64,000 nucleotides of DNA, taken from Fabrea salina (lineage: Eukaryota; Ciliophora; Heterotrichea; Heterotrichida; Fabreidae). The translations under genes and the position numbers were made by a program. Shown piece after piece: positions 1 to 64,000 of this stretch. The number at the start of each line of letters is the position of its first letter. Position 1 is the stretch's first letter. The stretch spans positions 221,653 through 285,652 of the forward strand of contig JALIHJ010000025.1 of NCBI GenBank assembly GCA_022984795.1. Direction: 5' to 3'. The notes under the pieces are model-generated. The model ran no database searches, was not told where the DNA came from, and saw only the letters and a list, made by a program, of their open reading frames with translations.

Positions 1-219
1 TCTGCTAAAAGCAACTACCAGTTCGAAAAGCCTTTTTTGTGGCTGGCAAAGCGCTTGTCAGGCGACCCCAACTTGGTGTTTGTGGAAGCTCCGGTGCTTG
101 CAGCTGAAGAAGTTGAGATTGACAACGAGCAGATGGAAGCTATTCAAAGAGAGCACCAAGAAATGCAAAACCTACAGAACGCACCTCTTCCAGACGAAGA
201 AGATGAAAACTTTAGTTAA
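1..219 (+). CDS. RAN: GTPase Ran, C-terminal fragment
   Basis: The window opens inside an open frame that reads [19 protein letters not shown] and ends in an acidic tail (PLPDEEDE) followed by TAA. This is the C-terminal part of Ran, including the SAK guanine-base motif (G5) and the acidic DEDDDL-type tail that switches position with nucleotide state and governs binding to Ran-binding proteins. Ran drives nuclear transport and spindle assembly. About 72 residues are visible; the G domain lies to the left of the window. The stop codon is one base away from the stop of the convergent TTL-family gene, so its 3' UTR must lie inside that gene or be almost absent. Confidence 0.93.
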
Positions 220-220
220 G

Positions 221-1636
221 TTACTTACGGCCGTCATACACTGTTTCAAAGTTGCTTTCAGAAAGAACCCCTTCGAAGTCCCCGTCGTACATAAGAGTGT
301 ACTCTAAGTCCACTATGCTTTGGATGAACTTAGTGTTGAGTTCCCTTTTTAAAGCGTTCTTCTCAGTGATGCAGGGCGTTAAGTTCAGTTCTAAGTACCA
401 CAAGTGCAGATCTGAGTCTAGTATAAAGTCCAGTCCGAAGTACTCAAACACTCCTGGGTGCTTCAGCAAGTTCTTCATGTTCATCATAACTAAGTGGTAC
501 ATGGTTTGCTTCATTTGGGGTTTTAGTTGGTTTTGTACCCAGCCTTTAGGCACGTACCCGTTGCTCTCCATGTACTCTTGGAACTTTTCGAAGCTCCAGC
601 CTTGGTCCACCAATGCTTCTTCCCACTCTTCTTGAGAAGCCCCGCTCGACTCTAAGTACCCCTCAGCTACTTCTAGGTTTGTTAAGTGCTTAGAAATGTT
701 GCTGGACTTGTGGTCGTAGTCGTCCAAACTGATCCTTACAAAGCCGTCGTGGTAAAGTATTATCAGTGGGTCCAAGTTAGCTATTAACATGTAAACCCTG
801 AAGTCGAACTTTTTGTTGTTTATCAGGAAGGGCGAGCTTATGTAAGTTTGAGCTAAGAACCCTGCTGCTTCGTAGCACTTGTTCCCGTTGTCAAATTCTT
901 TCAGTGCAATTTTGGCGTTTTCTAAGTCAATAAGAGTAATTCCTTCTCCGTTGTGGCTGTAACGGCTCTTCTTGACTACGTATTTGACGCCTTCAAAGGT
1001 TTCCTGAACATCTTTTTGAAGAACGCTGAAAAAGTCTTTGCACTGGGTTAGGTCAGACAAGTCCCAACTTTTGGGCATCACTTCCCAAGCTTTGAATTCT
1101 TGGTTGTGTTTTTGGTACTCAATGAAGTTGTTAATAGTTGTGTCTTTGAAACTCAAGTAAATGTTCCCAGGAATGTGGTTGTACCTTTGCCCTTGGCACA
1201 AAAAGTGCTCCCCGATTCTGTGGTACTTGTGCCAAACCACTTCGTGGTGGAAGAAAATACTTATATTGGCAGGAAGTTGCTCATAAGGGTGCAGTTTGGG
1301 ATGCATCCGTGTGAAGTGCTCTAGTAAAACTAAGTTGGTGTAGTTCTTAAGCACTTTGTGCGGAAAGGACTTGTGGCTAAAGTCTGAAAAAACTACTTTT
1401 TCTAAAGGAATTCCTTTTTGGCTGAGTTTCAAAGGGTTAGAGACTTGGTAGTTTTTAACTAGTTCGCAGTAATCATTTTGGTTAATTATGTTTTGGTGGG
1501 ACCTGTTGAGACGCAAAGACTCCAGGTACTCCTTCCAGGGCTCACCGTCTTCCCAGTGCTCGCTAAAAGCTTTTATGGTCCCTAAAATCAAGTAGTTGAA
1601 GATCATCAAAAAGATAAAGTTATACTTAAGTCTCAT
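221..1636 (-). CDS. Tubulin-tyrosine ligase (TTL/TTLL) family protein
   Basis: 471 aa. The TTL fold of ATP-grasp ligases is clear: a lysine/glycine-rich nucleotide loop (VVKKSRYSHNGEGITLI, about 221-237), the KFDFRVYMLI strand near 277-285, the block ISKHLTN near 314, and the metal-binding C-terminal strand (LDFILDSDLHLWYLELN, about 405-421). Family members add Tyr, Glu or Gly to tubulin tails or other proteins; which amino acid cannot be told here. The first about 23 residues are strongly hydrophobic (FIFLMIFNYLILG), like a signal peptide or anchor, which is unusual for a cytosolic tubulin modifier. The first Met overlaps the stop of the upstream gene in an ATGA arrangement. A later start would drop the hydrophobic segment. 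Confidence 0.85.
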   Translation of the reverse strand: MRLKYNFIFLMIFNYLILGTIKAFSEHWEDGEPWKEYLESLRLNRSHQNIINQNDYCELVKNYQVSNPLKLSQKGIPLEKVVFSDFSHKSFPHKVLKNYTNLVLLEHFTRMHPKLHPYEQLPANISIFFHHEVVWHKYHRIGEHFLCQGQRYNHIPGNIYLSFKDTTINNFIEYQKHNQEFKAWEVMPKSWDLSDLTQCKDFFSVLQKDVQETFEGVKYVVKKSRYSHNGEGITLIDLENAKIALKEFDNGNKCYEAAGFLAQTYISSPFLINNKKFDFRVYMLIANLDPLIILYHDGFVRISLDDYDHKSSNISKHLTNLEVAEGYLESSGASQEEWEEALVDQGWSFEKFQEYMESNGYVPKGWVQNQLKPQMKQTMYHLVMMNMKNLLKHPGVFEYFGLDFILDSDLHLWYLELNLTPCITEKNALKRELNTKFIQSIVDLEYTLMYDGDFEGVLSESNFETVYDGRK

Positions 1637-2016
1637 TTATATAACTCACTTTCAAGGAACTTGGGAAAAATTCCTTTTGTGAGGAAAAGCCAGGTTTGCT
1701 TCAGCACTTCTCTGGAAGTTAGGGTGTTTAAGTTCTGCTTGAACCCCCACTTGTCTAGTTCTGTCTTGAGTCCGACAGAGTCCATTTGGTCGTAGTCAGG
1801 CATGTCTATTGGGTAATGCTTTACCTCCACTGGAATATGCTTCTTTATCACTATTTGAGTTGGAGCTTCTTCAGGCAAAAACACCGCTTCAGGATAATCG
1901 TCAGGCTCAAGTTGGGCCGAAAGTTGTTCTAAGTCCAAACACGCATTTAAGTGGTGCACTTTTTTTATTTCTGTAAGTTCTTGCAAGTTGGCGCCACACA
2001 CAAAACACCAATTCAT
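1633..2016 (-). CDS. SLX4-like mini protein (UBZ-type finger plus SAP-like domain)
   Basis: 127 aa. The N terminus carries a C-x2-C ... H-x3-C finger (CFVCG ... HHLNAC), the spacing of UBZ4 ubiquitin-binding fingers. Residues about 71-115 (MPDYDQMDSVGLKTELDKWG...) closely resemble the SAP region of SLX4 (pattern MPxYxxM...LKxELDxxG), the scaffold for structure-specific endonucleases in Holliday-junction and crosslink repair. The SLX1-binding C-terminal domain of true SLX4 is absent, so this is a reduced or truncated relative. The stop TGA overlaps the ATG of the downstream TTL gene by four bases. Assignment rests on motif recognition only. Confidence 0.55.
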   Translation of the reverse strand: MNWCFVCGANLQELTEIKKVHHLNACLDLEQLSAQLEPDDYPEAVFLPEEAPTQIVIKKHIPVEVKHYPIDMPDYDQMDSVGLKTELDKWGFKQNLNTLTSREVLKQTWLFLTKGIFPKFLESELYK

Positions 2017-2091
2017 TATTATTCAGAGTAGAGTTTTGTGTAGTTTGGGGCAATTTTAATTTCAGAATAAACTGGTGAATGAATTATAAAT

Positions 2092-5000
2092 ATGGAAGGC
2101 GTTTCTGCTTTGCTTTTGGCTTTTTTAGGAATAGTTTCTGGGCTTCCTAATTGCGACTACAAATGCTCTAACTGCGATGAGTTAAACTGGATCTGTAATT
2201 CTGATTCCTGTGTCTCTGAATCTGTGCTTGTAGGAGGAGTGTGCTTGAATGCCTGTCCAAATGGGTTTTTTGATCTTATTTGCTCTGTGACTACTGGAGC
2301 AGAATATCAACTGAAATTCGACGGATTTCCAGATTCTTTTCCTTTTCACTATAGCGGGTCTAATCCAAATACTTCCTATCCCTTCAATTCAGGAACAACT
2401 GAAGATGTGTTGCCCATCAAAGGCAGAGGAGTCTACTTCACTGATCAAAGGTACTTGGAGAGTGTCGATTACTATATATTCTATTCCTTCACTGTAAGTG
2501 TTTGGGTCAAAATTGACTCAGGGAACTTCCTTGAGAAAGGTCAGAAACTAAATATGAGCCAAGCAAGTGCCAGCATCGAGGTAGAGGATATAGAAGGGAC
2601 TACCAGTACAGCTAGTTTTAGTTATTCACTTAATGGATGGCAACACTTAGCCATTGCTTGTAGTTTCCAGAACCCAACAGGCTCAGATATTAAGTTGTTC
2701 ATTGATCATTCTCAAGCTGATTCTGTAACAGTTCAGAGTAAACTATTTAGAGATGAGGTGTCACGCAACCAAATAGGAGGACTCAATGGTTCAGGGTTCA
2801 TCTATATGTTCAAAATACTTCAAGAGTACTCAGAAGACTTTTCTTCAGAAACCCAAGCTGCTCTGTGCACTAACTGTTTGAGTGAGTGTAGTTATACTCA
2901 GTTTGTGGATTCAAACGGTAACTGCCAAGATTGCAAAGCTGAGTGTACTGAAGGCTGTGTAAGAGCAGAGGACTGTAATCCTTGTTCTGATTTATGCAAT
3001 GGATGCACTGGTTTTGAGGATACTGATTGCACTTCTTGTGCTCTTGGTGCCTATAGCGAACCTGCTTGCAAACCGTGTTACTCAGGTTGTAGTCAGTGCT
3101 CTTCTTCTGAGTATTACCAATGCTCAGCTTGTGTCTCAGGCAGTTACCTACTCTACTCCATGATGTGTGTTTCGCCTTGTCCTACTGAATATGACAACCC
3201 ATCAACTACTTGTGACCTTTCTACTGAACTAGTGGTGGACTTGCAGTTCTACGACCAAATCAAAGGAGACTTAGACGGGTTCAGCTACGGCACTAACTCC
3301 AACTTCTACCCTGACCTAGACCCCAACGATCCCTGGCCAGCCAAAGACAGGGGCTACTACTTCCACACTGCTGCTTATGCCCAGAAATCACTCCACATTG
3401 CTCCTAAGTTCACTGTACTGGGATGGCTCAAGCTCACTTCTGACTCAGGCACATTCATCTACAAGGGAGACAACTCAGCTGACCACAAACTCCACATTAC
3501 TTTCAGTGGAGGAAGCATTTCAGTGGACCTGACTACTGTAGACGAAGTGGTTTCTGGGTCTGGGTCAACCGACCTGAAGGACTCTTGGAAGTACTTTGCA
3601 GTGAGTTCAGACATACTGGGAACTGGAGAAACCAAGCTCACAGTCACCATAGACTCCACTACTGAGTTCACTACTCAGTCCTCTGTAGCTACTTTCTTCA
3701 GTGACGACTCTACTCATAGACTAACAATAGGAAGCAGTAGTTCCTCTTTTGAGGGGTTTTTGTGGAGTTTAAAGGTGTTCCAGGCACCTGACAAAACAGC
3801 TACCGACCCCTTCTCAGGCTCGAGGAGTGACTGCCCTATTGAACAGTTTCCAGACTCAGGAGGGTGTTCTAGTTGTGTGGGATGTTCAGAAGGGTGTGTG
3901 AGGGCAGAGCGCTGTAACTTGTGCCAGGATGAACTGTGCCATAGGTGTGATACCTTTGGGACTGGATGCAGCGAATGCAAACCTAACGCTGATGATTCCT
4001 CTGGAACTTGCCAATGTGATGTAGGCTATTTCAAGGTTTTGGATGAGTGTGCTGAGTGCACCACCAACTGCGACACTTGTACTTCATCTAAGTTCCACGA
4101 TTGCACTGACTGCAGTTCTGGCTACTCACTCATTCAAGGAGTGTGTCAAGACTTCTGTCCCACAGGCTATTCAGATTCCTCAGGAGCATGTACAACTTCA
4201 GATGACTTTGTGTTCCACCTACAACCTCATGCTATCCTTGACACTGTCACTGACACTCAGTCATCCATTCCAGTACTCACAGGAGACGACAACAGTTTCT
4301 ACCCCTCTCCTGGTGCTCATGACCCCATTCCTGCCAAGGACAGAGGTTACTACTTCGACGGCTCAGTTTACATGCAACTCCCACCCTACAACTCAGTCAC
4401 TACACCACTGCTGACTCTAGCTCCTGAGTTCACAGTAGCGATGTGGATAAACCCTTCAGCACCAGGCGGAACTCTTCTGTCCAAACAAAGCAACTCCTTC
4501 ACAAACCACCTAAGGATCTACCTAGACACCCTCACTCCCAAAGCTGACATCATGCTGGTGCAGGACGACTCTACTGACTTAGGACAACACCAAGCAACTG
4601 GCAGTGTTCTGACTCAAGACTCCTGGAGCTTCATCAGTGTCCAAACTCGTGTAGAAAATAATCACTGCAATATCAAGATCTTTTCTAACTCTGCACTCCA
4701 AGACAACACTGACCTAGCCCAGGGTTGGTTCAAAGACCTAAAAGACTCCTTCGTCTTCAAAATAGGAGCCCAAAACTCAGATGCATTAACAACCACCAAC
4801 TACTTCACTGGGTTTGTGTGGGAAGTTAAAGTGTTCAACTCAGAAAAGGACTCAAGCACCCTGCTATCTACTACTTGCTCTGGCTGTAGTGAGTGTCCTC
4901 TGTCAGGGGACTGCTTGCCCAACTGTGGAATAGACAGTTACTGGGATGGATCTAGCTGTGTGGTCTGTGAGAGTGCTTGCAGTTCCAAGGGTTGTGTGCG

Positions 5001-8000
5001 CAATGACATTCAGTGTAACTTGTGTGAAGATCAACAGTGTTGGAAGTGTTCTGACTATACTGGAAGTTGCAGTGAGTGCATTACACATGCTTCGACTCTT
5101 TCAGACTGTGAGTGTGACTCAACCTTTTACTGGAATGGCTCAACTGAGACCTGTGATTCCTGCACAGCTAACTGCGACGCTTGCACTTCATCTGAGTTCC
5201 ACGATTGCACTGACTGCAGTTCTGGCTACTTACTGACTCAAGGAGTGTGTCAAGACTTCTGCCCCACAGGCTACTCAGATTCCTCAGGAACATGCACAAC
5301 TTCAGATGACTTTGTGTTCCACCTACAGCCTCATGCTATCCTTGACACTGTCATCGACACTCAGTCATCCATTCCAGTACTCACAGGAGACGATAACAGT
5401 TTCTACCCCTCTCCTGGTGTCCATGACCCCATTCCTGCCAAGGACAGAGGTTACTACTTCGACGGCTCAGTTTACATGCAACTCCCACCCTACAACTCAG
5501 TAACTACACCATTACTCACTCTAGCTCCTGAGTTCACAGTAACGATGTGGATAAGACCTACTGCAGACTCTGGAACTCTTATAACCAAACAAAGAGACTC
5601 TCCAGGAGTAGACACCAAGTTCAAAGTCTCACTCAACTCCAAACAACCCCAACTAGACCTAGACGTAACCTCAACTCCTCACTCCTCCACTAACTCAGTA
5701 GAGGAAGGCTGGAACTTTGTGGTAGTTGGAGTGCACTTAGACTCGTCAGTGCCTGAGTTCAGAGTCTCTGCTTACCTAAACAATACTCAAGTGATTTCTA
5801 GCAGCTTAGGAAGTGAATGGCTAGTGGATTCAGAGAACTCTTACTTGTTTTCAATAGGAGCTGAACATTCGGACCAAACCACTTTCGGCAACTTCTACAC
5901 TGGGTTTATCTGGGAAGTGAGGATCTATAACTCACAAAAAAATATTTCTAGTTTATTGGAGTCCTCCAACTGTGACTTCTGCAGTTTCTGTCCTATAGAC
6001 AACCAGGAACAGTGTTTACCCAACTGCCCAATAACAAACTTCTGGAACGGAAGTGAGTGTGTGGAATGTGACTCTGATTGCACAAGTGGATGCTCGAGAC
6101 AACATACTTGCAACTTGTGTGTGAACTCATTATGTACAAGTTGCAGCAGCTTTGAAACAGGGAACTGTACCCAATGTAAAGCCAACGCCTCCGGAAACCC
6201 TTGCTTATGTGACCCAGGCTACGGCTTAGACAGGCTCAACCTAACTTGCATTGAGTGTGGTCCTTCAAATGGTGGCGAAGTGATAGACAACAAGTGCTAT
6301 TGTTCAGACGGCTACTTCAACAGGAACTCAACTGGATTAGACTGTCAACCATGCTCTCTAGAATGCCTGCAGTGCTCTCCTTTGGACCTAGACTGCATAG
6401 ACTGCCAAGTAAAGCACTCACTCATAGACTCTTCTGGGGACTGCGTGTGTCCACTGCATTCCAGTCCTTCAAACCAAGAGTGCGTATGCGACCAAAGCTA
6501 CTTCCTGGACCAAACAGTTCCTGAATGCAATGAATGCCACTCCTCCTGCAAAACGTGCTCAGGCCCAGAACCCACTGACTGTCTTTCATGCGAAAGTTCT
6601 TACTTACACGAAGACGGAACCTGTGGGCCATGCCCTGAAGGAACATACTTAGAAGGAACTGAGTGTATAGACTGTCCAGAACTATGCCAAACCTGCACAA
6701 GCCAAGAAGAGTGCATAACCTGTGTAGAAGACGCCTTTATTCCTAAGTCCAACAAAACCTGTTCTTGCATTGAAGGCTTCAAACAAAACACCACTTTCTG
6801 CGAAATAGACTACTTCTACCACTCAATAACCGTAGAAGAAGACAACGATGTGTTCATAAAGTTCACTTCTCCAGCTGAAGGCACTTTGAGTACTTCTGAC
6901 ATTTCACTGAGTCTGCTAAACACAAGCATCATCTACGAGTACGCTATGGAAAAGCAGACCTCAAGCAGGTACTTGATTACTTTTAAGTTCGAAACTTACG
7001 TTAGAAAAGGCGAGCTCTTTTACTTAGAGTTCCTCAACAGTTCTTCAATCAGAAGCTTTTCCAGGCAGTACCTTTACAACCAAACACTTGAAGGAATACT
7101 TAACGAACACGTGCCCTCCCAAAAAGGACTCCAAGAAGGAGCTAAAATAGGCGAAGCTGCAGGCACTGTTATAATAAGCACAGGCCTTGCTTCAGGAGTA
7201 GTCAACCCCAACCCAGCAGGTTTATGGGCAATCATCAACACTGTGCAGATTCTAAGTTTCATTCCACTGTCTAGCATTCCTTTGAGTCCTACGCTCAGAG
7301 GGTTCTTTACTAGTTTGAGTGACATTGGATTCATTCCTAACTTTGCTGAGTACTTAATAGACAAAAACACCACCATCAACAAGCACCAAAGGTCCTATAA
7401 CTACGGCATTGAGTCAAAACTATTTTTGTACAACGCAGGGGAGTCACTTTCTGCTCTTGGAATTGTTTTGGTGTTCTGGCCTGTTTTATGGGGACTTTCT
7501 AAGATCAAAAACAGAAAGTTCCACAAAAAGATATCAGCAATGCTCAATGAGTACAGGTACGGAGTCATCATTCGCTTTTGGATTCAAGGCTGCTTAGAGG
7601 TATGCTTAGCCTGCATGGTCCAGCTTTATGGCTTGCCTAGCTTAACAGTGATTGAACTAGTTAACTTCGGTATTGCAGTACTTTTTGCGCTGGCAATGAT
7701 AGTTTCTCCTATACTGATCGTCAAATTCACTCTGAAACGCACCAGAGAAATAGCTCTTCTCACAGAAAAATCTGCTTTCTACAAGATTTGGGGTTCTTTC
7801 TTTTACGAGTTCAAGTATGACGATGACTCTTTAGCCAAGCACTACTACAGCATCTTCATTGTGAAAAGAGTTCTGTTCACTGCCAACATGATGTTCCTAG
7901 GAGCCTACCCCATTCCCCAGTTAGTTATCAATGGCCTTTTGATGTTTGGGTTTTCTATCTTCATGCTGGTAGTTAAGCCTTACGCAGACCCCATACTTCA

Positions 8001-8322
8001 GTTCGTCAGCACTTTTACAGAGTTCGGAATCTCGTTTATATTCTGCGGAACCTCTTACTTTTTGTTCGAAGACAAACCTTATATTGAAGAAGTTGATAAT
8101 GCTATTTTCTACTTGACTCTAGTCATCATGGGGGCTCAGACTCTGGCCTCTGTGATTATTTTCTTCAGAAACTTAGTTCAGATGATTAAAGCTGCAAAAG
8201 AAAGAAAAGCCAAGAATGTTGATCTTTCTGGCCCAGGAAACTCAACTAATGTTGCTCGTGAACAAGATCCCAACAGACCAGACCCTCACACTTTCTTTGA
8301 AAAGAGGAAAAAAGAACTTTAA
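2092..8322 (+). CDS. Giant Cys-rich LamG-module receptor-like membrane protein
   Basis: 2076 aa. A signal peptide (MEGVSALLLAFLGIVSGLP) is followed by four concanavalin/LamG-like modules (about 63-260, 380-575, 700-920, 1070-1290), each with the landmark DRGYYF or GRGVYF and a later FTV-x-x-W strand. They are separated by furin-like/EGF-like cysteine repeats, with further Cys-rich repeats to about 1600. From about 1700 the chain has repeated hydrophobic segments, at least six or seven membrane passes, ending in a short basic cytoplasmic tail. Such Cys-rich ectodomains on a TRP-like multi-pass base are common in ciliates; ligand and role are unknown. Modules 3 and 4 are nearly identical in DNA, so the array has recently duplicated or converted. 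No intron was seen. Confidence 0.85.
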   Translation: MEGVSALLLAFLGIVSGLPNCDYKCSNCDELNWICNSDSCVSESVLVGGVCLNACPNGFFDLICSVTTGAEYQLKFDGFPDSFPFHYSGSNPNTSYPFNSGTTEDVLPIKGRGVYFTDQRYLESVDYYIFYSFTVSVWVKIDSGNFLEKGQKLNMSQASASIEVEDIEGTTSTASFSYSLNGWQHLAIACSFQNPTGSDIKLFIDHSQADSVTVQSKLFRDEVSRNQIGGLNGSGFIYMFKILQEYSEDFSSETQAALCTNCLSECSYTQFVDSNGNCQDCKAECTEGCVRAEDCNPCSDLCNGCTGFEDTDCTSCALGAYSEPACKPCYSGCSQCSSSEYYQCSACVSGSYLLYSMMCVSPCPTEYDNPSTTCDLSTELVVDLQFYDQIKGDLDGFSYGTNSNFYPDLDPNDPWPAKDRGYYFHTAAYAQKSLHIAPKFTVLGWLKLTSDSGTFIYKGDNSADHKLHITFSGGSISVDLTTVDEVVSGSGSTDLKDSWKYFAVSSDILGTGETKLTVTIDSTTEFTTQSSVATFFSDDSTHRLTIGSSSSSFEGFLWSLKVFQAPDKTATDPFSGSRSDCPIEQFPDSGGCSSCVGCSEGCVRAERCNLCQDELCHRCDTFGTGCSECKPNADDSSGTCQCDVGYFKVLDECAECTTNCDTCTSSKFHDCTDCSSGYSLIQGVCQDFCPTGYSDSSGACTTSDDFVFHLQPHAILDTVTDTQSSIPVLTGDDNSFYPSPGAHDPIPAKDRGYYFDGSVYMQLPPYNSVTTPLLTLAPEFTVAMWINPSAPGGTLLSKQSNSFTNHLRIYLDTLTPKADIMLVQDDSTDLGQHQATGSVLTQDSWSFISVQTRVENNHCNIKIFSNSALQDNTDLAQGWFKDLKDSFVFKIGAQNSDALTTTNYFTGFVWEVKVFNSEKDSSTLLSTTCSGCSECPLSGDCLPNCGIDSYWDGSSCVVCESACSSKGCVRNDIQCNLCEDQQCWKCSDYTGSCSECITHASTLSDCECDSTFYWNGSTETCDSCTANCDACTSSEFHDCTDCSSGYLLTQGVCQDFCPTGYSDSSGTCTTSDDFVFHLQPHAILDTVIDTQSSIPVLTGDDNSFYPSPGVHDPIPAKDRGYYFDGSVYMQLPPYNSVTTPLLTLAPEFTVTMWIRPTADSGTLITKQRDSPGVDTKFKVSLNSKQPQLDLDVTSTPHSSTNSVEEGWNFVVVGVHLDSSVPEFRVSAYLNNTQVISSSLGSEWLVDSENSYLFSIGAEHSDQTTFGNFYTGFIWEVRIYNSQKNISSLLESSNCDFCSFCPIDNQEQCLPNCPITNFWNGSECVECDSDCTSGCSRQHTCNLCVNSLCTSCSSFETGNCTQCKANASGNPCLCDPGYGLDRLNLTCIECGPSNGGEVIDNKCYCSDGYFNRNSTGLDCQPCSLECLQCSPLDLDCIDCQVKHSLIDSSGDCVCPLHSSPSNQECVCDQSYFLDQTVPECNECHSSCKTCSGPEPTDCLSCESSYLHEDGTCGPCPEGTYLEGTECIDCPELCQTCTSQEECITCVEDAFIPKSNKTCSCIEGFKQNTTFCEIDYFYHSITVEEDNDVFIKFTSPAEGTLSTSDISLSLLNTSIIYEYAMEKQTSSRYLITFKFETYVRKGELFYLEFLNSSSIRSFSRQYLYNQTLEGILNEHVPSQKGLQEGAKIGEAAGTVIISTGLASGVVNPNPAGLWAIINTVQILSFIPLSSIPLSPTLRGFFTSLSDIGFIPNFAEYLIDKNTTINKHQRSYNYGIESKLFLYNAGESLSALGIVLVFWPVLWGLSKIKNRKFHKKISAMLNEYRYGVIIRFWIQGCLEVCLACMVQLYGLPSLTVIELVNFGIAVLFALAMIVSPILIVKFTLKRTREIALLTEKSAFYKIWGSFFYEFKYDDDSLAKHYYSIFIVKRVLFTANMMFLGAYPIPQLVINGLLMFGFSIFMLVVKPYADPILQFVSTFTEFGISFIFCGTSYFLFEDKPYIEEVDNAIFYLTLVIMGAQTLASVIIFFRNLVQMIKAAKERKAKNVDLSGPGNSTNVAREQDPNRPDPHTFFEKRKKEL
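4061..4453 (+). repeat. Internal repeat copy A of the LamG module
   Basis: This stretch recurs at 5165-5557 with a constant offset of 1104 bp (368 codons, in frame). It covers the end of a Cys-rich repeat and the first half of a LamG-like module. Differences are scattered single bases, many at third positions. 3' of it the two copies diverge sharply. Confidence 0.85.
5165..5557 (+). repeat. Internal repeat copy B of the LamG module
   Basis: Second copy of the block at 4061-4453, offset 1104 bp, in the same reading frame of the same gene. Long runs of identical codons suggest a recent duplication or gene conversion between modules 3 and 4. Confidence 0.85.
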
Positions 8323-9065
8323 GTTAACTAACCAAATAAGTCTTCAGGAATTACCATTTGGCTTGTTCAGAGTCTGTGGTTGTTTAGTGACTCCAGAGTA
8401 GCAGAAACCTCGGGACAACAACTAATAATGGCACAAAGGTTTACCTCTTTGACTCTTCCTTCGACTTCATAAACAGGAAGTAATGCCTAAGGTTCAAAAA
8501 CACTGCACCTGGCTCCTGAGTTCACCAGAGACAGAAACTTGTTTTAGAGGACTCAGCTTTGGACGATACAGTGTTTTTCATGAACTTGACTACAACGAAT
8601 CAAACTTCCAGAACAAGCGTATAGCCACATTTTAGTTTTCTGAGTACTAGAAACCAAACTTTCACCTTCCCGGGGGCCAGCACTTTTCATTAGTTTTAAT
8701 ATACTCAAATTAAGTATTGCTGGACTCATTCTAAATAGCTTCTGGTCATAATTAACCAAATACTTCCAAAATAATATCAATACAAGCTTAGAGTAGAGAA
8801 CTTTAACAGGCGTTAACTACCAGAAACATTTCTGATTGCAATTAATCCAACTATTCTGCAAGCCCTGAAACTATTTCCATTCAGTTTCTTTATGCGAAAA
8901 GACTTCTCATTTAAGTGCGCATTAAGATATATACTTAAAACTTGACCCCGATAAACCCAAATAATTTAAAAACTAGGTTTGATTTCTACAAATGAATTGT
9001 TTTTTTGTCAATGAAACTTTTTCCGGTTATAAAAGCTGGACTTAAGATTCAATAAATATAAGAAA
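8323..9065. other. Intergenic stretch, no confident gene
   Basis: About 740 bp between the giant receptor gene and the Myb gene. No box C/D pair, tRNA boxes or long frame is visible. A short stretch near 8506-8640 reads codon-like in two plus-strand frames and shares the phrase CTCCTGAGTTCAC with the LamG modules upstream. It may be a decayed fragment of a further module; this is weak. The last about 120 bp are A/T-rich and probably hold the Myb gene promoter. Confidence 0.4.
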
Positions 9066-9401
9066 ATGAACGACTCTAAAGAGAGACAAGGCAGGTGGAC
9101 TTCAGAAGAACGCAAAAGGTTCGCAGAGGCCTTGAAAGAGTACGGAAAAGACTGGAAGAAAATACAAGAAGCAGTTGGAACAAGAACAGTGGTCCAAGTG
9201 CGCTCCCATGCCCAGAAGTACCTCATTAAAGTTGAAAAAACTCTAAGACACAGAACTAAAGACTACCAGAATTACCAGGAAAAATCACTACAGGAGATCA
9301 GGTCTTCTGAAGGAGATTACTATAGGTCCTTAGCTAATTTCCAGTACGAATGTTTCAAAAGATTAATGGCTGAGTCCAAATTCAGACAACTAAAAGCCTG
9401 A
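9066..9401 (+). CDS. SHAQKYF-class single-repeat Myb protein
   Basis: 111 aa. Residues about 9-57 form one Myb/SANT repeat ([19 protein letters not shown], then the signature SHAQKYL). The SHAQKY[FL] class binds DNA and is known from plants and from many ciliate and amoebozoan proteins. The remaining C terminus is short and basic with no second domain, so it may act by competition or through a partner. The frame ends with TGA, part of the evidence that TGA is a stop codon here. The start is the first ATG, preceded by the A/T-rich AATAAATATAAGAAA. Confidence 0.88.
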
Positions 9402-9499
9402 ATCTAAAACTTAAACTAATATATCTATTCATCTGAGTTACATTTGCATTATAGAGGGAGTAGTTACTAGAGCCATAATTAAGTTATAAGTATGCTTAA

Positions 9500-10411
9500 T
9501 TAAGTCTCGGAGTCGCAGTTATAATATAAACAGTTGATGAATTCTTCATGAACGTTTTTGGCAAGGGCTTTCTTAATGATGTTCTTCCAGTTAAAGTTGT
9601 TAATGCCATCTTGACTCTGTGCATGCTTCGAGTTGTAAGGTTTCAACAACGACAAAATAGCACTTAGTTCGTCCATCCTCATCAACCTAGGACTGAAAAT
9701 CTCAAGAATAGCAAGCACCATCTTGTAAAAAAAGTTCCAACCGAACCTGAAAAAGTAGTCTAGCACTTGCTTCATGTCTTCAAGAGGAATCAAGCAAGAA
9801 AACAAAGTCAAACACCACTCGTTAGTAAACAGTCCTATTAAAATATTGTGCTCCAAGAAGTGCTTGTACAAGTTAGGCAACTGATCCATAGTTAAGTACT
9901 CCACCACGTGTGCGTGCTTATTAAGTCCAGGCAAGCCTGGAAGGTAGTTTTCCCTCAGTCCGTAGTCGTCCATCAAAGACACCAACAACCAAAAAGCATC
10001 TACTTCCGACGCATGCCACAAAAGTGCAGCTGCTAAGAAGTTAATCCCCTGCACGTACCCCACAGAGGAGTTGTACCATGCGTAAGCGTGCAGCACTCTG
10101 CGCAAAACTTGCTTGCCTGGCCCCTTGGAGAAGTAATTAACCTGGGGATGGGTCCTCGGAAGGTCTTTTTCTATCTGGACAGCTGTTTTGCGGTCCAGTG
10201 CAGTGTGAGCTTGTAAACTAAGCAGTTCTAAATAGTTCCTAAAACTCTCAGGGTGGAGTTCTGTAAGGTGAGCCCAAGAATGGGCCCAGGGGCACACAGA
10301 GTTCCTGCCCCTTTTGCACCTGCACTGAGGTCTGTGCTTCGAAAGGTCTACTTTTTCAAAACGCGGAGACTGGCCTTCAACTCTGATTAGTTCAATAGAG
10401 TTCCTAGACAT
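9500..10411 (-). CDS. TBC-domain Rab GTPase-activating protein
   Basis: 303 aa. The TBC domain fills most of the protein. The arginine-finger motif IEKDLPRTHP (Arg near 86) and the glutamine-finger motif YVQG (Gln near 121) are both present, so it should accelerate GTP hydrolysis on a Rab protein in membrane traffic. The N-terminal about 45 residues contain a C-x-C ... C cluster (QCRCKRGRNSVC) that may bind metal. No other domain is visible. The start codon is only nine bases from the start of the divergent Tctex-1 gene. The Rab substrate cannot be predicted. Confidence 0.92.
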   Translation of the reverse strand: MSRNSIELIRVEGQSPRFEKVDLSKHRPQCRCKRGRNSVCPWAHSWAHLTELHPESFRNYLELLSLQAHTALDRKTAVQIEKDLPRTHPQVNYFSKGPGKQVLRRVLHAYAWYNSSVGYVQGINFLAAALLWHASEVDAFWLLVSLMDDYGLRENYLPGLPGLNKHAHVVEYLTMDQLPNLYKHFLEHNILIGLFTNEWCLTLFSCLIPLEDMKQVLDYFFRFGWNFFYKMVLAILEIFSPRLMRMDELSAILSLLKPYNSKHAQSQDGINNFNWKNIIKKALAKNVHEEFINCLYYNCDSET

Positions 10412-10420
10412 TTACTTATA
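10412..10420. promoter_or_regulatory. Nine-base gap between two divergent start codons
   Basis: The sequence TTACTTATA is all that separates the ATG of the TBC gene (minus) from the ATG of the dynein light chain gene (plus). It contains a TATA-like word. Any further promoter for either gene must overlap the other's coding region, and both 5' UTRs must be very short or run into the neighbouring gene. Confidence 0.4.
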
Positions 10421-10750
10421 ATGAGTAAAAAATCTTTCACTGAAATCAAACAAGGAGGCGAAGAGTTAGTGTACAAACTAGTGGACGAGGCTCTTACTGC
10501 ACCTGAGTTCGACTTAGATAAAGTTGAGGAGATGTCTAACGTTCTTCCTCACAGAGCTGTTAAGGCACTTCAAGACTACGATGACAATTTCAAATACTGC
10601 ATTACTTGCATAATCACTAAAAAGAACCCTAACTACTTACACGTTAACTCTACTTGTTTGTGGAACCCCAAACTAGACGGCTTTCTTATTGTTCAGTGGG
10701 AAGACTCCAATATCCTCTGCATCATGAACATCTTTGCCTTAACGCTTTAA
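10421..10750 (+). CDS. Dynein light chain, Tctex-1 family
   Basis: 109 aa, the usual length for the Tctex-1/DYNLT family. The C-terminal half has the family pattern: FKYCITCIITKKN, then LHVNSTCLWN, then DGFLIVQWED and CIMNIFAL. These light chains dimerise and link dynein intermediate chains to cargo, or sit in axonemal dyneins, fitting a ciliated cell. The stop TAA is followed after only two bases (TA) by the ATG of the next same-strand gene. Confidence 0.92.
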   Translation: MSKKSFTEIKQGGEELVYKLVDEALTAPEFDLDKVEEMSNVLPHRAVKALQDYDDNFKYCITCIITKKNPNYLHVNSTCLWNPKLDGFLIVQWEDSNILCIMNIFALTL

Positions 10751-10752
10751 TA

Positions 10753-11805
10753 ATGGACTTATTTTTTTACACAAGCAGAGGAATACCTCCTTACATGCCT
10801 TCGCACGCATTCCCTTTAGTGCAGGTGTCTTTTCCCCACTTCTACAGTCACTCCCACCTGTGGGACCGAATTTCTCTTTCGGAGTTTGTTGGTTCTGAGG
10901 CCCAAACTTACTTGTCTGTAAAGGACATTCTGAACCCACACACTAGTGTAGTAGGGACTTCCAACTCTAACCAAGTAAGAATAGGAGTGCCTTCTAACAA
11001 AAACATATCTGTGCAGGACTACATGCGTTTTGTTAACTCAAGCAAAGTAAACTACGCTGTGAGCTTAGCTGAAGAAGCTCCTCTTTCAGCAGGGCACCAT
11101 AGAGCACGGAGGAGTTCTATTTTTGCTGTGGCTATGCTGGACCAGTGCCTGAAACTCAAGAACTCCAACACAAAGATACTAGGCAACATTCAGGGAGGAA
11201 GTGACTTAGCCATCAGAGGGAAGTGCGCTCGGGAAATGAAAAAAAGGGAAGTTGACGGGTTTGTGATAGGCGGACTGAGCGACCAAGACCATGGAACTAA
11301 GGTCAGGCGGTTAGTGGAGTCTGTTTGTTACGAACTCAAAGAAGACAGCAGAATGATAGTTTTGGGAGGAGTAGGCAGGCCTTTAGACGTAGTGCATGCT
11401 GCTAGCCAAGGAGTCACCCACTTTGAAGTTGCTTGGCCTTTTTTAAAAGCCAAAGAAGGCATTGCTTTGAACTTAGGACTTGAAAGTTTTGAAGATGAAG
11501 GTGAACTTGTTGACGAAGAGTTCTGGGAACCCGAACTGAACCTAAGTCACAAAAGGTTTGCTCAGGCCAAAGGTCCACTTGTTGAAGGCTGTGAGTGTTT
11601 TACCTGCACACACCACCACAGAGCTTACGTACACCACCTGCTTGGTTTGAACGAACTAAACGCACACACTCTACTTGCTGAACACAACACCTACTGTTAC
11701 CAAAAGTTAATAACTCTGCTTAACTCAGCAAAAGAAGAAGGCAACCTGAAAAAGGTTTACCCTGGGTTTGTTAAAAAATACTGCGAAATGAAAGTAAGTC
11801 ATTAA
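10753..11805 (+). CDS. QTRT2: Queuine tRNA-ribosyltransferase accessory subunit 2-like
   Basis: 350 aa from the ATG at 10753; a longer frame begins upstream but overlaps the previous gene and does not look like TGT sequence. Features of the tRNA-guanine transglycosylase fold include NIQGGSDLAIR, FVIGGL and a zinc site CECFTC followed by an NAHTLL...HN helix. QTRT1 and QTRT2 exchange guanine-34 of certain tRNAs for queuine. The strand VLGGVGRPLDVVHAASQGV matches the QTRT2 type, the non-catalytic partner, better than QTRT1. No QTRT1 gene is in the window. The next gene, an organellar LeuRS, starts three bases after the stop. Confidence 0.75.
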   Translation: MDLFFYTSRGIPPYMPSHAFPLVQVSFPHFYSHSHLWDRISLSEFVGSEAQTYLSVKDILNPHTSVVGTSNSNQVRIGVPSNKNISVQDYMRFVNSSKVNYAVSLAEEAPLSAGHHRARRSSIFAVAMLDQCLKLKNSNTKILGNIQGGSDLAIRGKCAREMKKREVDGFVIGGLSDQDHGTKVRRLVESVCYELKEDSRMIVLGGVGRPLDVVHAASQGVTHFEVAWPFLKAKEGIALNLGLESFEDEGELVDEEFWEPELNLSHKRFAQAKGPLVEGCECFTCTHHHRAYVHHLLGLNELNAHTLLAEHNTYCYQKLITLLNSAKEEGNLKKVYPGFVKKYCEMKVSH

Positions 11806-11808
11806 ATT

Positions 11809-13938
11809 ATGCTTAAAAGAATTTTTAGGTCTTATAACTCTCAGCAAGCGGAACAGAAGTGGCAGAGTTACTGGGCAACTAACTCTATTCGGAAAAGACA
11901 AGGACCTAAGTTTTACTGCTTGCCTATGTTTCCTTACCCCTCTGGACAGCTTCATATTGGGCATGTTCGAGTTTACGCCATCAGCGACGCAGCAGCTAAA
12001 TTTGAACACTTGCGCGGGAAAAGAGTTCTGCATCCTATAGGGTGGGACAGTTTTGGGCTGCCTGCAGAGAACGCAGCTAACGAAAAAGGAATTGACCCTG
12101 CGTCTTGGACTGAACAAAACATTGCCCAAATGAAGCTTCAGATCAAAAAACTAGGTTTTACTTTTGACTGGGACAAAGAAATATCCACTTGCTCTCAGGA
12201 GTATTATAAGTGGACCCAAGAAATATTTCTTAAGCTGAAAGAAGCTGGTTTGGCTTACAGAGGAAAGGGGTACATAAACTGGGACCCTGTGGACCAAACA
12301 GTGCTAGCAAACGAACAAGTGGACGAAGAAGGCAGGTCTTGGAGGTCAGGGGCTCTTGTAGAAAGGAAGACTATGAAGCAGTGGTTTTTCAGAATTACAG
12401 CTTACGCAGATGAGTTGCTGAAAGGACTAAGTGCCATAGACTGGCCTGTGCAAGTTAAGGAAATGCAAAGAGGGTGGATTGGTAAAAGCAAAGGGGTCAA
12501 AGTTTACTTTGCAGTAAAAGACACAAACTTAAGGATCCCTTGCTTCACAACTCGTCCAGAAACTATTTACGGAGTTACTTTTGTTGCAATAGCTCCTGAG
12601 CACTCTTTGGTGTCTTCTCTAAAGCTGTCTTCTGAAGAGGCTTTGCAAATCGAAGCTATGAAAACCAAACTAGAGTACCAGCGAAAGTTAGGCACGCAAG
12701 TAGTTCAGCTATCAACAGTAAAAGCAGTTCACCCTTTAACTGGAGAAACCTTGCCAGTGGTAGTGGCTGAGTACTGCTTAATGCATTATGGGACTGGGTG
12801 CGTTATGGGAGTTCCAGCAGAAGACTCCAGAGACTACAAAGTGGCCCGTCTTTGCCTTTTCCCTATAAAAAAGGTCATTAAGGAAGGTCTTTTAGTCGAA
12901 AGCGGCAAGTTCACAGGAACTGAAGCAAAGCCTGGGCCAATTGCTAACGAACTTAAAGAGAAAGGATGTGGGGAGGCCATGACTTGTTTCAGACTAAGGG
13001 ACTGGTTAGTTTCTAGACAGAGGTACTGGGGAGTGCCCATTCCAGTGATACACTGCAAAAACTGTGGTTTGGTTGAAGAAAAGAACTTACCTTTAAGTTT
13101 GCCTAGCAAAAACACAAAGCAAGACTGGTTAAACACGCACTGTCCTAAGTGTGGAGAAGTTTCCCAAAGAGAGGCTGACACCCTAGACACATTTGTTGAC
13201 TCAGCTTGGTACTACCTTAGGTACCCCGACAACTCTAACTCAAAGTCAATGTTTGACTTCCAAAAAGTTAGTTACTGGACTCCTGTTGACTTGTACATTG
13301 GAGGAACAGAACACGCAATAATGCACTTGCTCTACTCAAGGTTTATTCACAAGTTCCTTAGAGACAAAGGCTTAGTTGACCCAGAAGAGCCCTTTTCTAA
13401 ACTCTTGACCCAAGGGCTAGTTTTGGGGCCTACTTACAAACACAAAGGCAAGTACTTAACTAAAGAAGAAGCCTCTTGCTTGGAAGGAGTGACTGTTACT
13501 TACGAAAAGATGTCTAAGTCCAAAAAGAACGGAGTCAACCCTTTAGAAATCACAGAAGAGTGGGGAGCTGACGTTTTGAGGCTTGCAATACTTTTTGCGG
13601 CTCCCAGCGAGAAACAAATTGAATGGAACGAAAAGCTACTTAAAACTATGAAGCGGTGGCTCAACAAAGTAGAACAGATAGTTGAAAACGACTTGGAAGA
13701 AGGCGGGAACGTTTCTAAGTGGGTTAAAGGAGTCACTGGAAGCATGGAGAGACACAAGTTCCACGTGGTGATTGCAAGGCTTATGGAGCTAACTGAGGAG
13801 TTAAGAGCCAAACCACACGTTGCAGGAGTCAAGGCACTTCTGGTTACTTTGCACCCTTTTGCTCCTCACTTTAGCAGTGAAATGTTTTGGAAAAAGTTCC
13901 ACAAAGACATTAGGGACGAAACTTGGCCTCATAATTAA
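11809..13938 (+). CDS. LARS2: Leucyl-tRNA synthetase, bacterial/mitochondrial type
   Basis: 709 aa. The N terminus (MLKRIFRSYNSQQAEQKW) resembles a short mitochondrial presequence. Class Ia signatures are intact: the HIGH motif (PYPSGQLHIGHVR, about 43-55), the KMSKS loop (YEKMSKSKKNG, about 565), and an editing domain with TTRPETIYGVTF and GVPAEDSRD, whose Asp rejects mischarged amino acids. A zinc-like Cys pair set (CKNC, CPKC) sits near 413-446. The family is usually about 850-900 aa. This chain stops at the anticodon-domain motif HPFAPHFSSEMFW and so lacks the usual C-terminal extension. It charges mitochondrial tRNA-Leu. Confidence 0.95.
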   Translation: MLKRIFRSYNSQQAEQKWQSYWATNSIRKRQGPKFYCLPMFPYPSGQLHIGHVRVYAISDAAAKFEHLRGKRVLHPIGWDSFGLPAENAANEKGIDPASWTEQNIAQMKLQIKKLGFTFDWDKEISTCSQEYYKWTQEIFLKLKEAGLAYRGKGYINWDPVDQTVLANEQVDEEGRSWRSGALVERKTMKQWFFRITAYADELLKGLSAIDWPVQVKEMQRGWIGKSKGVKVYFAVKDTNLRIPCFTTRPETIYGVTFVAIAPEHSLVSSLKLSSEEALQIEAMKTKLEYQRKLGTQVVQLSTVKAVHPLTGETLPVVVAEYCLMHYGTGCVMGVPAEDSRDYKVARLCLFPIKKVIKEGLLVESGKFTGTEAKPGPIANELKEKGCGEAMTCFRLRDWLVSRQRYWGVPIPVIHCKNCGLVEEKNLPLSLPSKNTKQDWLNTHCPKCGEVSQREADTLDTFVDSAWYYLRYPDNSNSKSMFDFQKVSYWTPVDLYIGGTEHAIMHLLYSRFIHKFLRDKGLVDPEEPFSKLLTQGLVLGPTYKHKGKYLTKEEASCLEGVTVTYEKMSKSKKNGVNPLEITEEWGADVLRLAILFAAPSEKQIEWNEKLLKTMKRWLNKVEQIVENDLEEGGNVSKWVKGVTGSMERHKFHVVIARLMELTEELRAKPHVAGVKALLVTLHPFAPHFSSEMFWKKFHKDIRDETWPHN

Positions 13939-14104
13939 AAATGAATGACTATAGTTTGATGTTAAGAGTAGTGTCGGAGTTATGACCGAAAGCACAAACA
14001 CTGACTTATACACACAAAAGGATGAAAAAAGCTCTTCAGAGGCTCTGCTGAAGAGGAGGTCCTCTAGGCAGAGTCAGCATGATGAGGATTATGAGATCTG
14101 ATTA
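13939..14104. other. Intergenic gap with a foldable hairpin region
   Basis: 166 bp between convergent gene ends. At 14043-14073 the bases CTCTGC and GCAGAG pair around an inner stem AGAGG/CCTCT (14052-14065) with a four-base loop. An alternative perfect stem CTCTTCAG/CTGAAGAG (14032-14055) competes with it. An ATGATGA word and a CTGA word follow, but too close together for a standard C/D snoRNA. It may be a structured RNA or a 3'-end signal. Confidence 0.3.
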
Positions 14105-15175
14105 CTAAAATAAGTCTAGAAGGTCTTGGAAGTCTTGCTTTGTTTCTTCTTTCGACTCTTGAGCTAAGTTTGACTTTACAGAAGGCCCTGGAGTTTGTTG
14201 AGTAGGGTTGGACTTTACAGGTTCGGAGGAAATCTGTCCCCAGTCCAAGTCCATCAAAGGGTTGCTTTGAGGGCCAAAGTCCAAAAGCTCAGGTGCCTGG
14301 GAAGGTGCTTGGGAAGGTTCTTGTAGGGGTGCTTGTAAAAGTTCTTCTAAAGGGGGTTCTTGTGGTGCTTGTGAAGCTGCTTGGAAAGGATTTGGCTTCT
14401 GGCCTCTTTTCAGTTGCTGGTGCCTTTCAAGGGTAGTTTGGATCTGGTCTTTGTTAGTTATGCAGATACTTAGTAATTCCTCATCTTCCAGACTAGGAAT
14501 TAACTTCAGTAGTTTGGACTCCATGGCTTTGAGAGTTCCTATAAGTTCTAGAAGGGTTTCATTGTTAGCTTCGGAGGGACTAGAAGCGTCAATTATGTCA
14601 TTAGTAAGTTGTATGTTTTCTGTAACTACAGACAAGTCCTTTTTGAGTTTTTGCTTCCTGGTTTCAGGCAAGGTTTTTCCACTTGTTCTTTGAGGTTTTG
14701 GAGTTCCTTGGGGTTTGTGGAGTTGCTGGGGTTTCTGAGGTTGCTTGGGTTGCTGACTAGAATACCCCATTTCTTCTAGATTTTCATGGAGTTCCCTGAA
14801 TCCAGGCAGTATGTCATAGCTATCGCTAAACCTAGTTGCCCACTCGTTGACCATTTCGACGAGTTTAGCTTTTAGTTGAGAGTCGGTGTCTTTGCCTTTT
14901 ATGAGGTTTTCTAAAGTGCTTGTGAAGTACCGAGAAGAAACCTGGGTGTGGAAAGGCAAGTGGCAGTTGTTCATGCAGAAGTCAAGTAAGTTTGCTGTTA
15001 GGATTTGGATTTTAGGATTGCGGGAAATGATTCTTTTTTTAAAGTGCTTAATGGCTTCTTTGGGCGCGTCAGGCTTGGAGTTGATTAAGTCCGAAGCTGT
15101 TACGTTAAGTTGGAGGTCTGGCCGGATAAGTGTGTCAGAAGTGGCTTTTTCTATTGCAGTTTGAATAGACTTCAT
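14105..15175 (-). CDS. VHS-GAT clathrin adaptor (TOM1/GGA-like)
   Basis: 356 aa. The N-terminal about 140 residues are a VHS domain (IQTAIEKATSDTL ... FKKRIISRNPKIQILTANLLDFCM ... LVEMVNEWATRF). A helical GAT-like segment (about 180-265) would bind Arf or ubiquitin. The Gln/Pro-rich tail holds clathrin-box-like motifs: LLDFG, LMDLD and the terminal LLDLF. It is probably a Golgi or endosomal sorting adaptor acting on ubiquitinated cargo. No gamma-adaptin ear is present, so it is nearer to TOM1 than to GGA. The start codon lies 15 bases beyond the last D box of the snoRNA cluster, on the same strand, so the two may share a transcript or the promoter may lie in the snoRNA region. Confidence 0.85.
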   Translation of the reverse strand: MKSIQTAIEKATSDTLIRPDLQLNVTASDLINSKPDAPKEAIKHFKKRIISRNPKIQILTANLLDFCMNNCHLPFHTQVSSRYFTSTLENLIKGKDTDSQLKAKLVEMVNEWATRFSDSYDILPGFRELHENLEEMGYSSQQPKQPQKPQQLHKPQGTPKPQRTSGKTLPETRKQKLKKDLSVVTENIQLTNDIIDASSPSEANNETLLELIGTLKAMESKLLKLIPSLEDEELLSICITNKDQIQTTLERHQQLKRGQKPNPFQAASQAPQEPPLEELLQAPLQEPSQAPSQAPELLDFGPQSNPLMDLDWGQISSEPVKSNPTQQTPGPSVKSNLAQESKEETKQDFQDLLDLF

Positions 15176-15186
15176 TTTATTAGTTA

Positions 15187-15249
15187 ATTATCAGAGACTT
15201 AGTGGAATCATAACTCATTTTAGAGGTGTCATAAGACTCATCACTTTAG
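15187..15249 (-). ncRNA. Box C/D snoRNA candidate a (fifth of cluster)
   Basis: On the minus strand, box C GTGATGA (15244-15238) and box D CTGA (15194-15191) span 54 nt end to end. It shares the inner block GACACCTCTAA...TGAGTT with candidate b but differs before box D, so the two look like paralogues with different D guides. I did not recognise an rRNA target for either guide. Confidence 0.62.
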
Positions 15250-15254
15250 TGTAA

Positions 15255-15315
15255 ATGTTCAGCTAAAAGTAAAAATCACAACTCATTAGAGGTGTCAAAA
15301 GACTCATCAAAGTAA
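15255..15315 (-). ncRNA. Box C/D snoRNA candidate b (fourth of cluster)
   Basis: Box C is TTGATGA (15310-15304), one base off the usual RTGATGA, and box D is CTGA (15262-15259), 52 nt end to end. A GTGATTT word may be C'. The D box is followed 14 nt later by box C of candidate a. Shared D'-side sequence with a suggests duplication. No target recognised. Confidence 0.58.
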
Positions 15316-15320
15316 ACTAG

Positions 15321-15378
15321 TGGATCAGAAGTGTCTATCACCAGGATTCAGTCTGGGGCGACATAATCATCACGCTAT
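15321..15378 (-). ncRNA. Box C/D snoRNA candidate c (third of cluster)
   Basis: Box C is GTGATGA (15373-15367), D' CTGA (15351-15348), C' GTGATAG, and D CTGA (15328-15325): all four boxes in order within 49 nt. The guide before D' (TCGCCCCAG) can pair, with one G-U, to the conserved large-subunit rRNA segment CTGGGGCGG as I remember it. That match is short and should be treated as tentative. Confidence 0.65.
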
Positions 15379-15383
15379 GAAAG

Positions 15384-15449
15384 TAAGTCAGATAGGAGCG
15401 AAAGTTTGTTATCACTTTTCAAAGTGAACTATGTGACTCATCACGACAG
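15384..15449 (-). ncRNA. SNORD80/snR60-like box C/D snoRNA (second of cluster)
   Basis: Box C is GTGATGA (15444-15438) and box D CTGA (15391-15388), 57 nt end to end. The D guide CTTTCGCTCCTAT pairs 13 nt with conserved 25S/28S rRNA ATAGGGGCGAAAG (one G-U) and is, as I recall, identical to the guide of human SNORD80. The inner guide ACATAGTTCAC pairs with 28S GTGAACTATG, the other SNORD80/snR60 target. Two independent guides matching one known snoRNA make this a strong call. Predicted products are 2'-O-methyl G (yeast 25S G908 equivalent) and 2'-O-methyl A (A817 equivalent). Confidence 0.82.
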
Positions 15450-15454
15450 ATATA

Positions 15455-15515
15455 AAACTCAGCATTGCAGAACTCCATCAATGCTCAGAGCCCAGTGCGG
15501 TTTTCATCATATAAT
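15455..15515 (-). ncRNA. Box C/D snoRNA guiding 5.8S rRNA Gm75 (SNORD96-like; first of cluster)
   Basis: The boxes are C ATGATGA (15510-15504), D' CTGA (15488-15485), C' TGATGG and D CTGA (15462-15459), a complete set in 52 nt. The D guide GAGTTCTGCAAT is complementary to ATTGCAGAACTC; AATTGCAG is universal in 5.8S rRNA. By the box D plus 5 rule the methylated base is G75 in human numbering, the known SNORD96 site. The D' guide GCACTGGGC matches nine bases of the conserved 28S stretch CTGCCCAGTGC. A TATAA-like A/T tract lies just upstream, so the cluster may have its own start or be cut from an eL30 read-through transcript. Confidence 0.8.
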
Positions 15516-15555
15516 TATTATAAATTCTCTGCCATACTTTAGCCAAATGTGTTAG

Positions 15556-15888
15556 TTAAGAAGATGCGGTGGCAGTGAGGATGTCAGAGTCACCTACGTC
15601 AGTGATTGCGAGGGTAGAAACGGGGTGCATTTTTCTGCAAGCTCTACCTAACTCCATGTTGTTGCCTCCGTAGTGCACCACTTCAACTTTGCCGAGCATC
15701 GAGTAGTATTCGATTTCACTCTTCCTAATTGGGGGGCAGTTGTTTGAGATGAAGATCATTTTGGCTTTTCCTTGTCTGACGCTCTTAAGTGTGCTTTTTT
15801 GACCTAACTGTACGCGTCCACTCTTGATAACTAAAGCTAACTTGGAGTTTAGTGTTTCTCCTCCCTTCTTCTTTGCTTTCTTCACCAT
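15556..15888 (-). CDS. RPL30: 60S ribosomal protein eL30
   Basis: 110 aa, standard length. The L7Ae/L30e fold is clear: [17 protein letters not shown], then [20 protein letters not shown], then [17 protein letters not shown]. It is a cytosolic large-subunit protein that binds kink-turn RNA. The first Met gives the usual lysine-rich N terminus. It begins 91 bp from the divergent coiled-coil gene, and the snoRNA cluster lies 40 bp downstream on the same strand. Ribosomal-protein genes often host or neighbour snoRNAs, which supports co-expression here. Confidence 0.96.
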
Positions 15889-15979
15889 TTATTTACATTC
15901 TGCCGACTGAGTCATTAGACAAGAACTAACTAACTCATATTTAAGTGTTAACAGCTGTCCTTCAAATATTAACAAATTA

Positions 15980-16981
15980 ATGTCCGGAAACTCAGGACTC
16001 CCTCCTCTCGTCAAGAGAAGAAACACAAAAACTCCGGACACTTTGAATCTCCCGGACCAAGTCACTACCTGCACTGAAGAAAACCTAGACTTTTGTGGAG
16101 CTTTAGATAAGCTGCTCAGGGACTCCCAGTTTGAACTTGACTTTCTGTTTAAAAACAAAAGCTTTGAAACGAGTCAAAAAACACTTATTGACTACAAAAA
16201 AGAAATTCAAAAGAAAAAGAAACTACTTAGTTTTTATGAACACTTAATCAACCAGAAGATCCAAGTTCCTGCTGAAAAGCCAAAGTTAACCAGACTGCAA
16301 TTAGAAGAACAAAACAAAAAACTCATCCGAGAAAAAGAACAACTCCAAGCTGAGTTAAACACCTACAAACAAAAACCCAAACCCAAATCCAGCACTTTTA
16401 AAGCTTACAAAAAAATACTTTTGGAAGAGGAGCACCCTTTCGACTCTCAAAAGTACCAAGGAAAACTTAAAACTCACTTTTTCCACGGCAAAAAACAAGT
16501 CAGCACTCTTAAAGAAAGCCTTAAAGCAACCCTGAACGCCCAGTTCTCAGAACTCACTCTGAAGTACGGCGAACGCGTTATAGACCACATCCAGAAAAAC
16601 AGACTTAAGTGGGACCCCCTGTACAAAACCAGTTTGAACTCAGTCAAGAAAGTAACTAAAGAAATGTTTGCCAGGGAAATTATTAAGCCTGAAGAACTAT
16701 TTTTAGACATCTCACACGAAGGTCCCCCAGAAAAACCCTCGCGACTCTTAACTCGCCGAAACTCTTTAAGACTTATAAACGATTCCTTCACTGAAACACA
16801 AAGCAGCTCTACTAGGACACTTGTGAAACCCAAGTCTTTTGAAGAAGAAGTAACTCCTGTGTTTGGGAAGCACAAGTCCTTCAAAGCTTTTGGGGCCAAG
16901 CTCCAGGAAAGTCCTTCTTTCTTCAGAGAAGCACCTACTACCAGTAGAACTTCTAACCGCCTCCGCTTAGGCTTATTTTAA
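15980..16981 (+). CDS. Coiled-coil protein of unknown function
   Basis: 333 aa, not recognised. The N terminus is Pro- and basic-rich. Residues about 60-135 are strongly charged and helical with a coiled-coil look (KKEIQKKKKLLSFYEHLINQ, then LQLEEQNKKLIREKEQLQAEL). The C-terminal third has many Ser/Thr beside Arg and Lys, as in phosphorylated cytoskeletal or basal-body proteins. No membrane segment or known domain is visible. The frame is clean, uses the codon style of its neighbours and starts right after an A/T tract, so it is a real gene. Confidence 0.75.
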   Translation: MSGNSGLPPLVKRRNTKTPDTLNLPDQVTTCTEENLDFCGALDKLLRDSQFELDFLFKNKSFETSQKTLIDYKKEIQKKKKLLSFYEHLINQKIQVPAEKPKLTRLQLEEQNKKLIREKEQLQAELNTYKQKPKPKSSTFKAYKKILLEEEHPFDSQKYQGKLKTHFFHGKKQVSTLKESLKATLNAQFSELTLKYGERVIDHIQKNRLKWDPLYKTSLNSVKKVTKEMFAREIIKPEELFLDISHEGPPEKPSRLLTRRNSLRLINDSFTETQSSSTRTLVKPKSFEEEVTPVFGKHKSFKAFGAKLQESPSFFREAPTTSRTSNRLRLGLF

Positions 16982-17036
16982 TAATACTAAAATGGATAGT
17001 TTTTCTTAGTGCTTAGAAACAAATCAAATATTAAAT

Positions 17037-18113
17037 ATGCAGGTGAGCCCAATGTCAATTACAATCAGAACCCTAACTTGGTCACGAGAATCTCACGGCC
17101 TGTTCGACTACGAATCCCACTCAATCCACAAAAACACTCTTAAAGCTTCAGGGGCTTCAAAAATCATCCGGAACTGCAATGAAGTCCAGCTCATCCCCCA
17201 AAATGCCGAAACTGACTCTCCTGACTCCCTGATACTGGCTTTTCTGGACGAAGGCCCAGACTCTTACTATTTAAGGCCCCACGAACCCGAAAACCTTTGG
17301 CTGGTTGTGAAATCCCTCCGCGAGAATCACCAAAGCGGATTCGAACTATCAGAAGGAACAATCATTAAATTAGGCAGAGTCAAGTACAGGGTCAGAGAGC
17401 TCTGCCACGAAGAAAAGCAACTAGACAACTTTCAAATGGTAGAAGAAGCTGCTGAACCAGGCCGGGCCTGCAAAATCTGTCTGTGGGAAGAAAACACCTC
17501 TGAGAACCCCCTAATTTCTCCTTGTTCGTGTTCTGGAAGCATGAAATACATGCACTTAGATTGCTTGAAAACTTGGCTGGAGTCTAGAAAGTCCACTCGG
17601 TCTACTGAGAACTCCGTGTCCTTTTTTTGGAAATCAATAGACTGCGAAATCTGCAAAGAACCCTTTCCCATAACTCTCCCTTACAAAGGGAAGCCCTACG
17701 AACTCTTTAGCGTAGAAGAACGCAGCACGCCATACATTGTTTTAGAAGCTGTAACTAGAGAACGCAACAACAACAGAGGCATCCACTTCATCACTCTGAA
17801 GAACAGATTTTCTGTGAAACTAGGCAGAGGCCACGACAGTGACGTCAGAATTTCAGATATATCAGTGAGTAGGTGCCACGCCATGATTGAGTTTAAAGAC
17901 GGCAGGTTTTACTTGCAAGACAACAACAGCAAGTTTGGAACCCTAGTCCAAATCCAAGGAGAGTTCCAAATCAAAGAAGAAACTGGAGTTATTTCTTTGC
18001 AGTCTGGAAGAACTGTGCTTTCTATTTTTGCCAAAAATAATTTCTTAAACAGTGAAAGCATGAACATAAGCATTGAGGAAACCGAAGACGAAAGCTTTAC
18101 TGAAACACTATAA
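17037..18113 (+). CDS. RING-CH (RINGv) and FHA domain protein, putative E3 ligase
   Basis: 358 aa. A RINGv finger of C4HC3 type runs from Cys145 (ACKICLWEE, SPCSCSGSMKYMHLDC, CEICKEPF). This class (MARCH family) recruits E2 enzymes for ubiquitylation. A forkhead-associated domain follows at about 245-330 (VKLGRGHDSDVRISD, VSRCHAMIEF, NNSKFGT), which reads phosphothreonine. There are no membrane segments, unlike most RING-CH proteins. The pair suggests phospho-dependent substrate choice. The N-terminal about 120 residues have no domain I recognise, though KLGRVKYRVR near 111-120 could be part of a second, weak FHA-like fold. Confidence 0.88.
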   Translation: MQVSPMSITIRTLTWSRESHGLFDYESHSIHKNTLKASGASKIIRNCNEVQLIPQNAETDSPDSLILAFLDEGPDSYYLRPHEPENLWLVVKSLRENHQSGFELSEGTIIKLGRVKYRVRELCHEEKQLDNFQMVEEAAEPGRACKICLWEENTSENPLISPCSCSGSMKYMHLDCLKTWLESRKSTRSTENSVSFFWKSIDCEICKEPFPITLPYKGKPYELFSVEERSTPYIVLEAVTRERNNNRGIHFITLKNRFSVKLGRGHDSDVRISDISVSRCHAMIEFKDGRFYLQDNNSKFGTLVQIQGEFQIKEETGVISLQSGRTVLSIFAKNNFLNSESMNISIEETEDESFTETL

Positions 18114-18135
18114 ATACTAACAATTAACCCATAAA

Positions 18136-18768
18136 TTAGTTAGACTTAGAAAGTTTCCTTTTTCTCTGTGAAAGCATGTACATGTATAAGTACGGGAACC
18201 CTACTAAGTAACAAACCCCTAAGCAGTACTTCACGAACCAGTAGTAGTCAAAAGCAAAGTTCCACTCGTTGGGCATAGCTAAAGAGTACACTCGCGGACA
18301 GCATTTTGCTATAACAGGCAGAGCAGCTACCAAACACATTATTTCAGAAAACACTCCTATTGGGTACAACACTATAAAGGCACTGTAGCGGAGCCAAGTC
18401 AAGAACTTAGGCACTCCAAAACCAAGCATAGGCAGTAAGTAGTTGGAGTACCTAATGATCTCAGCTAAGCTCCAAGCCAGAATCAAAGAAGCACTCCAAG
18501 GAGTGTTGGGTTCAAGTTCCAAAGCACCCCAGACGACAAGTACTCTGCTGCAGACCTGCATAACTGTAGGCACTAAGGGCGAAGGCGAAACTCTAAGCAA
18601 GGAGTGAAGCACCTCCATAAGCATGAGGTGCTGGAAAGTCCTTAAGAGAAAGGCCACCTCTCCGTTTGAAAAGAGCGCAAGTGAGTCCCTGGAGTTGTAA
18701 ATGCCCAGCACAAACAGCGAAGTCCAGCCTAGGAGTTGCAAGAAGTTGTACAGCTTCAGGTATAACAT
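18136..18768 (-). CDS. 3-hydroxyacyl-CoA dehydratase (HACD/PHS1 family)
   Basis: 210 aa from the Met in MLYLKLYNFLQLLGW. A longer frame extends upstream but is Ser-rich shadow sequence antisense to the next gene. Multi-pass PTPLA family protein of the ER: it dehydrates 3-hydroxyacyl-CoA in the third step of very-long-chain fatty acid elongation. The catalytic block RYSAFIVLYPIGVFSE gives Tyr135 and Glu142, the same 7-residue spacing as in yeast Phs1. The basic C terminus (SQRKRKLSKSN) could serve as an ER retention signal. The ATG is four bases from the divergent small gene. Confidence 0.93.
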   Translation of the reverse strand: MLYLKLYNFLQLLGWTSLFVLGIYNSRDSLALFSNGEVAFLLRTFQHLMLMEVLHSLLRVSPSPLVPTVMQVCSRVLVVWGALELEPNTPWSASLILAWSLAEIIRYSNYLLPMLGFGVPKFLTWLRYSAFIVLYPIGVFSEIMCLVAALPVIAKCCPRVYSLAMPNEWNFAFDYYWFVKYCLGVCYLVGFPYLYMYMLSQRKRKLSKSN

Positions 18769-18772
18769 TTTA

Positions 18773-18985
18773 ATGGAAGAACTATCTAGGCTAGAAGGAG
18801 TGGAAAACATGCTTTTGGACATAGGCGACAAGGTCAAGGACGTACTAGGGCTGCTCAGAAGAGAACTCAGACAAGAAGAAAGCAAAGACGACATAATTGA
18901 CAACCTTGAAATAGCTACTACGGACTTGTCTGAGCTGGGAAAAGACCTGCACGATATTATAGACAAGATCCCTCTTGAGTCTTAG
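18773..18985 (+). CDS. Small helical protein, unknown (weakly Mediator Med11-like)
   Basis: 70 aa from the ATG at 18773. It is almost entirely helical with heptad-like leucines (LSRLEGVENMLLDIGDKVKDVL, then IDNLEIATTDLSELGKDLHDII). The opening resembles the N-terminal helix of Mediator subunit 11, but the similarity is too weak to assign. The first ATG lies four bases from the HACD start on the other strand and its TAG lies three bases from the stop of the convergent UTP23 gene. It is wedged in with no spare sequence, which argues for a real gene. Confidence 0.6.
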   Translation: MEELSRLEGVENMLLDIGDKVKDVLGLLRRELRQEESKDDIIDNLEIATTDLSELGKDLHDIIDKIPLES

Positions 18986-18988
18986 TTA

Positions 18989-19690
18989 TTAACTATTGAG
19001 TTTGCGTTTCCTTCTGGTTTTTTTAGCAGAAGGTTGGGGGTTCTCCACTTTCTGTTTTTTTTTGCACGAAAGAGGGTTGGGTCCTTTGGCTTTGCGTTTG
19101 GTGCCTAGTTCTAGTTTCATTTTGTTTTTTTCTTTGTCAGGTTTTTTGGCTTCTTTGTTTTGTTTTAGTTCTTTAAGCATGTCTCTAATTGGTTTGTCGT
19201 GACTAGAAGTCAGTTGGGACTTAAGGAGTTCTTTTCTCTGGGCCTTTTGGACACTTACTCGACTTGGAGGGTCCAGAGTCATTATTCCTTTTTTGAAGTA
19301 TATAATTGGAACTCCAGGCAGGCTTCTGAGTTCTTTCCTTAGTTGTTTGTTTTGGGTTGCAATGAACAGTTTGTCTTTGTTCCTTTCGCCCAGTGCTGCC
19401 TTGATGCATTCTTCAGGGGCAAGTACTTCTTGGTGTTTGCAAGTGCTTTTTTTAAGAGATTTTGCAGTGCTTGAGTCTTGTTTAAGGTGCTTGTAAATGC
19501 ACAAAGGAAACGTTATGTGGGCTACTCCGCCCAGTAACTTGCTTAACATGTGTTTGGTGTCCCAGTTGTGGTTTTCCATCTCTAGAATGAACTCCCAGTC
19601 AGTCAGTACGTTGTAAGGTTCTTGGAAGTTAAAGTTAGTTCTGTAGAAAAGCACAGTTCTTTTGTAGTTTTTGCTTCTTTTGATTCTCAT
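18989..19690 (-). CDS. UTP23: rRNA-processing protein UTP23
   Basis: 233 aa. The N terminus MRIKRSKNYKRTVLFYRTNF followed by EPYNVLTDWEF is the UTP23 pattern. The PIN-like domain runs to about residue 140, with FIATQNKQLRKELRSLPGVP. The C-terminal tail is basic and carries GPNPLSCKKK, a motif shared by UTP23 and FCF1-type proteins. UTP23 acts in the small-subunit processome in the nucleolus, releasing the snR30/U17 snoRNA during 18S maturation. The PIN acidic site seems incomplete (TDWEF), as expected for this non-nuclease member. Confidence 0.93.
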   Translation of the reverse strand: MRIKRSKNYKRTVLFYRTNFNFQEPYNVLTDWEFILEMENHNWDTKHMLSKLLGGVAHITFPLCIYKHLKQDSSTAKSLKKSTCKHQEVLAPEECIKAALGERNKDKLFIATQNKQLRKELRSLPGVPIIYFKKGIMTLDPPSRVSVQKAQRKELLKSQLTSSHDKPIRDMLKELKQNKEAKKPDKEKNKMKLELGTKRKAKGPNPLSCKKKQKVENPQPSAKKTRRKRKLNS

Positions 19691-19701
19691 ATTTATAACA
19701 T

Positions 19702-21135
19702 ATGGGATGTGTTAAGTCAAAAGTAGAACCCATAAGGCAGGGTTCAAAGCACTTTACTATATCAGCTGCTTCTTTTGTGCAGGCATCTAGAAAGAAGTAC
19801 TTTGAGTCTTATGAAATCATTAAAACTCTAGGCGCAGGGGCGTTTTCTGAAGTTAAACTGTGCAACCACCTCCCTACTGGACAAAAAAGGGCTTTGAAAA
19901 TTATCCACAAGTCAGGACTCAGTGAGCATCATGCTGACACGAAACTGCTTCTGAAAGAAATCCAAGTTTTGAAAAGTTTGGACCATCCAAGCATTTTGCG
20001 TTGTTACGAAATTTTAGAGGACAGAAGGCACTTTTACATTGCAATGGAGTACTGTGAAGGCGGAGAGTTATTTCAGATGATTTTAGAAAAAGGAAAACTT
20101 ACTGAAGCAGACACTGCAGAAATAATGTTCCAATTGTTGTCAGCAGTCACCTATTGCCATGAAAACAGGGTCATTCACAGGGACCTCAAGCCCGAAAACA
20201 TTTTGCTTGAAGAAAAAGAAGGAGGTCTGAGTATCCGAGTAGCAGACTTCGGAAGTTCTTGTTTGCTTGACCCCAGAGAAAGAACCAAGGGCTGTTACGG
20301 CTCTGCTTACTATATTGCTCCTGAAGTCCTTAAAGGCGAGTACAACGAAAAGTGCGACGAGTGGAGTTGCGGAGTGATTATGTACATTTTGCTAACTGGA
20401 ACTCCTCCTTACTTCGGCAATAGTGACAGAGAAATTCTCCAACAAGTCAAAAACCAACCCATCCAAGTCTCTGTAATTCCTGGAATAAGCAAAGAAGCTT
20501 GTGACCTTTTGTCCAGACTACTGCAAAGGAAACCCAGAAAAAGAATAGACGCCAAAGTTGCTGTAAACCACCCCTGGATCAACAAGTTCCGCAAAAAACC
20601 CCAAACTTCCCGAATGGAAACAACTCTTACCAACTTAAGGAAGTTCAACGCCACTGAGAAGCTAAAAGGAGCAGTGCATATATTTTTAGCTACTCATGTT
20701 TTGTCTTCCAAAGATTTAAAAGAACTTAAAGAAAGCTTCCACGCAATGGACGTCAACGGTGACGGAATCTTAAGTAAGCAAGAACTCGTTAAAGCCTACA
20801 AAGAAATCATGGGCGAAAAAAAAGCTTTGGAAACTGTGAATGAAATAATGAACAAAGTTGATGATGACCACAACGGCTACATTGACTACTCAGAGTTCCT
20901 GAAGTCTTGTGTGGACTACACTAACCACCTGTCCAAAGAGAACTTAGAAACTGCTTTTAGGATGTTTGACAAGGATGGCAGTGGAACAATTACGAGTGAA
21001 GAACTCAAAGAAACCTTAGGTCAAGAAAACGAAGACCAAAATATTTGGAAGCAAATCATTGAAGAAGTCGACCAGAACGGAGACGGAGTCATTGATTTAA
21101 AGGAATTCTTGAGTTTAATGACTGGAAAAATCTAA
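19702..21135 (+). CDS. Calcium-dependent protein kinase (CDPK)
   Basis: 477 aa. N-terminal MGCVKSK fits N-myristoylation plus palmitoylation, so membrane attachment is likely. The Ser/Thr kinase domain (about 35-300) has GAGAFSEVKL, the HRDLKPEN loop and DFG, then APEVL. After the junction helix come four EF hands with intact loops: DVNGDGILSKQE, DDDHNGYIDYSE, DKDGSGTITSEE and DQNGDGVIDLKE. Calcium binding to these relieves autoinhibition. CDPKs are typical of ciliates, apicomplexans and plants. The stop TAA overlaps the TAG of the convergent gene. Confidence 0.97.
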   Translation: MGCVKSKVEPIRQGSKHFTISAASFVQASRKKYFESYEIIKTLGAGAFSEVKLCNHLPTGQKRALKIIHKSGLSEHHADTKLLLKEIQVLKSLDHPSILRCYEILEDRRHFYIAMEYCEGGELFQMILEKGKLTEADTAEIMFQLLSAVTYCHENRVIHRDLKPENILLEEKEGGLSIRVADFGSSCLLDPRERTKGCYGSAYYIAPEVLKGEYNEKCDEWSCGVIMYILLTGTPPYFGNSDREILQQVKNQPIQVSVIPGISKEACDLLSRLLQRKPRKRIDAKVAVNHPWINKFRKKPQTSRMETTLTNLRKFNATEKLKGAVHIFLATHVLSSKDLKELKESFHAMDVNGDGILSKQELVKAYKEIMGEKKALETVNEIMNKVDDDHNGYIDYSEFLKSCVDYTNHLSKENLETAFRMFDKDGSGTITSEELKETLGQENEDQNIWKQIIEEVDQNGDGVIDLKEFLSLMTGKI

Positions 21136-23348
21136 GAACTAATAATTTTTTGGACTTGACTGGAGTTGTGTAAGGCCACTTCGTTGTACACAAACTGGAC
21201 TTTGCCTAAAAGTGAGTCATTGGACTTCTCAGCAAACTTTAAAGCGTAGAAAAGCCACTTCTCTGAAGAGTTTAAGTCACTGAGCTCAAAAGCTTTTAAA
21301 GCGTTGTTCCAACAAGTTGCCAGGAACCACTCTAAGTTCTGAACTCCACTTACTTCTAAGGACTGGTTCAACAAGGCTTCCCACTCTTCAAAAGACTGCG
21401 CCAGTCTGCACATTTGTTTGAGAGTTTGGAGTTTTTCTTGGTTGTTTAAAGCTGCTTTTTGCAGATAGGTGGTTAAACACTGAATTGCTGCTTTGTTGTG
21501 GGTAGAAACTTGAGCTAAGAAGTAACAGTTTTCTGGAGAACAGTTTTGAAGGAAGCTAGTTAAGTCTCCTTGGTTTTTAACTCGGTACTCGAATTCGAGT
21601 GCAAGGATTTCGTTTTTCCATTCTTGGTGGTCTGCAAAGTCCTTGAGTTTTTCTATATAGTTTCCAAGTTCTAAGTTGCATTCTAAGCCTTTTCTTATGA
21701 GTCCCACTAAACAGTACAGTGAGTTCTTGTTTCCGTAAAAGTGGCCTTTGTAGGCAAAACTAAGTGCTATTTCAAATAACTGGAAACTCTTGGAAGAATC
21801 CTGGACTTCCAAAGCTTTGTTGTAACTCAAAGCAAAGTACCACTCCGTTTCTGTAACGTCCAAGTCTACTGCAGCTCTTAAAAACTTTACAAGCAAGTTG
21901 CAGTCTGGGGACTTTTCACACAAAGGCACTAAAAGATAGTCTGGATTCTGGACTTTCTTCAGAATGGAAACTACACTGTCTGAGACTTCAAAAATAAACA
22001 GAGAAAATGTAGGAAAACTCGAACTCACAAGGTCTTTTATAAGGTCAAGTGCACTTTCAGGGCTGCAGTTGTCTATAAAAGACTTCAGAGTAGAGGTGTC
22101 AACTTTACCTACCTGCAAGTTGGCTTTTAGTTCAAGTAGCTGCTTTTCATGGGACTCAGGAAGGCTTTGGAGGAACTGCAAAGCACTTAAGCTGTCTTCG
22201 CTGTCTAAGAAGCACTTAGCCATTAAGAGAATTCCTTGTGTTTCTTGCTGGGCAGTTGCTAGTGGTAAGTAGACTTCTTCTATGAGTTTAGGGACTTCCT
22301 CTTTAAGCCCTCTTTGGTACATCTCGTTGCACAGTTCCCAAGTTAGACTCAGGACTTCTTCTTTCTGGGTGAGTTGGGTTTTGCTGAGACACAGCAAAAC
22401 TTCTTCTATGTTAAGGTACTCAAATGACTTCTCGTATATTTCATTGTTGATGTACAGTGTAAGCAGCAGTTTAAACCAAAGCAAGTAAACTTCTTCTCCA
22501 GAGTGTTTTTTAGAAATGCTGAGCAGTGCTTTGCAGGAGTCTATGAGTTTGTTCCGGGATACCAGCAAGTGCACAGACCTAAGTAATTCTTCTTGATTGC
22601 AAACTTGAAGCATTGACTCAAACAAGTCCTGGATTCCAGAGTGTTCCTGAGCTTCCAAGCACAGTTTCAGTTCTACAAACAAAGTTTCTGGCGTTTGAGG
22701 GAGCTGACTCAGTAAACTCTGTGCTTGTTCTTTTCTGCTGGTTTCTAGCAAAACTTCACATTTAAGAGTTTTTGCAGAGTTGTGTACAGTTTCTAAGCTA
22801 GCAGGAATACTTCCTTTAGAGTGTTCAATGACAACTTCAAGTACTTTTTCTAGGTCTTGGTAGTTCTGCGACTCGTAAAGCACTTTGCACACTTCGCAGT
22901 AAAGAAACCTTGTAACTCTGAAGTCTTCAATCCTGGACTCACCCAAAGGCAGTTTGTCTAGGTACTGAGTGTAGTTTTGCCCTGAGTAAAACTCAAGTTG
23001 TAACTTCCAAAAGAAGTAGTTGAGTTGGAACTCTTTGCTCTTTGTCTCAAGAGTCACTTTTCGGAAGCACTCCTCTGCTTCAAAGTAGTTCTGAGTGTCT
23101 ATAAAAGCCTTGGCAGTTCTAAGCCAGCAAGAGTTAAGCTTTTCCCCTAGTCTTTGCTGTTCAAAGGCCAAACAAGCCAACTTCCGGAACTTAGCAAGTT
23201 GGGGGTGCTTTGAAGAAGCCTTAACAGACAACCTCACACAGAGGTTCCAGAGTTTTTTAGCTTCCTCAAGTGAACTAACTTGGCCTAAGTCTAAGTTTAA
23301 GTCCCAATCCTGTTCTTCTTTCTCCAAAAGCGCTTCCAAACACTCCAT
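21132..23348 (-). CDS. SPO22/ZIP4-like helical-repeat protein (meiosis, TEX11 family)
   Basis: 738 aa of TPR-like helical repeats. Several blocks echo the SPO22/ZIP4/TEX11 family: LWNLCVRLSVKASS near the N terminus, TEWYFALSYNKALE near 520, and LEWFLATCWNNALKAFE near 683, each an aromatic-rich WNxA-type helix. In yeast, plants and mammals this family acts in the crossover (ZMM) pathway on meiotic chromosomes. It is the last gene of a five-gene leftward run and starts five bases after the stop of the TMEM230-like gene. Other long TPR scaffolds remain possible. Its stop overlaps the CDPK stop by four bases. Confidence 0.6.
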   Translation of the reverse strand: MECLEALLEKEEQDWDLNLDLGQVSSLEEAKKLWNLCVRLSVKASSKHPQLAKFRKLACLAFEQQRLGEKLNSCWLRTAKAFIDTQNYFEAEECFRKVTLETKSKEFQLNYFFWKLQLEFYSGQNYTQYLDKLPLGESRIEDFRVTRFLYCEVCKVLYESQNYQDLEKVLEVVIEHSKGSIPASLETVHNSAKTLKCEVLLETSRKEQAQSLLSQLPQTPETLFVELKLCLEAQEHSGIQDLFESMLQVCNQEELLRSVHLLVSRNKLIDSCKALLSISKKHSGEEVYLLWFKLLLTLYINNEIYEKSFEYLNIEEVLLCLSKTQLTQKEEVLSLTWELCNEMYQRGLKEEVPKLIEEVYLPLATAQQETQGILLMAKCFLDSEDSLSALQFLQSLPESHEKQLLELKANLQVGKVDTSTLKSFIDNCSPESALDLIKDLVSSSFPTFSLFIFEVSDSVVSILKKVQNPDYLLVPLCEKSPDCNLLVKFLRAAVDLDVTETEWYFALSYNKALEVQDSSKSFQLFEIALSFAYKGHFYGNKNSLYCLVGLIRKGLECNLELGNYIEKLKDFADHQEWKNEILALEFEYRVKNQGDLTSFLQNCSPENCYFLAQVSTHNKAAIQCLTTYLQKAALNNQEKLQTLKQMCRLAQSFEEWEALLNQSLEVSGVQNLEWFLATCWNNALKAFELSDLNSSEKWLFYALKFAEKSNDSLLGKVQFVYNEVALHNSSQVQKIISS

Positions 23349-23353
23349 TTATA

Positions 23354-23641
23354 TTATAACTGAGGCACTCGTCTGAGAATGCGTATGAAGTCTGACACGT
23401 AGTCTGTTTTAAGTGCCAACAACATCAAGTAGGTGTAAAAAAGACACGGAGCAAACACTATGGCCCCAGACACCATGTAAGTAGCTCCCTTGACTGGGTC
23501 GATTCCTGAAGCCTCTTCGAAACAGCCTATTAGTATAAGGAAAGCCCCAACCACAATGCCCAACAAGTACAGAAACAAGGTACACACAGGGAAAGGCGGC
23601 AGGGGTTCTGTGAATATCCGCTGTTGGGCAGTATCTTCCAT
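23354..23641 (-). CDS. Small two-TM protein, TMEM230/TMEM134 family
   Basis: 95 aa with two membrane spans (about 18-40 and 51-75). The second span, GAIVFAPCLFYTYLMLLAL, follows the LxxGxxxxxPxxYxxY pattern of the TMEM230/134 (DUF872) family. Human TMEM230 sits on secretory and recycling vesicles. Length and layout match the family. Neighbours on both sides are same-strand genes five and six bases away. Confidence 0.7.
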   Translation of the reverse strand: MEDTAQQRIFTEPLPPFPVCTLFLYLLGIVVGAFLILIGCFEEASGIDPVKGATYMVSGAIVFAPCLFYTYLMLLALKTDYVSDFIRILRRVPQL

Positions 23642-23647
23642 TTAATA

Positions 23648-25024
23648 TTACTTGTTAAAGAAGTTTTCTTTGTTTTCTTGAAAGACTTCAGAGTTAGATA
23701 TCATGTTTGTGACTTGTTGTTGGTACTCCTGGGCTTTCTTGACGATGACTTCGTGTTCAGAAGCAAGAGTTTGCATTTGGGCTTCGTGTTCAGCCTTTTT
23801 GTTTTCAATGTCAGTTTCTAGTTTGGAAACTTGTGACTTCTTTTCAGCAATTTGCTCATCCAAAGCTTTTTTTTCTTGGAGGAAGTAGTTGAGTTGCTCC
23901 TTTTTTTCTTCAACAGCTTTTTCTAGCGTAAACAACTTGGACTCGTTAGTTTTTTGTTCGCGGAACACTCGGTCGTTGTAGCCTTTGAGTTCTTGGTCCA
24001 GTAAGTTCAGACTCAGTTGTTTTTGTTTTATTTCGTTGTCTAGTTCCATTCCCCTTTGTTTTTGCTGAGCTACTTGTCTTTTGAGTTCTTTGTACTTGTT
24101 CATAGTCACGTCGCAGTGGTCCAGCATGAGTTTGGCTTCCTTTAGTTTTTCAACAACTCCTTCCATCATTTCGAATTTGTGTGTCAGTTCTGTCAAACTG
24201 TTTTGTTCGTCTTCCATGTTGTTTTGTTCACTCAGCAGTTGTGCTTTCAGTTCTTCTAGTGGGCGCTTCACTCTTTCTGGGGACTGCACTATCCGGTTCT
24301 GGGCTTCTTGAGTCTCTTCTTTTACGTTGTGGCGCATGTTTTCTATTTGGAGTTTGGCTTCTTCACACCCAGCGATTTCTACCTGGAGATGTTGGATTTC
24401 GTTTTCTATGGACTGTTTTTCTTCTTGGAGTTTGTGTTTTTCTCTTTCGAGTTCCTGAATTCTAGTTTGTTTTTGGGAGATAAGGGGTTGTTGGTCTTCC
24501 CTTTTCTTCTTTAAGTACTGCACTTCGTTTTGGAGTTTGTCGTACTCTTCTTTGGCTTTGTGGAGTTCGTCCGCAGCTGCACGTGACACCACGCATTCTT
24601 GGTTTTGGTCGTAAATTATTTCTTGTTCTTCAGTCATGAACTTGATGTAGTTCAGAAAGGCCGATATGAACTTCCTAGTTCTTCTGAAGTCCGGACTTAG
24701 CAAGTCTTGGATTTTGAACTGGTCTTCTTTGCAGCCTATTCTTTGGGTGACTTTAGATATGTACTTGAACAGGGATATAGCTGGGGTGGCTTGTTCGTAG
24801 AGTTCTGGGTTCTTAAGAATCCTCAGGTGCTCTGGCTGTGGCTTCAAAAGTTCTTCACGGGATTTCTGGAGCACTACTTCGAGGAGCTGTACGTATATTT
24901 CTTTAACTGACTCAAACTTAGGTTTTGTAATGTCTTCTTCAGAGGATATGTTCAGTCGAAGTGAGTTCTTTAGGTGGGAGTATATGTCGCTAGGACTTAG
25001 TATCGGAAACGAGTACTTTTCCAT
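23648..25024 (-). CDS. NUF2: Kinetochore protein NUF2
   Basis: 458 aa. The N-terminal about 145 residues are a calponin-homology-like domain with the NUF2 pattern: YSFPILSPSDIYSHL, then ITKPKFESVKEIYVQLLE, then LLSPDFRRTRKFISAFLNYIKF. A long coiled coil follows to the end, rich in Gln, Glu and Lys. NUF2 pairs with NDC80/HEC1 in the four-protein NDC80 complex that links kinetochores to microtubules. In a ciliate its role would be in micronuclear mitosis and meiosis. Length matches the family. Confidence 0.93.
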   Translation of the reverse strand: MEKYSFPILSPSDIYSHLKNSLRLNISSEEDITKPKFESVKEIYVQLLEVVLQKSREELLKPQPEHLRILKNPELYEQATPAISLFKYISKVTQRIGCKEDQFKIQDLLSPDFRRTRKFISAFLNYIKFMTEEQEIIYDQNQECVVSRAAADELHKAKEEYDKLQNEVQYLKKKREDQQPLISQKQTRIQELEREKHKLQEEKQSIENEIQHLQVEIAGCEEAKLQIENMRHNVKEETQEAQNRIVQSPERVKRPLEELKAQLLSEQNNMEDEQNSLTELTHKFEMMEGVVEKLKEAKLMLDHCDVTMNKYKELKRQVAQQKQRGMELDNEIKQKQLSLNLLDQELKGYNDRVFREQKTNESKLFTLEKAVEEKKEQLNYFLQEKKALDEQIAEKKSQVSKLETDIENKKAEHEAQMQTLASEHEVIVKKAQEYQQQVTNMISNSEVFQENKENFFNK

Positions 25025-25052
25025 TTATTGGCGGTTTGACTTTTGAATTTAA

Positions 25053-25964
25053 TTAAAGAACTTCTAAGTCTCCAAAGGCCTCTTCGCTCGATTCAACTTG
25101 CAAATTTACACACAAAGCGTCTCCAAAAGGGTTTCCGTAGGCATCTACGAGTCTAAAGGTTCCAGAGTGAACTCCACTGCTCAAAGGGGCCTTAATCATT
25201 GCCCCTAACTCCACTACTTCTGAAGGGTTTGCGTTGGGCACTTCCAAAGACTCCCAGTTGAAGTCTCCACTTGTTAGTTCAAGCACACAGCTCTCTCCCC
25301 ACTTGGTTCGGCTGTTGTTTTGGACTTTCCATATTTTGACTAACTCGGAGCCTGCCTTTACTGTTTGCTTTCCTGCTAAGTTCACTTCTTCAAGTAGTGC
25401 CATATTGGGGTGTTTGAGTTCAACGTAACTAGAAATCATTCCGGCGTCCACCCAAGAGGCTTTTTGGTAGTCCTTTACCTTGACTACTGGATGCTGGTGA
25501 CTTAGGGAGCCTTCACAAACTCCGCATACGTTAAAGTTTTCACAAACTGGACAAAAGAACCTTATTCCTTCAATGGGTTGTTTTCCGCAAACTGCGCAGT
25601 AAATGTTCCAAACTGGGATTTCTTGTTTGAAGTCAAGGTCTATTAAGTCTTGGTACTTATCGGGAAAAAAACTAGTTTCTAGGTTTCGGGAAAGGTCCGA
25701 GATCAGTTGGCTGTTGGTTCTTTCCTCAACTACTGTGATTTTGAGGCTAGGAGATTCATAACTCCTAGCAACACTGTAGGCTTCCTGGAGTTCTTCGTCA
25801 GAGCCTATAGTTATGAAGTCTCCTTCTTCGTCCATGTACTTAAATTTGTAGTTTTTAGTTCCGTAGATGTTTTCTACTTGCAACTTCAAGTCGGAAAGTG
25901 TTTCGGGAACACTGGTGAGTTTCCTCATTTCGCTTTCGTAAATAATCTTTACACAGAAGCTCAT
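25053..25964 (-). CDS. NBR1-like selective autophagy receptor
   Basis: 303 aa. Domains in order: PB1 (about 1-80, with the acidic MDEEGDFITIGSDEEL loop), a ZZ zinc finger (about 118-160, CAVCGKQPIEGIRFFCPVC then CGVCEGSLSHQHP) and a four-tryptophan NBR1 domain (about 190-290, KIWKVQNNSRTKWGESCVLE, then GTFRLVDAYGNPFG). The C terminus EEAFGDLEVL is a good LC3/Atg8-interacting motif (Phe-x-x-Leu after acidic residues). Together these define a compact NBR1-type cargo receptor. It lacks the UBA domain of animal NBR1, so cargo recognition may not use ubiquitin. Confidence 0.93.
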   Translation of the reverse strand: MSFCVKIIYESEMRKLTSVPETLSDLKLQVENIYGTKNYKFKYMDEEGDFITIGSDEELQEAYSVARSYESPSLKITVVEERTNSQLISDLSRNLETSFFPDKYQDLIDLDFKQEIPVWNIYCAVCGKQPIEGIRFFCPVCENFNVCGVCEGSLSHQHPVVKVKDYQKASWVDAGMISSYVELKHPNMALLEEVNLAGKQTVKAGSELVKIWKVQNNSRTKWGESCVLELTSGDFNWESLEVPNANPSEVVELGAMIKAPLSSGVHSGTFRLVDAYGNPFGDALCVNLQVESSEEAFGDLEVL

Positions 25965-26012
25965 GAATTTAATTATAATGTTTCTGACGCAATTTCCAAA
26001 TCCATTTAAGCA

Positions 26013-27521
26013 TTACTCGGGGAACTTGATAGCACTGAGGGCTTCGTTCATCTTGCGTTTGAACAGAGGTTCCAAACACCTTTTGATTTGTTTGTCAACT
26101 GCAGCTTTGGCGAACTTGTTGACTCTGAACTCAGGGTCTCTTAGTCGCTGCAGAACTCTCAATAGCTTATCCCATTGGCGGTACTTTCCGTAAGTCATGA
26201 TAATCAAGTTAGTTGCAAAGGGCGTGTACAGGTCTTTCCTAGTAAAAGCAACTGTTTCTTGTTCTTCTGTGATAGTGGTGGCATCTTTTCCTAGTTTCAA
26301 AGCCATCTTCAAAGCCCCTGTCACCATTTTGGCCGTGAACTGGATTTTTTTGTCGGAGATCACTTGAGTGTAGTACTCTTTGCCCTGAGTTGAGTCGCCT
26401 AGTTTTTCATAGAAGTCGAACCCCAGCATAACAGTTTCTTCAGTTTTAGGATTGTTTTCTATGAACTGTTCTGCAATTTTGATTGCTCTGGTTTTCTGGT
26501 TGTTGTTTAGCAAAGCCTCTAAGTAGTTTTGGTACAGACTTGCGTTGAACTTAGACACTTCTTCTTTACTAGAAGCTCCTATTTTCAAAGACTTGGGAAA
26601 AGCAGTTTTGACTTTCTGCATTAGTTCGTCTGCTTCTTTGTTCATTTCGTGCTTAAGGTACTTGTTCACTAGTGGTTCTATTAAGTTCCAAGAAGGAGTT
26701 TTTTGGTTTTCAATAGCTAAGTCCACGCACTCCACTGCATTGTCGAAGTACCCTTTCGTGAACCTTAGGTTTCTAATAGCACTACTCCACGCTTCCAGAG
26801 GTACTTTAACTTGTTTTCCGTGGCAGTACTTTAAAAACACAAGCATAGTGTTTGGCCACTTACCTGCAATGCACTCGTCCACAATTGCCTGGCACAACTC
26901 CCCTCCAGGCAAGTGTTGCTGGGCTGCTATGTGGTCCACTACTTTCCTGATGATTTTAACCCCTGTTTTTATTCCACCTGCTCCTTTGATCAGACTTGTG
27001 TACATAACGTCGTTGAAGTGTCCGTATAAAAAAGGCGACACCTTAGTTGTTTCGTCTTTAGTGATTCTTCTGAACTCTCCAAAGTCTTCAGAAACCTCTG
27101 TGAAGGGAGAAATCCAAATAGTCCTTAGGTAACCTGCAAGTTGCGAGTCAATCATTTTGAGTTCAGGTCTTTCGTCCCACAAGACTAAAAGCTTCTCGAT
27201 AACCGACCCTGGAGAGGGCTTGGATTGGTCTTGTTTGTGGAGTTTGCTTGCGTCATACAAAACTTCTTCCAAGCACAGCTGGACTTTTTCAGAAGACTTA
27301 GCAGAAGACAACTTGTTTATGATTTTAGAGTTCCTGATGTACTCTATCACTGGGTCTTGGGAGTCGAAATCGTAAGAAAGACTCTGGATTGTTTTGTTCT
27401 TAACTTCTTGTGCTTTTTGCTGTGCTTTTTTTTCGATGTTTTCTGCTTGTCGCAAGTACTGCTTGAACACGTCTTCTTGGGACCCAAACCTTCTCAACAC
27501 CTTAGTAAAATGCCTTATCAT
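26013..27521 (-). CDS. Predicted mitochondrial helical-repeat protein, unknown
   Basis: 502 aa. N terminus MIRHFTKVLRRFGS is basic and amphipathic, like a mitochondrial presequence. The rest is alpha-helical with short repeated helix pairs (for example NAVECVDLAIENQKTPSWNL and EALLNNNQKTRAIKIAEQFI) that look TPR- or PPR-like without clear consensus. Ciliate mitochondrial ribosomes and respiratory complexes contain many lineage-specific proteins of this kind; that is an inference, not an assignment. It is the first gene of the leftward run ending at 21132. Confidence 0.6.
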   Translation of the reverse strand: MIRHFTKVLRRFGSQEDVFKQYLRQAENIEKKAQQKAQEVKNKTIQSLSYDFDSQDPVIEYIRNSKIINKLSSAKSSEKVQLCLEEVLYDASKLHKQDQSKPSPGSVIEKLLVLWDERPELKMIDSQLAGYLRTIWISPFTEVSEDFGEFRRITKDETTKVSPFLYGHFNDVMYTSLIKGAGGIKTGVKIIRKVVDHIAAQQHLPGGELCQAIVDECIAGKWPNTMLVFLKYCHGKQVKVPLEAWSSAIRNLRFTKGYFDNAVECVDLAIENQKTPSWNLIEPLVNKYLKHEMNKEADELMQKVKTAFPKSLKIGASSKEEVSKFNASLYQNYLEALLNNNQKTRAIKIAEQFIENNPKTEETVMLGFDFYEKLGDSTQGKEYYTQVISDKKIQFTAKMVTGALKMALKLGKDATTITEEQETVAFTRKDLYTPFATNLIIMTYGKYRQWDKLLRVLQRLRDPEFRVNKFAKAAVDKQIKRCLEPLFKRKMNEALSAIKFPE

Positions 27522-27575
27522 TTTATTAGCTATGGACCTTCCTTATAAAGCAGCCATCTTATAAAAAGCGGGAAA

Positions 27576-30500
27576 ATGCGAAGCAACAGACAAAAACACC
27601 TCGAAAAACTCAAACAAGTCAAGCAAGGAAAGCAAAACCGACTTTCTCAGTACGAAGTCCAGGAAACCCAAGAACTCATCCAAGAGATTCCTGAAGAAGA
27701 GTACAAAAAACTCCAGCAAACCCAGGGACACCCTTTCATCGTGGATGACTTTGGTCTGGGCTACGACGACCACGGAGAACTTGACTGGCAAGAAGAAGAG
27801 TACTCTGACTCCCCCCAAAAAAAGCCTAAGCCTGACTCCAAGCAAATCACTTCTTTCATGAAGCCAGCTTCAATCAAAACCAAAAAACCCGTTCTGTCCA
27901 AAGAAGAGAGCACTGAGATGCTTGAAGAAATGCTCAACCTTCTAGACGACGACTCCCTGGACTCAAAAGCCATACTCAGCATGCCTGAAAGAACCCAAAC
28001 TTCTACTTTTAAAGCCCAAAAGGGCAAGTCTAGAACCGAGGCTTTGATGGAAGCTTCAAAAAAAGTCACAGAGCTCTACTCCAAGCCAGCTCCCGTAGCT
28101 AAAGTTCCTTTGCCTCAAGAACCTGAGTCTTCCAAACAAAACTTAAAAAGAAAAGCACCAGGAAAAGACCCAGAGCCCCTGCCCTCAGAGCCTCAGTTTC
28201 CAGAACCTATGGAACTTGAACCTACTGAGCCACTACCCAACCTAACTGAACTCCAAGAGTCCATGGAAATTGAGTCTCCCAAAGTTGATGAGACTCTTGG
28301 GATTGAATTTGAGCAACTTCCTGAGTACAAAGCCGAGCCCTCAGACTTGAACCCTCTTTGCAAACAAGAAATCGAAACTGACTCTGAAGGCAACATTCAC
28401 TTCTACTGGATTGACGCAGTTGAAGCACCTAGTGTGTCTCCAGGAAGTGTGATACTCTTTGGAAAGGTTAAAAAGGACAACAAATTTGAAACTGCTTGTG
28501 TGAAAATAAACGAAATTCAAAGGACCCTGTACGTATTGCCCACAGACGAGCACGCCAACAACTTACACGCAGTCCACCAAGAAATAGAAGAACTCAGGAA
28601 ACGCTCCAACATCTCCAAAATGACTGCTAAACCTGTGCAAAGGCGCTATGCCTTTGAGTTGCCTTTTGTTCCACCCAAAGCTTGCTATCTGAAAATACAG
28701 TACTCTTCTAGGTTCCCTTGCATTTCTTCTATTAAAGGCAAAACCATCAAGCATGTTTTTGGGGCTCAGAACTCCCTTACAGAGCTTTTGCTTGTAAAAA
28801 GAAAGATCAAAGGGCCTTGCTGGATCTGCATTAAAGAGCCCAGACCAATCGAGCACAAAATCTCCCACTGCAAGTTAGAAATGCAGGTTGATTCTGACAA
28901 AAACCTCCACTATACAGAGAAGGAATCCAGCATGATTCCACCCCCTTTGGTAGGAATGAGCATTTCACTTAAGTGCTTCAGAAACTCTAGAGGAGTCAAC
29001 GAGATCTTTGCTGTAGGAGGAGTTGTTAACTCTTCAATAGACCAAGTTGGTTCAAGTCAAGACTTCAAACAAAACATCACTTCCTTTTCTATGATAAGGA
29101 AACTCCCCCAATTGCCCCTAGCTAACCAAGAAATCCAAATCTTGGAAAAAGAGGAAGTGCTTTTAAGGGAGTTCATGAAGAAACTACTAGTAGTGGACCC
29201 TGACTTCTTAATTGGGCATGACCTTCAAGAGAACTACCTCAAAGTCCTTGTTGAGAGACTTAAGTTTTTCAATATTTCTGCTATCCACAACCTTGGAAGA
29301 CTCATTTCCAAAAACACTAAAAAGACCTATGAACACTCTAACTGGGCAAACAGAATCCTGACTTACGGACGTCTGCTAGTGGACACCTTCACCATTTCAA
29401 AAGAACTTCTTAGAGAAACCACCTACACGCTAGACCACCTAACTAGGAGGGTGCTTAACAAACACCGACTCCACTTAGAACAAGAAGACTACGAAAAGCA
29501 CTACTTAGACTCCTTAGGAATCAAAAGACTCGTCAAACACACTGAAAACGACGCTTTGCTGACATTTGAGATTGTGATGTCTTTAAGTGTGATTCCACTT
29601 ACTAAGCAACTGACTAACATTGCAGGGAACCTTTGGGCACGCTCTCTAGAAAACGCCAGAGCTGAAAGAAACGAAATGCTGCTCATTCACGAGTTCAACA
29701 AAAGAAAGTTCATATGGCCTGACAAAACGGGCTATTTGAAACCTGAAATGCAAAAAAAGAAAGACCAGTACCAGGGAGGCAAGGTGCTGGAGCCTAAGTC
29801 GGGTTTGTACGACAACTACGTTTTGTTGCTGGACTTCAACAGTCTGTACCCTTCAATCATCCAAGAGTACAACATTTGCTTTACCACTGTAGACAGACAG
29901 AAGACTGACTCAGAAAGCAACGAACCTGGAGAACTCAACAAACAAGCCAGTCCAGGAGTGCTTCCCACAATAATTAAACAGCTCGTCGCTTGGAGGCGAG
30001 AAACCAAAAACGAACTTTCACGTGAACAAAACCCTAGCAAGCGAAAACAACTAGACATCAAGCAACAAGCCCTTAAGTTAACAGCCAACTCGATGTACGG
30101 GTGTTTGGGCTTCAGAAACTCACGCTTTTACGCCAGACCCATTGCTTCGCTGATTACTAAGTGCGGACGCGAAACCCTAGAAGAAACAGCAAAAATAGCA
30201 ACACTGAAACTAAATCTAGACGTGATTTACGGAGACACAGACTCGATTATGGTCAACTCCAACACCAAAGACCTTTCGAAGGCTTTAAACATCTCTAAAA
30301 GCCTCAAGCAAGTTGTTAACAAGAACTACAAGTGCCTTGAAATAGAACTGGACGGGATTTACAAAAGCATTCTTCTTCTGAAAAAGAAAAAGTACGCTGC
30401 CCTTAAAGAAGTAGAAGGCAACCTCATCAAGGAAGTCAAGGGACTGGACCAAGTAAGACGTGACTGGTGCCAACTCAGCAAAAGAGTCTCTGACACAGTT

Positions 30501-31466
30501 CTGGACATCATTTTAGAAGGAGGCAACAAAGAAGACTCCATTGCCAGAATCAAAGAGTTCCTCACTGAAACCAAAACTCAAATTAAAGAAGGCAATCAAG
30601 TTCCTTTAGGAGAGTTTGTGATCACTAAACAACTCACTAAACCTCCAGACAAGTACAGAGAAGCAGACAACTTGCCCCACGTCAGAGTTGCTAAAAAACT
30701 AATGGAGCAGGGCAAAACTGGACTGGAGAGGCACTTTATTCCTTACGTAGTTTGCAAAGAAGAACACAAATCTGTTGCTGAAAGAGCTTACCACCCTGAT
30801 GAAGTCAAAAACAGTGGGGGCAGTTTAATTATAGACACTGAGTGGTACATCCAACAACAAGTACTTCCTCCCGTAATTAGGTTGTGCCACCCCATCGAAG
30901 AAATTGCCCCTGGGGAAATAGCTGAGTGTTTAGGTCAGGACTCCAAGAAGTACGAACAAACTCAAAAACAAGAATACTGGGCAAATACTAACCCTTTGGA
31001 GCACTACCAAATTAGGTGTCCCAAGGGCCATTGCATAAATACTTCCAAAATGAGCTGCGAAGATTGCGATCCTGAATGCAGTATTGAAGTTACTCCAGAG
31101 TACATAGTTAACTACTTCCACTTGCAAATAAAGAAGTCAATGCAAAGTTTTTACTCAGGAAAGAAGTTCTGCAGTGAGTGCAGGTCCAATTCTTACTGGG
31201 TGACCAACAAGTGCCTTAGTTGCAGAAAAACCAACTTAAAGGTTATGCACACTAGCGGGAACTACTACAACTTAGTTAGCACAGCCAAGAACTTGTTCTC
31301 TGAAAACGGACCCTACAAAGGACTCTACGAAGGCACCAAACAGAAAAAAGACAGGGACGCTATGTTTGGCTTCTTGGAAAGTGTGGACGACAGGAACTCT
31401 TACAAAACTCTGGATTTAGGCAAAAGTGTTTTGATTGCGAAAACTGACTTAAGTAGTTTAATATAA
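27576..31466 (+). CDS. POLA1: DNA polymerase alpha catalytic subunit
   Basis: 1296 aa. The N-terminal domain of pol alpha is present (HPFIVDDFGLGYDDHGEL). Family B polymerase motifs are intact: motif A DFNSLYPSIIQEYN (about 751), motif B KLTANSMYGCLGF (about 833) and motif C YGDTDS (about 884). The exonuclease region has lost its acidic residues, as in all pol alpha. The C terminus has two cysteine clusters (CPKGHC ... CEDC, about 1147, then CSEC ... CLSC), the zinc modules that hold the B subunit and primase. It extends RNA-DNA primers at replication origins. Somewhat shorter than human POLA1 (1462 aa). Confidence 0.97.
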   Translation: MRSNRQKHLEKLKQVKQGKQNRLSQYEVQETQELIQEIPEEEYKKLQQTQGHPFIVDDFGLGYDDHGELDWQEEEYSDSPQKKPKPDSKQITSFMKPASIKTKKPVLSKEESTEMLEEMLNLLDDDSLDSKAILSMPERTQTSTFKAQKGKSRTEALMEASKKVTELYSKPAPVAKVPLPQEPESSKQNLKRKAPGKDPEPLPSEPQFPEPMELEPTEPLPNLTELQESMEIESPKVDETLGIEFEQLPEYKAEPSDLNPLCKQEIETDSEGNIHFYWIDAVEAPSVSPGSVILFGKVKKDNKFETACVKINEIQRTLYVLPTDEHANNLHAVHQEIEELRKRSNISKMTAKPVQRRYAFELPFVPPKACYLKIQYSSRFPCISSIKGKTIKHVFGAQNSLTELLLVKRKIKGPCWICIKEPRPIEHKISHCKLEMQVDSDKNLHYTEKESSMIPPPLVGMSISLKCFRNSRGVNEIFAVGGVVNSSIDQVGSSQDFKQNITSFSMIRKLPQLPLANQEIQILEKEEVLLREFMKKLLVVDPDFLIGHDLQENYLKVLVERLKFFNISAIHNLGRLISKNTKKTYEHSNWANRILTYGRLLVDTFTISKELLRETTYTLDHLTRRVLNKHRLHLEQEDYEKHYLDSLGIKRLVKHTENDALLTFEIVMSLSVIPLTKQLTNIAGNLWARSLENARAERNEMLLIHEFNKRKFIWPDKTGYLKPEMQKKKDQYQGGKVLEPKSGLYDNYVLLLDFNSLYPSIIQEYNICFTTVDRQKTDSESNEPGELNKQASPGVLPTIIKQLVAWRRETKNELSREQNPSKRKQLDIKQQALKLTANSMYGCLGFRNSRFYARPIASLITKCGRETLEETAKIATLKLNLDVIYGDTDSIMVNSNTKDLSKALNISKSLKQVVNKNYKCLEIELDGIYKSILLLKKKKYAALKEVEGNLIKEVKGLDQVRRDWCQLSKRVSDTVLDIILEGGNKEDSIARIKEFLTETKTQIKEGNQVPLGEFVITKQLTKPPDKYREADNLPHVRVAKKLMEQGKTGLERHFIPYVVCKEEHKSVAERAYHPDEVKNSGGSLIIDTEWYIQQQVLPPVIRLCHPIEEIAPGEIAECLGQDSKKYEQTQKQEYWANTNPLEHYQIRCPKGHCINTSKMSCEDCDPECSIEVTPEYIVNYFHLQIKKSMQSFYSGKKFCSECRSNSYWVTNKCLSCRKTNLKVMHTSGNYYNLVSTAKNLFSENGPYKGLYEGTKQKKDRDAMFGFLESVDDRNSYKTLDLGKSVLIAKTDLSSLI

Positions 31467-31491
31467 TTAAAGTGCCAAATTATAATTAATC

Positions 31492-32952
31492 ATGATAAAG
31501 AGTTTAGGCAGAAGGTGGGCATCTGTCTCAAGCTGGGTTTACGGGAACTCAGACGAGTTAGAAATCACAGCAAGTGTATTTTTGAGCCAAAAGCCTCCCC
31601 CAGCTACTACTTTGGTGGTGAACGGGTCCGTGGGTTCGGGGAAGTCCTTTTCATTGGACCAGGCCATGAACTACACGGGCAAAAACAAATTGCTTGACCC
31701 TGATATAGTTTTTTCTTTGGGTTTGAAAAACCTGCTCACAGTGGAGAACATTACTAGCATGGCCTTTATTGACACGATTAACAGAGGAGTAGGCAGTGTG
31801 ATAGCGGGCTTTGAAAAAAAGGGCTTAGACAGGTCTGTGAAGGTAAACTTCAGAGAACAACTAGACACAAAAGCCAGAAAACTCTTTTTCTTGAGAAAGA
31901 CTCTGGACGACATGATTGCAGAAGAAAACCCAGAAGTGAAAAGTGGGTACAAAGAAGAAACCCAAAAAATAGTCAGAATTATCAACGAAAAGATTAAAAA
32001 CTACCCCAAAGTAGTTAAACTGAACACCTTTGACTACGACGGCCTCAAACATATTATTGACAGACTTCCTCTGGCAGACGCCTTTGAAGTCCTGGGACTT
32101 AGTTACTTGGTTTCAGGAGTGGAGGAAGAATTTGGAGAACTTACCTCTGCACTGCAAGTCGCAACTTTGCAGCACTTTGGACAGATTTGTCAGGAAGACA
32201 ATCACGCTTACCCTGTTCTTAGAATTGACGACACTGAGTTATTTTACCAAGATCCCTCTCTCATGAGTTATTTCAAAAACTTAGTTAAAAACCTAAGCAC
32301 TAGCCACAGTTTCTACAGCATTTTAGAAGGTTCAGGGAACTTCTCAGAGGTCCTTCGACTCATGCTCCAAAATCCAGAAAGGTTCCAGATTTTCTGTGTT
32401 AAGGACTACCCTATTGACTCAGTGGAGAGTTTGCTTAACTCAATGGGAATAGAAATGACTCCTGAAGAGTTTAAAGAAATCTACAGCTTAATAGGAGGCA
32501 GCTCGGCACTAGTTTTCAACGCAGCCAACGCTTTGAGTCCAGGAGGGATTTCTGCATCCCAGTTCATCAAGCAACTTAAGTCAAACGTACTTAGAGAAGT
32601 CAACCAAAAACTAGCTAGTACTAAAACTGAAAACCAAGACGAAAAAACCTGGCAAGAAAAGTTCATGGGAATAGACCAACTAAAACTAAGGGCTTCCCTG
32701 TACATAATGAGCAACTTGATGAATCAACCCCTTGAAATAGAACCTCAAGAGTTTTCCGAGAACTACATGATGCAGCAGTTGTGCTTGATGAAACTGCTTT
32801 ACTACGACGGAAAACACCTGGACTTCGATAAGCCAGTTGTCAAGCACATTCTTCCGTACACTCAGTTTTGGAACATCACTAAAGGCTACCTCAACAACTA
32901 CAAAAACTCTTTTGCTTATAATAAAATTTTAAGTATTAACGACGAGATTTAA
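31492..32952 (+). CDS. P-loop NTPase, probably mitochondrial, function unknown
   Basis: 486 aa. Walker A is clear at about 43-52 (NGSVGSGKSF). A possible Walker B-like strand (VLRIDDTELF) lies near 243-252. The N terminus MIKSLGRRWASVSSW looks like a mitochondrial presequence. The overall pattern resembles the STAND/AAA-type ATPase proteins common in ciliates, and the telomere-proximal gene at 60264 has a similar outline without close sequence identity. Partners are unknown. Its last 17 coding bases overlap the coding end of the convergent transposase-like gene. Confidence 0.6.
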   Translation: MIKSLGRRWASVSSWVYGNSDELEITASVFLSQKPPPATTLVVNGSVGSGKSFSLDQAMNYTGKNKLLDPDIVFSLGLKNLLTVENITSMAFIDTINRGVGSVIAGFEKKGLDRSVKVNFREQLDTKARKLFFLRKTLDDMIAEENPEVKSGYKEETQKIVRIINEKIKNYPKVVKLNTFDYDGLKHIIDRLPLADAFEVLGLSYLVSGVEEEFGELTSALQVATLQHFGQICQEDNHAYPVLRIDDTELFYQDPSLMSYFKNLVKNLSTSHSFYSILEGSGNFSEVLRLMLQNPERFQIFCVKDYPIDSVESLLNSMGIEMTPEEFKEIYSLIGGSSALVFNAANALSPGGISASQFIKQLKSNVLREVNQKLASTKTENQDEKTWQEKFMGIDQLKLRASLYIMSNLMNQPLEIEPQEFSENYMMQQLCLMKLLYYDGKHLDFDKPVVKHILPYTQFWNITKGYLNNYKNSFAYNKILSINDEI

Positions 32953-34105
32953 AACTGCTTGCCACTAAACTGACTAAGGCTTTAAACACTTCAGCTGTTT
33001 GTAAGAGTTTACTTCGGTCACTGTACTTCTTCACCCACCTCCTCCACTGCCACTCCATCAAGTGCTCTTGTAAGTAAAGCGCTTTTCTGTTTCTTTTGCG
33101 TATTTCGTACTTAGCCCACAACCAAGTTGTTTTAACGTTGTTGGTGTGGATTAGTTTGTCTTCTGGGTCAGCTACTCCTCTTTCTTCGTCGTAGGTGTAG
33201 TGGGGGTACCCTAAGTTCTCGAGTCGGCCAAAAGCCCCCCAGCGTTTAGTGATGCAGGTTGTTCCTATTTCGCACTGTTTCTGGATAACAGAGTTAATAT
33301 ATTCAGGGGACTTTTTAGGAATCACTTCTAAGTAAACCAGTTTAGTTTCCCTTTCAAACATCACTAACACCCACTTAGGAGGCCTCTTTCCCTTGCCTAT
33401 TTCAATCTTCCTTTTAATGAAGTTGTTAACTTCTATTTCAACTACTCCTGAAAACTTAGGTAGTTTGGACCAGTAGTCCTTACTTACCAACTGCCTCATT
33501 TTCCTTGAAATGTAGGAAACGCTTTTTTGAGTGGAATCAACCATGTTGGCTATTTCAGAGTCCTTCAGTTCCAAAACCCACAAAAACAAAAAAGTCACTA
33601 TTTTCTGCGGGGGCATCTGCAGTCCGTGCCAAAAAGTGTCTTGTTTCACGCTACTCTGCACTCTGCACTTTGTACACACAAACAAGTACCCTGTGTACCC
33701 GTGATTCTCCAAGCTCATAGCTTGAAAGCACTTGTAGCACTCCCGACCGCTAGGCAACAAGTCTGACTTCAGTAAAAAGCTCAATGACAACTCTGAGTCT
33801 TTACAAATTCGGAAAAAGTTGTTAGGAAGTTCCAATTGGTGTAGGTAGTCCCTTAAACTCAAACTGGGGTCTCTGAATCTTGCTAGTTTGCTTTCTTCAG
33901 CTACGGACTCAAGTCTTTTTTCAAGCAGCTTTACTTGACCACTTAAGTGACTCAGCTTCAACTTAGAAGAACGCATTTCCCCTAGTAAAAGTTTGTTTTG
34001 GGTCCTCAAAGCCTTAGCGCTGCACAGCATTCGGAAGCACTCTCTGCACTTCTGGAATGAGTCTCCGTGTTCTTGGCAGTAAAAGTCCTTAATCGTTTTC
34101 TCCAT
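32936..34105 (-). CDS. Domesticated IS1595/Merlin (ISXO2-like) transposase, catalytic residues lost
   Basis: 389 aa. A C-x2-C ... C-x2-C zinc ribbon (Cys123, 126, 144, 147) is followed by the ISXO2-like transposase fold: FSGVVEIEVNNF, WVLVMFERETKLVYLEVI, GTTCITKRWGAFGRLENLGY and HTNNVKTTWLWAKYEIRKR. In active members the DDE triad sits in VEID, SD-x-W and TN-x-IE. Here they read VEIE (Glu225), TK-x-W (Lys287) and TNNVK (Lys325). All three positions are changed, so it should not cut DNA. The frame is intact and sits between housekeeping genes with no inverted repeats seen, which fits a domesticated protein. An N-terminal Cys/His cluster (residues 10-28) and a coiled coil precede it. Confidence 0.85.
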   Translation of the reverse strand: MEKTIKDFYCQEHGDSFQKCRECFRMLCSAKALRTQNKLLLGEMRSSKLKLSHLSGQVKLLEKRLESVAEESKLARFRDPSLSLRDYLHQLELPNNFFRICKDSELSLSFLLKSDLLPSGRECYKCFQAMSLENHGYTGYLFVCTKCRVQSSVKQDTFWHGLQMPPQKIVTFLFLWVLELKDSEIANMVDSTQKSVSYISRKMRQLVSKDYWSKLPKFSGVVEIEVNNFIKRKIEIGKGKRPPKWVLVMFERETKLVYLEVIPKKSPEYINSVIQKQCEIGTTCITKRWGAFGRLENLGYPHYTYDEERGVADPEDKLIHTNNVKTTWLWAKYEIRKRNRKALYLQEHLMEWQWRRWVKKYSDRSKLLQTAEVFKALVSLVASSFKSRR

Positions 34106-34118
34106 TAAAAATGAGCTA

Positions 34119-35057
34119 TTAACTTAATTTTTTGTTTATGAGTGTTTCAATCGAACCTGCAAGTTCGCCAAACAGCTTCGAAGAAACTCCACTCTCAGAA
34201 TTCACAGGCTTTCCTTGGTAGCCAGCTTCACCCACGCCTACTTCCAGAGGAATAGTGGAAATCAACTCTACTCCCATTTCACTACACATAGTTTTGGCTC
34301 CTCCTGAATTGCTTGGAAACAAAGGAGTGGTGGTTCCACAACAAGGACAAAGGTACCCCGACATGTTTTCCACAACTCCTATGATAGGAATGTTGGTTTT
34401 TTTGCAAAATCCAATTTCTTTCCTCACGTCCAAAAGCGACAGTTGGTGTGGTGTAGTAACTACTAGCCCGTAAGCTCTAGGAATTCCACTGAGGAAGGTC
34501 ACTATGCTAAGGTGCTCGTCGGAAGTTCCAGGGGGGCAGTCTACTACTAAGTAGTCTAGTTCTCCCCAGTCCACGTCACTCAAGAACTGCTTTATCAGTC
34601 CATTTTTACGAGGACCTCTCCAGATGATTGGTTCGTCAGAATTGGGAGTTAGGAAGCCTATGCTCATAACACCTAGGTTGGAGTACTCGTCATGGTAAAC
34701 AGGAGACCACCCAGAAGCAGAGGCATGGACTTCCTCACCTTGCATGTTCATCAACTGGGGCTGGCTGGGCCCACAAATGTCAATGTCAAGCAGGCCTACT
34801 TGTTTTTCGGGTTCCTTTGCAAAGGCGTAAGCTAGTTGTGCTGCAACGGTGCTTTTGCCTACTCCGCCCTTTCCCGACAAAACAAGTACAATGTGCTTGA
34901 CATTAGCTAACTTTGAAGCAACTAGTTGGATCCCAGGGTCTGGGGCTGGAGTCTCCCCTGACTGACAAGTGTTTTGGTTGGGGCATCCTTGGCAAGCACT
35001 GGCATGGCCTGACTCCTCTTTTCCCAAACCCGGACAGTCTTCTGGAATTTCTGACAT
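34119..35057 (-). CDS. NUBP1: Cytosolic Fe-S assembly scaffold NUBP1/Nbp35
   Basis: 312 aa. The N-terminal cysteine motif (CPGLG ... CQGCPNQNTC), which carries a 4Fe-4S cluster and separates Nbp35/NUBP1 from Cfd1/NUBP2, is present. The deviant Walker A GKGGVGKST (about 62) and the C-terminal CPCC bridging motif (NMSGYLCPCCG) follow. With Cfd1 it builds clusters for cytosolic and nuclear Fe-S proteins, including DNA polymerases; NUBP1 also affects cilia in other species. Length is typical. Confidence 0.95.
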   Translation of the reverse strand: MSEIPEDCPGLGKEESGHASACQGCPNQNTCQSGETPAPDPGIQLVASKLANVKHIVLVLSGKGGVGKSTVAAQLAYAFAKEPEKQVGLLDIDICGPSQPQLMNMQGEEVHASASGWSPVYHDEYSNLGVMSIGFLTPNSDEPIIWRGPRKNGLIKQFLSDVDWGELDYLVVDCPPGTSDEHLSIVTFLSGIPRAYGLVVTTPHQLSLLDVRKEIGFCKKTNIPIIGVVENMSGYLCPCCGTTTPLFPSNSGGAKTMCSEMGVELISTIPLEVGVGEAGYQGKPVNSESGVSSKLFGELAGSIETLINKKLS

Positions 35058-35128
35058 TTCTAATATAGCAAGTTATATCTAACTAGGATTGTCTGTTTTG
35101 AGCTTTAAGATGAATTTATTATAATAAA

Positions 35129-36220
35129 ATGATTGAAGGACTAGAAACAGTTGCAGGGAAGTACTCACTTAAAAGGAGACTGGGAGGCGGTTCTTTTGGG
35201 GAGGTATATGAAGCAGTCCATAATGAAACTGGAGGTACATACGCAATAAAAGTTGAAAAAATAGAAACTAAGTCCCCCCAACTAATAGGGGAAGCTAAAC
35301 TACTTCGGTCTTTGCAGGCAACAGGGATACCTAGAGTATACTGGCATGGAACTCAAGACAGGTATAACGTAATGGTTATGGAACTTTTAGGTCCGTCACT
35401 TGAGGATCTTTTTAAAAAGTGCCGCAGGCAACTGTCTCTGAAAACAGTGCTTCAAATTGGAGACCAATTAATACAGAGAATTTACAACCTGCATAACAAC
35501 CACTACATACACAGAGACATCAAAGCTGAAAACTTTACAGTAGGCATAGGGAACAAAAAGGACTTGCTTTACTTAATTGACTTTGGTCTTTCCAAGAGGT
35601 TCAGAGAACCCAAGACCAAACAGCACATTCCTTACAGAGAAAACAGGAGTCTTACAGGAACCGCCAGGTACGCTTCAGTAAACACCCATCTCGGAATTGA
35701 ACAAAGCAGAAGAGACGACTTGGAAAGTGCTGCTTACCTCATTATATACTTGTCCCGAGGCAGTTTACCTTGGCAGGGAGCCCAAGGAATCACTAAGCAA
35801 GAAAAGTACATCAAAATAATGGACATGAAAATGTCCACTCCGATTTCTCAGCTCTGCAAAGGACTCCCTAGTCAGTTTGCTGACTTCTTGAGCTATTGCA
35901 GGTCCCTTAGGTTTGAAGACAGTCCCAACTACGCCAAGATCAGAAACTTCTTTTTGGAAGCAGCTTCAAGCATGAGTATAGTTCTGGACAAGCAGTTTGA
36001 CTGGAGCTCCCGGAAAAAGTCCTGGAGGTCCAAAACAACTGCAAGCAGCCAGAGAACCCGTTCTAGAAACACTAGAAAAAGGGTCAAAAGCGCAGGCAAG
36101 AAGTCCAAGAACATCGATGACATTTCGCTAGCAGAAACCTTTGAGGACAAAACCATGCCTGCTTTTAAAGACAGTCAAAGAATCAGACTCGAAATATGTA
36201 AAAGTACAAATTTTATGTAG
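35129..36220 (+). CDS. Casein kinase 1 family protein kinase
   Basis: 363 aa. The CK1 kinase domain (about 11-290) shows LGGGSFGEVYEA, the lysine in YAIKVE, the loop HRDIKAEN, the DFG in LIDFGLSK, and the CK1-specific activation segment GTARYASVNTHLGIEQSRRDDLES. The tail is basic (SRKKSWRSKTTASSQRTRSR, then NTRKRVKSAGKKS), which suggests nuclear or cytoskeletal binding. Ciliates have many CK1 paralogues, so the exact subtype is not given. It ends with TAG, 18 bp from the convergent MDR-MORN gene. Confidence 0.95.
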   Translation: MIEGLETVAGKYSLKRRLGGGSFGEVYEAVHNETGGTYAIKVEKIETKSPQLIGEAKLLRSLQATGIPRVYWHGTQDRYNVMVMELLGPSLEDLFKKCRRQLSLKTVLQIGDQLIQRIYNLHNNHYIHRDIKAENFTVGIGNKKDLLYLIDFGLSKRFREPKTKQHIPYRENRSLTGTARYASVNTHLGIEQSRRDDLESAAYLIIYLSRGSLPWQGAQGITKQEKYIKIMDMKMSTPISQLCKGLPSQFADFLSYCRSLRFEDSPNYAKIRNFFLEAASSMSIVLDKQFDWSSRKKSWRSKTTASSQRTRSRNTRKRVKSAGKKSKNIDDISLAETFEDKTMPAFKDSQRIRLEICKSTNFM

Positions 36221-36238
36221 ATCTGTAACATACGATTA

Positions 36239-38146
36239 TTAAGTCGATTTTTCTATTTTAACTTCCAATTCTAAGTCTTCTTCTTGTGCAAGGTCAGGTT
36301 CCACAACTACCTTGGCTTCTTCTGGAGATTTAACTTCCAAAACCTGAGGAGCTAAGTCGTCGGCTTCTTCCATTTCGACGTACCAAGTTTGCACTTTGCC
36401 TTTGTGCCAAACACCGTTTTTCTTTGCACCTGAAGACTCAACAAACACTCCTTCCCCTTCTTCCAGCCAGTCAATTAGCTTCCCTTCAAACACCTCTCCG
36501 TTTTTGTACTTCATCTTTCCCAAAGCCTTGCTGCCTTCAAACTCTCCTTCAAACACTTTGCCTTCTTCGTACTTCAGCACTCCTTTTCCTTTGAGTTGGT
36601 TTTCTCGGAACTCTCCTTCGTAAACCTTGTCTGAAAACTTAAGAATTCCTTTTCCGTGCCTTACTCCCTCCAAAAAGGTTCCTTCGTAAACTTCCTGGGA
36701 AGTTGTTTCTTTTCCCTTAGTAATTTTATAGTTCTCGAACTCCCCTTCCTGCACCTCTCCTGACTGCTTAATTAGTTTTCCTATCACAAACTTAGAGTTG
36801 TCCCAAAGTCCTTCGTAGCACTCTCCTTCGGAAGTTACTAGTCTTCCTTTGCCATGAAATTTTCCGTAGTGCCAACATCCTATGTACAGTGAGCCATTTG
36901 GGTAGTAACACTCTCCCCAGCCTTTAGGCCTCCCCTGAACTACTTCTCCCCTGTAAACTGAAGAGTTCTCTAGTTGAGTAAGCACCATGTCAGCTCCAGT
37001 GATTTCGGGACTCAAAGGCCCAAGGTTACTGAGTTGCAACTTTGCTTCAGGAGTAGTGTACTCCTGGATCATTTTTTCAAGTTTGTCCTTTTCTTCTCCT
37101 TTAAAAACTTTTTTGTAGTCTAAAATAGCTCCTTGGCTGTTCCTCTGTCTGCCTTCTGCTACTTGCAGAATGATTTTCCCGTTGATGTGGTCTCCCTTAG
37201 CTAACTCAAGACTTTCTTCCAAGTTAGCAAAGGGCATTATGGCTGCTACTTCTCCTTGGAACACCCAGTGCAGTTCTTGGATCTTGTGAAGGGTTTTGAA
37301 CCGAGAAACTTTGTTTTGCTTGAAAAACCACTCCTTTAAGTTCAGGCCCTGAATCTTTTTGTTGTGGAAAACTAAGTCCTGGAACGAAATGTCCGGAACT
37401 AGTGCTTTCGAATTTCCGTAGAAAAACATCTGGCTGTTCGGCAGCAGGTTGGAAAATATTAAGTTGGAAATCTCCCCTCCACAAGCATCAAATGCACAAG
37501 TGGGTTTCAGTTGCTTGCAAAGCTCAACAAAGTCCTTTTCAAATTCAGGTTTGGAGCAGTCCACACTGTATTTCCCAGCCCCACTTATGAAGATTTCTTT
37601 CTCGTCTTGGTTCCTCACAATGTGGATTCCAGTGATTCCACTGAAGTTGCACCAACGCAGTATGTATTTCCCTAATAAGTGGTTTCCGAAGCGGTTCACT
37701 ATTACCTTGTGGTTGCCTTTAGAGATTTGTTGGGAAATCATCATGATGGTCAGTGGAGCTAGCATCATGGTGCTCCCCCTGATAAAGTCCACTTCGGAGT
37801 GCAGAGGCATCACTGTTCTTACATCGCAAACCACAAACTCAGCCCAAGACCCTCCTAGTTCCTTTTCAGACTGCCAAAAGCAAACTCTTTTGCCTTCCAA
37901 ACGCAAGTTAGACAGCACACCTGAACTTCTAATAACTGTGCCTGAACCCTCTACTCCTCCAACTTTAGCTGCTTTTTTAGAAGTGTCTTTGAGTAGGTCA
38001 ATGTCCTCAGAATGGACAGGTGAGTTTTCCACTCTTATTAGTACGTGGTTGGAGTGCAAAGGAGGTATTGGCACTTGCTGAATAGCTACTGAGTCCAAGT
38101 TTCCAGTTTCAAACTGCACTGCTGCAGACATCTGTTTGGGGTGCAT
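36239..38146 (-). CDS. MDR oxidoreductase fused to MORN repeats
   Basis: 635 aa. Residues about 1-335 are a medium-chain dehydrogenase/reductase of the quinone oxidoreductase/MECR type (GroES-like start VPIPPLHSNHVLIRVENSPV, then GVEGSGTV; cofactor strand VIVNRFGNHLLGKYIL). The nucleotide glycine motif is imperfect, so activity is uncertain. From about 395 to 590 come seven or eight MORN repeats (YRGEVVQGRPKGWGECYYPN, YEGTFLEGVRHGKGILKFSD, FEGEFEGSKALGKMKY). MORN repeats bind lipids or scaffold cytoskeletal sites. The acidic tail is Glu/Val-rich. I know of no standard family with this pairing. Confidence 0.82.
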   Translation of the reverse strand: MHPKQMSAAVQFETGNLDSVAIQQVPIPPLHSNHVLIRVENSPVHSEDIDLLKDTSKKAAKVGGVEGSGTVIRSSGVLSNLRLEGKRVCFWQSEKELGGSWAEFVVCDVRTVMPLHSEVDFIRGSTMMLAPLTIMMISQQISKGNHKVIVNRFGNHLLGKYILRWCNFSGITGIHIVRNQDEKEIFISGAGKYSVDCSKPEFEKDFVELCKQLKPTCAFDACGGEISNLIFSNLLPNSQMFFYGNSKALVPDISFQDLVFHNKKIQGLNLKEWFFKQNKVSRFKTLHKIQELHWVFQGEVAAIMPFANLEESLELAKGDHINGKIILQVAEGRQRNSQGAILDYKKVFKGEEKDKLEKMIQEYTTPEAKLQLSNLGPLSPEITGADMVLTQLENSSVYRGEVVQGRPKGWGECYYPNGSLYIGCWHYGKFHGKGRLVTSEGECYEGLWDNSKFVIGKLIKQSGEVQEGEFENYKITKGKETTSQEVYEGTFLEGVRHGKGILKFSDKVYEGEFRENQLKGKGVLKYEEGKVFEGEFEGSKALGKMKYKNGEVFEGKLIDWLEEGEGVFVESSGAKKNGVWHKGKVQTWYVEMEEADDLAPQVLEVKSPEEAKVVVEPDLAQEEDLELEVKIEKST

Positions 38147-38157
38147 TATAATTACTA
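38147..38157. promoter_or_regulatory. Eleven-base gap between divergent start codons
   Basis: TATAATTACTA is the only sequence between the ATG of the MDR-MORN gene (minus) and the ATG of the ArfGAP gene (plus). It holds a TATAAT word, and similar A/T words lie just before many starts in this window. Whether it is the core promoter of one gene, both or neither is not shown by sequence. Confidence 0.4.
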
Positions 38158-39810
38158 ATGCAAGAAGAACTTTTCCAAGACTCTCCCTTTTTCAGAGAAG
38201 ACCTAAAACACCTTGAAGTTTCCGTTGGTCAGTTCCAGCAGTTCCTCACTAACATCAGAAACGAAGCCCTTTCAGTGCACACTAAGGGCAAAGACTACTG
38301 CAGTGCTATGGAAGGTTTACTCAACACTGTAGACTCTGAAGCAATTGGAGTCTACCGACCTGCTTTGGCTGAAATCAAAGAAAACCTCCAAGCAATCCTA
38401 GCTTGTCAGGAAAGTTTTTTGCTCAGCTTAGAAAACCTTTTAGTGAAGTAAAGTTAATTAGGGGGAATAGAAGAGTTTAAAGTGGACAACCAAGGCCTCA
38501 AAAAGAACTACGACAAAGGAATGAAGGAAGTAGAGTTGCTGAAAGCACAAACTCTCACTTACAAGAGAAGCTACACCAGCAAGAACCCCAACCAAACCCA
38601 GAACCATTTCATAAAACTCCACAACGTCCAAAAGAACTGGGAACTTGCCAGGTTTGACTACTTCCACCACTTAAACAACACCCTTTCCCAAGGAAACATA
38701 TTCTTGCTGGACCAGTTTGTTTCTTTGGTGTACAGCAAAATGGTAAGAACTACCTAGAGTTCTTTGAACACTTCTTTAGAAATAATCAAACCTAAGTTGG
38801 AGTTTCTAGAAAAGACTTCCCACAAACTAGAAACTGCCAAAAGGGACTTGAACCGCAAGCACTCCAACACACTCAAGGAAAGAGAAGGACTAGAAATGCA
38901 CCTTAACCTGTTCAAGAAGTTGCCTGTTTACAGAGAAAGCAAACAAGGCTACCTTTGGAAAGAAGGCAACCTTCTGCAAGAGTGGAAACGCAGATTCTTC
39001 AGAATCAAAAACGGAGAACTTGTGTACTACAAAGAAGGCAGGGAAGTTTCCTACATTTCCTTGTTTTTGAGCAAAGTAAAGGAACTCCACCACGAACAAC
39101 TCTTTGCTTTTGAAGTTTACTCAGCAAGTTCCCAAAAAACAGTTACACTCCTAGCTGAAAGTGAACACGAAATGGAGGAGTGGCTTTACTCCCTTAAACA
39201 AACTAGTGAACAAGACCTTGTGGGAGAGTCGAGTGTTTCTGCAGTTTGTGCAGACTGCCTTACAAAAAACGGAGAGTGGTGCAGCACCAACTTAGGGGTT
39301 ATACTCTGTACCTCTTGCAGTGGAATACATAGAGGCTTGGGATCCCACATTTCTAGAGTCAAAAGTTTGTGTTTGGACTCCTTGTCGTCTGAAACTTTGG
39401 GAGTCATTTCAAAACTCCATACAAACTCAGATAGTATCTGGGGCTCAGGACAAAGACCTCCAGTTTACGCTAGCTACCAAGAAAGAGAAGCCTACATCAA
39501 AAAGAAGTACCTGGACAAAGAATTTATGGAAAGAGTAAATAACCCCAGCGACTTGCTAAGTCAAGGAATTGCGGAGGGTAACTTAGTCAAAGTAGCTAAA
39601 GCAGTGTTTGCAGGTGCTGAACTCAAAGAAACCCTGCATGAAGCTTGTAGAACAGGCAACTTAGAAGTAGTGGAACTTTTGGTTCTGACTGGGTGCCAAG
39701 TTGAGGCTAAAAACAAAGAAGGCCTAACACCACTTGAAATAGCATTGTTAAATTCCCAAAACACCGTTGTGAACCACATTGTAAAAATCTTGGACTTAGG
39801 TAACACTTAA
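38158..39810 (+). CDS. ACAP-type ArfGAP (BAR-PH-ArfGAP-ankyrin), two interruptions
   Basis: One gene read in three in-frame pieces. The BAR domain covers about the first 260 residues, the PH domain follows (QGYLWKEGNLLQEWKRRFF), then the ArfGAP zinc finger (CADCLTKNGEWC ... CTSCSGIHRGLG with the catalytic Arg) and ankyrin repeats to the end (TGNLEVVELLVLTG). It would stimulate GTP hydrolysis on Arf6-type GTPases at curved membranes. The second interruption is a clean 15-nt intron (38743-38757). The first, at about 38448-38462, has two in-frame TAA codons and no exact in-frame GT-AG solution; the nearest is 14 nt followed by a G run. Either a one-base assembly error or an unusual splice site is likely. 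Confidence 0.85.
38448..38462 (+). other. Probable tiny intron with one-base discrepancy
   Basis: GTAAAGTTAATTAG (38448-38461) has perfect small-intron form but is 14 nt, which would break the frame. Removing 15 nt (through 38462) restores the BAR domain frame (LLVKGIEEF). The five-G run right after it is a natural place for a one-base sequence error. Confidence 0.45.
38743..38757 (+). other. 15-nt spliceosomal intron
   Basis: GTAAGAACTACCTAG follows the codon ATG and carries the only in-frame stop (its final TAG). Removal joins ...YSKM to SSLNTSLEI with the frame kept and the BAR domain continuous. Length, GTAA start, an A at position 10 and TAG end fit the 15-nt introns of heterotrich ciliates. 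Confidence 0.9.
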
Positions 39811-39819
39811 TAAGTTATA

Positions 39820-42390
39820 ATGATTTTAGTCTTAGTGTGCATTGCTACAGGACTCAGTGAAGAAGTCATTGTTCAGTTTAACCACTATAAAGAAAGATCG
39901 GAACTCTACCAAGCAATCAAGCCTTACTTGCCTTCTGAAACTCAGTTGCTTCACTCTGAACCAGAGTTGTTCAGAGTGTCTGACTTTTTAGTACTCAACT
40001 CAACAGACACAACTTTTCTAGAAAGCCTTGAGTTCATTCAAGGAGTGTACTCCCAAAAACTAATACTTAAAAAACCACTTTACTTCTCTTCAAGTTCAAA
40101 GGGTTCTAAACTAAGTGACTTGTTTCCTAAAATACTTCCTAAAGAAAACCACAGCATTGCAATCCTAGACTCAGGATTCAACTCAGCTGACTTAACCACA
40201 GTGCCTGTGTTTTCTTGTGTAAACTTTACCACCGAACCTGACTGTGAAGACTTAAGTGGCCACGGAACTTACATTGCATCACTTATACTAAGCAAGAACC
40301 CAGGGTGTCCAGGAATGGCTCCCAACTCCAAAGTCTACTCCTTAAAAGTGTTCACAAGCACCCACACCTCCTACACTTCTTGGTTTTTGGAAGCCTTTAA
40401 CTTCATACTTGCTCATAACATTTCCTTTGTGAACCTTTCAACTGGAGGGATTGACTTCTCGGACCAAGTGTTTGTAGAAAAAGTTAAGGAATTGGTGCAG
40501 AGAGGAGTCACAGTGTTTTCTGCCGTAGGAAATGATGGGCCTGGCTGGGGCACCTTAAACAATCCAGCAGATCAGCCTGAAGTAATTGGAGTAGGCAGTT
40601 TAGATGCTTATGGAAGCTCTGTAGCAGACTTCAGTAGCAGGGGTCCTACCCTTTGGGAACTTACTGGAGGTATGGGTAGAACCAAACCTGATTTAGTTAC
40701 TTACGGAACAAACATTTTAGGGTTCTTCAACGGAAAGTGTTTGGTGAACTCTGGAACTTCAGTGGCTACTCCCATTGCAGCCGGAGCAGTCCTTTTGATT
40801 TCCAAATCTTCTTTTTCGCCTGGCCACATCAAAAACTCAATTACTCTTTCTGCTGACAAGTTGTTTTACGAGTCAATCCTAGAACAAGGAACAGGCAAAC
40901 TCCACCTTGAAAAGGCCTTGGAAGCAGTAAACCAGTTTTCTTTAGTTTCTTTTCCAAAAGTTTACAACGCAAATGACAACTATTTTTTCCCATTTAACCT
41001 CCAACCCATGTACCCCCAAAGTCCTCCTTTCATCTTAAACATAACTCTAACACACCCCACCCAGCCCAATCCACCACTCCAACTCTCTTCAATCTCAGTC
41101 AGTCACCCTTCTTTAGAAGTCCAGGTAGAAATCCCTAGTTACTTTTCAGCTTACAGTGCTTGTGCAAGTATATTTGCTTCTTTGAGTTACTATGAAGTAG
41201 AAGAACTTCAGGCCAACGCCACTTTCCAAAGCGGAAACTTTACCCACGTATTTGAAATGAAGTTTAAAGCAGCAGAGTCCCCACTTAAAAGCGAAAGGCT
41301 GCTTTGGGACTTAAGCCACTCAATGAAGTTTCCCGAGGACGGGAACATACTTAGAGATGACCAAGAAGACATGTACTTTTTTGACTGGAGAGGAGACCAT
41401 CCCTATACTAACTACCTTGGGTTGTACGAGTCTTTGGTTAGTTGGGGGTACGCAGTTGACTTTTTGTACTACGACTACTCTTGTGTTGACTCTCAACTTT
41501 ATGGGTACTACTTGGTGATAGACCCCGAAGTGGGTTTTGGGGAATATGAAGCCAAAAAACTCAAGTACGACATTGAAGTAGGTGGACTTGAGTTAATTCT
41601 AGTTCCTGACTGGTCTGACCTGGAAACTAAGGTTTCTGAAGTGGGGGACTCTCCAATAAAAGACCCCTACACTGGTTCAGACTTGCACTTTCTCAATGAC
41701 TTTTTGTCAGGTTACTTTGTTGAACTTAGCACTTGGAAAACCCTTTCAGGGAGTGGCTCTATAAACGGCAAGCCTTTTTCGGTAAGTTTTAAGCAGTACC
41801 TTCAAGGAACTGAGATCACTCGGTTTCCAGCAGGAGGTTACCTAGTCACACAGAAGCTTTACGAAGACTACAACACAATTAAGGAAGCAGGAGTGTTAGG
41901 TTTAACAACTATTCAAGCAGGCAAGTTGGCAGTGTGGGGCGACTCGAGTTGTTTGGACCAAACAATTGCTGTCAGAGACTGTTTGCATGTGCTGAAGCTT
42001 ATGCTTTTGTGGGGCAGAGAAGGTGTTTCTGTTGACGAAGTTTACCAACTGCCTTACGACTACGACATCCACAGAGAAGAGGAACCTTTCCAACCAACCT
42101 TTGCAATTAAAGAAGTTTCCCTAGAAAGAAAAGAGCACCTGAAGTGCCGACTGCAGAGGGAAAGTTGTGTAGAAGAGCATGTTCCTTACAAACACCAAAT
42201 AACCAACACTAAACTTAGAGAATGGAATCCCTTTGGAGAAAAAGAAAACTTAATTGACTTAGTGACAGTTGTGCAAATACTTAGTTCGATTATACTGTTT
42301 CTGCTGATATTCTCTTTTTTCATGGCTGTCAAAAGAAGAAGGAGACTCCAAGAAGCCCAAAACTTGCCAATTTCAATATCAACTATATGA
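39820..42390 (+). CDS. MBTPS1: Membrane-bound transcription factor site-1 protease (S1P, subtilisin family)
   Basis: 856 aa. An N-terminal signal (MILVLVCIATGLS) and a prodomain precede a subtilase domain with Asp117 (AILDSGF), His148 (GHGTYIA), the oxyanion Asn (GNDGPGWGTLNNPADQPEVI) and Ser near 314 (SGTSVATP). The stretch FSSRGPTLWELTGGMGRTKP matches S1P rather than other subtilases. A hydrophobic span near 815-835 (VVQILSSIILFLLIFSFFMA) anchors it, with a short basic tail. In animals S1P cleaves SREBP and ATF6 in the Golgi. The frame ends with TGA. Confidence 0.95.
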   Translation: MILVLVCIATGLSEEVIVQFNHYKERSELYQAIKPYLPSETQLLHSEPELFRVSDFLVLNSTDTTFLESLEFIQGVYSQKLILKKPLYFSSSSKGSKLSDLFPKILPKENHSIAILDSGFNSADLTTVPVFSCVNFTTEPDCEDLSGHGTYIASLILSKNPGCPGMAPNSKVYSLKVFTSTHTSYTSWFLEAFNFILAHNISFVNLSTGGIDFSDQVFVEKVKELVQRGVTVFSAVGNDGPGWGTLNNPADQPEVIGVGSLDAYGSSVADFSSRGPTLWELTGGMGRTKPDLVTYGTNILGFFNGKCLVNSGTSVATPIAAGAVLLISKSSFSPGHIKNSITLSADKLFYESILEQGTGKLHLEKALEAVNQFSLVSFPKVYNANDNYFFPFNLQPMYPQSPPFILNITLTHPTQPNPPLQLSSISVSHPSLEVQVEIPSYFSAYSACASIFASLSYYEVEELQANATFQSGNFTHVFEMKFKAAESPLKSERLLWDLSHSMKFPEDGNILRDDQEDMYFFDWRGDHPYTNYLGLYESLVSWGYAVDFLYYDYSCVDSQLYGYYLVIDPEVGFGEYEAKKLKYDIEVGGLELILVPDWSDLETKVSEVGDSPIKDPYTGSDLHFLNDFLSGYFVELSTWKTLSGSGSINGKPFSVSFKQYLQGTEITRFPAGGYLVTQKLYEDYNTIKEAGVLGLTTIQAGKLAVWGDSSCLDQTIAVRDCLHVLKLMLLWGREGVSVDEVYQLPYDYDIHREEEPFQPTFAIKEVSLERKEHLKCRLQRESCVEEHVPYKHQITNTKLREWNPFGEKENLIDLVTVVQILSSIILFLLIFSFFMAVKRRRRLQEAQNLPISISTI

Positions 42391-42414
42391 ACACTTCTTA
42401 ATGCACACTAATAA

Positions 42415-43356
42415 ATGTTTAATCCCCAAGGTCCCTTTAGCGGTGGAGCTTCTCAACCCCCACAAGGTTCTTTTTTCGCTCCAGCAGCTTCAAGACCTCC
42501 AGGTCCTCAACAAGGATTCCAACCAGTACAACCTAACCAACCCAATCAACCCCAGCAATTCCAAACTCAATTTGAAGACGCTCACTGGCGCCATAAACGC
42601 ATAGAATCACTCAACCCCCAAACTCAAAATGCCTTTTTCCAAATCCAACAGGAAATCGACACAAATGAAAGTCTTTTGAAACAATCAGAAAGTTCACTCA
42701 ACCAACTCAGTGAACTTCAAGTAAGTTTAAGAGCCCGTTCTCACCAACTTTTTGGAACTGCAAAGAAAATCATATCCAGACAACGCAGACTCCAAGCTGC
42801 CATAGAAATACGCAAAAAGTTCGAAACCAACGTTGCTAGGTACGTTCGAGAGTTCATTAAAGTCTGTGAACAAGTCAACGGTGCAGACTACCTACACAAA
42901 GTCCCAGCTCCAGCTGGGTTCCTTTCAGACATGCTCAACAGTGCTGAAGAAACACTTGACCAAATAGAAGTCAACGTCAAGGAAATGGAGGAACTTTTTG
43001 CCGCAGAAACTCCGACCCCAGACTTTGGCATGCTGGTGCAGACTTTAATGCTTATGCAAAACAAGTTCAAAGTTGTAGCAGCTATGGCTTATGAGATGCA
43101 CGAGAAAGTAGAAAGCCTCAGCAGAAGACTAAAGGGAGTGGACTTGGAAGAAGTGGTCATGAAAGACGAAACTGAAGAGTATGCTAGAAGGGCAGAACAA
43201 GACGTGTACTCCGGCACCTGGGAGATTGACCCTTCTTCCAACACCTTACTTTTCAATCAAAAACAGAAACCACAACAAAAACTAGGCTACAGTCAGCTAA
43301 GAGACGCCATTGTTGGCAAGGTTGGCCACTTCCAAGGTCCTGTAATCAGAAGATAA
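42415..43356 (+). CDS. NUP58: Nucleoporin NUP58/Nup49-like (central channel)
   Basis: 313 aa. A short Pro/Gln/Phe-rich, FG-poor N terminus is followed by coiled coils. The segment PAPAGFLSDMLNSAEETLDQ ... LMLMQNKFKVVAAMAYEMHE, then KVESLSRRL, lines up with NUP58/p45 (PADYF ... AMQKIYQTFVALAAQL ... EKVLKEQYL pattern from memory). NUP58 sits with NUP54 and NUP62 in the central transport channel of the nuclear pore. The FG region is small compared with animals; ciliates often have reduced or nucleus-specific FG parts. Confidence 0.72.
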   Translation: MFNPQGPFSGGASQPPQGSFFAPAASRPPGPQQGFQPVQPNQPNQPQQFQTQFEDAHWRHKRIESLNPQTQNAFFQIQQEIDTNESLLKQSESSLNQLSELQVSLRARSHQLFGTAKKIISRQRRLQAAIEIRKKFETNVARYVREFIKVCEQVNGADYLHKVPAPAGFLSDMLNSAEETLDQIEVNVKEMEELFAAETPTPDFGMLVQTLMLMQNKFKVVAAMAYEMHEKVESLSRRLKGVDLEEVVMKDETEEYARRAEQDVYSGTWEIDPSSNTLLFNQKQKPQQKLGYSQLRDAIVGKVGHFQGPVIRR

Positions 43357-43360
43357 CTTA

Positions 43361-44104
43361 TTATAGTTGAGTGCACCCTTTAGAGTGTTTTGAGTCTCCG
43401 CAGCAGGACCATTTTTCTCCTTTGAACTTCCCTGTGTGAATGTGGTACTTTATTTGTTCTATTTCATCTTCAATGCTTTGTATTTTAGTTTGCATTTCTT
43501 TTATGGTTTCTTGCGAATTGGATTCCAACTCAGCTGCTTCGTGTTCTATGGACTCAATTAGTTTTTGTCTGTGGGAGTCCAAGCACTGCTTGAAGTACTC
43601 TGCGTACTCAACTGCTGATTTAGTTCCCAACATGTTCCAAAGTTCTAAAACTTCCAAACACTTGTCGGAACACACTTGGTGTTCTGGGAACAAAGAGTCC
43701 TTTTTCAGAAAGTTCCTGTTGCAAATAGGATTGCAACAACAAAGAACGCCAAAGCCACAGTCTGGTTTGTGGTCCTGAACCTCTTGGACACTTCCTTCGA
43801 ACCTGCACCCGTTGTTGAAGTTTTCACAATACAAAGTAAAGTTTCTGTAAACTTCCAAGGGGTACCTCCGAAGACTCTTAGGGCTTATTTGGTTTTTGCA
43901 GTTCAAACACTTAGTTTGGTTAACTAAGTAGTACTCAGACACACACTGACTGCAATAGAGTTCCTCACAATCATTGCACGAAACAGGGTGCCTGACTACA
44001 AGCCAGCATATGTTACAAATGAAATACTGGTCCACGTCACTAGTGAAAAGTATAGGGTGGAGGCCTGATATAAGGAACTGGACTCTTCTGGGCTTAGCTT
44101 CCAT
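43361..44104 (-). CDS. RING plus TRAF-type zinc finger protein
   Basis: 247 aa. A RING finger (CNICWLVVRHPVSCNDCEELYC, CLNCKN) spans about 29-70, followed by a TRAF-type zinc finger (about 85-140: LYCENFNNGCRFEGSVQEVQ, then CNPICNRNFLK) and a coiled coil (about 190-230). A small Cys/His cluster ends the protein (CCGDSKHSKGC). This is the general plan of TRAF-like ubiquitin ligases. It lacks a MATH domain. Partners are unknown. Its stop is four bases from the NUP58 stop. Confidence 0.85.
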   Translation of the reverse strand: MEAKPRRVQFLISGLHPILFTSDVDQYFICNICWLVVRHPVSCNDCEELYCSQCVSEYYLVNQTKCLNCKNQISPKSLRRYPLEVYRNFTLYCENFNNGCRFEGSVQEVQDHKPDCGFGVLCCCNPICNRNFLKKDSLFPEHQVCSDKCLEVLELWNMLGTKSAVEYAEYFKQCLDSHRQKLIESIEHEAAELESNSQETIKEMQTKIQSIEDEIEQIKYHIHTGKFKGEKWSCCGDSKHSKGCTQL

Positions 44105-44144
44105 TAATACCCAATTATAAAGACTTCAAATAATAATAACTGTA

Positions 44145-45035
44145 ATGAACAGATCTTACAAGAACAAGACTCTAGTGGGGAACTGGTACGAGGACCGCTT
44201 CGCACCCCAACAACTGCCCATCAATGACTACGGCGTAAGGAAACAAAGAGAGTCTGAACCTGCTATATCTTGCCTGGGGTCAGCAGGAGTCCCCAAACCC
44301 CTAGGAGCTATTCGCCGCCAGCCCAAGTGGGATACTTCTGGAGTCATTCCAAATGACGGCTTCAACGAAGTCCACACCATGACTAAAACCCAAATAGTGA
44401 ACCCAGAAAAGGTCAAAGCAACCTTACAAAAACGTCCTTCCCACGTAGATCAAGGAACAGGGCAGTTCAAACGCATCATCAACAAAGACAACATTGCAGC
44501 GCTTACTCACGTTGAAAGGGAAGTAGAAGGGGTGCTTCCCAAACACCCTGCTGACTGGAACCGCACCTACTTCGAAACTAGTTACAAGTCTAATTTTGGC
44601 ACTGAGTCTGCTCCTAGGAAAAACGAAGTCCAAGAACAGGACCACTTCACGACTAGCAACAAAGCCTTTTTCAAAGGAGAAGGAAACAAGGCTCAGAACC
44701 CAGCAGGCACTACCCACAAAACCTCTTTTATGGAACTAAGTGCCAAGCAAAGGAATGAAATCCTATGCGCTGAGATCCTAAGAGGAAGCGACGACCCCCA
44801 GCATAACACTAAAGTCCAGAAGTCCTGGATTCCCTCAGGCGACCCAGGAATAGCTGCCAGGGAGTCCTTCAAGCACCCGGATGACCTGCCCCCAGTTGAC
44901 AACGAGAACTCTTTGCCCCTGGGAAAAGGGAACTACTTCACAAAGAAGTTCTCAGACCAGCCAGGCGCCTACAGGAGGGTCAGGTGCGAAATCACTGCAG
45001 CTCCTTCGGAGCACCTAAACATGGGACTAAGATAA
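44145..45035 (+). CDS. Putative axonemal or cytoskeletal protein
   Basis: 296 aa, low complexity, with little hydrophobic core, many Asn, Lys and short turns (TSNKAFFKGEGNK, THKTSFMELSAKQRNEILC). The start KTLVGNWYEDRF resembles the GNWxExR motif of the microtubule inner protein CFAP107. Such extended, irregular sequences are typical of proteins lining ciliary doublets. The similarity is one short motif, so this is only a suggestion. The gene itself is clear from its clean frame. Confidence 0.5.
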   Translation: MNRSYKNKTLVGNWYEDRFAPQQLPINDYGVRKQRESEPAISCLGSAGVPKPLGAIRRQPKWDTSGVIPNDGFNEVHTMTKTQIVNPEKVKATLQKRPSHVDQGTGQFKRIINKDNIAALTHVEREVEGVLPKHPADWNRTYFETSYKSNFGTESAPRKNEVQEQDHFTTSNKAFFKGEGNKAQNPAGTTHKTSFMELSAKQRNEILCAEILRGSDDPQHNTKVQKSWIPSGDPGIAARESFKHPDDLPPVDNENSLPLGKGNYFTKKFSDQPGAYRRVRCEITAAPSEHLNMGLR

Positions 45036-45065
45036 TACTGAGAATTAGAAGTAACTTAAATTCTT

Positions 45066-45479
45066 TTACCTCCTAGACTGTTTTGCCTTTTTTTCGTACT
45101 TCTGGGCCTGAGCAGCCTTCTTCTTTTGCCTTTCTTTGATTTCTTTCATGGCTTGTTGTCTCTGAGCTGCCCTAGTTTCTGGCTTCTCCTCCCTCCTCTT
45201 TCGGATTTCGTCTAAACTTGCACCTACAATGGCCTTTTGGGCTACTACCTTCCTCCTAACACGCCTCTTCTTGACAGCCTCTGCTTTGCCTTTTTTGTTG
45301 AGGCGGCGCCAGGCCTGGGTCCATGTGAGCTTGACTGGTTTAACACGCTGGTTGTGCATGCACTTTGCCTTATGTGAAATGAACAAGTAGACACGTCCGT
45401 CCTTTGAAACTTGCCTACTTCCCCTTCCTGGCCAAACTTTCATCTCCGTGTAAGAGCATGTTAATGTGTTCACCACCAT
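45066..45479 (-). CDS. RPL24: 60S ribosomal protein eL24
   Basis: 137 aa. The eL24 landmarks are present: VWPGRGSRQVSKDGRVYLF, then NQRVKPVKLTWTQAWRRLNK, KKRRVRRKVVAQKAIVGASL and a basic alanine-rich tail. The usual zinc cysteines of archaeal L24e are not all kept, as in other eukaryotes. It bridges the ribosomal subunits. Confidence 0.95.
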   Translation of the reverse strand: MVVNTLTCSYTEMKVWPGRGSRQVSKDGRVYLFISHKAKCMHNQRVKPVKLTWTQAWRRLNKKGKAEAVKKRRVRRKVVAQKAIVGASLDEIRKRREEKPETRAAQRQQAMKEIKERQKKKAAQAQKYEKKAKQSRR

Positions 45480-45535
45480 CCTTTATAAATATGGGAAATC
45501 ACGCCTTCCAAAGTCCTAGGAGTGCTAACACTTAA

Positions 45536-46447
45536 TTACTTATTACGACTAGTTAAAACTTCAGCTCCACTCTCAGTAATCAGCACAGTGTGTTCGTACT
45601 GCGCTGAGGGACCTAAAAACATGTCTAAAACTGTCCACCCATCTGACCACTCTGCTAGTCGATAATTAGGGTTCATCATTAGAATAGGTTCTATCGTAAA
45701 TGTCATCCCTGGCTCCATAACCACTTCCACTTTGTTCTTTTTGTGCATCACAGGAGGCGGCATGTGTAGGTGGTCCCCTATTCCGTGGCCCGAAAACTCC
45801 CCGCAAACTCCGTACCCTTCGTTACTTGCAAGTTCAGATATCAAGTCCCCGATTTCCTTGAACTTGACTCCTGGTTTGCAAATGCCTATTGCTTCGTGCA
45901 CAGCTCTTCTGGTTGTTTCAACTAAGTGTTTAATTTCTGGGTGCGTGTTGCCTACTAAGGCCATGTCACTTGTGTCTCCGTATGCTCCGTCTAAGTAGCA
46001 AGTCACGTCGAAGTTAACATAGTCCCCGTCTTTCAAAGGACGAGTGTCAGGAATTCCGTGGCAAAGAACTTCGTTCACACTAGCACACACACTTTTGGGA
46101 AATCCCATGAAGTAGACCGGGGTGGGGTAAGCTCCTTTTTCTATGATGTAGTTGTGCACTACAGTGTCGATGTCTTCTGTGGACTTTCCCACTTCCACAG
46201 CGTCCAGAGCTGCTTGTAGGGCTTCTGCTGCTATTTTGCAAGCTTTGCGCATTTTCTCAATGAACTCAGGAGAGTGGACTGAAGGTTCTCCTTTGAACGC
46301 AGAGGAAAAATGGGTCTTCCCTTTGGACTGGTAATAGTAAGGCTTTTCAATGTGGTCAGGTATGGGCTTGTGGGGAAGGACAGGGTACCTTCCCTCCACA
46401 AGGGGCTCTGTGTAGGGCTTTCTGAGAACGTTGCGGAATCTCTTCAT
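45536..46447 (-). CDS. METAP1: Methionine aminopeptidase type 1
   Basis: 303 aa. It removes the initiator Met from nascent proteins. The two-metal site is complete: Asp in NFDVTCYLDG and GDTSDMAL, His in GHGIGDHLHMPP, Glu in FTIEPIL and Glu in QYEHTVLI. The N-terminal domain is short (about 50 residues before HSPEFIEKMR) and lacks the zinc fingers of cytosolic animal METAP1, so it could be an organellar (METAP1D-like) form. The ATG is eight bases from the divergent gene. Confidence 0.93.
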   Translation of the reverse strand: MKRFRNVLRKPYTEPLVEGRYPVLPHKPIPDHIEKPYYYQSKGKTHFSSAFKGEPSVHSPEFIEKMRKACKIAAEALQAALDAVEVGKSTEDIDTVVHNYIIEKGAYPTPVYFMGFPKSVCASVNEVLCHGIPDTRPLKDGDYVNFDVTCYLDGAYGDTSDMALVGNTHPEIKHLVETTRRAVHEAIGICKPGVKFKEIGDLISELASNEGYGVCGEFSGHGIGDHLHMPPPVMHKKNKVEVVMEPGMTFTIEPILMMNPNYRLAEWSDGWTVLDMFLGPSAQYEHTVLITESGAEVLTSRNK

Positions 46448-46455
46448 ATTTGTAT

Positions 46456-47058
46456 ATGAGGTACTGGAAGGACAGCTTCATTGAAATCAACCCACGGGCA
46501 AGGTTCTGGAATAGTCAAATAGCAGCTCAGAAAAGACACCGCTTGATGCCTTTTAGCTTGGTGAAGCCTTTGTTCAACTGGCAGGAGAGAACCAAGATAT
46601 TTTACTACGCCAACTTCATGCACTGGAACACTTTTTTCGAGGGCATTTCAGTTTACGTGCCCCGGAGACTCAAGTTGCACTTTTGGGGGGAGTTAGTTAT
46701 CTTTTTGGGGTTTTTTGCCTTGGGCTCAGCCGTCCACCACTTCGAAACAAAACTTTGGAAAGAAAAAAAGTGGGAAAAGGACCCTGGGTGTGTGATTCCT
46801 TTTAGAAAACCTGCTCTTGTGAGGTTTTACAACTGGCTTGTGGAAGTTAAAATTAAGTCAAACCTGTACTATATTGGACTCTTCACAGAAGACAAAGACT
46901 TAGAACCCCACTTAGACCTGCAACAGTTCGTCGAAGGAAGGAAGTACAGAAGGTTCCTCATTGCTGAGTACTCAAGACGCAACTTTTTAAGTGCACAGAG
47001 AAACGAATCCTACGATTTCTTAGAAATAAGTCCTATGTATGGTAAAGATTCTGCTTAG
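46456..47058 (+). CDS. Single-pass membrane protein, unknown (possibly mitochondrial)
   Basis: 200 aa from the ATG in MRYWKDSFIEINPRARFWNS. One membrane span lies at about 74-92 (ELVIFLGFFALGSAVHHFE). The rest is Trp-, Tyr- and Arg-rich (FYYANFMHWNTFFEG; FYNWLVEVKIKSN), as seen in lineage-specific subunits of ciliate respiratory complexes; this is inference. No domain is recognised. The stop TAG shares bases with the TAA of the convergent 910-aa gene. Confidence 0.6.
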   Translation: MRYWKDSFIEINPRARFWNSQIAAQKRHRLMPFSLVKPLFNWQERTKIFYYANFMHWNTFFEGISVYVPRRLKLHFWGELVIFLGFFALGSAVHHFETKLWKEKKWEKDPGCVIPFRKPALVRFYNWLVEVKIKSNLYYIGLFTEDKDLEPHLDLQQFVEGRKYRRFLIAEYSRRNFLSAQRNESYDFLEISPMYGKDSA

Positions 47059-49787
47059 TAAAATCCGTCATGTTCGTCTATTTCACGCTGCCTTTTAAAA
47101 CACGCAAAGTCTTCCTGTTGCATAAGTGGCTTCATGCTTTTCATCAAGTTAGAAAACAAGTTGGGAACTACGCGTTCTTGAGCTGCAAGCAGCACTTTGG
47201 CTCTTTGCTTGTCTTCAGAGCAGTTGTCTTCTTTGAGACTTTCTTGAGTCAGTTCGGCTTCTGAGCAGAACTCATGGATGGCCCTTTCCCTCACAAAGGC
47301 CAGAGGCCTAACTATCCTTATGTCTCCTTTGGTGTTGCTGAAGTGTGCTTTGAGTGTTTTGATCACTCCACTGTGGAAGGTAGACACAATGAACGACTCT
47401 GCAAAGTCGTCTAAGTTTTCGCCCATGGCTATTACGTTGCAGCCTTCTCTTCTGGCACACGAAATCAGTAACCCTTTTTCAATCTGCTTTCCGAAATCGT
47501 CCAGGTGGTTTCCGTGCTCCACTGGGTAGTTTTCTGAGTAAAAAGGAATCTGCAAAGCACTCAAGTAGTCTTTTAGAAACACTGACTGGGCCTCTCGAAG
47601 CCCCACTGAAGCCCCTGCTAGAGTAAACCGACCTGGAAAGATTTGTTGGAACTGCTTCAAAACATGCAGCATAGTCATGGACTCGTTTCCTCCGTTCATG
47701 CACACTAGAATCCTGTCGTTTTCTTGAATCATATCGAACTCGTTCACAGCGTTGAGCACCTTCTTGATTATGCTTTTGGGGATTTTGGGGTTGAAACAAG
47801 TCATGGAGTTCTTGCGGACTGGCTTATTTACAGGCAAGGGGGTGTTTTCTTGCTTCGCACAGTAGTTTTTGGGGTAGAAAGGCGAAAAGGTCTCCATGAA
47901 GTGTTCGTTTCTGCCTTTGATGTAATTCAGTGCCTCCGCGGGCAGTACAAACCACCTTAGGTGTTCGAACTCTGGCAGAATTGTTGCCAAACTGTCTTCA
48001 CTATGGAATCCTTCGTAGGCTGACTGCTTGATGGTCTGGAGTAGTTCCTGGGCCTTTGTCAAGTAAGTAGTTAACTCAGAGATTCTTTCTTCGTTGTACT
48101 TGGGGTACTCCATCTTCCCGTTTTCGTAAGAAATCTGCCCCAGACCCTTAGTGATTCTTTTCCTTGCCTCTTTGGAACTGAAACTCCAGTGCATAAAAGC
48201 TCCTCTGTCCATGTCGTACTGGTACTGGGGCAAAAACCACAGGGCGTTGTTAGCTACGAACTCAATTGAGTCAAGTATGTAGTTGATGGACTCTTCACTT
48301 GCAAAGTAGTTGAAGTTAATCCTCACAAATCCAGGCTTGAACAACTCATAACCCTCGTTAATGGCGTTTTGGAGTTCCTTAGCAAGCTCATAGGGTATCG
48401 AAAGCAAAGAAAACGCATAAGGCCCTGCACAAGCACAGCCTCCCCTGCACTCCACACCAAACAAGTCGTTGATCAAAGCACAAATGAAACTGTGGTGGAA
48501 GAACCTTCTCCCACACCTCACCATGAAAGAAAATATAGGCAGCCTCTCTGCGTCGCCATTTCCCAGCACAATGATGTTGGGGTTGCTAGTTAGTCTTTGC
48601 ATCACTAGTTGGGATATGCGGTACTCTTTTTCTTCAATGGTTTTTTCGCCTACTGAATTCTTAAGTTGGAACACCAGTCCTGCCCGAATGGAACCTACTA
48701 TATCAGGAGTCCCGCCTTCTTCCTTTTCTTCAGGCTCCAGCATGTAGGTGTGGTCTTTCTCAGTGACGTAAATCACGGTTCCTCCTCCCGGCACAATAGG
48801 CACGTCGTTGCCCAACAAGTTTCTTTTGATTGCAAGCACCCCTGGAGATCCTGGACCTCCTGGGAACTTATGCACAGACAAGTACAGGGCGTCAATGGGT
48901 TCCCCGTCTTCTGGGTTCATGTCTATCTTGATATAGGGCCCTGCTGCTGCATAGTCAAAGAATGCCAAAGCGTTGTAAGAGTGGAGCAAACTCGTAAGTC
49001 GCTTTACGTCGCAAAGAATTCCTGTGATGTTCGACGCAGCTGAAAAGGCCCCTACTTTGTAAGGGTGGTGTTTGTACCTTTCAAGTTCATTTTCAAGAAA
49101 CTCCATGTCGAGCAAGCCCTGGTCGTCTTCAGGAACCTGAACCACAATGGCACCTGCTTCTCTCCAAGGAAGCAAGTTTGAGTGGTGCTCAAACACTGAC
49201 AAAAACACTACTGGTTTCAAAAACTCTTTGTTAAGGTTTTCTCCTCTTCTGATTAAGTTGGCTTGGTGCACGTCAGTTTTCATGTGGTTCAAAAAACTGC
49301 CCTGAGTTAAGAATGTCATGGAGCACAGCTTGCAGTAAAAAGAGCCATGCTTTTCTTGAAAGAAGCAGGTTTTGTGACCCCAGTCTGTGCTTTTCATCAG
49401 CCCAACCAACTTGTCAACTGCTGCTGTACACCCGCTTCCACAGAACAGAACTACGTCCTCTTCGGAAGCATTCAAGCACTTCCCGATGATTTCCCGGGCT
49501 TCTTTGCGGAAGAAAGAGGTTTGGAGGCCTACAAACGAAGTAGAAGTATGCGTGTTGGAGTAGGTTGGGTGAATAACTCTTCTGATGTAGTCTTCCAAAA
49601 AAGACAAAACCCTACCTGACGCTGTATAGTCTGCATACACTAAAGGCCGGAACCCAAAGGGTGTGGGAATGGGGTAGCGGTCACCAATCACTGACTCCTG
49701 TATGTAATTCAACAAGGAGTTCTTTCCCAAACCGTCAAAGGGAGTTTTCAAGTTTATAACAGAACGATCTTCTTGTGGTTCTGACAT
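47055..49787 (-). CDS. Class V aminotransferase (desulfurase-like) fused to TtcA-type PP-loop domain
   Basis: 910 aa. Residues about 20-520 are a PLP-dependent class V aminotransferase: YADYTASGRV near 51-60, PLP lysine in SVHKFPGGPGSPG (Lys307) and the Cys-rich RGGCACAGPYAF near 448-459. A C2H2 finger (Cys152, Cys155, His168, His174) is inserted in it. Residues about 665-900 resemble TtcA, the tRNA 2-thiocytidine ATPase (MGENLDDFAESFIVSTFHSG, then RIVRPLAFVRERAIHEF). The PP-loop reads NGGNESM, not SGGKDS, and the CxxC pairs that hold the Fe-S cluster are missing. It may be a sulfur-transfer fusion in which the second domain has changed function. Confidence 0.85.
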   Translation of the reverse strand: MSEPQEDRSVINLKTPFDGLGKNSLLNYIQESVIGDRYPIPTPFGFRPLVYADYTASGRVLSFLEDYIRRVIHPTYSNTHTSTSFVGLQTSFFRKEAREIIGKCLNASEEDVVLFCGSGCTAAVDKLVGLMKSTDWGHKTCFFQEKHGSFYCKLCSMTFLTQGSFLNHMKTDVHQANLIRRGENLNKEFLKPVVFLSVFEHHSNLLPWREAGAIVVQVPEDDQGLLDMEFLENELERYKHHPYKVGAFSAASNITGILCDVKRLTSLLHSYNALAFFDYAAAGPYIKIDMNPEDGEPIDALYLSVHKFPGGPGSPGVLAIKRNLLGNDVPIVPGGGTVIYVTEKDHTYMLEPEEKEEGGTPDIVGSIRAGLVFQLKNSVGEKTIEEKEYRISQLVMQRLTSNPNIIVLGNGDAERLPIFSFMVRCGRRFFHHSFICALINDLFGVECRGGCACAGPYAFSLLSIPYELAKELQNAINEGYELFKPGFVRINFNYFASEESINYILDSIEFVANNALWFLPQYQYDMDRGAFMHWSFSSKEARKRITKGLGQISYENGKMEYPKYNEERISELTTYLTKAQELLQTIKQSAYEGFHSEDSLATILPEFEHLRWFVLPAEALNYIKGRNEHFMETFSPFYPKNYCAKQENTPLPVNKPVRKNSMTCFNPKIPKSIIKKVLNAVNEFDMIQENDRILVCMNGGNESMTMLHVLKQFQQIFPGRFTLAGASVGLREAQSVFLKDYLSALQIPFYSENYPVEHGNHLDDFGKQIEKGLLISCARREGCNVIAMGENLDDFAESFIVSTFHSGVIKTLKAHFSNTKGDIRIVRPLAFVRERAIHEFCSEAELTQESLKEDNCSEDKQRAKVLLAAQERVVPNLFSNLMKSMKPLMQQEDFACFKRQREIDEHDGFY

Positions 49788-49861
49788 TTAAATTATTGAA
49801 CCCTGTTTACTGATTAGCATATCTAGAAATTTCGACTCAAATAATATTATGAAATGGATGC

Positions 49862-51268
49862 TTACTTGCCTTTCTTCCTCAGGAGCTTCTGTATTTCCTG
49901 TTTGGACAGTCCCTTGGTTTCTATCATGTCCACTGAAAAGTACACAAGTGCCAAGAAACAAATTCCTGTGTACACCCAAAGCACAACGGACAGTCCCAAC
50001 AACTCCTTGAGAAGCGGAAAAGTAAACACTACTGTTGTGAAGAAAAGTCTACTGAAGGCAACACATATACTCATTGCCCTAGGAGTCAGTATTTCTCCTG
50101 AGTAAAGCCAACAAATCGGACCTATTGAAGTTCCGTAAAACAAGATGTAAAGAAGAATGAAAAGCACTGGAAAAAGAATGTTCCAGTCCTCCAGAGGCTC
50201 TGCAAAAAAACCTGTAAACAAAAGACAAACTGACATTCCCACACACCCCACAATCAGCAAAGCTCTTCTGCCAAGTTTATCAACGAAAGAACTCACAAAC
50301 AAACTAGGAAGCATAAGAACCACCCCTGAAACCAAGGTGTAAACTCTTGACATAAAGGTCCCTCCTCCTAAATGCCCGAAAATGCTTGTGGAAAAAGTAA
50401 GTATTGCGTTAATTCCTGAAAATTGCTGCAAAAAGTAAACTGCATAGCCTAGTCTCATAAGCCTGTTTGTGTTCTGTTTACAAAGAAGCAAGTCCAAGTA
50501 AGAGGGGTTGTATTCATACGAACTATTCAGTTCAGAGTCTTTTGTGCTTTTCATTTTCTGGAGTTTTTCTGAAGCACTTTCTTCTGTGTAAACTTGCTTC
50601 AAACTCTCAAGTGCACTTTCTGAAGAGCTTTTATTCAGATACCACGTTGGAGTCTCCAACTTGTGAACACACTTAAACACCAAAAACTGGAAGAGTGCAA
50701 TAAAAATCTGGAGCCCAAACATAACCATCCACCAGTAAGTAAGTGGATCTGATTTGTAGTTTCCAGTAGGCAAAACCAAAGCAGAGGCATACCCCACTGA
50801 AATTCCAGAAGTTGCTTGGATTTGCACTAGAGTGCCCATCCTTCCGCTCATTTCAGTGGGGGATGTTTCGTTGATATAAAGTGGAACTATGGTGGCATAA
50901 ATGCCCACACTGAAGCCACTGATGAACCTTCCTATTCCAAAGGTAATTGTAAAGGGGATGATTGTAACTACTGCTCCAAGCAGAGTAATCAGATTAGAAA
51001 CCATCAGTATTTTCCTCCTTCCAATCCTACTAGAAACTGATCCCGCAAATATTGCGGAAAACATTGCTCCTAAAGGCATAATTCCTGTCATCACTGCATC
51101 CAGAATGTATTTGTCGTCTTCCCAATCGAAGATTGTAGCTAGCACGTCTAGAGTTGAATTGATTACTCCAATGTTGTAGCCAAGCATGAAAGATCCCAAA
51201 CTTGCTGTCAGGCACATTTTCCATACCTTCTTAGAATTATATGAAATAACTAGATTCTCACTTGACAT
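49862..51268 (-). CDS. MFS sugar transporter (GLUT-like), copy 1
   Basis: 468 aa, twelve predicted membrane spans. Sugar-porter signatures include SSRIGRRK, RFISGFSVGIYATIVPLYIN, ETSPTEMSGRMGTLVQ, QQFSGINAILTFSTSIFG, DKLGRRALLIVG and SGEILTPRAMS. It probably moves hexose by facilitated diffusion or proton symport. The tail has ETKGLSKQEIQKLL as in the neighbour copy. It is a head-to-head paralogue of the gene at 51463, with 194 bp between the start codons. Confidence 0.95.
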   Translation of the reverse strand: MSSENLVISYNSKKVWKMCLTASLGSFMLGYNIGVINSTLDVLATIFDWEDDKYILDAVMTGIMPLGAMFSAIFAGSVSSRIGRRKILMVSNLITLLGAVVTIIPFTITFGIGRFISGFSVGIYATIVPLYINETSPTEMSGRMGTLVQIQATSGISVGYASALVLPTGNYKSDPLTYWWMVMFGLQIFIALFQFLVFKCVHKLETPTWYLNKSSSESALESLKQVYTEESASEKLQKMKSTKDSELNSSYEYNPSYLDLLLCKQNTNRLMRLGYAVYFLQQFSGINAILTFSTSIFGHLGGGTFMSRVYTLVSGVVLMLPSLFVSSFVDKLGRRALLIVGCVGMSVCLLFTGFFAEPLEDWNILFPVLFILLYILFYGTSIGPICWLYSGEILTPRAMSICVAFSRLFFTTVVFTFPLLKELLGLSVVLWVYTGICFLALVYFSVDMIETKGLSKQEIQKLLRKKGK

Positions 51269-51462
51269 TTATTCAGCTCCACAGCCTCTAAGCAACTGCG
51301 TTAATCTTTTTGAGTTAAAATTTAAATAAAAAGCATTACTGGAAAAATCGATCTTTATTGTTCAAGGTAACTTTAGAGCAAATAGTCCAATAATAGTTAA
51401 CGGCTGTAGATTAAGCTTTAAGTTTTTAATAATCCTGGGAGTATCGAGTACTTGGTGAATAA
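51269..51462. promoter_or_regulatory. Shared upstream region of the two transporter genes
   Basis: 194 bp between head-to-head start codons, unusually long for divergent pairs in this window. It is A/T-rich and has no coding frame. It probably holds control sites for both transporters; no specific motif can be named. Confidence 0.45.
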
Positions 51463-52869
51463 ATGTCAAGTAGTCACTTAATTACAACCTACAGTTCAAC
51501 CAAAGTATGGAGGGTGTGCTTATTTGCAAGTTTAGGTAGCTTTGTGTTTGGGTACAACGTTGGCGTGGTCAACTCAACGCTAGATGTAGTGGCATCAGTT
51601 TTTAATTGGGGAGACTACAAAAGCATTTTAACTGCAATTATGGCAGGATCAATGCCATTCGGTGCGATGGTTTCTTCGGTGTTCTCAGGGAACCTTTCCA
51701 ACAAGATAGGAACCAGAGGAGCTTTGATGGTTTCTAATCTGATTACTCTGCTTGGAGCAGTAGTTACGGTTATTCCCTTTACAATTACCTTTGGAATAGG
51801 AAGGTTCATCAGTGGCTTGAGTGTGGGCATTTACGCTACTCTGGTTCCACTCTATATCAACGAAACAGCTCCCACTGAAATGAGCGGGAAATTAGGTACT
51901 CTGGTGCAAATCCAAATAACAACAGGAATTCTGTTGGCTTACGTCTTTGCCCTAGTTCTGCCTACTGGAGACTACACTTCCAACTCCCTCACTAACTGGT
52001 GGATGGCTATGTTTGGGTTCCAGGCAGTTTTCTCGATGGCTCAGTTTTTGTTGTTCTTGTGTGTTTACAAACTAGAAACTCCAGTGTGGCTTTGGACCAG
52101 AAACCTTCGAGAAAGTGCACTTGAGAGCTTGAAACAAGTGTATTCAGAAGAAGGTGCCCAAGAAGTCCTAGACAGGATGGACTCTGCAGTTGACCGAAGT
52201 TCAATTTGTTCCCTAGATAAAGGAGTAGACCCCTCTTATTCAGAACTGCTCCTTTGCAGGCAGGGAACTAGTAAACTCATGCGTCTGGGCTACTTAAACA
52301 ACTTCTTCCAGCAGTTCTCGGGAATCAATGCCATTCTGACTTTCTCTACGAGCATTTTTGGGGACCTAGGTGGAGGAGTGTTTATGTCGAGGGTTTACAC
52401 TGTAGTTGTAGGAGCTGTAAACACCCTCCCCACTATAGTTGTGAGTTCTTTAGTTGACAAATTCGGCAGAAAAGTTCTGTTAGTTTTGGGCTTTGTAGGA
52501 ATGGCTGTATGCCAGCTGTTTTCGGGGTTCTTTGCCGGACTCCTATCAGGTTCTAGCATTGTGTTTCCCGTGCTTTGCATCTTGCTCTACATAGTGTTTT
52601 TCGCAACTTCAACAGGCCCCATTTGTTGGCTGTATTGCGGAGAGATACTCACTCCCAAAGCCATGAGTATTTGCACTGCTTTCAACTGGTTCTGTAATGC
52701 CTTTGCACTGTTTACTTTTCCGCCTCTCAAAGAGTTTTTGGGAATTGCCTTAGTGTTTTGGATTTACACTGCAGCCTGTGTGGTTGGGCTTTTGTACTTT
52801 GCCCTTGACATGCTCGAAACCAAGGGCCTCTCTAAGCAAGAAATTCAAAGATTGCTTACAAAAGGTTAG
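51463..52869 (+). CDS. MFS sugar transporter (GLUT-like), copy 2
   Basis: 468 aa, the same length as the inverted neighbour and alike along its full length. Identical DNA blocks occur (for example TCTGATTACTCTGCTTGGAG near 51736). Signatures: RFISGLSVGIYATLVPLYIN, QQFSGINAILTFSTSIFG, DKFGRKVLLVLG and GEILTPKAMS. The central loop differs most between the copies (here VDRSSICSLDKGVDPSYSEL), which is where regulation or trafficking signals usually lie. Confidence 0.95.
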   Translation: MSSSHLITTYSSTKVWRVCLFASLGSFVFGYNVGVVNSTLDVVASVFNWGDYKSILTAIMAGSMPFGAMVSSVFSGNLSNKIGTRGALMVSNLITLLGAVVTVIPFTITFGIGRFISGLSVGIYATLVPLYINETAPTEMSGKLGTLVQIQITTGILLAYVFALVLPTGDYTSNSLTNWWMAMFGFQAVFSMAQFLLFLCVYKLETPVWLWTRNLRESALESLKQVYSEEGAQEVLDRMDSAVDRSSICSLDKGVDPSYSELLLCRQGTSKLMRLGYLNNFFQQFSGINAILTFSTSIFGDLGGGVFMSRVYTVVVGAVNTLPTIVVSSLVDKFGRKVLLVLGFVGMAVCQLFSGFFAGLLSGSSIVFPVLCILLYIVFFATSTGPICWLYCGEILTPKAMSICTAFNWFCNAFALFTFPPLKEFLGIALVFWIYTAACVVGLLYFALDMLETKGLSKQEIQRLLTKG

Positions 52870-53309
52870 TTTTCTTAATTTGATAATCAAGTTTAAGTGT
52901 AGTTGCTGGAGTACTTTGATTTAAGGACTATTATTATTTAAGCTGGTTCAAGCCTTCTAGGTCTCTACTGAGTGGTTTTCTTATGTTTCTTTTTGGTTGA
53001 GGGTGTCGTTATTTCATTTTCTGTTGTGTTTCTTCTTGTGGGGTTTTCTGGTCTTAATGATGATGACGACGTGGTTCTATTTTATTTATTTAATACGTCG
53101 TGTGGAACACCGGTCAGCCCTTGGGCCTTCAACTTGCTTAAGCATTATCGCTATACATACAAGTATAGGGATCTGGGCCTGGACAGTATCTAGGCGCAGC
53201 AGAGTTCTCCCAATCTAAGTTGGTGTCCGTCGCCAGCTGTCCCAGTACGCGTCAGCACTTCGTTGTGTCCTCATGCAACAGTCACTTAGGAAGCCTACTT
53301 CTACATCAG
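52870..53309. other. Intergenic stretch with dispersed repeat and hairpins
   Basis: About 440 bp. 52937-53060 resembles 57274-57450 downstream of the channel gene. Further on are inverted repeats: ACGACGT (53066-53072) with ACGTCGT (53095-53101), and CTATAC-ATACAA-GTATAG near 53150-53167. The stretch 53100-53300 is richer in G/C than other gaps and could be a structured RNA, but I recognise no RNA family in it. Confidence 0.4.
52937..53060 (+). repeat. Dispersed direct repeat, left copy
   Basis: It shares with 57274-57450 the phrases AAGC-G-TTCAAGC...CTAGG...CTCTACT and a later GGTTGAGGGTGT-GTT-TTTC block. Identity is imperfect with small gaps. Both copies lie just downstream of plus-strand gene ends and bracket the channel gene. 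Confidence 0.6.
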
Positions 53310-53638
53310 TCAGCTGACATGCTTCACCACACCCTTTCTGATCAGAAATTCATCGAATTTTTTCTCATCTAGCCAGGGTCCGGGAAGTCTCTTGATTTCT
53401 CTGTCTAGTTTTGCTTTTGTCTTGTTGTTAGCTGGTTTCATTCTTCTTCTAGTTTGTCTGACTCTAGTACAAGTAGTAGATGAGTGATTCCCTTGGTTTG
53501 AAGTATTTCCTTGCTCAGTTTTTCTCTTGGAATTCTGTTTTTTGGGCAGTATTCCAGAATTTGCTCGACTTTTTCTTCTTGTTTGGACCAGATGCAATTG
53601 GGGTCTAGTTCCATATTTCTTATAATTTCGGTAACCAT
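53310..53638 (-). CDS. Small basic protein, probably frameshifted or with a tiny intron
   Basis: From the ATG at 53638 the frame reads MVTEIIRNMELDPNCIWSK ... IPREKLSKEILQTKGITHL and stops at TGA 53438. The overlapping second frame continues with a coherent basic tail (RRRMKPANNKTKAKLDREIK ... GPWLDEKKFDEFLIRKG) to 53310. Joining them needs a shift of 2 mod 3, for example a 14-nt GTCAGACAAACTAG intron or a one-base indel. The combined about 105-aa protein looks like a small DNA-binding helical domain but is not recognised. It is divergent from the channel gene, with 17 bp between starts. Confidence 0.4.
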
Positions 53639-53655
53639 TTCTAATATATAAATTA

Positions 53656-56600
53656 ATGGATCAAGGAATTCAGGAGCCTTCGCTAATTCCACCCAAAAAA
53701 GCGGTTGATGAGAATATTAACTATTTTTCTACTTTCGAAGTCAAAAGAACTTGGAAAGAAGGCATCATGGAAGCCATGGCAAAAGTCCTTGAAAACTGCC
53801 CGGAAGTAATACCTACCCCCTTTTCAGGTTCTTGCTTCCAAATTACCAAGGACATGTCCAAGTTCGTCTTGGGTAACTTCGAAGGACGTTTGGCAGTCAT
53901 GGATATAAAGTCCCGGAAAGTCATTAAGGACCTGTCAGTCACTAGCCGAATTCTAACCATAGTCCTTTCTGAAGACGACAGGTTTGCCTACCTAGGAGGA
54001 GGCAACAACTTAATCAGGTGTTACGACCTAGAGACTTTTGAGTTGGTTACAAGTTTAGAAGGCCATGAAGAAGAAGTGAACTGGATCATTTGCAAAGACC
54101 ACCTTTTGTACTCAGTTTCAGAAGACGGAACCGCCAGAGAATGGAGCCTCCAGTCCAACGAGTCAAGAATTCTATTGACCCATGAAAGTGCCATTAAAAA
54201 CGTTTCTTTGCGTGATGATGGCAAGTATCTAGGTTTTGGGTGCTCAGATGGACAAGTGCTTATTTACGACCTCGAATCAGAGGAAGTAGTCAATCTCGAA
54301 GAGAACTCAAAAAATAAAGCAGTTTGGTGCGTCAAGTTCTCTCCAGACAACAAGTACGTAGGTGCATGTGGTTACTCTAAAGAAATCAAGTTGTGGGACT
54401 TTGAAACTCTAAGTCTGTACAAAACCCTTGCTGGGCACAAAGTAGCTGTTAAGTGGTTTGAGTTCACCAAAGACTGCACCAAACTAGTTTCAGGAGGCAG
54501 GGATAATGCTGTGAAGGTGTGGTCTCTCAACAAAGACAGAAAAGAAAAGACCCTTGAAAAGCACTCTAACTGGGTCCAGCAGATAATATTCAACAAAACA
54601 CAAACTTACTTCTTCAGTCTAAGTCAGGACAAGAAAATCATCAAGTGGAAAGCACCCAACTTAGAAGATCAGGTGTTGCTCAAAGGACCATACTGAGTAC
54701 ATTTATGGCATTCAATACGTCGGATCCAGAAACTTTTTAGTCTCCAACTCCGATGACGGGAAGGTAATTCTCTGGAACGCACAAACTCTGGACAAAGCAG
54801 AAGAACTTGTGCATGACGGAGGAATATACGCCATGGCTGTAACTCCTGATGAAAACTACGTGATAACTTGTCCTGACTCAGGCAAACTAGTCAAGTGGAG
54901 TCTCAGTTCCTTGAAAAAAGTCCAAGAAAAAGTTTCAGAGGGCGGAATTGTTAAGTCCATACTCATCAGCAGTACTGGAAAGTACTTCATGATAGGAGAT
55001 ATTGCTTACAGAGTTGCTATGTGGGACCTGGAAAGCTTTGAAGTCCTAAAAATCTTCAGAGATCACACAGGAACTGTTTGGTCACTAGCAGCCACTTCAG
55101 ATGAGAAGCTCCTGTTTTCTGGAGGAAACGATAAGATCATAAGGGTGTATGATATTCAGCAAGAAAAGAAAGTCGCAGACCTGTATGGCCACCAAAACAG
55201 AGTAAGTGCTTTAAAAGTCTCTCCACACAACAACTTACTAATTTCAGGGTCTTGGGACCGTGAAATAAGGCTTTGGGATATTGGATCTAGTGAATGCATT
55301 AAGGTACTCAAGCATCATGGTGGTGCTGTTAATTCGTTTTACTTCACTTTAGACCCTTCGCCCTACATGCTTTCAGGTTCAGATGACAACAGCATAACCT
55401 TCTGGAACCAAAATGACTTTACTCTTTGCTTCAGCATTCAAATTAAGGATCGTTGCAAGACTATTTGTTTGTTTGATGACGAAAACTACATCGCAATCAA
55501 CGACGGTCGAGACATACTGGTGCTCAAAAATCCCCTGAAAAACCAAGAATTCGCAATTTACGGAAACCCAGGAAGCGAACAAGTGTACTTGGACTACCTG
55601 AGGTCAGTGATTACACACGAGGAACAAGACCCTGAGCATAACCCAAACTACGACAAATGGTTCATAAGTCCTTACCACTTCAATACTGCCCACTTCTTTT
55701 CTTACCTCAACAAACAAACACTCATCAAAAAGGCACTTAAAGAAGGGGTTCCATTCATCAACTCCCCCACTGGAGTCTCTCCTTTCGTGCTTGCAGAAAA
55801 AAGAGGTTTTGACGAAATCATTTATATGCTCATCAAAGAGCTCATTAAGAGAGGAGCTGATAATTACGCAAGTTTCTACGTCCTAGAAGACATGCTAGCA
55901 GACCTCAACTTAAAAGGCTTCAAAGTACTTCCTGATCTTTATGACTCTTTGTTCATTCATTTCAAGCAAAAAAAGCAGTCCTACTGCTCTTCAGACGCAA
56001 ATCTACCTCTTTATCGTACTTCAGGCTTCATTAGGCCAGAAAGTAGTGACTTTTTGAACCCTAGCCACCACAAGAATGAGGACAAGCCTGTGGACTACTA
56101 CGGACTAGGAATTAGACTGGCACTAGAGCCTGGTTCCCAAAGCAGCATTGAGCTCTTAGAAAGCATCAAGGACTCTCCCAACCCTGAAATCTTTAGGTCT
56201 GAGTTCATGAAGTACTTACTTGACTACAAGTGGAACCAAGTGAAGAGTGTTCAAATCACCCAAGGAGCCTGTTACTGGTTTTACTTGGCACTCCTGTGCT
56301 TGTTCGTTGTTTTCGAGAATCAGTACGGCTTTATGCTGATGCTAGCCTTTGTGGCAAACGTAGCCTTGCTTGTTTACGAGGTTTACCAAATGTTTGTGAT
56401 GGGAGCTTCCTACTGGACAGACTCTATCAACTACATAGACTTGGTTAGGCCACTTTCTTGCTTCTTTTACGTGTTCATGTTTGTGTTTGGAGTGCTTGTA
56501 GACTATGAGTACTCTATACTCACCGCACTGATGTTTATTTCGTTTTTGAGGGGAATCACTTACTTCAGGCTTTTCGAAAACACTAGGTACATGATCAACT

Positions 56601-57136
56601 TGTTAGCTGAGGTCATCAAAGACATGCAGTCGTTTTTGATTCTGTTGTTTTACTCCACCGTTGCCTTCGGAATGATTTTCAAGACTCTGAACCCGGACAC
56701 CGACACTTTCGCAACTTTCTTGAGCAAGTCTTACCTTCTAAACTTAGGTGAGTTTGACACAGACAACCTTTTGACTCTAGATTGGTTGTTCTTTTTCTTT
56801 GCTACAGTGATCAACCCCTTGATCATGCTCAACTTGCTCATTTCCATCATGGGAGACACCTTCGCTAGAGTCCAAAAAGGAATAGAAGTAGCTGACCGAA
56901 AGGAACTAACTGAAATGATTCTAGAAGTTGAGTACCTGATGTTTTGGAAAAGAGACTCCAACAACAAAGAGTACCTTCACCTTTGCGAGGAAGATCTTCG
57001 TTTAAACGGAGGCTCAAAGACTCTAGAGTCTAGAATCAAGGAATTGAAGTCCAGGCTGAGTTCCATAGACTCCTCAATTGAAGAAGTCAAGAAGTCCAAC
57101 CAAGAAATACTTAGCTTAATCAAAAAAGAGGATTAA
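53656..57136 (+). CDS. WD40-repeat TRP-like cation channel, one +1 frameshift
   Basis: About 1159 aa if one base is skipped. Two WD40 arrays (about 50-340 and 345-620) are followed by ankyrin-like helices (TLIKKALKEGVPFINSPTGV) and an ion-transport domain with at least six spans (about 860-1070) ending in LNLLISIMGDTFARV, typical of TRP-type channels; a coiled coil closes the chain. The first frame stops at TGA 54694-54696. The second frame covers the same repeat from CAT at 54689 (HTEYIYGIQYVG), so LLKG-HTEYIYG reads through if the C at 54688 is ignored. No 16-nt intron fits. An assembly error, a real mutation or programmed +1 shifting are all possible. Confidence 0.8.
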
Positions 57137-57273
57137 ATGGAGTCTATAGTCAGAAAGTAATTCAGCTAGAGGTAATACTCAGTTTATGAAGCTTTCTTTC
57201 ATAGGAGGTCACACTAATGGTGTTTGGTCAATGCTATTTCTAGTAAACTCGGAATCTTCAGGAAGTATAAATT

Positions 57274-57450
57274 TATTTATTCATTTGAGCTAGTTTAAGC
57301 TGCCTAGGCCTCTACTAGGTAGGTTTTCTTGTGTTTTTTCATTGGTTTCTGGTCTTCTGTTCTTTTTCGTGTTTCTTCTTGGTTGAGGGTGTTGTTGTTT
57401 CGTTTTTTTGTTCTGTTTCTTGTGGTTTTTCTAGCTGATGAGTTCCAGAG
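57274..57450 (+). repeat. Dispersed direct repeat, right copy
   Basis: Second copy of the element at 52937-53060, slightly longer because of an inserted T-rich segment. It begins about 140 bp after the channel gene stop, as the left copy begins about 70 bp after the transporter stop. Confidence 0.6.
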
Positions 57451-58119
57451 TTTAAAGAAGAACACTTCTCAAGAAACCATAACTCTCAAGCACTACGGTC
57501 GTCCATTCTGCTTAATGATTAATGATTAAAGATGATTAGAGTGTTTTGTCTGTTTATGTTTTGGAAGTAATGCTTTACTCAACTGACTTGTTTTCTAGTA
57601 GAAACTCAGCTAGGTTTGGTGCCTAAATACTTGAGTGTCTAGTGATTGACTATTTAAAAGACCTCACTAGGTGTTGTTTCTTTAGTCACTTTTTACAAGC
57701 ACTGAGTTTCTGTTTGTATAAAGAACTAGTCTTACTCAGCCTAGAATTAAATAGACAAGTATTCAGAGTTTGATTGGTCTGTTTGAGTACTTTCCATTCC
57801 TTAGTTATAGACACCTGCCAATTCAACACTACTGCTTAAGACTAGCAATGAGTTGTTATTCTGGTGTTTGTTTATGAACTGTCTTTTTGAGTCTTGGTTG
57901 TTGTTCTGGCTTTACACTCGATGTCAGTACGCTGCCACTAGGTCTCTAACCCCTAGTAAGTTCTTTCAACTAATAAGAACTTTAGAGTTCAGTCTAGGTA
58001 GAAGTATCCTAAGCAACATTGTTGTTTCCCACTGCTTCAATACTCTAGTGCTTGGTTGTGTATTATAGTTAGTTTCCTTTACCTGTCCATGCTTTCTGTT
58101 TGTCTTTTGTTCTTTGTGA

Positions 58120-58450
58120 AGAAGTTCAGTGGTTTCAAACCTTGTTACTTAACTCAATAGCCCTTCACACAAACTAGTCATGACATCAAGTTCCTCTACT
58201 AAGTAACTAAGCATACACTCTAGAAAAGGTCTAAACATTGCAAATTCCATCAAAATCATTTCTTATTCCTACTAACACCTTAGGAATAACTACTTTAATG
58301 AATTATTTAACCAATACAGAGAAGTGAACTATTCAGTCTTCCTAGATCTGTTTACTTTTGAGTGTTGTCGCAATGCTAAGTCGTATTGAGATCACTCATT
58401 CTTAGAGTTGTCTTCATCTCTTGCTTTGGACTTCTCAAAGCACTAGGCAT
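58120..58450 (+). repeat. Diverged noncoding duplication, left copy
   Basis: Blocks such as AGTGGTTTCAAACC, CCATCAAAATCATTTCTTATT, CCAATACAGAGAAGT and AGAGTTGTCTTC recur in the same order at 59725-59960. The copies differ by many indels, so the duplication is old. Confidence 0.7.
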
Positions 58451-58929
58451 CAACAACAATCTTTTCTTCGCATGGCATTGTGATTGTAGTTTCAATATAC
58501 ACTGTTTCTTCGTTGTAAGTAGAGTTTTAGAGTTGGACAGAAGAATCCCTTCTTGTAGCTTCTTGTCAATAGTAGGTAAGGCAGCCTCAATGATAAATTT
58601 GAGTGTTGATTTAGGGCCTTTAATATCGATGCTAGTGTTTAGGGTGTTTGCACTACCTTTATTGACTCTACCTCCAAGTCGTCTAAGTCGTAGTTCAGAA
58701 CCCAGTCCTTTACAATTGCTGTGGTGTTGGACTGTATTGGAAAACAGCACAGTGTTGACTCACTATTCAAGTCAGTAGTTTCTTAAATGAGTCCTTTGTC
58801 CTACAAAGCACTGGATATTGAGTTAGGTGTCTTTTCCTTACTAACAAACATTCCAGTGTGTTTTTCCCAGGGAGTAGTTTAACTAGAAGGAATCATTTGT
58901 TCAGTAATGTTACAGGTGATTATGTCTAT

Positions 58930-59570
58930 TTTGTAAGCTCAGTATAACCTGTGTTCAAGGTATAGCAGTAAGTATGATCTGGATTCGTTTCTCTTTACTT
59001 TCAAAGTCTGGCAAGTAGGGTTGTAGTCGGGGTCGTTGGTGTCTATGAATATTTTCAGAGCTTAGATTTCAGTGTAGTTGTCAGAAGTAAGTGAGTAGTC
59101 AATCGGTATTGGGTAGTTGTCGAGATTAAAGACAAAGGCTCTGGAGTGACCCCTGAATTGACTTGTTTATTTCGTGTTCTATGTCTCCCTTGCTGCTGTG
59201 ATCTAGTTAGAAATGTCACCTATCCAACTGTGCTCAAACTTAATGTCTTCAATGGTCACTGCTGGCTTTGCGTTCCTTCCAGATATCTCCATTTGTACAG
59301 TTAGTTTGTGCAATGTTTCCAAACTCTTCTACTCGGAAGCTGTGTGGTACTTGGAGTCAGTTTAGCACACTCCTTCAATTTGAGAATGTACTTGTTAGTG
59401 TGCTCAACAAGACGCAGAGTCACTGACACTGAAGTTTATTCGTAAAGCACTATGTAGTACACTTCGATTCCGTACCAGTCCTTCCCTATTCCTTTGCTGT
59501 TTAAGTACCGGTTCCATTCCTAAGTTTGAGCTCATTGCCTAGATGCACAACCAGTTTCATTTCATTACCA
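58930..59570 (-). pseudogene. Decayed protein gene, several stops and frame changes
   Basis: Read on the minus strand, short stretches look strongly coding but lie in different frames broken by stops: EWNRYLNSKGIGKDWYGIEV (59515-59450 region), SVSVTLRLVEHTNKYILKLK (59430-59370 region) and FNLDNYPIPIDYSLTSDNY near 59090-59150. The composition differs from the surrounding A/T-rich DNA. No family is recognised. A multi-intron gene seems less likely because the breaks include single-base shifts. Confidence 0.45.
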
Positions 59571-59724
59571 ATTTTCAAGTGTTTGTTATATTGTTTTTCA
59601 TTCTGTGTTCAGGGTGCTTTTCTTGTCCTTCACTATTTACTTCACTTGATACTCTGGACTCCTTTCTTTCCAGTGTGCATGTTAGTTACTTTCCTCTACT
59701 TCTGTTTGACCCAGAAATTATGAA

Positions 59725-59960
59725 GAAGTTCCCAGTGGTTTCAAACCCTGCTACTTAATCAGCAATCTATTTACAGAGTGGTGCCTTTCCTCTACTGCAC
59801 TTTACAAAGCAAAGTCCATCAAATCATTTCTTATTTTGACTACTTTAAGAATTATTCAACCAATACAGAGAAGTAACTATTCGTCTTCTCGGATCAATCT
59901 GTTGTCTAAGTTCTAAGTTCTGTTAGGTGAGACTCAGAGTTGTCTTCGTTGATTTCTTGC
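59725..59960 (+). repeat. Diverged noncoding duplication, right copy
   Basis: Counterpart of 58120-58450 with the shared blocks in the same order. It is shorter, having lost a segment between the CATTTCTTATT and CCAATACAGAG blocks. Confidence 0.7.
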
Positions 59961-60263
59961 TTTGTTTGTACTGTGCATGAACATTGTGATTACTAGCTTA
60001 GTATGCAGATGTTCTAATTACTTATTCACAGCTATGTTGTCTTCAGACTTCTCTCTGATGGGCGTCCACTCATAACTTTCCAAGTTTACTCACTGCCTCC
60101 AGCCTTCTATGTCCTAGACTTTAACTTAGTAAACTCACATTGCTAATTAGAATCCCGTAGACTGTGACTCTAAGATCATCTTTCAGACATCACCCTACCC
60201 ATTGATTAATTCAACCAAGTCCTAGTTGCTATAACCCAGTCAAACTCATATCCCCCTAATTCA

Positions 60264-61721
60264 ATGGCTAATAAAATGTTCAGTCGAGTCGTCCGCAACT
60301 TCCACAAGCTCAGAGTTCCCCAGGGATACTCCGGAGACTTGAGACTTTACAAGTTCAGATTCGAAAGGTTCACCCAGGGAGAGAATATCGCTGAAATAGG
60401 CGGAAAGTCCTTATTCGCAAATACTGACGGCATTGTGTGGAAAAAGCTCAAGCAAGACAACCTCACTGTTGAGGAAGGTACAGAAATCTACGAAGTCGTC
60501 AACTTCCCTCCCTGGCTAAGAATGATCACTCCGAACGCAGCTATATCCTTCCTCGCACTCTTTGTGGCCTACCTGGGCTACATGAACCAAAAGAAATTCA
60601 ACAAAGAACAACTTCAAAACACTAAGATAGATGTCGGGCTTAAAGACCCTCAATCCAGCGTCCGAATAATCAAAGAGACTCTAATTCAGTCTAAGCCAGC
60701 ACCAGAAGTAGAAGGTCCCTTGATTGAAAACCCTGAACTCACTCAAAAGTGGATCAACCACCTTGAAAAGCCTATCCGAAGGGGGGTTGACGTGGTCTAC
60801 GGACCCAAAGGCATAGGCAAGTCTACCTTTATGGAGAGACTTTGCCATGTGCTTAGCAAACCTGACATGCTCAAAAAGTACTCAGACACTAAGACCCAGT
60901 TTGTTTCTGTGTACGTAGACTTGAGAGAACAAGAAGGGAAACTATGGCTCAACCTTTACTCAAAATTAGGAGCCCGGGGCTACTCAATAAATAACAAAAT
61001 TATCCTCGAAGACTGTATGAAAGACTTGATTGAGGAAGGAAAGAAGCCAGTCCTCATTTTCGACAATGTCCAAGACATCCTAAAAGGCGACTACAAATCT
61101 TCAGAAGGGGCTTGCTTCATCAAAGACCTGATACTCGATTTCACTGCAAGGGGATTAGCCAAAGTGATTCTGGTCAGTAGCGATCAACACCTTCCAGCAC
61201 GAATTGGATCACTCAGCATAATTGATGAAGAATTTGATGTCAAGAGTTTCCCATTCAGTTACCCAGAAGGAGAAGAAGTCATCAACTGGATGAAGCAAGT
61301 AGCAGAAATGGAAAGCAGGTCAGTGACAGATGAAGACCTGCAGTTGTACCTGAAGTACCATGGCTCACTAAGAGGGTTCAAGGACTTCTGCTCCAACTAC
61401 AAAAACATCAGTTTGAGGGAATACTTAAAAGAAAGCATCAAAAAGCGCTTAAACACACTGGGGACTCGAATCAAGGATTCAAAAGTTGACAAATCTGAAT
61501 TGGAAGAATTGGTTAAGCCTCTTTTCCAAAACTCAGTAATGAAATTTCCTGGTGAAATGGAAGGGTTGTTCTTAAGACTGATCGAGAAGAATTTCATCAG
61601 AAGATTCGATGAGGATTACATCACATTCAACTCAAGAATCTCTGAATCAGCTATGAGGGTTTACTTTGGAGAGCATGGTGACTCGGAGTTCTTAAAAGAA
61701 TTAATTAACGAATCAAGGTAA
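60264..61721 (+). CDS. P-loop ATPase with membrane segment, probably mitochondrial
   Basis: 485 aa. The N terminus MANKMFSRVVRNFHKLRV is basic. One hydrophobic segment (about 92-110, AAISFLALFVAYLGYM) precedes the ATPase domain. Walker A is VYGPKGIGKST (about 178-188) and Walker B VLIFDNVQD (about 262), followed by a sensor-like strand KVILVSSDQ. This is the STAND/AAA-type fold, often found in ciliate proteins with a mitochondrial presequence. Function is unknown. It is the most telomere-proximal gene and is intact, with 1.9 kb of noncoding DNA between it and the telomere. Confidence 0.7.
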   Translation: MANKMFSRVVRNFHKLRVPQGYSGDLRLYKFRFERFTQGENIAEIGGKSLFANTDGIVWKKLKQDNLTVEEGTEIYEVVNFPPWLRMITPNAAISFLALFVAYLGYMNQKKFNKEQLQNTKIDVGLKDPQSSVRIIKETLIQSKPAPEVEGPLIENPELTQKWINHLEKPIRRGVDVVYGPKGIGKSTFMERLCHVLSKPDMLKKYSDTKTQFVSVYVDLREQEGKLWLNLYSKLGARGYSINNKIILEDCMKDLIEEGKKPVLIFDNVQDILKGDYKSSEGACFIKDLILDFTARGLAKVILVSSDQHLPARIGSLSIIDEEFDVKSFPFSYPEGEEVINWMKQVAEMESRSVTDEDLQLYLKYHGSLRGFKDFCSNYKNISLREYLKESIKKRLNTLGTRIKDSKVDKSELEELVKPLFQNSVMKFPGEMEGLFLRLIEKNFIRRFDEDYITFNSRISESAMRVYFGEHGDSEFLKELINESR

Positions 61722-63636
61722 CTAATCTTACTAATTATCCAATTATTGATTAACTTGTTTGGTTGCTGGGTCTTGATGCATAATGATTTAGGGATATTCA
61801 GCAACAACTACTTGGTCAATTTAATTTAATACTAAACTAACATTACTATAACAAGTGTTTGATTCTGCAGTCTTTAAGTAGCATATCACAACTTGGATTC
61901 TTTAAGCTAACCGCTAAGTTTTATTGAGTGTTCTTTTTCAGTTACTTCTGGGTCATTCTTTGTTAAGCTCAACAACTTATTTGTCATGCTTTGATTTTGA
62001 GTTCTAACTCAAGTACTTTATGGATGCTACACCCAGTTTATCTCTAAGGAGTTCAGATTATCCAAAACTGAAATTGCATTTAAAGTCTTCATTTACCTAC
62101 CCTTACACCAGAAGTCTATAATGGTATGCTTTGTTCAGTACCACTTTCTATCCTAGCTTCAGAAGTACTTGTTTGGAGCATCTAAAATTAGAAAACCTGT
62201 TAAGTACTTATGGAGTCTATTATTGACTGTACCTGGTTCTTGTCTTTTAGAAGACTCAGATAATTTTAGGTTGCATTGTTACTTAATACTTCCTTTGAAA
62301 TTCACTCTAAGATCAAGGGCCATTTAGATCTACCAAACTTCTCTAACTTGGAATTCCTTTAGTGTGTGTTCTGTTTCTAGTTACCAATTAGGACATTACA
62401 CACTATGTAGTTTTTGTTCTTGTCTAACTGTAAGTCTAGTAGCAATGCATTCATTACACAACTCAAAGGACAAAATGCAGATAACTAGATGCTTTACTAC
62501 TTGTTTATGGTAGTTACTTCTTCAGTCTCTTTGATTTTGAGTGAGTTCTTCTTCAGGATCATGATCTTTGTTGTCAGAGTTTCTGAGCCTAAAAGTACTA
62601 ACACCCTATAGTGTGCAGAAAATATGTTAGTTTAAAACTTTAACTGAAGACTTTCGTTTTTGAAGGTGCATAACGTTTAAAGGTACTCACAGTCTTAACT
62701 TTTGTTCTCTAGAAAACCCTTGAAGAGTACTTAATCAAACAACCCAATGCAGTCTTTTGAAGTGTTTGAATACTTTCTTTCAATACTCAGAACAACTGAA
62801 GAGACTTTGAATTAACTTCATTGAACATTGATGACAACTAAAAGACTTAGACCAAAGAACACTAATCCTGGAGAAGTACTTCACTGCTGAGAGAAGTGCA
62901 TTGTCAAAGCAATCAACCAACAAGACTCTAAAGAACTCTTTGGAGGTATTTAATAGAGTCAAGTTTGAAGTGAGTGCTTTGAAGGTTGTTACTTAGTAGT
63001 CATTGACTAATTGATTCCTTTTGTAAGTCTCTAAACTGCTCATATTCATGAGAAGGAACTATGTTGAGTGACTAAGTATTCAAGGTTGTTAGGGTTTAGA
63101 CTTGTTGCCACTACTCAATTTAATCCTATATTAAACACTCAATCACCAATTATTCTTGATGACTAGAGTGTCTTCTACTGAGTAACATTCAGAACTCACC
63201 ATCTAATAGACACTGCCTTAGTTATCTCTTAGTGATCTACTAAGTAACTTCTTAACAACTTTCATTACTTAAGACTCCAGTGCTTGCTTTAGTTCACAGA
63301 CATACCAATACTCTTATTTAGTGACCAGGTTATTCTGAGTGATAGACAACCTTGTATCTACCTTTCTGTTACTTGTGCATTCTACTTGTGATCTTGTAGA
63401 CTGTATTCAGGCATTCTAGTTTACTCACAGACTATTGAATGCTCTAAGTCATTCATATTCCATGTACTTATTCATTGCTTAGTTCCAACACTGTTGTTTA
63501 CTCTAAGTACTCAGAAATTACTTCATCTACTTTACTGATTTAAACTATGTCTCATACTTGATCTATAAACTAACTTACAATACTCCATTACTATTTAGTT
63601 AACTTATTCACTGTATGTATTAGCACCTTCTTCACT
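61722..63636. other. Noncoding subtelomeric DNA
   Basis: About 1.9 kb of A/T-rich sequence with no convincing reading frame, tRNA or snoRNA. Two short telomere-like words occur: CTAACACCCTA at 62599-62609 and TTGTTAGGGTTTAG near 63087-63100. Otherwise I see nothing that stands out. Confidence 0.6.
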
Positions 63637-64000
63637 GGGGTGTTAGGGTGTTAGGGTGTTGGGGTGTTAGGGTGTTAGGGTGTTAGGGTGTTAGGGTGTT
63701 AGGGTGTTAGGGTGTTAGGGTGTTAGGGTGTTAGGGTGTTAGGGTGTTAGGGTGTTAGGGTGTTAGGGGTGTTAGGGTGTTAGGGTGTTAGGGTGTTAGG
63801 GTGTTAGGGTGTTAGGGTGTTAGGGTGTTAGGGTGTTAGGGTGTTGGGGTGTTAGGGTGTTAGGGTGTTAGGGTGTTAGGGTGTTAGAGGGTGTTAGGGT
63901 GTTAGGGTGTTAGGGTGTTAGGGTGTTAGGGTGTTAGGGTGTTAGGGTGTTAGGGTGTTAGGGTGTTAGGGTGTTAGGGTGTTAGGGTGTTAGGGTGTTA
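63637..64000 (+). repeat. Telomere, (TGTTAGGG)n, right chromosome end
   Basis: About 45 tandem copies of TGTTAGGG with the G-rich strand running 5' to 3' toward the end, the right orientation for a right-hand telomere. Variants are TGTTGGGG (63657 and 63842), one unit with an extra G (about 63761-63769) and one 10-base unit with GAGGG (63882-63891). The array runs off the window. The C-strand unit CCCTAACA is that of heterotrich ciliates. Confidence 0.98.

Follow-up and report, generated by a model that had tools for sequence, protein, structure and literature searches.

The window analysed here, a 64,000-nt stretch of a Fabrea salina contig, contains a 380-nt gap (15176-15555) between the stop codon of an eL30 gene and the ATG of a gene for a VHS-GAT protein. 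Within this gap, positions 15191-15510 of the minus strand hold five NTGATGA...CTGA units in tandem, with the C boxes counted as 7 nt; the cluster ends with the D box of unit 5 at position 15191. From upstream to downstream, the locus comprises the following features:

15556-15888, minus strand: eL30 gene (Pfam Ribosomal_L7Ae), upstream of the cluster; its stop lies 45 nt before C box 1
15518-15523, minus strand: TTATAA element, 13 nt before C box 1; the sole TATAA on the minus strand of 15176-15555
15459-15510, minus strand: putative snoRNA, unit 1; C box 15510-15504, D' box CTGA 15488-15485, C' box TGATGGA 15480-15474, D box 15462-15459
15445-15458, minus strand: linker between units 1 and 2, 14 nt
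15388-15444, minus strand: putative snoRNA, unit 2; C box 15444-15438, D' box TTGA 15422-15419, D box 15391-15388
15374-15387, minus strand: linker between units 2 and 3, 14 nt
15325-15373, minus strand: putative snoRNA, unit 3; C box 15373-15367, D' box CTGA 15351-15348, C' box TGATAGA 15340-15334, D box 15328-15325
15311-15324, minus strand: linker between units 3 and 4, 14 nt
15259-15310, minus strand: putative snoRNA, unit 4; C box 15310-15304, D' box ATGA 15286-15283, D box 15262-15259
15245-15258, minus strand: linker between units 4 and 5, 14 nt
15191-15244, minus strand: putative snoRNA, unit 5; C box 15244-15238, D' box ATGA 15218-15215, D box 15194-15191
14105-15175, minus strand: gene for a VHS-GAT protein (VHS and GAT domains), downstream of the cluster, with 15 nt between D box 5 and its ATG

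The C-to-D extents of units 1 to 5 are 52, 57, 49, 52 and 54 nt, and each D box is separated from the next C box by 14 nt in all four linkers (counted to the 7-nt NTGATGA; the distance to TGATGA is 15). A preliminary description of this DNA had reported five C/D pairs with the same extents and an exact 14-nt spacing; the same boxes were relocated on the minus strand, and four of the four gaps agree. There is no freedom in the choice of D boxes, because units 1 to 4 use the last CTGA ahead of the next C box and unit 5 holds a single CTGA, leaving its D box without an alternative. The gap contains two more CTGA motifs, both internal, which serve units 1 and 3 as D' boxes. The C boxes follow the consensus RTGATGA in four of the five units (TTGATGA in unit 4), in line with the RUGAUGA/CUGA definition of box C/D snoRNAs. 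By eye, the C'/D' motifs are clear in units 1 and 3 and degenerate in unit 2, and the C' box is weak in units 4 and 5. Few pairs of a terminal stem are visible by eye next to the C and D boxes; weak terminal stems are common among known snoRNAs.

This box order and spacing are far beyond chance. The longest chain of C/D units (gaps of 5 to 40 nt) was determined in 300 first-order Markov sequences of 64 kb: it had no unit in 10 of them, one in 288 and two in 2, and three were never reached. The real minus strand has a chain of five, and a longest chain of one once the cluster is left out. The pattern CTGA-N15-TGATGA occurs five times in the window, four of them within the cluster, with 0.10 occurrences expected.

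The five units are very probably genuine box C/D snoRNAs, judging from their likeness to known families. At Rfam gathering thresholds, the window yields no matches. A permissive Rfam scan of the whole window returns 12 matches at E ≤ 5, every one of them to a box C/D model. Ten of these (three to sR models) fall on units 1 to 4, within 15235-15514 on the minus strand, and the other two (sR4 and sR3) lie elsewhere in the window. The best E-value at whole-window size is 0.14. The scores, compared with the gathering values, are 32.8 and 41 bits for RF00309, 23.9 and 40 for RF00089, 22.9 and 49 for RF00345, and 29.8 and 44 for RF01424; as none reaches gathering, the units are termed here counterparts of these RNAs rather than formal family members. 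Unit 5 has no Rfam match at E ≤ 5 in the whole-window scan and no snoR1 match of its own (its best match in a local scan is snoZ199, E 2.1), so its assignment depends on its likeness to unit 4.

In the Rfam alignments, the D guide and box of unit 2, CTTTCGCTCCTATCTGA, and its D' guide, CATAGTTCA, are identical to those of snR60/Z15. This unit also aligns with Tetrahymena TtnuCD13 over TTTCGCTCCTATCTGA, which is the D guide stretch minus its first base. Unit 2 differs from snR60 in its C-to-D extent of 57 nt, which falls short of the 98 positions of the snR60 model, and in a D' site that is off by one. Unit 3 carries ahead of its D' box the stretch CGCCCCAG, common to SNORD31, U31b, and GlsR4, and unit 4 contains TGACACCTCT and ATGAG, as in snoR1. 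Unit 1 contains GCACTGGGCTCTGAGCA, as in snoR118, in an alignment that then continues into unit 2, and has a weak match to SNORD74 (14.6 bits, E 2.4). In these stretches, unit 2 resembles snR60/U80 in both guides, unit 3 resembles SNORD31/U31, and unit 4 resembles plant SnoR1 (yeast snR48), and they may be the respective counterparts. The box C/D reading offered in the preliminary description is thereby backed by guide homology, both in the Rfam alignments and in the rDNA target matches given below.

Several other assignments of the gap were considered and rejected. The longest ORF that touches it has only 49 aa, which speaks against a protein-coding role. A polymerase III unit is disfavored by internal stretches of four or five consecutive T and by the lack of a T run after unit 5. 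Host exons, which intron-encoded units would have, are not seen around the snoRNAs. Introns of Blepharisma are mostly 15 and 16 bp (PMC9942806, cited, like the other papers below, for the part of its text that bears on the point), and introns of this type are too short for a snoRNA. The window shows no excess of 15-nt introns, with 612 GT-N11-AG matches versus 572-703 at lengths from 10 to 25, and no clear signal of introns came from other tests. The earlier view that the snoRNAs are not intron-encoded is plausible from the short introns of Blepharisma and the lack of host exons.

Guide targets were sought in eukaryotic rDNA contigs of other organisms (L001 to L007). Two contigs picked because they contain the sites, L002 and L006, were scored by the best uninterrupted pairing spanning position +5, and significance was expressed as the number of shuffled guides, of 300, that score as well. 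For the five guides of units 1 to 3 listed below, the highest-scoring pairing in L002/L006 coincides with the homologue of a site known to be methylated; position +5 of the guide lies on that site in the rDNA of these other eukaryotes, except that 2D' is off by one nucleotide:

Guide 1D' of unit 1: 28S rRNA at GCCCAGTGC, homologue of the site that we take to be yeast Cm2337; shuffles as good, 18/300
Guide 1D of unit 1: 5.8S rRNA at ATTGCAG, Gm79 in Arabidopsis and, presumably, Gm75 in human; shuffles as good, 10/300
Guide 2D' of unit 2: GGTGAACTATG, yeast Am817, one nt off by the +5 rule; shuffles as good, 21/300
Guide 2D of unit 2: ATAGGGGCGAAAG, yeast Gm908; shuffles as good, 0/300
Guide 3D' of unit 3: P loop of the large subunit at CTGGGGCGG, yeast Gm2619 and Arabidopsis G2620; shuffles as good, 2/300

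The target matches of guides 1D', 1D, and 2D' are individually weak, and a score that allows mismatches finds a better place elsewhere for 1D' in L006 and for 2D' in L002. For guides 3D, 4D, and 5D, no target in L002/L006 beats the shuffles (239, 150, and 27 of 300 as good, respectively). In what we assume to be the 5.8S sequences of the two species, the G predicted for guide 1D is number 79 in Arabidopsis and number 75 in human. The +5 rule puts the two predicted sites of unit 2 at a distance of 92 nt in five contigs (L002 to L006), versus 91 nt in yeast, which places its D' site one nucleotide beside the Am817 homologue. The D' box of this unit, TTGA, has no leading C, and in yeast a D' box of this kind can shift the methylated site by one (PMC5389607). 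The yeast methylation sites listed above and their guides are tabulated in PMC5199042. In Arabidopsis, U31 is assigned to G2620 and U80 to A826 and G917, and G79 of 5.8S rRNA has been mapped as a site (PMC8053127). Since the same source assigns snoR118 to C2198 and SnoR44 to C2338, the likeness of unit 1 to snoR118 is by itself no support for Cm2337. In a guide table for Neurospora, the human RNA given for the snR64 site is U74 (PMC2780460).

Contigs L002 to L006 are eukaryotic rDNA inside prokaryote assemblies, where they are probably contamination, and L001 and L007 are found in viral records. L001 opens with ~110 bases of eukaryotic 28S rRNA fused to other sequence and is probably a chimera made in assembly. 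With rDNA as the query, a plasmid search gave 46 records, in none of which 80% of the query was covered; coverage among the 20 records listed was 1-3%.

Judged by their sequences, units 4 and 5 are paralogues. They share the D' guide TGACACCTCTA, with two extra As in unit 5 before its D' box ATGA, and have different D guides. The preliminary description had noted a duplicate pair with different guides; the pair exists (units 4 and 5) and its D guides do differ, but the D' guide is the same in both and has moved by 2 nt. In yeast snR48 and plant SnoR1, which these units resemble, the D' guide serves two Gs, with one nucleotide between them, in helix 88 of 25S rRNA. SnoR1 is assigned to Arabidopsis 25S G2792, in a pairing that begins at guide position 4 (PMC8053127), and one guide of yeast snR48 directs methylation of both G2791 and G2793, which correspond to G2792 and G2794 of Arabidopsis (PMC8053127, PMC5389607). 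Guides 4D' and 5D' have no target in L002 or L006 (268 and 188 of 300 shuffles as good), contigs that appear to stop before this region, and the 3' part of 28S rRNA with the helix 88 target was not found in viral contigs or in the sources of L001 to L007 (seven genomes or records). On a 27-nt fragment that we take to be this part of 28S rRNA, position +5 of unit 5 falls on the same G as that of the Rfam snoR1 consensus, and position +5 of unit 4 falls on the G two nucleotides further. The fragment is consistent with the published start of the SnoR1-G2792 pairing at guide position 4.

The D' guide of unit 4 is thus predicted to direct methylation of the second G (yeast Gm2793) and that of unit 5 of the first G (yeast Gm2791), in the SnoR1 register. 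With registers 2 nt apart, the guide geometry leaves one G to each paralogue, and the two units seem to divide between them the two-site job of yeast snR48. The yeast RNA has dual specificity within one molecule (PMC5389607), whereas here there are two paralogues with two registers. Unit 5 might also guide both G2791 and G2793 alone, through two overlapping D' boxes of the kind proposed for yeast snR48 (PMC5389607): its D' motif reads AAAATGA, so that both sites would result from overlapping D' boxes of 4 nt and 6 nt, and in both units the D' box, ATGA, lacks the leading C, whose absence loosens site choice in yeast (PMC5389607). Unit 4 would then be a redundant or differently used copy. It has, however, kept a complete guide with an exact 2-nt shift, which would be unexpected for a decaying copy and makes this option rather unlikely. 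With the job divided as predicted, units 4 and 5 would be a natural experiment on the role of guide-to-D' box distance in selecting the methylated nucleotide.

The TTATAA element ahead of unit 1 belongs to a recurrent type. It is found no more than 30 nt upstream of 13 of the 33 start codons taken from the ORF list (11 of them at 8-17 nt, the other two at 27 and 30 nt). The corresponding frequency is 0.9% at random positions and 5.8% in shuffled upstream stretches. These 13 starts represent 11 distinct elements, as two divergent gene pairs share one each, of the 26 elements in 63.6 kb. As a palindrome, TTATAA has no direction of its own. In this genome it likely acts as a start or promoter signal; since a role in translation is impossible in a non-coding cluster, the copy at 15518-15523 is read as a transcription start or promoter signal, and is proposed to be common to all five units.

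The five snoRNAs probably form one transcription unit with a single precursor, which is favored by the presence of only one TTATAA in the gap, at its head. The claim of one precursor made earlier is, on this ground, probable. A separate start for each snoRNA has been inferred for Tetrahymena TtnuCD32 and TtnuCD33, whose upstream elements, one per gene, lie 98 and 118 bp ahead of the mature RNA (PMC6315972). Such an arrangement is very improbable here, as the 14-nt linkers leave room for start signals only inside the preceding snoRNA and linkers 1 to 4 contain no TATAA, although TTATA is present in linker 1. Ribosomal protein genes are frequent hosts of snoRNAs, and the eL30 gene lies on the same strand with its stop just 45 nt from C box 1, so the snoRNAs might be the 3' portion of an eL30 read-through transcript. 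This, too, is improbable, given that an element of the type that precedes 13 of 33 gene starts stands directly ahead of unit 1; moreover, among the 17 other gaps between tandem ORFs in the window, 8 do not exceed 30 nt, which makes 45 nt an ordinary full gap. At the other end, positions 15176-15190 leave 15 nt between D box 5 and the ATG of the VHS gene, whose start region must therefore overlap the last snoRNA or share its transcript. The VHS start has no TTATAA, like 20 of the 33 starts.

Taken as a whole, the locus is best read as a polycistronic cluster of five box C/D snoRNAs that guide 2'-O-methylation, with the transcript, processing, and targets outlined here; we put the probability of this reading at about 0.8. 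A single RNA polymerase II transcript would start at the TTATAA before unit 1, C/D proteins would bind each C/D motif, and each 14-nt linker would be cut and the ends then trimmed to those covered by protein. The mature RNAs, as predicted from guide pairing, would direct fibrillarin to rRNA of the large subunit and to 5.8S rRNA. The sites, numbered as in yeast, human, or Arabidopsis, would be Cm2337 and 5.8S Gm75/79 for unit 1, Am817 and Gm908 for unit 2, the P-loop Gm2619 for unit 3, Gm2793 for unit 4, and Gm2791 for unit 5.

The extents of the units vary from 49 to 57 nt and the linkers do not, which makes the linker, rather than a repeat period, the constant element. Mature snoRNAs end with a tail of ~5 nt and begin with a leader of ~5 nt. 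Most simply, 14 nt would then accommodate a five-nt tail, a five-nt leader, and a few more nucleotides, the closest packing that leaves a cut site. The preliminary description had suggested a measuring or structure-based cut; the structural variant finds no support, as the fold of the 380 nt has a z-score of 0.17 and 59 of 100 shuffled sequences reach an equal or better fold, and a structured precursor was rejected. RNase III enzymes of yeasts act on larger elements: Rnt1 of budding yeast cuts clusters at hairpins, and Pac1 of fission yeast needs stems of at least 20 bp (PMC12508059). Hairpins of either type are impossible within linkers as short as 14 nt. The same paper, in the part cited, describes the cutting of multi-snoRNA non-intronic precursors outside budding yeast as largely unknown. 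The constant linkers of the Fabrea cluster, too short for RNase III hairpins, narrow the options for this step.

Whether the equal gaps reflect a processing rule is an even question. Coincidence, or a general compactness of the genome, would explain them about as well: gaps between protein genes in the window are likewise often very short, no motif shared by the linkers is seen by eye, and four gaps in one cluster are all the cases. On the other side, the four gaps are equal despite extents of 49-57 nt, and the chance of such equality is 1 in 11 cubed (~0.0008) if gaps from 10 to 20 nt are assumed to be equally likely. A stricter version, in which the cluster follows a fixed plan with C/D particles 14 nt apart, one measured, hairpin-free cut in each linker, the VHS messenger as the last product, and snR48 replaced by two paralogues, is improbable.

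Polycistronic snoRNA clusters are known from other eukaryotes, such as the HID1 cluster of Arabidopsis (PMC8053127) and ten intergenic clusters in Ostreococcus tauri (PMC7671301). The Fabrea cluster is similar to those of plants, algae, and yeasts in having several guides per array, thought to be cut from one precursor. Its four linkers are all 14 nt and offer no space for Rnt1/Pac1 hairpins of the kind cut in yeasts. Among ciliates, the box C/D snoRNAs TtnuCD32 and TtnuCD33 of Tetrahymena are likewise close in the genome, but independent transcription has been inferred for them (PMC6315972), whereas the units described here are in tandem with 14-nt linkers. The RNAs are of known kinds and their guides are largely conserved, and the layout and the predicted split of the snR48 job are a new variation. 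In agreement with the earlier remark that no heterotrich cluster of this layout had been described, an open-access search, with most subscription papers outside its reach, found no paper on heterotrich snoRNAs, and the cluster may offer an early look at these RNAs.

A search of viral contigs for relatives of the cluster, defined by the unit 2 guide and the 14-nt gap, found none. The two-linker spacing pattern is present in at least 120 viral stretches. Many of the match lengths differ by 9 nt, and these stretches look like coding repeats.

Other parts of the window hold further features of note. At its right end, positions 63638-64000 contain a telomere array with 45 copies of GGGTGTTA, the reverse complement of a permutation of the Blepharisma telomere repeat CCCTAACA (PMC9942806). 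This repeat makes a heterotrich source likely, a label to which the intron test adds nothing. The 39 listed ORFs end in TAA (29), TAG (6), or TGA (4), and long ORFs (up to 2076 aa) contain no TGA. Blepharisma reads TGA as tryptophan; the same reading here would lengthen two of the four ORFs ending in TGA by no more than a few residues. An ORF at 32936-34105 on the minus strand contains an ISXO2-like (IS1595) transposase domain. Two divergent ORFs of 468 aa each, at 49862-51268 on the minus strand and 51463-52869 on the plus strand, are similar in their first 50 residues and probably represent a duplicate pair; the former matches the Pfam sugar transporter family.
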